Virus record (IMG/VR): IMGVR_UViG_3300046411_001489
Span: 1-22,287 of that record
From: a virus
Strand: one strand, 5' to 3'
DNA length: 22,287 nt
Position 1 is the stretch's first letter; each line of letters starts with the position of its first letter. A model generated the notes under the pieces. The model did no database searches, was not told the origin of the DNA, and saw only the letters and a list, made by a program, of their open reading frames with translations. The position numbers and the translations under genes are program-made. Shown here one piece after another: positions 1-22,287 of this stretch.

Positions 1-1599
1 TCAACTACAGGTTCCTCGGTTTCCAAAAACTGGACAGGGGTTGAGCTGGAAGATAATTTTAAACTCCAGCTTGACCCCTCCCTATTTTTTGACGCATCTT
101 TGCAAGAAAGGAGGAATAGTATATTCTCAGTATTGTCAGGAAATCAAGAGTCTACAATAAAGAATAAAGTACTTGCATTAGTAAATGCTATACCCAATGA
201 AGGAACTATTGATGAAAGCCAAGTCATAGAGGAATTTAAGGCTTTCATAGACAAAACATTTGTTGAATCAAAGCACTCAAATGAGTCATTGCTAGTCATA
301 ATAGAAAAAGCAAAAAAACTAGTATCCATGTTCAGGGAAGACGTTAGGGTTATGGACAAAACTCTAGAGGGATTAGCTCAAATAAACGATACGCCTACAT
401 TTGAAATTACTTCTGTTGAGCATTATGAAAATCTTAAAAATGCAGTATTAGATAAGATAGAAAAAACACGAGAGATTCTCAACAAAAAGAAACAAATCGA
501 AAACGAGATTCTCTCTGCGAAAATAGAAATTGATGAAATAGAAATTGCTAAATCAAAAAAAGCTGACCCAATTGACCCCGCTCCTTTTTTTGCAGAACTA
601 AGAGAACTTCAAGATGCACACAATCAAGAAAAAGCAGTAATTGAAAGTAAGATATTATTATTTGAAACAAAAATAAATGAATCAAAATCATTGCTATCTT
701 TAAAAATGGGAGAAGATATGTCTTTCGAGGAAGTAAAAAAAATAATTCCAGAAGGAAACTTCAATGTACATGTAGAAGTATTAAATGAAGGCGGAAGCCT
801 AACTACTTCTGTTTGGAAAATAGAAAGCTTTGATTTAAAAAACCAACAAGAAGAAATTACTAAATTAAGTACTCAATTAAATTCATTGAATCAAGCATAT
901 CATGAAGCATGCGCTCCGTTAGAGCAAAAAATTAACGAAGCAAAGCAAATTGATAGTCAAGCACCAACAGATTTAGATGAATTTTTAAAAACAAAAGTAA
1001 AAAATCTTACCGAGCAATATAATCAAATTTCTAATAATAAAAACTTAGAATCTGATTTTGATGCTCTTCACGATGAATCATTGAGATTAGAGGAAGCAAT
1101 AAGGAAAGCATCTAGTAAAAAAATTGATTCCGAAAAAATTGAAAAAGCGAGAAAGCAATCAGCTATTTCTGGACTTAGGCTAGCGCTTGCAAAAACAATT
1201 CAAAAGGCAATGATTGATTTCTCTCAAGACATTACTGACTCCACTCTCTCTGGATTGTTGTCCTCAATGAATAAATTTGCTAACGGAATAGATTTGCCAA
1301 ACTATGCAATTTTGGATGGAGAAATCGGTTACTATAGTAAATCCACTTTTGTTCCTAGTAGTACTTTTTCAGGCTCAGAATTTGCAATATTGAGATGTGC
1401 TGCGACAATAGCTTTAGCTATGAATAGTATGTATAAGATAGCTATTATAGACGAGCTTGGAAGGTTTGATGCAGATAGGAAAATCAAAACATTAAAATGC
1501 CTAAAGCAATTAACTGACGATGGAGATTTAAGTCAATTCATAGTGGTTGATGTAATAAGCCCGTTGTATGATTTTGGAATAAATATAATCTCAATATAA
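1..1599 (+). CDS. Rad50/SbcC-like ATPase, C-terminal part (5' truncated)
   Basis: The reading frame is open from the first base, so the start and the Walker A motif lie upstream of the window; a TTG at 100 is an unlikely real start. About 532 residues are visible. The middle (roughly residues 70-420) is charged and Glu/Lys-rich with heptad-like stretches, fitting a coiled coil. Near the C-terminus come an ABC-type signature-like segment (FSGSEFAILR, about 1365-1395) and a Walker B with catalytic acid (IAIIDELGRFD, about 1438-1470), followed by a D-loop-like aspartate and a possible switch region (FIVVDV). This order is known from SMC/Rad50/SbcC/RecN ATPases, which tether or process DNA ends. 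It is followed 8 nt later by an SF1 helicase, so a role in phage recombination or end processing is inferred. I cannot decide between SbcC and other SMC-like families without the N-terminus. Confidence 0.8.
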   Translation, partial: STTGSSVSKNWTGVELEDNFKLQLDPSLFFDASLQERRNSIFSVLSGNQESTIKNKVLALVNAIPNEGTIDESQVIEEFKAFIDKTFVESKHSNESLLVIIEKAKKLVSMFREDVRVMDKTLEGLAQINDTPTFEITSVEHYENLKNAVLDKIEKTREILNKKKQIENEILSAKIEIDEIEIAKSKKADPIDPAPFFAELRELQDAHNQEKAVIESKILLFETKINESKSLLSLKMGEDMSFEEVKKIIPEGNFNVHVEVLNEGGSLTTSVWKIESFDLKNQQEEITKLSTQLNSLNQAYHEACAPLEQKINEAKQIDSQAPTDLDEFLKTKVKNLTEQYNQISNNKNLESDFDALHDESLRLEEAIRKASSKKIDSEKIEKARKQSAISGLRLALAKTIQKAMIDFSQDITDSTLSGLLSSMNKFANGIDLPNYAILDGEIGYYSKSTFVPSSTFSGSEFAILRCAATIALAMNSMYKIAIIDELGRFDADRKIKTLKCLKQLTDDGDLSQFIVVDVISPLYDFGINIISI

Positions 1600-1607
1600 A
1601 AAATAAA

Positions 1608-3263
1608 ATGAATAAATTAGATAATGAACAACAAGCAGCCATTGGCGCGGATATAAACAAAAAAATATGCGTAGTAGCAGGAGCAGGAAGTGGTAAGACT
1701 ACAACTTTAGTTGCTAGGATTAACCACTTAATAGAAAATGGAATAGACCCAAAAGAAATTGCATGTATAACATTTACAAATTCCGCAAGCCAAACAATTA
1801 AAAAAAGGGTAAGTGGAAACCTTAAGTTTATAGGAACACTCCATTCTTCAATGTTTGGAATGCTTAAAGCAGTAAACCAAGAGCTATGTATACTGCCTGA
1901 TGAAGAATCATTAATAATACTTCATAAATATGCAAAGCAGTTGAAGTTAAAAAGGAAATCTAGAAAGTACTTATCTTCATTGAGAAGGAACTTTTGGAAA
2001 GATTCAATTGCTATTGATTCAATTGCTTTATCCTTAAAAAAGCTTAAAGCTATGTATTTAGAGCATGTATTCAGTATGAATGCCTTAGATTATGATACTA
2101 TACTGATGGCTGGTCTTGATATGCTTAAGAATAGCATTTCTTGCTCAGATATTAAGTATTTGTTTATTGATGAGTATCAAGATTCATCTGAAATTGATTT
2201 AGTTATATATGATGAAATATGCCCCCAGAATCAATTTGCTGTAGGAGACCCTAGGCAAGCAATTTACGGCTTTAGGGGAGATTGTTCTGTTGATTTTTTG
2301 TCTATAAATGAAAACTTTGAAGAGGTTTATTTTTTAAATAACAACTATCGGTCAAATGATAAAATAGTAAGCTTCGCAAACGAGTTGCAACCTGAGTATC
2401 AAGCTATGGTATCAAAGTGCGATAAAGCTGATGGTAAGAGCATACACATAGCAAGCTTGGAGTCAGAAGCAGATGAGTTACATTTTATTTGCAACTACTT
2501 AGATATGACAGCAGATGAAGTAGCAATTTTATGTAGGACAAACAGCCAATGTAGGATTATAGAAGACCAACTATCCGCAAAAGGCTGGCGCTATGACTCA
2601 AATAAAACACTCATTGCATTGGCAGATTTTTGGAAAATCGAATATTTGTTAAATTTATACGAAAACCCAAGTAGTAAAACAGCAAGCGAGCTTTACCTTA
2701 GAAAATTGGAACCAAATAAGAGCGATGGATATTACCTAAGTTCGCTAGATGCCATGCCCTTGGTGAAAACTGACCCTAGTTTTTCTATAGTTAGATTTTT
2801 ATTTGAAAACGGAGTTTCAAGGTTAACTTTGTCAGAGCTTTCAGGGAGAATTGAAAATTTTGAAGAAATAACAGATACGTTAGAATTTTCACAAGCTATT
2901 AACCAAGCTAAGAACTCAGCATCTATTATTAATCAAGGAGATATTTATCCAAGGTTTTTTGTTGGAACAATGCATTCTGCAAAGTCAAGAGAATGGGATT
3001 CAGTAATAGTTCCGTTTTGCTATGAGGGAAATATCCCACTCGCTAATCAAGATAAGGAACAAGAAAGAAATTTATTTTATGTTGCATGCACAAGAGCGAA
3101 GAATAAATTAATAATAACTAATTCAAGTCGAATAAAGCCAAAGTACATTCAATATAATAGTGTTCACAAAAATAGCATTGACTTAGAAGAAGTAAAAACA
3201 TCATCATTTATCAATGATATTGACAAGGAAAGCATAGAGATTAAATTTTTGCATAACTCTTAA
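1608..3263 (+). CDS. UvrD/Rep-type superfamily 1 DNA helicase
   Basis: A 551-residue protein with the SF1A helicase motifs in order: a Q-motif-like start (LDNEQQAAI), Walker A AGAGSGKTT (residues 24-32), motif Ia ITFTNSAS (54-61), motif II IDEYQD (187-192), motif III GDPRQAIYGFRGD (213-225), motif IV with NYRS (246-249), motif V VGTMHSAKSREWDSV and motif VI ERNLFYVACTRAKNKL near the C-terminus. Such enzymes unwind DNA 3' to 5' with ATP. It is shorter than host UvrD/Rep (near 700 residues), suggesting reduced accessory subdomains. It follows the SbcC-like gene by 8 nt with an A/T-rich leader and no Shine-Dalgarno, so the two are probably co-transcribed and act together in recombination-dependent replication or end processing. 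A strong terminator lies 10 nt after the stop. Confidence 0.93.
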   Translation: MNKLDNEQQAAIGADINKKICVVAGAGSGKTTTLVARINHLIENGIDPKEIACITFTNSASQTIKKRVSGNLKFIGTLHSSMFGMLKAVNQELCILPDEESLIILHKYAKQLKLKRKSRKYLSSLRRNFWKDSIAIDSIALSLKKLKAMYLEHVFSMNALDYDTILMAGLDMLKNSISCSDIKYLFIDEYQDSSEIDLVIYDEICPQNQFAVGDPRQAIYGFRGDCSVDFLSINENFEEVYFLNNNYRSNDKIVSFANELQPEYQAMVSKCDKADGKSIHIASLESEADELHFICNYLDMTADEVAILCRTNSQCRIIEDQLSAKGWRYDSNKTLIALADFWKIEYLLNLYENPSSKTASELYLRKLEPNKSDGYYLSSLDAMPLVKTDPSFSIVRFLFENGVSRLTLSELSGRIENFEEITDTLEFSQAINQAKNSASIINQGDIYPRFFVGTMHSAKSREWDSVIVPFCYEGNIPLANQDKEQERNLFYVACTRAKNKLIITNSSRIKPKYIQYNSVHKNSIDLEEVKTSSFINDIDKESIEIKFLHNS

Positions 3264-3272
3264 GTTAAGCAC

Positions 3273-3309
3273 GGAGGTTCGTTTTGGGGTAGGCGAACCT
3301 CCTTTTTTT
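3273..3309 (+). terminator. Rho-independent terminator after the helicase gene
   Basis: GGAGGTTCG (3273-3281) pairs perfectly with CGAACCTCC (3294-3302), leaving a 12-nt loop, and is followed directly by seven T (3303-3309). It closes the SbcC-like/helicase transcription unit, 10 nt after the helicase stop. Confidence 0.9.
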
Positions 3310-3350
3310 GACTCAAATTTATAATTTGTTTAATAAACTAATAAAAAAGT

Positions 3351-3390
3351 TTGACTTAATCATTTTTATGTATTTACATATAAGCATAAC
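3351..3390 (+). promoter_or_regulatory. Candidate promoter region before the 420-residue protein gene
   Basis: After the terminator the 93-nt gap is very AT-rich. It holds TTGACT (3351-3356), a 16-mer shared with the leader at 6280-6295 (here 3362-3377), and TATAAG (3379-3384), which resembles a -10 box. TTGACT to TATAAG is 22 nt, too long for a standard sigma-70 pair, so the exact elements are uncertain. A promoter is expected here because a terminator precedes and a new gene series begins. Confidence 0.45.
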
Positions 3391-3402
3391 CAATAAAATA
3401 AA

Positions 3403-4665
3403 ATGACAGACGAATTTAAAATTATACCTAACAAGAATAAAAATATATTAAACTTCAATGGGAATGGGTTTGGCGAACAGCCAGAGTTTTACCAAGAGGA
3501 AATCACCATAGATAACCCTAAGTCCATAAGTGAAGTTACCCGAAAATTAATGCGTAAGGAAAGGATAAGAAAAGAATTTTTTTCAAAAATATACAAACCC
3601 ACAAAAACTCATTATTGCCCCAATGAATGCTCTACAACTATTTTTGGCGTTATTGCTGGTCAAAACACTACTGTAAATCAAGAAGTTTGCAGAAAGGTAC
3701 ACTCGGAAAGAAAAAAGTATAACTTTCCTACATATTTTGTTGAACAAGATTTATTAAAAATGATTCAAATGACTCAAATTAAAAAGAGTCTATCGCTTGA
3801 TGACTTAAATTGGCCAATTAATTCAATGTTTTTCGTTTTCCCAAAAAAACATTACTTGGCGGGAACTCATAAAGAAAATCCAATTTATGCTCAAGGAGTT
3901 TATGTTTCACGCTCTTTTGATGTTCAGACCTTAGAGTGGCAATTGACTGCAAAACAAAAAGGATTAAATGCTTCTGACTATCGTATGTACGATAAGGATT
4001 TGTGTGACGATTTTACAAATATTCTAGATACTGAAAATTTCAACCAAGCAAAATACGATAAAGCAAAAAAGAAATGGGAGAAAGTTTACGGAGATGGTAT
4101 TACTATTATAGAATCCCTCGCAATGGCTGTACCTCTTTCAGATGGCAGTATGTGTACTATGAGCTACCCCATTTCAGGAAATGACTTCTTGACCACACTA
4201 AAGATATACAAGAGCATTTACACCTATGAAGACCCTGAAGGTAACGTTACAACGGAAGATGCATACAAGAAGTCTCCTGATGACTACACGCTTATGGGGA
4301 AGCTTCCAGATGGTTCTTTAATTGAAGACGAAACTACAATGATGCAGGATATTGCGCTTAATGCAATGAAGCTAATTGTTTATATGGCTTCAAGGAAAGC
4401 TGAGTGGACAAAAAAAGAAACAACTTGCGGGGTAGTGAAGGGTAGAAGGTTTGGTAAGTCAAAGCTTTGGACTCCTAATTATTTAGGGAAAAAATATTCA
4501 GGTTATATCAGTAGCCAAAATAAAAGAAGCGAAGAAACTTCGAGTAAAAAATTAAAATTCCATTGGAGGCTAGGATACCAAGGGGTAAGGTGGCACGGAA
4601 AAGGCAGAACCCAAAAAAAATTAGTGTGGGTATTGCCCTACAAAGTAAATGAAGAAAACAAATAA
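3403..4665 (+). CDS. Unrecognised 420-residue phage protein with basic C-terminus
   Basis: I do not recognise a family with certainty. The start has an A-rich leader (caataaaataaaATG) and no Shine-Dalgarno. The protein is soluble, with no signal peptide or membrane segment visible. The central part is mixed alpha/beta with many aromatic residues. The C-terminus is rich in Arg, Lys, His and Trp: a KSKLWTPNYLGKKY segment near residues 346-359, then HWRLGYQGVRWHGKGRTQKK and a final VWVLPY. A C-terminal pattern of WR-G-hydrophilic-G-GR followed by a hydrophobic strand and P occurs, as far as I recall, in uncharacterised phage and plasmid proteins, and could bind nucleic acid. I see no Walker A or RNase H-like motif, so it is not a terminase. 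It opens a new series after the terminator and is followed 3 nt later by a helix-turn-helix gene. Confidence 0.85.
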   Translation: MTDEFKIIPNKNKNILNFNGNGFGEQPEFYQEEITIDNPKSISEVTRKLMRKERIRKEFFSKIYKPTKTHYCPNECSTTIFGVIAGQNTTVNQEVCRKVHSERKKYNFPTYFVEQDLLKMIQMTQIKKSLSLDDLNWPINSMFFVFPKKHYLAGTHKENPIYAQGVYVSRSFDVQTLEWQLTAKQKGLNASDYRMYDKDLCDDFTNILDTENFNQAKYDKAKKKWEKVYGDGITIIESLAMAVPLSDGSMCTMSYPISGNDFLTTLKIYKSIYTYEDPEGNVTTEDAYKKSPDDYTLMGKLPDGSLIEDETTMMQDIALNAMKLIVYMASRKAEWTKKETTCGVVKGRRFGKSKLWTPNYLGKKYSGYISSQNKRSEETSSKKLKFHWRLGYQGVRWHGKGRTQKKLVWVLPYKVNEENK

Positions 4666-4668
4666 ATT

Positions 4669-5148
4669 ATGAAAAATGAAACAAACTCATATAAATCAAT
4701 AGTTAAGTTTATTGAAGACAGCGAAGATGAAAAAGACAGCTTGCAGAAAGTATTCTGTGACGATGGAGCATCTTTTAGTGAACTTGCATCATATTACAGC
4801 ACGACCCCAATAATTATGAGAAGAATTGTAATGGAAATACTTGGGGAGGACGGATATATGCACGCTAAAAACCAAAGAAAGTTCCTGACTCAAAAACGCT
4901 CTAAATGGACTGCTGGATTGGTAAAATACGGAAGAGCAGGATTAATATACAGGGTTATAAAAATGCTCATAGATAGCGAAAAAAGCTATTTCCAAATATC
5001 TAAAGAAATGAATTGCTCAAGAGAGAGAGTTGCACAAATTGCATACGAATGCATGGAGCATGGAATATCCTTGAATGAGAAAAGATTAGAGCGAATCAAA
5101 ACCGAAAAATACTACAAAAATAGGCACATAAGAGGCTACAATAAATAA
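4669..5148 (+). CDS. Helix-turn-helix DNA-binding protein
   Basis: A 159-residue protein that appears to contain two helix-turn-helix units. The first spans about residues 27-55 (ASFSELASYYSTTPIIMRRI). The second spans about 105-130, with YFQISKEMNCSRERVAQIA, which closely follows the sigma-region-4/GerE-like pattern in which SRERV forms the recognition helix. A basic linker (KNQRKFLTQKRSKW) lies between them and the C-terminus is basic. It could be a phage transcription regulator; a sigma-factor-like role is less likely because no region 2 is visible. It begins 3 nt after the 420-residue protein gene and precedes a run of very small genes, so it is likely an early or middle regulator. Function is inferred from the motif only. 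Confidence 0.8.
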   Translation: MKNETNSYKSIVKFIEDSEDEKDSLQKVFCDDGASFSELASYYSTTPIIMRRIVMEILGEDGYMHAKNQRKFLTQKRSKWTAGLVKYGRAGLIYRVIKMLIDSEKSYFQISKEMNCSRERVAQIAYECMEHGISLNEKRLERIKTEKYYKNRHIRGYNK

Positions 5149-5151
5149 AAT

Positions 5152-5322
5152 ATGAAAATAAAAAGAAAACCTATGCGCAGAGACCAAAACAACAATATTA
5201 TCCCAGAACCTGAAACTGATAATCCCAATACAATATTCTATCGCCCAAAACAAAAATGGGTTGGCGGAAAAATTAAGGACGGAGGCAAGTGGGTTAAAGA
5301 AACAAATAAAAAAAATGCATAG
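5152..5322 (+). CDS. Small hypothetical protein (56 aa)
   Basis: An ATG at 5152 behind the leader aataaataaaat opens a 56-codon frame ending with TAG at 5320-5322. The start is very basic (MKIKRKPMRRD). A short conserved-looking motif, YRPKQKWVGGKIKDGGKWVK, occupies residues 30-49. No known family is recognised. It begins three bases after the upstream stop and its last 8 nt overlap the next gene, matching the tight packing of the region. Its size is typical of small phage early proteins. Confidence 0.6.
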   Translation: MKIKRKPMRRDQNNNIIPEPETDNPNTIFYRPKQKWVGGKIKDGGKWVKETNKKNA

Positions 5323-5515
5323 TAAACAAATAACCGAAGAAAAAGAATTAATCTCGCAGCAAGTAAGAAACTGGAATGGCTCACAGCTTGTTTTAAATAA
5401 TATAGTGCATAGGCTCTCAGTTCTAAGAAATCTGTATGAGCAAGAAGAAATAACAAATAAAAATAATAATGAAAAACAAATTAGACCAAGACAAAGCCCT
5501 ATCGTCTCTACGTAA
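5315..5515 (+). CDS. Small hypothetical helical protein (66 aa)
   Basis: The frame is open further upstream from about 5261, but the first ATG in it is at 5315, overlapping the previous stop by 8 nt, so I use that start. The 66-residue product (begins MHSKQITEEKELISQQ) is Gln/Glu/Asn-rich with a predicted helix around HRLSVLRNLYEQEEI. It overlaps the next gene by 47 nt, which is long for this region. No family is recognised; it may be a real small gene or a chance frame. Confidence 0.45.
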   Translation: MHSKQITEEKELISQQVRNWNGSQLVLNNIVHRLSVLRNLYEQEEITNKNNNEKQIRPRQSPIVST

Positions 5516-5735
5516 ACTTAGGACACATGTTTTTGCTTGCATTAGGCAATTAGAAAGAAACGGAGTGGACACTAGCAGAATTGTTAAAGCAAACAGAGAC
5601 CTTACGGATGTTTGGCTAGATACTTTAAAGGCTCAAGCAGATAGTCCCATAAAAGGATTTCAGTCTTACATGAAAGCAAGAGAGAAAAGAAAAAATAAAT
5701 CTTTTTTTCATAAATTAATCTGCACATTCAAATAA
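5469..5735 (+). CDS. Small hypothetical protein (88 aa), basic, helical
   Basis: An ATG behind aaaataata starts an 88-residue product with a likely helical core (SLRKLRTHVFACIRQLERNGVD, here residues 12-33) and a Lys/Arg-rich C-terminus ending in FHKLICTFK. No signal peptide, membrane segment or known motif is seen. The stop is directly followed by the ATG of the next gene. Function unknown; a small DNA-associated protein is possible but not shown. Confidence 0.65.
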   Translation: MKNKLDQDKALSSLRKLRTHVFACIRQLERNGVDTSRIVKANRDLTDVWLDTLKAQADSPIKGFQSYMKAREKRKNKSFFHKLICTFK

Positions 5736-5963
5736 ATGAAAACATACTACAAAACAGACAAAAATGGAATGCGTTGGCAAATATGGAAGCAAAATAATGG
5801 AGGACAAAACTTATGGGCAGTATTACCCGTAGGGCATGATAGCTCAAGTATTTTTGCCGATGCTGCACCCACTAAAGAAGAAGCCCTGAGTCTCATTGAA
5901 CAAATGTCAAATGCGAACAAAGAAGAGCGTGAAAAGTGGAGTAAACATGGACTAGAATTATGA
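5736..5963 (+). CDS. Small hypothetical protein (75 aa)
   Basis: It starts at the ATG immediately after the previous TAA. The first half looks like short beta strands with many aromatics (RWQIWKQNNGGQNLWAVLPV), followed by a helix (TKEEALSLIEQMSNANKE). The order W-x-x-(W/Y)-K, a Gly/Asn turn, then a helix recalls the next gene product (WGVYKRASQPESGGNW), so the two neighbours may be diverged duplicates. No known family is recognised. It overlaps the next gene by 4 nt (ATGA), which supports both as real genes. Confidence 0.7.
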   Translation: MKTYYKTDKNGMRWQIWKQNNGGQNLWAVLPVGHDSSSIFADAAPTKEEALSLIEQMSNANKEEREKWSKHGLEL

Positions 5964-6259
5964 GTGTAAATAAAAAAAGAAAATCTATAGTAAGAAAACC
6001 TCCCCCAAAACCATCTCAAGTAACGACTATTGAATGGGGTGTTTACAAAAGAGCAAGCCAACCTGAATCTGGGGGGAATTGGGTAAATTCAAATTACAAT
6101 GGAGGATGCTTACTTACAGGTCGAACCTTTGAAGAAACAAGTTCAGTTAAAGCTCTTGAAAATGCCTTTTCTTCAATAGCTCAAGTACTAGGAGAGATAA
6201 ACTTACAAGGAGGCTCAATGAACTCATCAGAAATAAGAATATGCATAAAGCAGGGTTAG
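5960..6259 (+). CDS. Small hypothetical protein (99 aa)
   Basis: The start codon overlaps the previous stop as ATGA. A basic, Pro-rich start (KKRKSIVRKPPPKPSQ) leads to WGVYKRASQPESGGNWVN and a helix around SVKALENAFSSIAQVLGE. The W-x-x-Y-K/Gly/Asn pattern resembles the preceding gene product. It is the last gene of this small-gene run; a 40-nt gap with a possible regulatory 16-mer follows. Function unknown. Confidence 0.7.
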   Translation: MSVNKKRKSIVRKPPPKPSQVTTIEWGVYKRASQPESGGNWVNSNYNGGCLLTGRTFEETSSVKALENAFSSIAQVLGEINLQGGSMNSSEIRICIKQG

Positions 6260-6279
6260 GATAAGGTCATAAAATGTTT

Positions 6280-6295
6280 ATTTTTATGTATTTAC
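6280..6295 (+). repeat. Shared 16-mer leader element, copy 2 (copy 1 at 3362-3377)
   Basis: The sequence atttttatgtatttac occurs exactly at 3362-3377 and 6280-6295. Both copies lie in the only sizeable non-coding gaps of this part of the window, just before a new gene series. This suggests a common promoter or regulatory site. In this copy it ends only 4 nt before the ATG at 6300, which argues that the phosphoesterase may begin at 6348 instead. Confidence 0.45.
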
Positions 6296-6299
6296 GAAA

Positions 6300-7256
6300 A
6301 TGCTTGGATTATTGACATATTCCCTAAATGGGGAATACGATGAAAACATGGCAGTTAAAAAAATACCCTCTGGCACTACAAAAATTATTGAAAAAAGCAG
6401 GAATGTTCATTTCATAAAACACGCTTTAAAATCAACAAAAGAAAAAGATTCTTTTTGGGTTTTACTGAGCTTTGATAGGCATCACGATAACCCCAAGTCA
6501 AATAATGCTTTAGAAAAAAGGCATCTTGAACAAGCGCGTGAAAAAAATGCAATTATCGTAGATGGCGGCGATTTGTTTTGTGCGATGCAAGGGAAGTATG
6601 ACCCAAGGTCTGACAAAAGAGATGTTAAACCAGAACACCAAAATGGTGATTACCTTGACAGCTTGGTATCTACTGCAGCAGATTTCTACGGCCCATATGC
6701 AGACCTTTTTGCAATCATGGCCCCTGGCAATCATGAGACAAATATATCTAAAAGGCACGAAACAAACCTAACGGAAAGATTAGTCAGCATGATAAATGAT
6801 AGGCATGGTTCAAAAATACATGTCGGTGGATTTAGTGGTTGGGTTAAGTTTCAAATCTTAGTTTTCGGACAATGCATGACAATAAACTTATGGTATCATC
6901 ATGGATACGGAGGGGATGCTCCCGTAACTAAAGGCGTTATACAAACTAATAGGCAAGCAGTCTACCTTCCTGATGCTCACATAGTAGCAACTGGTCATAC
7001 GCACAATGAATGGCAATTTCCAATACCACGAATAAGACTCTCTTCGCATGGTAAAGTTTATCATGATGAACAACTACATTTAAAAGTTCCATCATACAAA
7101 GAAGAGTATGTAGATGGATATGGAGGTTGGCACATTGAAAGAGGGGGCCCGCCCAAACCAGTTGGTGCTGTTTGGTTAAGAATTAGCGCTAATAAAACAA
7201 CTAAAAATGGAGTTAGCGTTTGCGACCCAATAATTGAGGTAACTAGGGCAAAATGA
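6300..7256 (+). CDS. Calcineurin-like metallophosphoesterase
   Basis: This protein (318 residues from the first ATG) carries the metal-binding motifs of the calcineurin-like phosphoesterase superfamily in order: FDRHHD (D59, H61, giving D-x-H), VDGGDLF (D91), GNHE (143-146), YHHGYGG (H200/H201) and GHTH (232-235). A two-metal hydrolase acting on phosphodiesters or phosphomonoesters is therefore well supported. The segment FCAMQGKYDPRS is a pattern I recall from phage members of the family. The substrate is unknown; a nuclease role in DNA metabolism is an inference from its place beside replication genes. SbcD/Mre11 has GDxxD and GNHD, which differ here. An alternative start at 6348 (MAVKKIPSG) is plausible because the shared leader element lies just upstream of 6300. 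It overlaps the next gene by 4 nt. Confidence 0.9.
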   Translation: MLGLLTYSLNGEYDENMAVKKIPSGTTKIIEKSRNVHFIKHALKSTKEKDSFWVLLSFDRHHDNPKSNNALEKRHLEQAREKNAIIVDGGDLFCAMQGKYDPRSDKRDVKPEHQNGDYLDSLVSTAADFYGPYADLFAIMAPGNHETNISKRHETNLTERLVSMINDRHGSKIHVGGFSGWVKFQILVFGQCMTINLWYHHGYGGDAPVTKGVIQTNRQAVYLPDAHIVATGHTHNEWQFPIPRIRLSSHGKVYHDEQLHLKVPSYKEEYVDGYGGWHIERGGPPKPVGAVWLRISANKTTKNGVSVCDPIIEVTRAK

Positions 7257-7456
7257 CCAAAAACCCTAATGATACTCTTTGTGAGCAAATAGATGAATTT
7301 CAGTTTAAGATTGAAAACACTATAGATTACTATGTTAAAGAATTTGACATCCCATTTCATGCAATTGTTGGTGTTTTAGAGGAAGTAAAAAAAGATTTCC
7401 TCGACAGCGCGTCAGATATAGTTTTTGAAATGGATGAAGAAGATGATGAAGAATAA
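7253..7456 (+). CDS. Small acidic hypothetical protein (67 aa)
   Basis: Starts in an ATGA overlap with the phosphoesterase stop. The product is acidic, with a predicted helical middle (FDIPFHAIVGVLEEVKKDFL) and a strongly acidic tail (EMDEEDDEE). No family is recognised. The overlap on both sides (with the Cys-rich gene downstream) supports translation. An acidic small protein in a replication cluster could be a protein-interaction partner, but nothing in the sequence proves this. Confidence 0.7.
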   Translation: MTKNPNDTLCEQIDEFQFKIENTIDYYVKEFDIPFHAIVGVLEEVKKDFLDSASDIVFEMDEEDDEE

Positions 7457-7742
7457 AATAAAAATATTACAAAAAATGGTTAGTGATTTTGCGAAAGCAA
7501 TGACACGTTCCGCAAAAGAAGGATTTCCCGCAACACCTAGGGGGGTATATTTGTCACGCAGACACAGATGTAACAGATGCACAAGTAAAGCTCAATGCCC
7601 TCATTGCAATTGCGTCCTTTGGCTAAAATGCTCTATGGCGACAGAAGAATGCCCTTTAGGATATTGGCCAAAATTCAATGATGAATCACCCGAAGAATAT
7701 GATAAAAAAGTTTCTAAAAAAGAAATTGAAAATTTAGAATAG
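7446..7742 (+). CDS. Small Cys-rich, probably zinc-binding protein
   Basis: The frame opens at 7425, but ATGs at 7443/7446 (small overlap with the previous stop) or 7476 (after an A/T-rich leader) fit better; I list 7446. The product has FAKAMTRSAKEGFP, then YLSRRHRCNRC, AQCPHCNC and ECPLGYW. The ordered Cys pairs suggest one or two zinc-binding knuckles. The pattern FAK-GFP-hxxR-CxxC-CxxCxC-ATxxCPxGxW is one I recall from small phage proteins encoded near replication or head genes, with unknown function. The tail is charged and Glu/Lys-rich. Next comes a 35-nt A/T-rich gap before the replication initiator-like gene. Confidence 0.75.
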   Translation: MKNKIKILQKMVSDFAKAMTRSAKEGFPATPRGVYLSRRHRCNRCTSKAQCPHCNCVLWLKCSMATEECPLGYWPKFNDESPEEYDKKVSKKEIENLE

Positions 7743-7777
7743 TATGATTTGATATTATAAATAAAATAAAACTAATA

Positions 7778-8698
7778 ATGATAATAATAAGAAATAAAAC
7801 AAAAGACCCATTTGCGAGAATTCCACTTTTGTTACTAAGTGATTCGCAATTAAAATGGAAAGAAAAAGGTTTACTATGTTACTTACTAAGCAAGCCAATT
7901 GGATGGAAGCTGCAAATCAATGATTTAGTAAATCGCTCCCAAGATGGCAAGGATTCCGTTTATGCTAGTTTGAACTCATTAATAAAGCATGGATATTGCT
8001 TACGTACTGAAACAAGGGACGATTCTGGGAAAATATTCGGTACAGAGTATGCGATAGCAGACAACCCATGCTTCCTTGACCCATCCCAAGCAGAACTAGA
8101 AATGTCATTTGAATATCCGCTTGCGGGAAATCCCGATACGGAAAAGCAGACTATTAGTAATAAAGAATATAGTAAGAAGGAAAGTAGTATAATTAATAAA
8201 TTAAAAACTAAGACAAAAACTAAAGAGGATTTCCCTTGGGCGCAAGTTATGGCAATATTTAAGGAGAAGAGACCGCAAAAAAAATATAGGACTAATCCTA
8301 GGGGAGTTACAGATAGGAACTTAAAGTCATTTTGGCGAAGGAATGGAAAATCGGTTTCAGTATTTAATTTGCTCTGTGATAACATAGTGAAATCAAGCTA
8401 CCTTATGGGTATAGGAGCATATGAAGGAAAGTTTCCAGTTCCAGACCCCACGTGGTCTTGGGTTTTTTCAAAAAGCAATTCAGGTGAATGGAAGTGCGAC
8501 AAGATATTAAGGGGTGACTACTCTGATGAAAAAATGTCTTTTATCGTGGATGCAGACACAATAGTTAGTGCGGTAGTTATAGGAAAAGGGACACTAGATA
8601 TAAATACGGCAGAAAAATTATCGAACGGAGGATTGAGGTACGAAAAAGTAGGAACGGATGAGTATACAGGAATTGATAAATATATAGATAAAAAATAA
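7778..8698 (+). CDS. Winged-helix replication-initiator-like protein
   Basis: A 306-residue protein. Residues about 20-80 form a winged helix-turn-helix: the segment LSDSQLKWKEKGLLCYLLSK, then a region around LVNRSQDGKDSVYASLNSLIKHGY typical of helix-turn-helix replication proteins. A Ser/Lys/Thr-rich linker (about 125-150) precedes a C-terminal domain with DPTWSWVFSKSNSGEWKCDKILRGDY (starting near residue 225), matching the W-x-(W/F)-hF-...-KIL-G-Y ending known in phage RepO/DnaD-like proteins that load the helicase at the origin. The next gene is the primase-helicase, joined by a TAATG overlap, which supports this role. The DNA site is unknown. The start follows an A/T-rich leader without a Shine-Dalgarno. 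Confidence 0.75.
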   Translation: MIIIRNKTKDPFARIPLLLLSDSQLKWKEKGLLCYLLSKPIGWKLQINDLVNRSQDGKDSVYASLNSLIKHGYCLRTETRDDSGKIFGTEYAIADNPCFLDPSQAELEMSFEYPLAGNPDTEKQTISNKEYSKKESSIINKLKTKTKTKEDFPWAQVMAIFKEKRPQKKYRTNPRGVTDRNLKSFWRRNGKSVSVFNLLCDNIVKSSYLMGIGAYEGKFPVPDPTWSWVFSKSNSGEWKCDKILRGDYSDEKMSFIVDADTIVSAVVIGKGTLDINTAEKLSNGGLRYEKVGTDEYTGIDKYIDKK

Positions 8699-10587
8699 TG
8701 AATGCACAGGAATTAAAAAAAGAGTTAGCAAGTAATGCAATATCGGTATGTCAGCATTTATTTCCAAACGGAATAAATAAAGGTAATGAGTGGCTAGTAG
8801 GCTCACTAGATGGAGAGAGCGGAAGAACATTACAAATTTGTATAAAAGGAAGTAAAGCGGGAGTATGGGCTGATTTTAACGCAGGATGTAAGGGTAACAA
8901 TTTACTAGAGCTTTGGATTCAGAAAACAGGAGACACGTTTCTTAAGTCATTTGAAGATGCAAAAAGCTTTCTAGGTATAAAAGAAGATAGCGGAATAGCG
9001 CCCCCAATAGCTAAAAAAGAGTACTCAAAACCAAAAGAGCCGTCAGGAACATTATCTGATAAAGCTTTGCAATATTTTGAGGGAAGAAAAGTTAGTAGGG
9101 ATATAGTAAATATATATAAAATTTCATCTATGCCTAATGATGACATAGTTTTTCCTTATTATTCAGAAAAAGGAGAGCTAGAGATGGTTAAGTATATAGG
9201 AATCGATAGAGAAAATGGAAAAAAGAAAGTTCGTGCTTCCGCAAACTCAAAGAAAACTTTATTTGGTAAGCATACAATAAATGACAACGATAGCTTTATT
9301 ATTATAACTGAAGGCGAGGTTGATGCTATGTCATATGCAATTTGTGGATACCCGTCTCTCTCTGTCCCATTTGGGGCAAAGTGGGAGAGTGAAACTGGTA
9401 CAGACCCAAATTCAGAATGGATTAGTAATGATTGGGACTTCTTGGAACGTTTTGAGAAAATATACATATCGATGGACATGGATGAAGCGGGTCAAAAAGC
9501 TTTAAAGTCTATATCCAAAAGGCTTGGAATAGAAAGATGCCTAGCAGTAAAATTGCCAAAAAATGATGCAAATGAAGTATTAGTTGAAAAGGGAATGCCT
9601 GCATTACACGAGGCATTTAATGCTGCAAGTTATATAGATAATGAAAAATTAAAAAATGTATCAGAATTCAAGGACAGAATGCATGAAAAGTTTTTTGGGA
9701 ATGAAGAGGTAACGTTAGGTATTCCACTACCTTGGAATATTCCGTTTCATTGGAGAATGAATGAGCTTACAGTACTTACTGGATTTAATGGAAGTGGCAA
9801 AAGTATGTTTTTAAATTGGCTATGTGTTAATTTATGCCAAATGGGCAAATCCACATGCATAGCTTCTCTAGAGATTAGACCCGATGAAACGCTAAGAGCA
9901 CTAGTAAGGCAATCAGTCGGAGCTGACTGCCCTAAAGATGAGACTCACTTAGATGAATCATTAAAGTGGCTAAGTGATGGATTTTGGTTCTTTGACCACC
10001 ACGGAGGGGTAAAGGTAGAGGAAATGCTTCAAGCCTTTATATATGCCCACAGGAGGCACAATGTGCAGTTTTTTATTATAGATAGCTTAATGAAATGCGG
10101 TTTAAGATTCGATGACTATAATGCTCAAAAGAAAACAATGGATTTACTCACGCAGTTTGTTGATAAATATGATGTTCATGTTTTTCTAGTCGCCCACTCA
10201 AAGAAAAAAGATAATGAGCAAGAGAGGGCAGGCAAGATGGATGTAAAAGGTATTAGTGAGATAACAGACAACGCACACAATGTTTTATCTATTTGGAGAA
10301 ATAAACATAAGGAAGAAACTATAAATACATTAAGGCAAAGCCAAAATCCTCAAGATAGAATTAAGGAAGTCGAAGTATCGAAATCTGTACATGATGCAGT
10401 TTTTAGTGTAGAAAAGCAAAGGGGAGCAAAAGGCGAAGAGCCAAAACTTAAATTATTTTACAATATAAACACTAGACAATACCATACAGAGCATGGGCAG
10501 AAAGAAACATTTGTAGAAAGTATAATAACAACAACACATCCACCAAAAATAGAAACATATCAAGAAATAGAGGAGGATATTTATTAA
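8698..10587 (+). CDS. TOPRIM primase fused to DnaB/Twinkle-type replicative helicase
   Basis: A 629-residue bifunctional replication protein. Residues 1-80 form a primase N-terminal-like domain (GNEWLVGSLDGESGRTL, GVWADFNAG, NLLELW) without the Cys-x2-Cys pairs of a zinc-binding primase. The TOPRIM fold follows with ITEGEVDA (E205, E207, D209) and MDMDEAG (D260, D262). The helicase domain has Walker A GFNGSGKS (362-369), Walker B FIIDS (459-463) and a motif 3-like segment HVFLVAHSKKKDNE (H500). This order matches T7 gp4 and Twinkle-like enzymes, which unwind DNA 5' to 3' as a ring; priming is likely but not proven because the zinc domain is missing. It is coupled by TAATG to both neighbours. 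The very end (after about 600) is Thr/Ile/Glu-rich and may be flexible. Confidence 0.93.
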   Translation: MNAQELKKELASNAISVCQHLFPNGINKGNEWLVGSLDGESGRTLQICIKGSKAGVWADFNAGCKGNNLLELWIQKTGDTFLKSFEDAKSFLGIKEDSGIAPPIAKKEYSKPKEPSGTLSDKALQYFEGRKVSRDIVNIYKISSMPNDDIVFPYYSEKGELEMVKYIGIDRENGKKKVRASANSKKTLFGKHTINDNDSFIIITEGEVDAMSYAICGYPSLSVPFGAKWESETGTDPNSEWISNDWDFLERFEKIYISMDMDEAGQKALKSISKRLGIERCLAVKLPKNDANEVLVEKGMPALHEAFNAASYIDNEKLKNVSEFKDRMHEKFFGNEEVTLGIPLPWNIPFHWRMNELTVLTGFNGSGKSMFLNWLCVNLCQMGKSTCIASLEIRPDETLRALVRQSVGADCPKDETHLDESLKWLSDGFWFFDHHGGVKVEEMLQAFIYAHRRHNVQFFIIDSLMKCGLRFDDYNAQKKTMDLLTQFVDKYDVHVFLVAHSKKKDNEQERAGKMDVKGISEITDNAHNVLSIWRNKHKEETINTLRQSQNPQDRIKEVEVSKSVHDAVFSVEKQRGAKGEEPKLKLFYNINTRQYHTEHGQKETFVESIITTTHPPKIETYQEIEEDIY

Positions 10588-11105
10588 TGAAAACGGAAGA
10601 AATTTTAAAGTTGCTAGATAATTTAATTAAAGGGCTATGTAGGCACAAAGAAAAAGTAAAGATAGGCATTGCTGAACTTCAACATAGCGTATCATTTTCA
10701 ATAAGTGTTGACGCACAAGACCAAGCAAAAATTATAGGCGGCAGAGGTTGCAACATAAAAGCAATAAAGCATTTATTTGAGCAAGCTTCTGCTTTAGACC
10801 CAGTCGATTATAAACTGAAAAAAATTAGGGTTTTCTTAGAAAACTCAGAAGGCTTAAGTCACTCAACTCCAGAAAAATTTGAAAAAAACCCAAACTGGGA
10901 TTCTTCTCCATACAGAGATATAGCTGAAGATTTACTAGCTCTAAGTTTTGATGGAAAAGTAAGTTCAACTGACTTAGGTGCAATTTCGGTGTTTGAATGC
11001 GAAGTGTTTGAAGAAATTGACGAAGAAAGCAAAGATTCAATTGCACAGTTAATATCAGCTATAGGAAAATGCAACGGAGGCACAATTGAAGTCTCATTTG
11101 TCTGA
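10587..11105 (+). CDS. KhpA-like KH-domain RNA-binding protein
   Basis: Residues 1-85 match the KhpA/YlqC pattern: an N-terminal helix (LLDNLIKGLCRHKEKVKI), a beta strand (SVSFSISVDAQD) and the core AKIIGGRGCNIKAIKHLF, with the GxxG loop GGRG at 51-54. Known KhpA proteins are small single KH-domain RNA-binding proteins. This one is longer (172 residues), with a C-terminal region (about 100-172) that includes DIAEDLLALSFDG, an acidic EVFEEIDEES and a final beta-like TIEVSF. A role in RNA binding is inferred from the family. The start is a TAATG overlap with the primase-helicase; AGGAGG (10571-10576) lies 10 nt upstream and could serve as a rare Shine-Dalgarno, though it also encodes primase residues. 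It overlaps the next frame by 20 nt. Confidence 0.8.
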   Translation: MKTEEILKLLDNLIKGLCRHKEKVKIGIAELQHSVSFSISVDAQDQAKIIGGRGCNIKAIKHLFEQASALDPVDYKLKKIRVFLENSEGLSHSTPEKFEKNPNWDSSPYRDIAEDLLALSFDGKVSSTDLGAISVFECEVFEEIDEESKDSIAQLISAIGKCNGGTIEVSFV

Positions 11106-11385
11106 AGATGATTTAAAAGAGCTTAGGAATAATGTAGTAGCTGAATCAGCAACGAGGTATATATTCCAGTCGTTAAGTCAAAAAGGATGTGCCCATGTCG
11201 TAGATTTATTGGAAAATGATTTAAATGGGGAATGCAGTTGCCAGCACTATCAATACAGGATTACACCTATGATAAAGCAAGGAATTATAAATCCTGAATC
11301 CGAAAAAGCGCGTTGCAAGCACATAAGAATTGCTAGACAATTATTCTATGAAATTGCAATCAAAGTAGTGTCAGAAAAGATATAA
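11086..11385 (+). CDS. Small SWIM-type zinc-finger protein
   Basis: No ATG exists in the first 60 codons of this frame, so the start is probably TTG at 11086, 5 nt after GGAGG (11076-11080); this is one of the few places with a Shine-Dalgarno-like sequence. The 99-residue product contains C50-S-C52 and C77-K-H79, 24 residues apart, the CxC...CxH arrangement of SWIM zinc fingers, which bind DNA or proteins in recombination-related and other proteins. The rest is helical. It overlaps the KH gene by 20 nt and abuts the HNH gene. A partner role in recombination is an inference. The domain call rests only on residue spacing. Confidence 0.65.
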   Translation: MKSHLSEDDLKELRNNVVAESATRYIFQSLSQKGCAHVVDLLENDLNGECSCQHYQYRITPMIKQGIINPESEKARCKHIRIARQLFYEIAIKVVSEKI

Positions 11386-11760
11386 ATGAAACGTAAGCCA
11401 TTAAAAAGAAAGACCCCAATGAAGCGGAGTCAAAAACCAATGAAGAGGACACCCTTAAAACGGCAAAGTTCAAGCAAGTCTGCTAAGGAAAAAAGACAAA
11501 GTTATGCTACTGCCAAAAAACAATATATGCATGATAGAGGATGCAAAAAACACCATTGCGAAAGATGCGAAGGGTTGTACGGCATAGAATACCTAGATTT
11601 GCATCATAAATCAGGCAGAAAAGGTTCCTCCCTAAATGAAAATGGAATTATGGAAAGAAATCTAACCAACAAAGCAACATTTATGGCAGTATGCAGAACT
11701 TGCCATGACTGGATTCATAAAAATCCAATTGAGAGCAGAGAGAAAGGATGGTTAATATGA
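11386..11760 (+). CDS. HNH-type endonuclease-like protein
   Basis: A 124-residue protein. The first 40 residues are a basic, Pro-rich repeat (KRKPLKRKTPMKR, QKPMKRTPLKRQ) likely to bind DNA. A zinc-binding HNH-like core follows: C58-x2-C61, LDLHHK (H73/H74), then N residues near 93-95, C103-x2-C106-H107 and WIH (H111), ending in a GWLI tail. Phage HNH proteins of this kind nick or cleave DNA in packaging, homing or recombination; which one applies here is unknown. It overlaps the next gene by 4 or 13 nt and follows the SWIM gene without a gap. The ending REKGWLI is a pattern I recall from small phage HNH proteins, supporting a complete length. Confidence 0.8.
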   Translation: MKRKPLKRKTPMKRSQKPMKRTPLKRQSSSKSAKEKRQSYATAKKQYMHDRGCKKHHCERCEGLYGIEYLDLHHKSGRKGSSLNENGIMERNLTNKATFMAVCRTCHDWIHKNPIESREKGWLI

Positions 11761-12500
11761 AAGAATTATTAATAGCTGTTCCATCCCTTGGCAGGCCCTA
11801 CCAAATAGAAAAAAACACAGGGTTTTGGCTTAAGGAATTAAAAAACTTTGACTATAAAATATTTATAGAACCAAGAGAAAGGATTTACTACAAGCAAACA
11901 TGCAATCAAAAACACTTAATATCTACCGAAAATGATATTGGTCTAAAAGGGCAAATATACAACATAAGAGATTACGCTAGAGACAAAGGATATAAGTACA
12001 TCATGAAATGTGATGATGATATGTGGTTTCTAAAAAAAGGCGTAGGCAAAAAAAGATGCGTTGAAACTATCGAGCATGCATTAGCAGAAATAACCCATGA
12101 GATGGAAAATGACAGCTCCATTGGCGGAGTAACAATAACAAAGGCAGCTGGATATTTAAGAAATCCAGCAAAATCTTTATGGCTGTATAAAAAAAATAAA
12201 CCTTTTTATTCAAATAGCATCTCAAGAACAGAGTTATTCAATGTCCCTGAAGAGGCAGATATATTCGTGGATTTATCTTTAGCATTAGAATGCGTCACTA
12301 AAGGTTTTTCTACAAAAACATATGGCAGGGCATATGAATCATGTATAACATTTAAAAATAAAGGTGGATTTCAATCAACCGATAGGGATGCATTATCAAG
12401 AGAAGTATTTAAAAAGTTAAAAAAAGTTTACCCCGAAATTAAGGAAAGGCCCGAAACCAAAAACCCGTGCTTCGACATTGATGTTTCTGCATATTTCTAA
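11757..12500 (+). CDS. GT-A-type glycosyltransferase-like protein 1 (TAGT-like)
   Basis: Starts as MKELLIAVPSLGRPYQ, with a beta strand and GR turn typical of nucleotide-sugar binding GT-A folds. YIMKCDDDMWF places the DDD motif at residues 86-88 (from this start) after a helix with RDYARDKGY; the acidic cluster is the expected metal/UDP-sugar binding site. I see no membrane segment. The pattern PS-GR plus DDD recalls the TET-associated glycosyltransferases found in phages by comparative genomics, which modify hydroxymethylated bases; this is inference, as no TET/JBP enzyme is in the window. I prefer ATG 11757 (ATGA overlap, AGAAAGGA upstream) to ATG 11748. It shares its motif pattern with the gene at 13643 and flanks a RecU-like and a ParB-domain gene. 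Confidence 0.7.
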   Translation: MKELLIAVPSLGRPYQIEKNTGFWLKELKNFDYKIFIEPRERIYYKQTCNQKHLISTENDIGLKGQIYNIRDYARDKGYKYIMKCDDDMWFLKKGVGKKRCVETIEHALAEITHEMENDSSIGGVTITKAAGYLRNPAKSLWLYKKNKPFYSNSISRTELFNVPEEADIFVDLSLALECVTKGFSTKTYGRAYESCITFKNKGGFQSTDRDALSREVFKKLKKVYPEIKERPETKNPCFDIDVSAYF

Positions 12501-12967
12501 TGTTTAAAAAGAATACAGGAAAAGCGTTGGAAAACTTAATAGAAAAACAATCTGAGTTTTTTCACGCAAAAGGATTATTGTATCTTCAAAAAGTAGACCC
12601 TCCAACTAGAACAATTAATACAAGGAGTGGGAAATTAACAACATTATTACCGAACCCTTTTCCTGACTTTATTGGTTGCTTACCAAGCGGTCAAATGGTC
12701 TGCATAGAGGCAAAATCAAACCAGCACAAAAGCCTACCTTTTGGCAAACAAGGAATCAGGCAAAAACAATTAGATGATTTAATTAAATGGAAATCAGCAG
12801 GAGCTAAAGTAGGGGTAATTTGGCAAAACTTAAGTGGGTATTATTGGGTAACGCTTGAATGCATTAGGAAAAGTGTTGCTAATGACAGAAAAAGTGTTCC
12901 TATTGAATTTGCAGAAAAAATAAACGAAGAAAAAGGATATATCCTTAATTTTTTGAAATACTTATAA
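12500..12967 (+). CDS. RecU-like Holliday junction resolvase (PD-(D/E)XK fold)
   Basis: A 155-residue protein that follows the RecU layout: NTGKALENLIEKQSEFF with E11 or E15, a YLQKVDPPTRTI strand, NPFPDFIG (D56), VCIEAKSNQ (E70, K72) and a Gln-containing helix (IRQKQLDDLIKW). The D...ExK triad is the metal site of this nuclease fold. RecU resolves Holliday junctions by paired nicks; phage homologues act in recombination and in debranching DNA before packaging. Lengths are similar to phage RecU-like proteins. It starts in a TAATG overlap with glycosyltransferase-like gene 1 and is followed by the ParB-domain gene after 2 nt. The main alternative is another small PD-(D/E)XK nuclease such as a VRR-NUC. 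Confidence 0.8.
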   Translation: MFKKNTGKALENLIEKQSEFFHAKGLLYLQKVDPPTRTINTRSGKLTTLLPNPFPDFIGCLPSGQMVCIEAKSNQHKSLPFGKQGIRQKQLDDLIKWKSAGAKVGVIWQNLSGYYWVTLECIRKSVANDRKSVPIEFAEKINEEKGYILNFLKYL

Positions 12968-12969
12968 AA

Positions 12970-13650
12970 ATGGAACAATCAAATATAAATAAAAAATTAG
13001 AAGTTCATGAAATAGATATAACCTCAGTAACTCCAGCAGAGTATAATCCTAGAACTTTATCTCAAAAGAAATTTGAAGACATAAAAGATTCTCTGACAAG
13101 ATTTGGTTTTGTTGACCCAGTTATAGTTAATAAATCGAAAGAAAGGGAAAACATTATTGTAGGAGGGCATCAGCGAGTAAAGGTAGCAAGAGAAATGGGC
13201 TACAAGTCTGTGCCAGCAGTATTCGTAGATTTAAATTTAGAAGAAGAAAAAGAATTAAACGTTAGGTTAAATAAAAACCAAGGAGAATGGGATTTCTCAA
13301 TACTTAAACAAACATTCAACTCGGAAAATTTAGTAGATTGGGGTTTTGCTGAACAAGAGTTGTCATCTCAATTTAAAGAAATTGATAAAATAGAAGAAAA
13401 AGCATTAGAAGAAGAAGCGGAGTTAAATGAAAAAAAATATCCCATAATCCCTAAGTACAATGAAAAGTACACAACTTTTTTAATATTTTGTAATAATGAA
13501 CTAGATGTTCATTGGATGAAAAATTTTCTTGGATTAACTGAAACTCATCAAGATTACAAAAGCAATGCAGTATCTCCCTCGCATTGCATAACGGCTGAAA
13601 GGTTTCAAGAAATAATACTTAATAATTCGGAAGCTCCTGCTGATGAATGA
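12970..13650 (+). CDS. ParB/sulfiredoxin-like domain protein
   Basis: A 226-residue protein. The ParB N-terminal domain spans residues 10-105: ITSVTPAEYNPRTLS (NPR at 26-28), FGFVDPVIVN and IIVGGHQRVKVAREMGY, with the conserved GGHQR (65-69) that binds nucleotide in the ParB/sulfiredoxin superfamily. EELNVRLNKNQGEWD-like segments (here ELNVRLNKNQGEWDF) are a family feature of phage ParB-like proteins. The helix-turn-helix and dimerisation domains of chromosomal ParB are missing; instead there is a C-terminal domain from about 145 (YPIIPKYNEKYTTFLIF ... YKSN ... CITAERF). Such proteins can be CTPases, nucleases or adaptors for methyltransferases; no methyltransferase is in the window. It overlaps glycosyltransferase-like gene 2 by 8 nt. 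Confidence 0.85.
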   Translation: MEQSNINKKLEVHEIDITSVTPAEYNPRTLSQKKFEDIKDSLTRFGFVDPVIVNKSKERENIIVGGHQRVKVAREMGYKSVPAVFVDLNLEEEKELNVRLNKNQGEWDFSILKQTFNSENLVDWGFAEQELSSQFKEIDKIEEKALEEEAELNEKKYPIIPKYNEKYTTFLIFCNNELDVHWMKNFLGLTETHQDYKSNAVSPSHCITAERFQEIILNNSEAPADE

Positions 13651-14395
13651 AATAGTAAAAGTTGTTAGCCCTAGTATGGGCAGAGCAAGGAGTACAAAGA
13701 CTCAAAACATAATAGATAATGTAGCTTTTGTAGTGCCAAATAGAGAAGCTGATGAATATAAAGAATCATTACCAAATAATGAAATAATTGGATGCCCCGA
13801 TAGTATTAAGGGAATAGTAGCAACTAGGCAATGGATGCTTGAAAAATGGTCGAATATATTTATGGCAGATGATGATATATATGTAGTGAGAAGACAATTT
13901 GAAGTGACACAAAAAGTTGAAACTAACGTAACAGACCCAAGTTTTGCATGGCAGTTAATTCAAGATTTAGCATCAATTACAAAGCAAATGGGAGGTTTCC
14001 ACTTTGGGTTTTCAAATGCAAGAGAGCCAGTTCAGTTTGAGGCTGGCAAGCCAATCGTTCATACAAAATACATAAATAATAGTTTTATGGGATTTTTAGA
14101 AGGTCACAATTTGAAATATGACTTAACCTTCGATGAGGCGGAAGATTATTACATATGTTGCATGAATATTTACAAAAATAGATTTTCAGTAATTGACCAA
14201 AGGTATGTATTCAAGACATATCAAAATTTCACCGCAGATGGAGGCTGCTCGCTTTATAGAACCCAAGAGTCAATGGTAAGGAATACTGAAAGACTACGTG
14301 CTTTATTTGGAGCTGAGATAGTTAAGGATAAAGTCATGAGTAAATTGAAAAAATCAATAAACAAGGGAGAGCGAACCCTAATATTTCCATTCTAA
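13643..14395 (+). CDS. GT-A-type glycosyltransferase-like protein 2 (TAGT-like)
   Basis: A 250-residue protein beginning MNEIVKVVSPSMGRARST. After a segment SIKGIVATRQWMLEKW comes NIFMADDDIYV with DDD at 76-78, the putative nucleotide-sugar/metal site. The PS-x-GR start, a helix before the motif and the DDD strand match the gene at 11757 in order and spacing, so the two are likely distant homologues. Later features include HFGFSNAREPVQ, a FDEAEDYYICCMNIYKN region that could be the acidic acceptor/catalytic part, and a basic end (KLKKSINKGERT). The substrate is unknown; a phage DNA base is possible. Overlaps the ParB gene by 8 nt and the next small gene by one base (TAATG). Confidence 0.7.
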   Translation: MNEIVKVVSPSMGRARSTKTQNIIDNVAFVVPNREADEYKESLPNNEIIGCPDSIKGIVATRQWMLEKWSNIFMADDDIYVVRRQFEVTQKVETNVTDPSFAWQLIQDLASITKQMGGFHFGFSNAREPVQFEAGKPIVHTKYINNSFMGFLEGHNLKYDLTFDEAEDYYICCMNIYKNRFSVIDQRYVFKTYQNFTADGGCSLYRTQESMVRNTERLRALFGAEIVKDKVMSKLKKSINKGERTLIFPF

Positions 14396-14601
14396 TGAAT
14401 GATGGCATAGAATTAAAAAAATATGCTGAAATGCTAGATAAAACATACGATTTGCTTAACTTGGCAAAAAGTAACAAAAACTTTGAAAATGAAATAGCGG
14501 CTAAGATTTTAGAATATAAAATTATGTTAATTAAATCTTTAATCAAAAAAAAGATAAAATTAAGATTTATGAAAGGAAATCGCACTCGCATAAATTCCTA
14601 G
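14395..14601 (+). CDS. Small hypothetical helical protein (68 aa)
   Basis: A TAATG overlap with glycosyltransferase-like gene 2 supports this start. The product is helical and very Lys-rich toward its end (KSLIKKKIKLRFMKGNRTR). No family is recognised. It lies between the possible modification cassette and the head genes. Confidence 0.6.
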   Translation: MNDGIELKKYAEMLDKTYDLLNLAKSNKNFENEIAAKILEYKIMLIKSLIKKKIKLRFMKGNRTRINS

Positions 14602-14619
14602 AATGTTTATATTAATAAA

Positions 14620-14874
14620 ATGCAGAGAAATGGTTCTTCAGTTTTTTTTATACCTTATTCCACATGGTATCCTATATGTGGATTAAAGTTTTTATTAAGG
14701 AAGCACATATCAAGTTTTGAAGCATACACGGAGCAGGAAGCTTCATGGAAAGCAAAAAAACAAATCAAAAATAAAAACAAATGGATGAGAATAGAATTTG
14801 GAAAACCAATAATTGATATTGAATTTCTTGCTATAGTGTCCAAACTGAAAATAAGGAAAAAATTATGCCAATAA
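14620..14874 (+). CDS. Small basic hypothetical protein (84 aa)
   Basis: The start lies behind the A/T-rich leader ttatattaataaa. The product begins with hydrophobic and aromatic residues (SVFFIPYSTWYPICGLKFLL) and then turns Lys-rich (KAKKQIKNKNKW). The hydrophobic start is too irregular for a clear signal peptide. Its last 10 nt overlap the portal gene. No family is recognised; a terminase small subunit cannot be supported from the sequence. Confidence 0.55.
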   Translation: MQRNGSSVFFIPYSTWYPICGLKFLLRKHISSFEAYTEQEASWKAKKQIKNKNKWMRIEFGKPIIDIEFLAIVSKLKIRKKLCQ

Positions 14875-16661
14875 AAGATTATATACCATTTCTAAAAAGC
14901 TCAAAGCAAGAAAACCCGCTGCCAAAATTTTCAGAATTTGATAAAAATGAAAAAGATTATCGGTTCATTGAGCGAATTACAAATTTCAAACTTAGTGAAT
15001 TAGCAGATTACGAATCATACTTAAAAGGAGCGACAGAAAAAGTATGGGCAAGCTTCAAAGCATGCGATATAACTTCAAATACGATATTACAAACTCAATA
15101 CGAAGTAGCATCTGAAGGAGGAACTGTCGTAAATAATACAGATTTGAACAATTTATTAGCGGAGCCTAATCCTCATGACACTTTTGAAGAACTCTTATAT
15201 TTAACATGCTTTCATTTAAAAGCTGTTGGTAATGCGTATTGGTTAAAAGACAGAATAGATAGTGCTGGAAGACCATCGGCTTTATATCCGCTCCTCCCGC
15301 AGTATGTTAACATAGAAACGGACGAATCTACAAAAATTAAAAGTTACGAATATAAAATAAATGGAAAAATTATAGACCTAGACCCATCTGAAATTATACA
15401 TTTTAAAAGACCTCACCCGAATGAGTCTGTTTTTGGTCTTGGTGATATAGAAGCATCACAACCATTATTTAATACATTTATAAATAATGACAACTATTCA
15501 CAAAATTTTTATAAAAATGGAGCATTTCCTTCAGGGGTTTTAGTAAGAGATGAATATGACGGGGATGAAGTTGACTGGCAAAGAATGAAAAGAAAATGGG
15601 CTTCAGAGTATACTGGTCAAGGCTCACAAGGCAGAACTGCATGGCTGAACGGAAAATGGAGCTACATACAACTAGGACTTTCTAATAAAGATTTACAAAC
15701 TATTGAGCAGTCGGAGTTAAATACAGAGCAAATATTTTTAGCGCATGGGGTTCCTTTATCGGTGGCTGGAATAAAAGAATCTTCAAATTATGCAACGGCA
15801 AGACAGGAATACATAAATTTCAGAAGACATACTGTTCTACCAATGGTGCAATTAATATTCAGCAGAATTAATCACCCTACTGGCTTCATAAAAGCTTTTA
15901 ATAAAAATTGGAAATTAAGTTATAAGCTTTCAGGCTTAATTGATGTAGAGCAAGCAGCTAAAGATTATGAGCTTTTAGTTAAGTATGGCGCGATGACATT
16001 AAACGAGTATAGGACTGCTTGTGGATTAGATGAAAGTTCTGATGAAAATCATTCAAGATATTACACAGAAAGTACAAGAGTTCCTCTAGAAATTGCAGGA
16101 GCAGAATCTATTTTGATGTCCGAAAGATTTAGGCTTCCTAGTGACCAAGAACTTGACAATGAGTTGCAGGATAACGAAATCCAACTCCCAGACGACCCAG
16201 AATTAAAAGAAGACAGAGAGGAAGAAAAAATCGGACAGCATCCTGATAGCATACACCTTAAGACAGATAAGGTTTTAATAATAAATCCGACTAAAGAAGT
16301 GTATGACGGCTATCCAAGGACAGCTAAATTAAACGCTAGGAAATCAGTAGGTTTTAGAAATTCAGGATTTTCTGGAGGCACACTAAAAATGTGGGCTATA
16401 GCGACAAGAATGTCTAAAGGCGAAAAATTATCACTTGAGCAAGTTCAGTTAGTAGCTTCAAAAATAGGATTGATAAAAGAAAAAAATAAATCCTATGGTG
16501 AGTCAAAATATGCAGTTCATCTAGATGCGTTTGGTGGAGCTAGTGGAATGAAATGGGCAAAAGATTTGTTAGATGGGATTACAAATAAATCTATAGACTG
16601 GGAAAAAGTTAAAGAGGAGGAATATTTTAGGGATGCAGACATAGAAGACTTGGAATCCTGA
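14865..16661 (+). CDS. HK97-family portal protein with extra C-terminal module
   Basis: Residues about 40-400 show the HK97-type portal pattern: LTCFHLKAVGNAYWLKD, YPLLPQYVNI, PSEIIHFKRPHP, VFGLGDIEAS, NFYKNGAFPSGVL, FLAHGVPLSVAGI and a late EYRTACGLD segment. The portal forms the dodecameric ring at one capsid vertex through which DNA enters and the tail joins. Typical members end near 400-450 residues; this one has 598. After an acidic linker (430-455) comes an extra module at about 483-572 with KLNARKSVGF, KGEKLSLEQVQLVA and FGGASGMKWAKDLLDGI, which is related to two modules in the protease gene product. AAGGA lies 8 nt upstream of the start. No terminase gene precedes it in the window. 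Confidence 0.93.
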   Translation: MPIKDYIPFLKSSKQENPLPKFSEFDKNEKDYRFIERITNFKLSELADYESYLKGATEKVWASFKACDITSNTILQTQYEVASEGGTVVNNTDLNNLLAEPNPHDTFEELLYLTCFHLKAVGNAYWLKDRIDSAGRPSALYPLLPQYVNIETDESTKIKSYEYKINGKIIDLDPSEIIHFKRPHPNESVFGLGDIEASQPLFNTFINNDNYSQNFYKNGAFPSGVLVRDEYDGDEVDWQRMKRKWASEYTGQGSQGRTAWLNGKWSYIQLGLSNKDLQTIEQSELNTEQIFLAHGVPLSVAGIKESSNYATARQEYINFRRHTVLPMVQLIFSRINHPTGFIKAFNKNWKLSYKLSGLIDVEQAAKDYELLVKYGAMTLNEYRTACGLDESSDENHSRYYTESTRVPLEIAGAESILMSERFRLPSDQELDNELQDNEIQLPDDPELKEDREEEKIGQHPDSIHLKTDKVLIINPTKEVYDGYPRTAKLNARKSVGFRNSGFSGGTLKMWAIATRMSKGEKLSLEQVQLVASKIGLIKEKNKSYGESKYAVHLDAFGGASGMKWAKDLLDGITNKSIDWEKVKEEEYFRDADIEDLES

Positions 16662-16680
16662 AAAATAAATTCAACTTGAC

Positions 16681-16713
16681 ATGAAATGAATGTAGATTTC
16701 AAAAATCTTTCAT
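16681..16713. other. Nested inverted repeat across the start of the 74-aa gene
   Basis: AGATTT (16694-16699) and AAATCT (16703-16708) pair around a 3-nt loop, and outer arms ATGAAA (16681-16686) and TTTCAT (16708-16713) can also pair; the two right arms share base 16708, so they are not fully stacked. The structure covers the first bases of the ATG at 16712 and could limit its translation. TTGACA (16676-16681) lies just before it without a clear -10 partner. Confidence 0.3.
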
Positions 16714-16936
16714 GGATGATGACGACTTCGTCAATAATGCATTTAAAAAAACCTCAAAGCCTAAAAGGAGGAGTGAATCTTTTGCTGAACTTAAAAAAGC
16801 AGTAGATGAAGGTTATGAGAGGTTTTGGTCAAAACCACATAGAATAAAATTACGCCCTCAAGTCATACCTTTTGGATATTTAGATTTTTCAGGAGACGGA
16901 GAAGATGAAAAACGTGACTCTAGTGACTTGACTTAA
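16712..16936 (+). CDS. Small hypothetical head-region protein (74 aa)
   Basis: A 74-residue product lying between portal and protease. It starts MDDDDFVNNAFKK, has a helical middle (SFAELKKAVDEGYERFW) and an acidic end (FSGDGEDEKRDSS). No family is recognised. Its position within the head operon suggests a role in capsid assembly, but no motif shows this. A possible hairpin overlaps its start. Confidence 0.6.
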   Translation: MDDDDFVNNAFKKTSKPKRRSESFAELKKAVDEGYERFWSKPHRIKLRPQVIPFGYLDFSGDGEDEKRDSSDLT

Positions 16937-16967
16937 ATTGTAAATAAATAAACAATTATAAACAGCT

Positions 16968-18965
16968 ATGAATATCGTAAAAACTTTACAAGTAACTTTT
17001 GATGAACAAAACCCTGACTTACGTCATTCTAAATTTACGACACCTTCCCTTGGGTGGGTAGATGGAATTAGGAAGAAATTTCCTGAAATATGGGAATCAG
17101 GGGACAATGGAACTTCAGATGATGCTTTTTATACATGGAAAGATTACGAAAGCGGTGTGCGCTCAGAGGCTACTGATAAATGGCTAGTAATGCGCGAGAA
17201 ATGGGCTGAATCACACAAGGAAGACGGTACCAATCTAATCGATTCTGATACCTGCCCAACTCTAGCAAAGCAAATGGTCAATATGATTAAGTGGGGAGTA
17301 GTAGGAAATATTGGACTTGATAATATTATATCAGTCATAAGCGATTTAATAGACGGGAAAGTACATGCAAAAAATATCAATTTTGAAAAAATGCATGGAG
17401 ATTATCCTGAAACAGCAGCCGATAATGCAAAAAAAGCATTAGCTTGGAAAGACGAACATTCAGATAGAAACAAAGAGTCTATTTGGGCATTAGCCGAGAA
17501 ATATGTAAGTGGTCAAAAATTTACAGAATTTGAGCTTAGAAGTATTGCAAGATTTGAATCTCAAAAAGAACATGCAGGCAAGAAGTACAAATCAATTGAG
17601 CCAGTACTTTATGATGCCGTTGGAGGAACAAATGGAATAATTTGGGCAAAAAGAATCATACAAGGAATAGATTCGTCTAAAAAAAAAATTTACAACCAAC
17701 GCTATAAAGCAGCGGCAGACGCTCTAAAAAGTGAGCATGATGTAAAGCATATTAGGAATGTCGAAGAAACAGCCGATTCTTATATTATAGAATTTGGTAA
17801 ATCTGATGACGACATAATGAGTGAAGAAGAAGATTACGTAGAGTCAGAAAAAGTAGATTCCGTACCATCATATCTTAAATTAAATGCAAAACGTGGATTA
17901 AGCCTCCTTGAGCATGCTGGAGGAGGACTTACCGAGGGTACTAAAAGAGAAGCGAGAGCAATGGTTGAAGGAAGTGTATCTGACGGTAAAGTTGTTCGTA
18001 TGAGTGCTTGGTTTTTAAGGCATAAGGATGATTTAAGCTCATCTGATGCAAGTGCATATTTGCGCGGAGATAGTGACAAACCAACCGCTGGTCAAGTAGC
18101 ATGGTTATTATGGGGTGGAGATTTATCAGCCTCTAATCGAATGCGCGCACAAAAATGGGCAGAGTCTAAAGCAGACAAAATAAGGGGTGAAGAATCTGAA
18201 AGCAGTTACCACGATGAAGAAGAAGAAAAAGGCAACTATGAAGAAGAAGAACGCTCCGTTGTTTCTTTTAATGTTAAAGGGAAAAAATATTTTGCTAAAT
18301 TATTAGAACAAGGTCAGTCAACTGATGAAGTGGAGCTATTATATAAAAGCGAAGATGGAAACCTCTTTAATACAGGAACAAAAATTTCCTTACCTGAAGA
18401 AGATTTTGTTTCTGAAGAAATAGATGCCCCTAATAGAGTTGCGAAAAATTGGTCAACGCAGGCTCCGATAACGGAGACTAAATCGTTTGAAAGTATTAAA
18501 GACGAAAATGGTATTGTATTGGATTATAAAGACGTAACCTTTAAAGGCTATGCATCAACGAATGAATCCATAACAAAAGGAGACAGAATCGGAGATTACT
18601 TGAAAAGGGGAGCATTTAAGAAAACTATAAATAATTTTATGCAAAACCCAGTAATGTTAATTGACCATCAAAATAGCGTTAGGGAAATCGCAGGAACTTA
18701 CACAAAAATCTACGAAGATAAAAATGGATTAATGGTGGAAGGTAAAATTTCTAATTCGCCAGAATTAAAAAACATAAGATTTTTAATTGCAGAAGGTCAC
18801 TTAAAGACATTAAGCATAGGAGGAATGTTTTTATACGGAGAAGATGGCAAGTCAATAGATGAAGTAAATTTGTATGAAATTTCCTTGGTTGCTATACCAA
18901 TGAATCCAGACGCTTTATTCAGCGTTAGGAATGTAGATGAAGAATTCTTTTTTAAAAAAATATAA
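16968..18965 (+). CDS. HK97-type prohead protease with long N-terminal extension holding two modules
   Basis: Only the last 155 of 665 residues form the HK97 gp4-like (S78) prohead protease: KDVTFKGYASTNE, GDYLKRGAFKKTI, PVMLIDHQNSVREIAGTY (catalytic His near 567), HLKTLSIGGMF (catalytic Ser near 616) and NLYEISLVAIPMNPDA (acidic residue near 637). It cleaves the capsid delta domain and itself during maturation. The roughly 500-residue extension holds an unknown N-terminal part (1-140), module B at about 146-234 (DNAKKALAWK ... AVGGTNGIIWAKRIIQGI) and module C at about 301-406 (KLNAKRGLSL ... GQVAWLLWGGDL ... QKWAES), followed by an acidic linker (408-428). Modules B and C resemble the portal C-terminal module. 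Standard proteases have near 160-230 residues, so this is a fusion. TTGACT (16928-16933) lies upstream. Confidence 0.9.
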   Translation: MNIVKTLQVTFDEQNPDLRHSKFTTPSLGWVDGIRKKFPEIWESGDNGTSDDAFYTWKDYESGVRSEATDKWLVMREKWAESHKEDGTNLIDSDTCPTLAKQMVNMIKWGVVGNIGLDNIISVISDLIDGKVHAKNINFEKMHGDYPETAADNAKKALAWKDEHSDRNKESIWALAEKYVSGQKFTEFELRSIARFESQKEHAGKKYKSIEPVLYDAVGGTNGIIWAKRIIQGIDSSKKKIYNQRYKAAADALKSEHDVKHIRNVEETADSYIIEFGKSDDDIMSEEEDYVESEKVDSVPSYLKLNAKRGLSLLEHAGGGLTEGTKREARAMVEGSVSDGKVVRMSAWFLRHKDDLSSSDASAYLRGDSDKPTAGQVAWLLWGGDLSASNRMRAQKWAESKADKIRGEESESSYHDEEEEKGNYEEEERSVVSFNVKGKKYFAKLLEQGQSTDEVELLYKSEDGNLFNTGTKISLPEEDFVSEEIDAPNRVAKNWSTQAPITETKSFESIKDENGIVLDYKDVTFKGYASTNESITKGDRIGDYLKRGAFKKTINNFMQNPVMLIDHQNSVREIAGTYTKIYEDKNGLMVEGKISNSPELKNIRFLIAEGHLKTLSIGGMFLYGEDGKSIDEVNLYEISLVAIPMNPDALFSVRNVDEEFFFKKI

Positions 18966-18971
18966 AAATAG

Positions 18972-19026
18972 TTGACGCATATTGTTAAAACAGAAGATAT
19001 TCGCAAAATACTTTATATTTCATAAC
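18972..19026 (+). promoter_or_regulatory. Candidate promoter and leader of the capsid gene
   Basis: The 84-nt gap between protease and capsid genes is AT-rich. TTGACG (18972-18977) followed after 18 nt by GATATT (18996-19001), or a later TATATT (19014-19019) next to CATAAC, could form a promoter. The second element resembles TATAAG-CATAAC at 3379-3390. A separate promoter would explain a capsid transcript that ends at the strong hairpin at 20670-20710. Confidence 0.4.
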
Positions 19027-19049
19027 GTAAACAACTAACAAAAATTATT

Positions 19050-20651
19050 ATGAACGAGAAACAGAAGCAAAGATTCTGGGAACTCAAGGGAAAAAAATCC
19101 CTTACCGCTTCACAGCGTGAAGAATTGGTTCAACTTGAGGAAAAAGCGCTAAAAGCAGGCTTAGACCTTGAGAACCTTGAACCTGTATCTTCTGATTCCC
19201 AATTAACTGAAAACGAACTAGCTGACATTGTTAAGTCTGCCGTAGAAGACCAAGTATTTGGTTTACGTGAGGAGATTCTTGACGAAGTAAAGAAAGCTGG
19301 AGGAACTGAAGAGGTTGAAGAGATTGTAAAAAAATACGCTAACAATGTTGACCAAGAAGAACTTCTTGAAAAACTAGGCGAAAAAGTTGCAGGCAATTCA
19401 ATTAATCAAGATTCTTTAGTAGAGGCTTTCAAGGCAGCAGTTTCTGAATTTAAAACCGACTCAAAAATGGTACATGCAGAAAAATCTGGTGATATTCCTT
19501 TGATTGAAATGCCTTATGGTAATTCCAAGGAATCTCTAACTGTTGCTCAAAAGCAACTTCACAACCTTCTAATGAAGAAGAATATCAATCAAGATATTCC
19601 TGATTCAAGCTTGAAGATTGCTACTGAAAGAGGAAAAGCTCGTCTTTCTCGCATTGAGCAAGTAGGAAAAGCACTTACTACTGGAGGTTCTGGTTCAGGG
19701 CAGGAGCTTTCTTCTGTAAATGTTGACCTTGCAAGTCAGTTGCAAGAAAAACTTTATGCTGAATCTGCATTGGCTAGTCGTTTGATTTCTTCGGAAATTA
19801 ACATGCCTACCAATCCATTCAAGCTTCCAGTTGTTACTTCTCGTCCTGAGTTTAAGCTTCAAAATGAAGCAAGCTCAAGCTTACCCGCAGCTAATGCTCC
19901 TCAAAACATTGCGACTTCTAATGTCACTCTTGACACTTTTAAGCTTGTCGGAATTTCCGAGTATAGTTACGAAGTTGATGAGGATAGCATTCTTGCAATT
20001 CTTCCAATCATAACCAATCAGCTTGCCTCTGGCGCCGCAGATTCTTTTGAGAATGCAGTAATCAATGGTGACACAGACGCAACTCACCGTGACGCAGACA
20101 CAGCTGCCGACCCTGCGAATGTTTCAGCTAAAGCTGTAAATGGAATTCGTAGATATTCAGCAGGTGATGAAGTGACTAATGGTGGTGCAGCATTTGATTC
20201 TGATGCAGTTGGAAAAATGCGCGCTAAAATGGGAGCATATGGATTGAATCCTCGTGACCTTGCATTGATTGTATCCATTAAGGATTACAATGCATTGCTC
20301 GTACAGGACGAAATTTCTCGTGCTGACAGCTTTGGAAGTGGTTACACATTCGGAAGTGGTACACTCTCTCAAATCTTCGGAATTGACGTTGTTCCTTCCG
20401 CAAGAATGCGTACCGACCTTACTTCTGGTGGTGTCAATGCAGCCTCTGCTTCGACATTAGGAGCTGCCGCACTTATTCATGTTCCTTCTTGGTTCGTTGG
20501 AGTAAAGCGTGGATTCACAGTGGAAACCGACCAAGACAAGGTTGCACAAGTCAACCAAGTCATTGCATCGTTCCGCAGAGACTTTAAGCCAGTTTTTGCT
20601 CCATCCTCTGCTAATGGATTCCATTCAGTTACGATGAAGAACATTCTATAA
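19050..20651 (+). CDS. HK97-fold major capsid protein with fused scaffold-like N-terminus
   Basis: A 533-residue protein. Residues 1-150 are charged and helical (SQREELVQLEEKALKAG, REEILDEVKKAGGTEEVEE, EELLEKLGEKVAG), matching the delta/scaffold domain that the prohead protease removes. The capsid domain follows from about 190: an N-arm region (SVNVDLASQLQEKL, MPTNPFKLPVVTSRPEF), the E-loop and spine helix (NVTLDTFKLVGISEYSYEVDED, IITNQLASGAADSFENAVING), a P-domain strand (GLNPRDLALIVSIKDYNALL) and a late A-domain part (IFGIDVVPSARM, GFTVETDQDKVAQVNQVIASFRRDFKPVF). Length and gene order agree with HK97-type capsids. Codons are visibly more GC-rich and uniform (CGT, CTT, ACT, GGT) than those of its neighbours, fitting very high expression. 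It has its own leader and a terminator 18 nt after the stop. Confidence 0.94.
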   Translation: MNEKQKQRFWELKGKKSLTASQREELVQLEEKALKAGLDLENLEPVSSDSQLTENELADIVKSAVEDQVFGLREEILDEVKKAGGTEEVEEIVKKYANNVDQEELLEKLGEKVAGNSINQDSLVEAFKAAVSEFKTDSKMVHAEKSGDIPLIEMPYGNSKESLTVAQKQLHNLLMKKNINQDIPDSSLKIATERGKARLSRIEQVGKALTTGGSGSGQELSSVNVDLASQLQEKLYAESALASRLISSEINMPTNPFKLPVVTSRPEFKLQNEASSSLPAANAPQNIATSNVTLDTFKLVGISEYSYEVDEDSILAILPIITNQLASGAADSFENAVINGDTDATHRDADTAADPANVSAKAVNGIRRYSAGDEVTNGGAAFDSDAVGKMRAKMGAYGLNPRDLALIVSIKDYNALLVQDEISRADSFGSGYTFGSGTLSQIFGIDVVPSARMRTDLTSGGVNAASASTLGAAALIHVPSWFVGVKRGFTVETDQDKVAQVNQVIASFRRDFKPVFAPSSANGFHSVTMKNIL

Positions 20652-20669
20652 GATTGGTTTTATCATTTA

Positions 20670-20710
20670 AAAAAGAGCGTGGTCTTGACAATTAAGACCA
20701 CGCTCTTTTT
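20670..20710. terminator. Strong intrinsic terminator after the capsid gene
   Basis: A 17-bp perfect stem: AAAAAGAGCGTGGTCTT (20670-20686), 7-nt loop, AAGACCACGCTCTTTTT (20694-20710). The arms carry an A-run and a T-run, so it could act in both directions. It lies 18 nt after the capsid stop and only 12 nt before the next ATG, so downstream connector genes would need read-through or their own start signals. Confidence 0.93.
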
Positions 20711-20722
20711 ATATATAGATAT

Positions 20723-21262
20723 ATGAGACTTATAAAAAATAAAAAAGAAGGTGATAATCTTTTTGAAATTACAGAGATTCAATGGATAAAGCAGAGGAAG
20801 CATAATAAAAAAAACTTAATACAATATTGTGACCTACCTGAAGTTAAGAATTTAAAACCTTTTACGAAATATAAAAAATTACATTTAATTAATTGGGAAA
20901 CCGATGAAATTGACATGCGATTAGTTTGTAAGCCTAAACAAGCTCTATGGAAAATCACGCAAGAATTAATTATTCAGAGTGAAATTCAAGACAATAAGAA
21001 TTGGAAAAACAAAAGAAAAAACAACTTGGTTGCATATATTTTAGAACTTGCATACAATTTAGGTTTATTAAACTCACATTCAAATTTAGCTAAAAATGAA
21101 AATTCCAGAAAGAATAAGCAAGAAAAGAGCAAGGATGTTAATCCAGACGGAGATAAAACTGCCCGAAAGAAAAAAGAAACTCCTGAGCCTACTAAATCAA
21201 ATAGAAGGCGGAGAGTCACTAGACGTAGCGAAACAACTCAAAAAACTAGTGCAGGAGAATAA
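20723..21262 (+). CDS. Hypothetical head-region protein (179 aa), basic tail
   Basis: It begins 12 nt after the terminator, with no Shine-Dalgarno. Residues 1-110 have a mixed alpha/beta appearance (NLFEITEIQWIKQRKH, KLHLINWETDEIDMRLVC, NNLVAYILELAYNLGLL). From about 118 the chain becomes very charged and low-complexity (KNKQEKSKDVNPDGDKTARK, then SNRRRRVTRRSE), likely disordered and nucleic acid- or protein-binding. In HK97-like phages a small accessory head or connector gene often follows the capsid gene; no family is recognised. The last 167 nt overlap another good-looking reading frame at 21096-21338, so either the tail of this protein or the start of the next is uncertain. Confidence 0.65.
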   Translation: MRLIKNKKEGDNLFEITEIQWIKQRKHNKKNLIQYCDLPEVKNLKPFTKYKKLHLINWETDEIDMRLVCKPKQALWKITQELIIQSEIQDNKNWKNKRKNNLVAYILELAYNLGLLNSHSNLAKNENSRKNKQEKSKDVNPDGDKTARKKKETPEPTKSNRRRRVTRRSETTQKTSAGE

Positions 21263-21338
21263 GCCTACTGCACAATCAAACCCATTTGATGGGAAAATGA
21301 CTAAAAAAGTTGACCCTAGTCAAATTAATATTGCGTAA
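21096..21338 (+). CDS. Small hypothetical protein (80 aa) overlapping the previous gene
   Basis: A frame offset by +1 relative to the previous gene. ATG at 21096 (or 21135, MLIQTEIKL) gives a Lys-rich, helical product (LPERKKKLLSLLNQIEGG, SLDVAKQLKKLVQEN) ending in KKVDPSQINIA, 2 nt before the connector gene. Its non-overlapping part (21263-21338) fills the gap between genes neatly, which supports it. It could be a separate gene, or the natural C-terminus of the previous protein reached by frameshifting, or the sign of an indel in the A-run at 21170-21175. Confidence 0.45.
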   Translation: MKIPERISKKRARMLIQTEIKLPERKKKLLSLLNQIEGGESLDVAKQLKKLVQENKPTAQSNPFDGKMTKKVDPSQINIA

Positions 21339-21340
21339 GT

Positions 21341-21964
21341 ATGGCGCTTTACCATCCATATTGCTTGGAGTCTGATGTAACTGGACATACCAAAAATTCA
21401 GACATTCCAACGTCAACAATTGAGAACTCAATTAATATGGCTTCTCGCATTGTGGAAGAGTATACAAAGAGATTATTCCATTATTATGATTTCAGTAGTA
21501 CTGCATATAAGGCTCCAAATTTAGATTTTATAGACGGTAAATATATATATCTACCATTTCCTGTAATCAGTTTATCTGAAGTAAAGTGCGATGGAGATGT
21601 AATTCCAATTTCAAATGTATCTTTTGCGGAAAAGCCATCTAATTATCAAACAAGAAGTGTTATAGAAATTACACAAACTGTAACTTACGATTTTTTATCA
21701 CAGGCATCGGAGACAAAAGTAGTAAATGCTGAAATAAAAGGAATATTCGGTTTTCAAGCATTATCAGATTCAGCAGTACCAGATGATATTGCATTTCCAG
21801 CAGGAATCAGAAGAGCATGCCTCTTGGCTGCGGCTACATTTACAGAGTTTAATAGAAAAGAACAAGTAACACTTGATGGAGATAGAACAAGTATTGCAGA
21901 ATATAAAATTCCTGACGAAGCAAAACACATTTTAAATTTTCATAAAAGGAAAGTGATAGTTTAA
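21341..21964 (+). CDS. Head-tail connector protein (HK97 gp6-like)
   Basis: A 207-residue protein placed after the capsid gene like HK97 gp6 and SPP1 gp15-type connectors. It begins MALYHPYCLESDVTGH, then IENSINMASRIVEEYTKRLF, the family pattern in which an early helix with hxxAxxxVExxTxRxF contacts the portal. A beta-rich middle (YIYLPFPVISLSEVKCDGDV) follows, then IKGIFGFQA and PAGIRRACLLAAATFTEF, matching the GxxGF...P..I..A......F pattern. These form the ring below the portal that joins the tail. The last codon overlaps the next ATG (TAATG). Confidence 0.85.
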   Translation: MALYHPYCLESDVTGHTKNSDIPTSTIENSINMASRIVEEYTKRLFHYYDFSSTAYKAPNLDFIDGKYIYLPFPVISLSEVKCDGDVIPISNVSFAEKPSNYQTRSVIEITQTVTYDFLSQASETKVVNAEIKGIFGFQALSDSAVPDDIAFPAGIRRACLLAAATFTEFNRKEQVTLDGDRTSIAEYKIPDEAKHILNFHKRKVIV

Positions 21965-22287
21965 TGCCTTCTGGCACAATATTAACTCCTACCCATGCTC
22001 TCACCATGAAGATGCTTGGAGTTGCAAAAAAAAATGCACCTGAAAGGATTAAATTTGCATCAAAGGTAGCATGTACCGCCGCTAGAAATGAACTTCGCTC
22101 TAAAACCAAGAAAAGATACTCAGGAACTCTTAGGGAGTCATATGCTGTAAGATTATCTAAAACTGGAGGAACCGAGCATTATGAAGTGTATACAAGCGAA
22201 GTTAGGCAATCTAAAATTTCAAATAGGAAAAAATTCAGGCTATACGATTTAGGTCGTAAGGGAATAAAAGCCAAAGGTAAGAAAAAG
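21964..22287 (+). CDS. Tail-completion / HK97 gp10-like protein (3' truncated)
   Basis: ATG in a TAATG overlap with the connector gene; the frame stays open for all 108 codons to the end of the window. The product is basic: ALTMKMLGVAKKNAPERIKF, then ELRSKTKKRYSGTLRESYAV and RKKFRLYDLGRKGIKAKGKK. The SGTLRESY segment resembles the TGxLRxS pattern of HK97 gp10-like proteins, which bridge connector and tail. The position supports this, but the length and ending cannot be judged. Confidence 0.6.
   Translation, partial: MPSGTILTPTHALTMKMLGVAKKNAPERIKFASKVACTAARNELRSKTKKRYSGTLRESYAVRLSKTGGTEHYEVYTSEVRQSKISNRKKFRLYDLGRKGIKAKGKKK

Follow-up and report, generated by a model that had tools for sequence, protein, structure and literature searches.

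In most tailed phages, to our knowledge, little is understood of how a portal protein and a prohead protease come to be chosen for one growing prohead. The stretch of viral DNA analysed here (the window; positions 1 to 22,287 of IMG/VR record IMGVR_UViG_3300046411_001489, 22,287 nucleotides) bears on this question. A preliminary description had proposed that a single module is used three times in it, once in the portal (copy A) and twice in the extension of the protease (copies B and C), as the outcome of duplication and dispersal between these proteins (Table 1). Are the three segments copies of one module, how did they reach two unrelated proteins, and what might they do there?

Table 1. Features of the window, with nucleotide positions numbered from its first letter
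Feature	Position	Strand	Remarks
Portal protein, 598 aa, HK97 type	14865..16661	+	PF04860 6e-57; TIGR01537 1.6e-35
Portal fold			portal residues 64-385
Module copy A	16311..16583	+	portal residues 483-573, C-terminal tail; net charge +9
74-aa gene between portal and protease	16712..16936	+	ORF lists
Prohead protease, 665 aa	16968..18965	+	long N-terminal extension, roughly 500 residues
N-module	16992..17378	+	protease residues 9-137; differs from A/B/C module
Module copy B	17400..17672	+	protease residues 145-235; net charge 0
Module copy C	17862..18185	+	protease residues about 299-406; net charge +4
Peptidase_S78 catalytic domain	18537..18923	+	protease residues 524-652; PF04586 1e-15; TIGR01543 1e-17
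Probable major capsid protein, 533 aa	19050..20651	+	assigned by gene order and composition

The positions given in that description are correct, with portal residue 483 falling on base 16311 and protease residue 406 on base 18185. Elsewhere in the window, two 250-residue proteins (11748-12500 and 13643-14395) show weak mutual similarity (BLASTP E 0.002, in a single comparison), and a DDD motif present in both suggests that they are glycosyltransferase-like. The 74-residue gene (16712-16936) has a counterpart at the same position in the lineage L024 (6849-7070), its sequence being partly conserved.

One helical module in three copies

Copies A and B can be recognised as relatives by direct comparison. 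Their alignment spans the whole length of both and scores 117 by Smith-Waterman (Z 16), where shuffled sequences give 28.8 +/- 5.4 and none of 1000 reaches that score. Pairwise comparisons of A with C and of B with C were not significant against shuffles (Z 1.1 and 0.9), as would be expected if three helical segments merely resembled each other by chance. These two pairs were settled by profiles built from relatives, which were gathered from public phages and viral contigs. A profile of the C family containing no A or B rows matches both A and B at E about 1e-4. Profile-profile alignment, which the preliminary description had named as a check together with structure prediction and a database search, gave P 2e-15 over 92 columns for A/B against the C family, the C profile in this comparison including two phage rows later placed in the A/B clade. 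Furthermore, a profile of 141 distinct viral copies, from which members of the window's lineage were excluded, picks out exactly the three segments in the two window proteins: A (residues 483-573, E 5.4e-8), B (145-235, 1.5e-8) and C (299-404, 2.1e-15). The same profile had zero matches in 2000 shuffled sequences and in the reversed window proteins. This result refutes chance resemblance, whose probability we regard as negligible.

The predicted structures agree. AlphaFold2 models of A (pLDDT 94.0, pTM 0.85, six helices; the underlying alignment took in other family members) and of C (pLDDT 89.3, pTM 0.82) show an identical order of elements, namely a short strand, a long helix, a helix, a strand, two helices, a helix and a long terminal helix. 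Compared in this way, by element order, both models place a Gly-Gly turn before the terminal helix. Because the independent profile locates all three segments, its controls are empty and the predicted folds of A and C correspond, a single module used three times is borne out: the three segments represent one helical module of about 100 residues, here called the WGGD module. The residue pattern originally described for it is indeed shared, apart from the spacing of one to six residues between GG and WA, which is wrong for C (12 residues). Copy C keeps the conserved F-x-R-H and W-x-x-W-G-G-D residues of the family (as F-L-R-H and W-L-L-W-G-G-D). What is left in A and B is the GG and a later Trp-Ala; the Arg-His and the first Trp are lost, and so any activity of other members may be absent from these two copies.

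The module is without a Pfam or NCBIfam model, and searches of both collections gave no convincing match to any of the three copies. Neither the sequence profile nor the fold (Foldseek and VIA-align 2; best Z 3.3) found a convincing relative in the PDB, which does not imply that the fold is novel. In BFVD the model of A has 29 matches below E 0.001, whose names include prohead protease, XkdF and portal. The closest existing definition is PHROG 2859 (740 positions), which has no assigned function and holds the module at positions ~155-270, but which describes a family of long phage proteins rather than a domain. It matches module-bearing carriers over the module residues at about 1e-6 to 1e-34, and the window's C region at 1.6e-7; a search with it did not recognise A or B. 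DUF3140 (PF11338) has a motif order that we take to be roughly collinear with that of the module (Gly-Arg, Leu-Ser/Thr, Met, Arg-His, Trp-Gly-Asp), and kinship with it was rejected when hhalign gave no significant match (P 0.0054, probability 6.8%). Kinship with DUF7855 was likewise rejected on a weak match below the cut-off. A literature search covering main texts found neither PHROG 2859 nor the conserved strings of the module.

Carriers and history of the copies

The search for the module in other phage head proteins was strongly positive, with at least 570 viral-contig matches confirmed. When 30 representative viral carriers were scanned against PHROGs, 16 proved to be portals from several PHROG families, some of them fused on to a MuF-type domain, and 10 to be proteases or protease-capsid fusions (S78, ClpP-like and others); the other four had no PHROG assignment. 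In portals it comes after the portal fold or lies between portal and MuF, and in proteases it occupies either end. Named examples include portals of HRTV-28 and HATV-3, proteases of HGTV-1 and phiPsal1, capsid-protein fusions in Roseobacter and Synechococcus phages, and a minor head protein of a Nodularia phage. The single copies of Roseobacter phage CRP-821 and Synechococcus phage S-CBS3 lie N-terminal to a protease-capsid fusion. Stand-alone module genes occur in PaBG, where the gene adjoins topoisomerase genes, S-CBS4 and SCTP-2, and ParB-like and Dps-like carriers appear, by name, in BFVD.

The preliminary description had also suggested that the module might serve to fix the protease at the portal vertex or to bind a common inner target. 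At the loci read with 5-6 kb flanks, a scope that covers neighbouring genes, only the window's lineage has the module in two different proteins or has two copies within a single protein, and among the loci sampled that lineage alone carries it in both portal and protease. As no sampled locus outside the lineage has the two-protein arrangement, the module is unlikely to serve in general as a homotypic anchor between protease and portal; within the window's lineage such a role is possible.

Module trees place A and B in one subfamily, together with SCTP-2 gp459, HGTV-1 gp11 and the tail of an unrelated portal, and C in the other. In a reduced tree A and B are sisters (support 95/90), and dropping either leaves the position of the other unchanged. 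A single clade of A, B and C is rejected (p-AU 0.0095). The proposed history of duplication and spread thus holds for A and B and fails for C. Both A and B sit at the same places in the lineages L024 and L025, so that a single duplication predating the split of these lineages from that of the window is most likely. C is present in L024 and its slot is empty in L025; the parsimonious reading is that it was acquired separately from another subfamily, either later or with a loss in L025. Since the alignment is short and the branches of A and B are long, their sister relation is likely rather than certain. As a separate observation, the L025 portal tail (L025:5001-6923) and protease (L025:7252-9054, at about the place of C) contain cysteine-rich stretches; a four-cysteine tail common to the two proteins was considered and rejected, the alignment being no better than shuffles.

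Might recombination simply pile such modules up at tolerant protein ends, where they would persist without a strong role? The patchy distribution, with its empty C slot in L025, and the fast divergence of A and B would fit. Such passive accumulation nevertheless leaves unexplained why all three lineages keep A and B, why the core residues are conserved and the folds confidently predicted, and why the same two kinds of protein have been fused repeatedly and independently; we consider it very improbable.

Other shared parts and a bacterial gene pair

The WGGD module is not the only small part to use these carriers. A profile of the N-module built from four rows matches the L013 and L014 protease-capsid fusions (4e-22 and 1.5e-21) and a portal-MuF fusion (L015:2913-6182; 3e-17), where the N-module follows the portal part; the fusion partners in L013 and L015 were read from their translations. 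In pairwise comparison the N-module did not resemble any of the three copies. It was also observed in Salinibacter phage proteins. A DUF5824-like module with the motif VFRRGVGAYYTNPESVRPSVNSPEQWAYARVNSFL is common to portals and proteases, often alongside the WGGD module (L010, L013, L015, L018-L021, L037, L048, L084, L086, L108 and others); DUF5824 was not found in the literature search of main texts. The sharing of a part by portal and protease therefore exemplifies something more general, and the pattern is one of accessory-domain shuffling among phage head proteins, a kind already known. Polyvalent-protein phages append domains to MuF and portal proteins that enter the head (Iyer et al. 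2017, PMC5512222, in the portion available to us); as described there, their accessory domains are mostly enzymes, whereas the WGGD module has no recognised catalytic fold.

The module also extends beyond phages. A profile scan confirmed 305 copies in bacterial and archaeal genomes, and in one bacterial family 18 of 151 genomes carry it. Among the best 80 of the 305, whose loci were examined, the copies are mostly stand-alone alphaproteobacterial proteins of about 95-150 residues. Proteins of this type from Sphingomonas, Rhizobium, Novosphingobium and others are the full-length module and mostly match the viral profile at E 1e-31 to 1e-42. Unlike the phage carriers they are single-domain, with no fusion to a head protein, and the annotated regions that were read look non-phage. 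At 34 of the 80 loci (within L204-L269), a DUF2945/Hva1_TUDOR gene adjoins the module on the same strand, with a median gap of 26 bp and a maximum of 101. Additionally, PF11160 (Hva1_TUDOR) scores above cut-off in two module-bearing phage proteins, the L049 protease-capsid fusion and the Nodularia minor head protein. Bacterial adjacency and phage fusion together provide good evidence that the module and Hva1_TUDOR work together. The Nodularia protein (L277:5416-7017) combines Hva1_TUDOR and the WGGD module with an inorganic pyrophosphatase domain (PF18823). In the window's own protease, Hva1_TUDOR had no match downstream of C, and a Tudor-like barrel considered at residues ~424-490 was rejected, with no match to the DUF2945 profile or by hhalign. 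The literature search of main texts found DUF2945 only in a Pfam update.

Given its presence in many unrelated phages and as a separate bacterial gene, the module resembles a reusable component that serves inside the phage head as it forms. It might instead be packaged cargo, an accessory domain that enters the head on any entering protein, is perhaps freed by proteolysis and is delivered with the DNA. DUF5824-like modules (in portals and proteases) and the N-module (in both kinds) ride on the same carriers, the Nodularia minor head protein adds two further domains, and effector domains fused to MuF and portal domains are documented in PMC5512222. The module, however, contains no recognised catalytic motif or enzyme fold, its conserved polar residues are lost in A and B, and a portal-borne copy would remain in the virion unless cleaved, all of which make delivery as cargo rather improbable.

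Possible roles inside the head

The interior of the prohead is where portal C-termini, MuF-linked portals and protease termini all come to lie, and delivery to that place thus appears to be the constant requirement of the module. Its composition sets it apart from its hosts: modules have a mean net charge of +5.5 per 100 residues (88% positive), against -4.6 for the rest of the same carriers (5% positive). Among the bacterial stand-alone copies, many have a short basic tail at the end. Two Xanthomonas proteins (L255:4923-5861 and L265) bear the module, that of L255 with a long Lys/Ala-rich tail; the Xanthomonas Lys/Ala tail matches a histone H1-like DNA-binding family weakly (E 0.0058, below cut-off). 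From the basic modules, the basic tails and the location of carrier ends we tentatively favour, while holding it well short of established, an anion-binding role in the head interior. The carrier protein would bring the module inside; its basic surface would there bind an acidic partner, most likely DNA; and binding may help to keep the carrier, or the genome as it enters, in place while the head assembles and DNA is packaged. With three copies on two carriers, avidity may be higher or two stages of assembly may be served. As no solved structure like the fold was found, putative DNA binding rests on charge and context.

Several observations bear on this reading. Copy B is neutral and the Arg-His is lost in A and B, both of which count against it. 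The protease of HK97-like phages is active before DNA entry, and a DNA binder carried on it would need some other acidic target at that stage. We favour DNA as first candidate and the acidic N-terminus of the capsid protein as second. In addition, some carriers are not head proteins (the PaBG stand-alone gene, and the ParB-like and Dps-like proteins by name), which counts against a role confined to the head interior.

The early action of the protease would be explained if portal- and protease-borne modules instead docked on one inner protein, recruiting both into the nascent prohead. Candidate partners are a separate scaffold or the N-terminal part of the capsid protein, which is acidic (net charge -13 over the first 160 residues) and scaffold-like. 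Such docking would suit the alternation of portal and protease carriers across phages, since both proteins must be taken up into the prohead. It leaves unexplained the stand-alone bacterial chromosomal genes paired with Hva1_TUDOR and the carriers that are not head proteins, and we regard it as possible but unlikely.

In tailed phages, the WGGD, DUF5824-like, N- and Hva1_TUDOR modules could conceivably form a small interchangeable vocabulary that marks or equips the protein entering the prohead, be it portal or protease, the WGGD module being kin to one half of a Hva1_TUDOR pair that may act on DNA; we advance this as a speculative suggestion, more doubtful than the anion-binding role itself. 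Overall, a phage-head family that lacks a Pfam or NCBIfam model is here linked to a recurrent, uncharacterised gene pair of alphaproteobacteria, and a module that in many phages moves between two unrelated proteins offers a direct handle on entry into the head.
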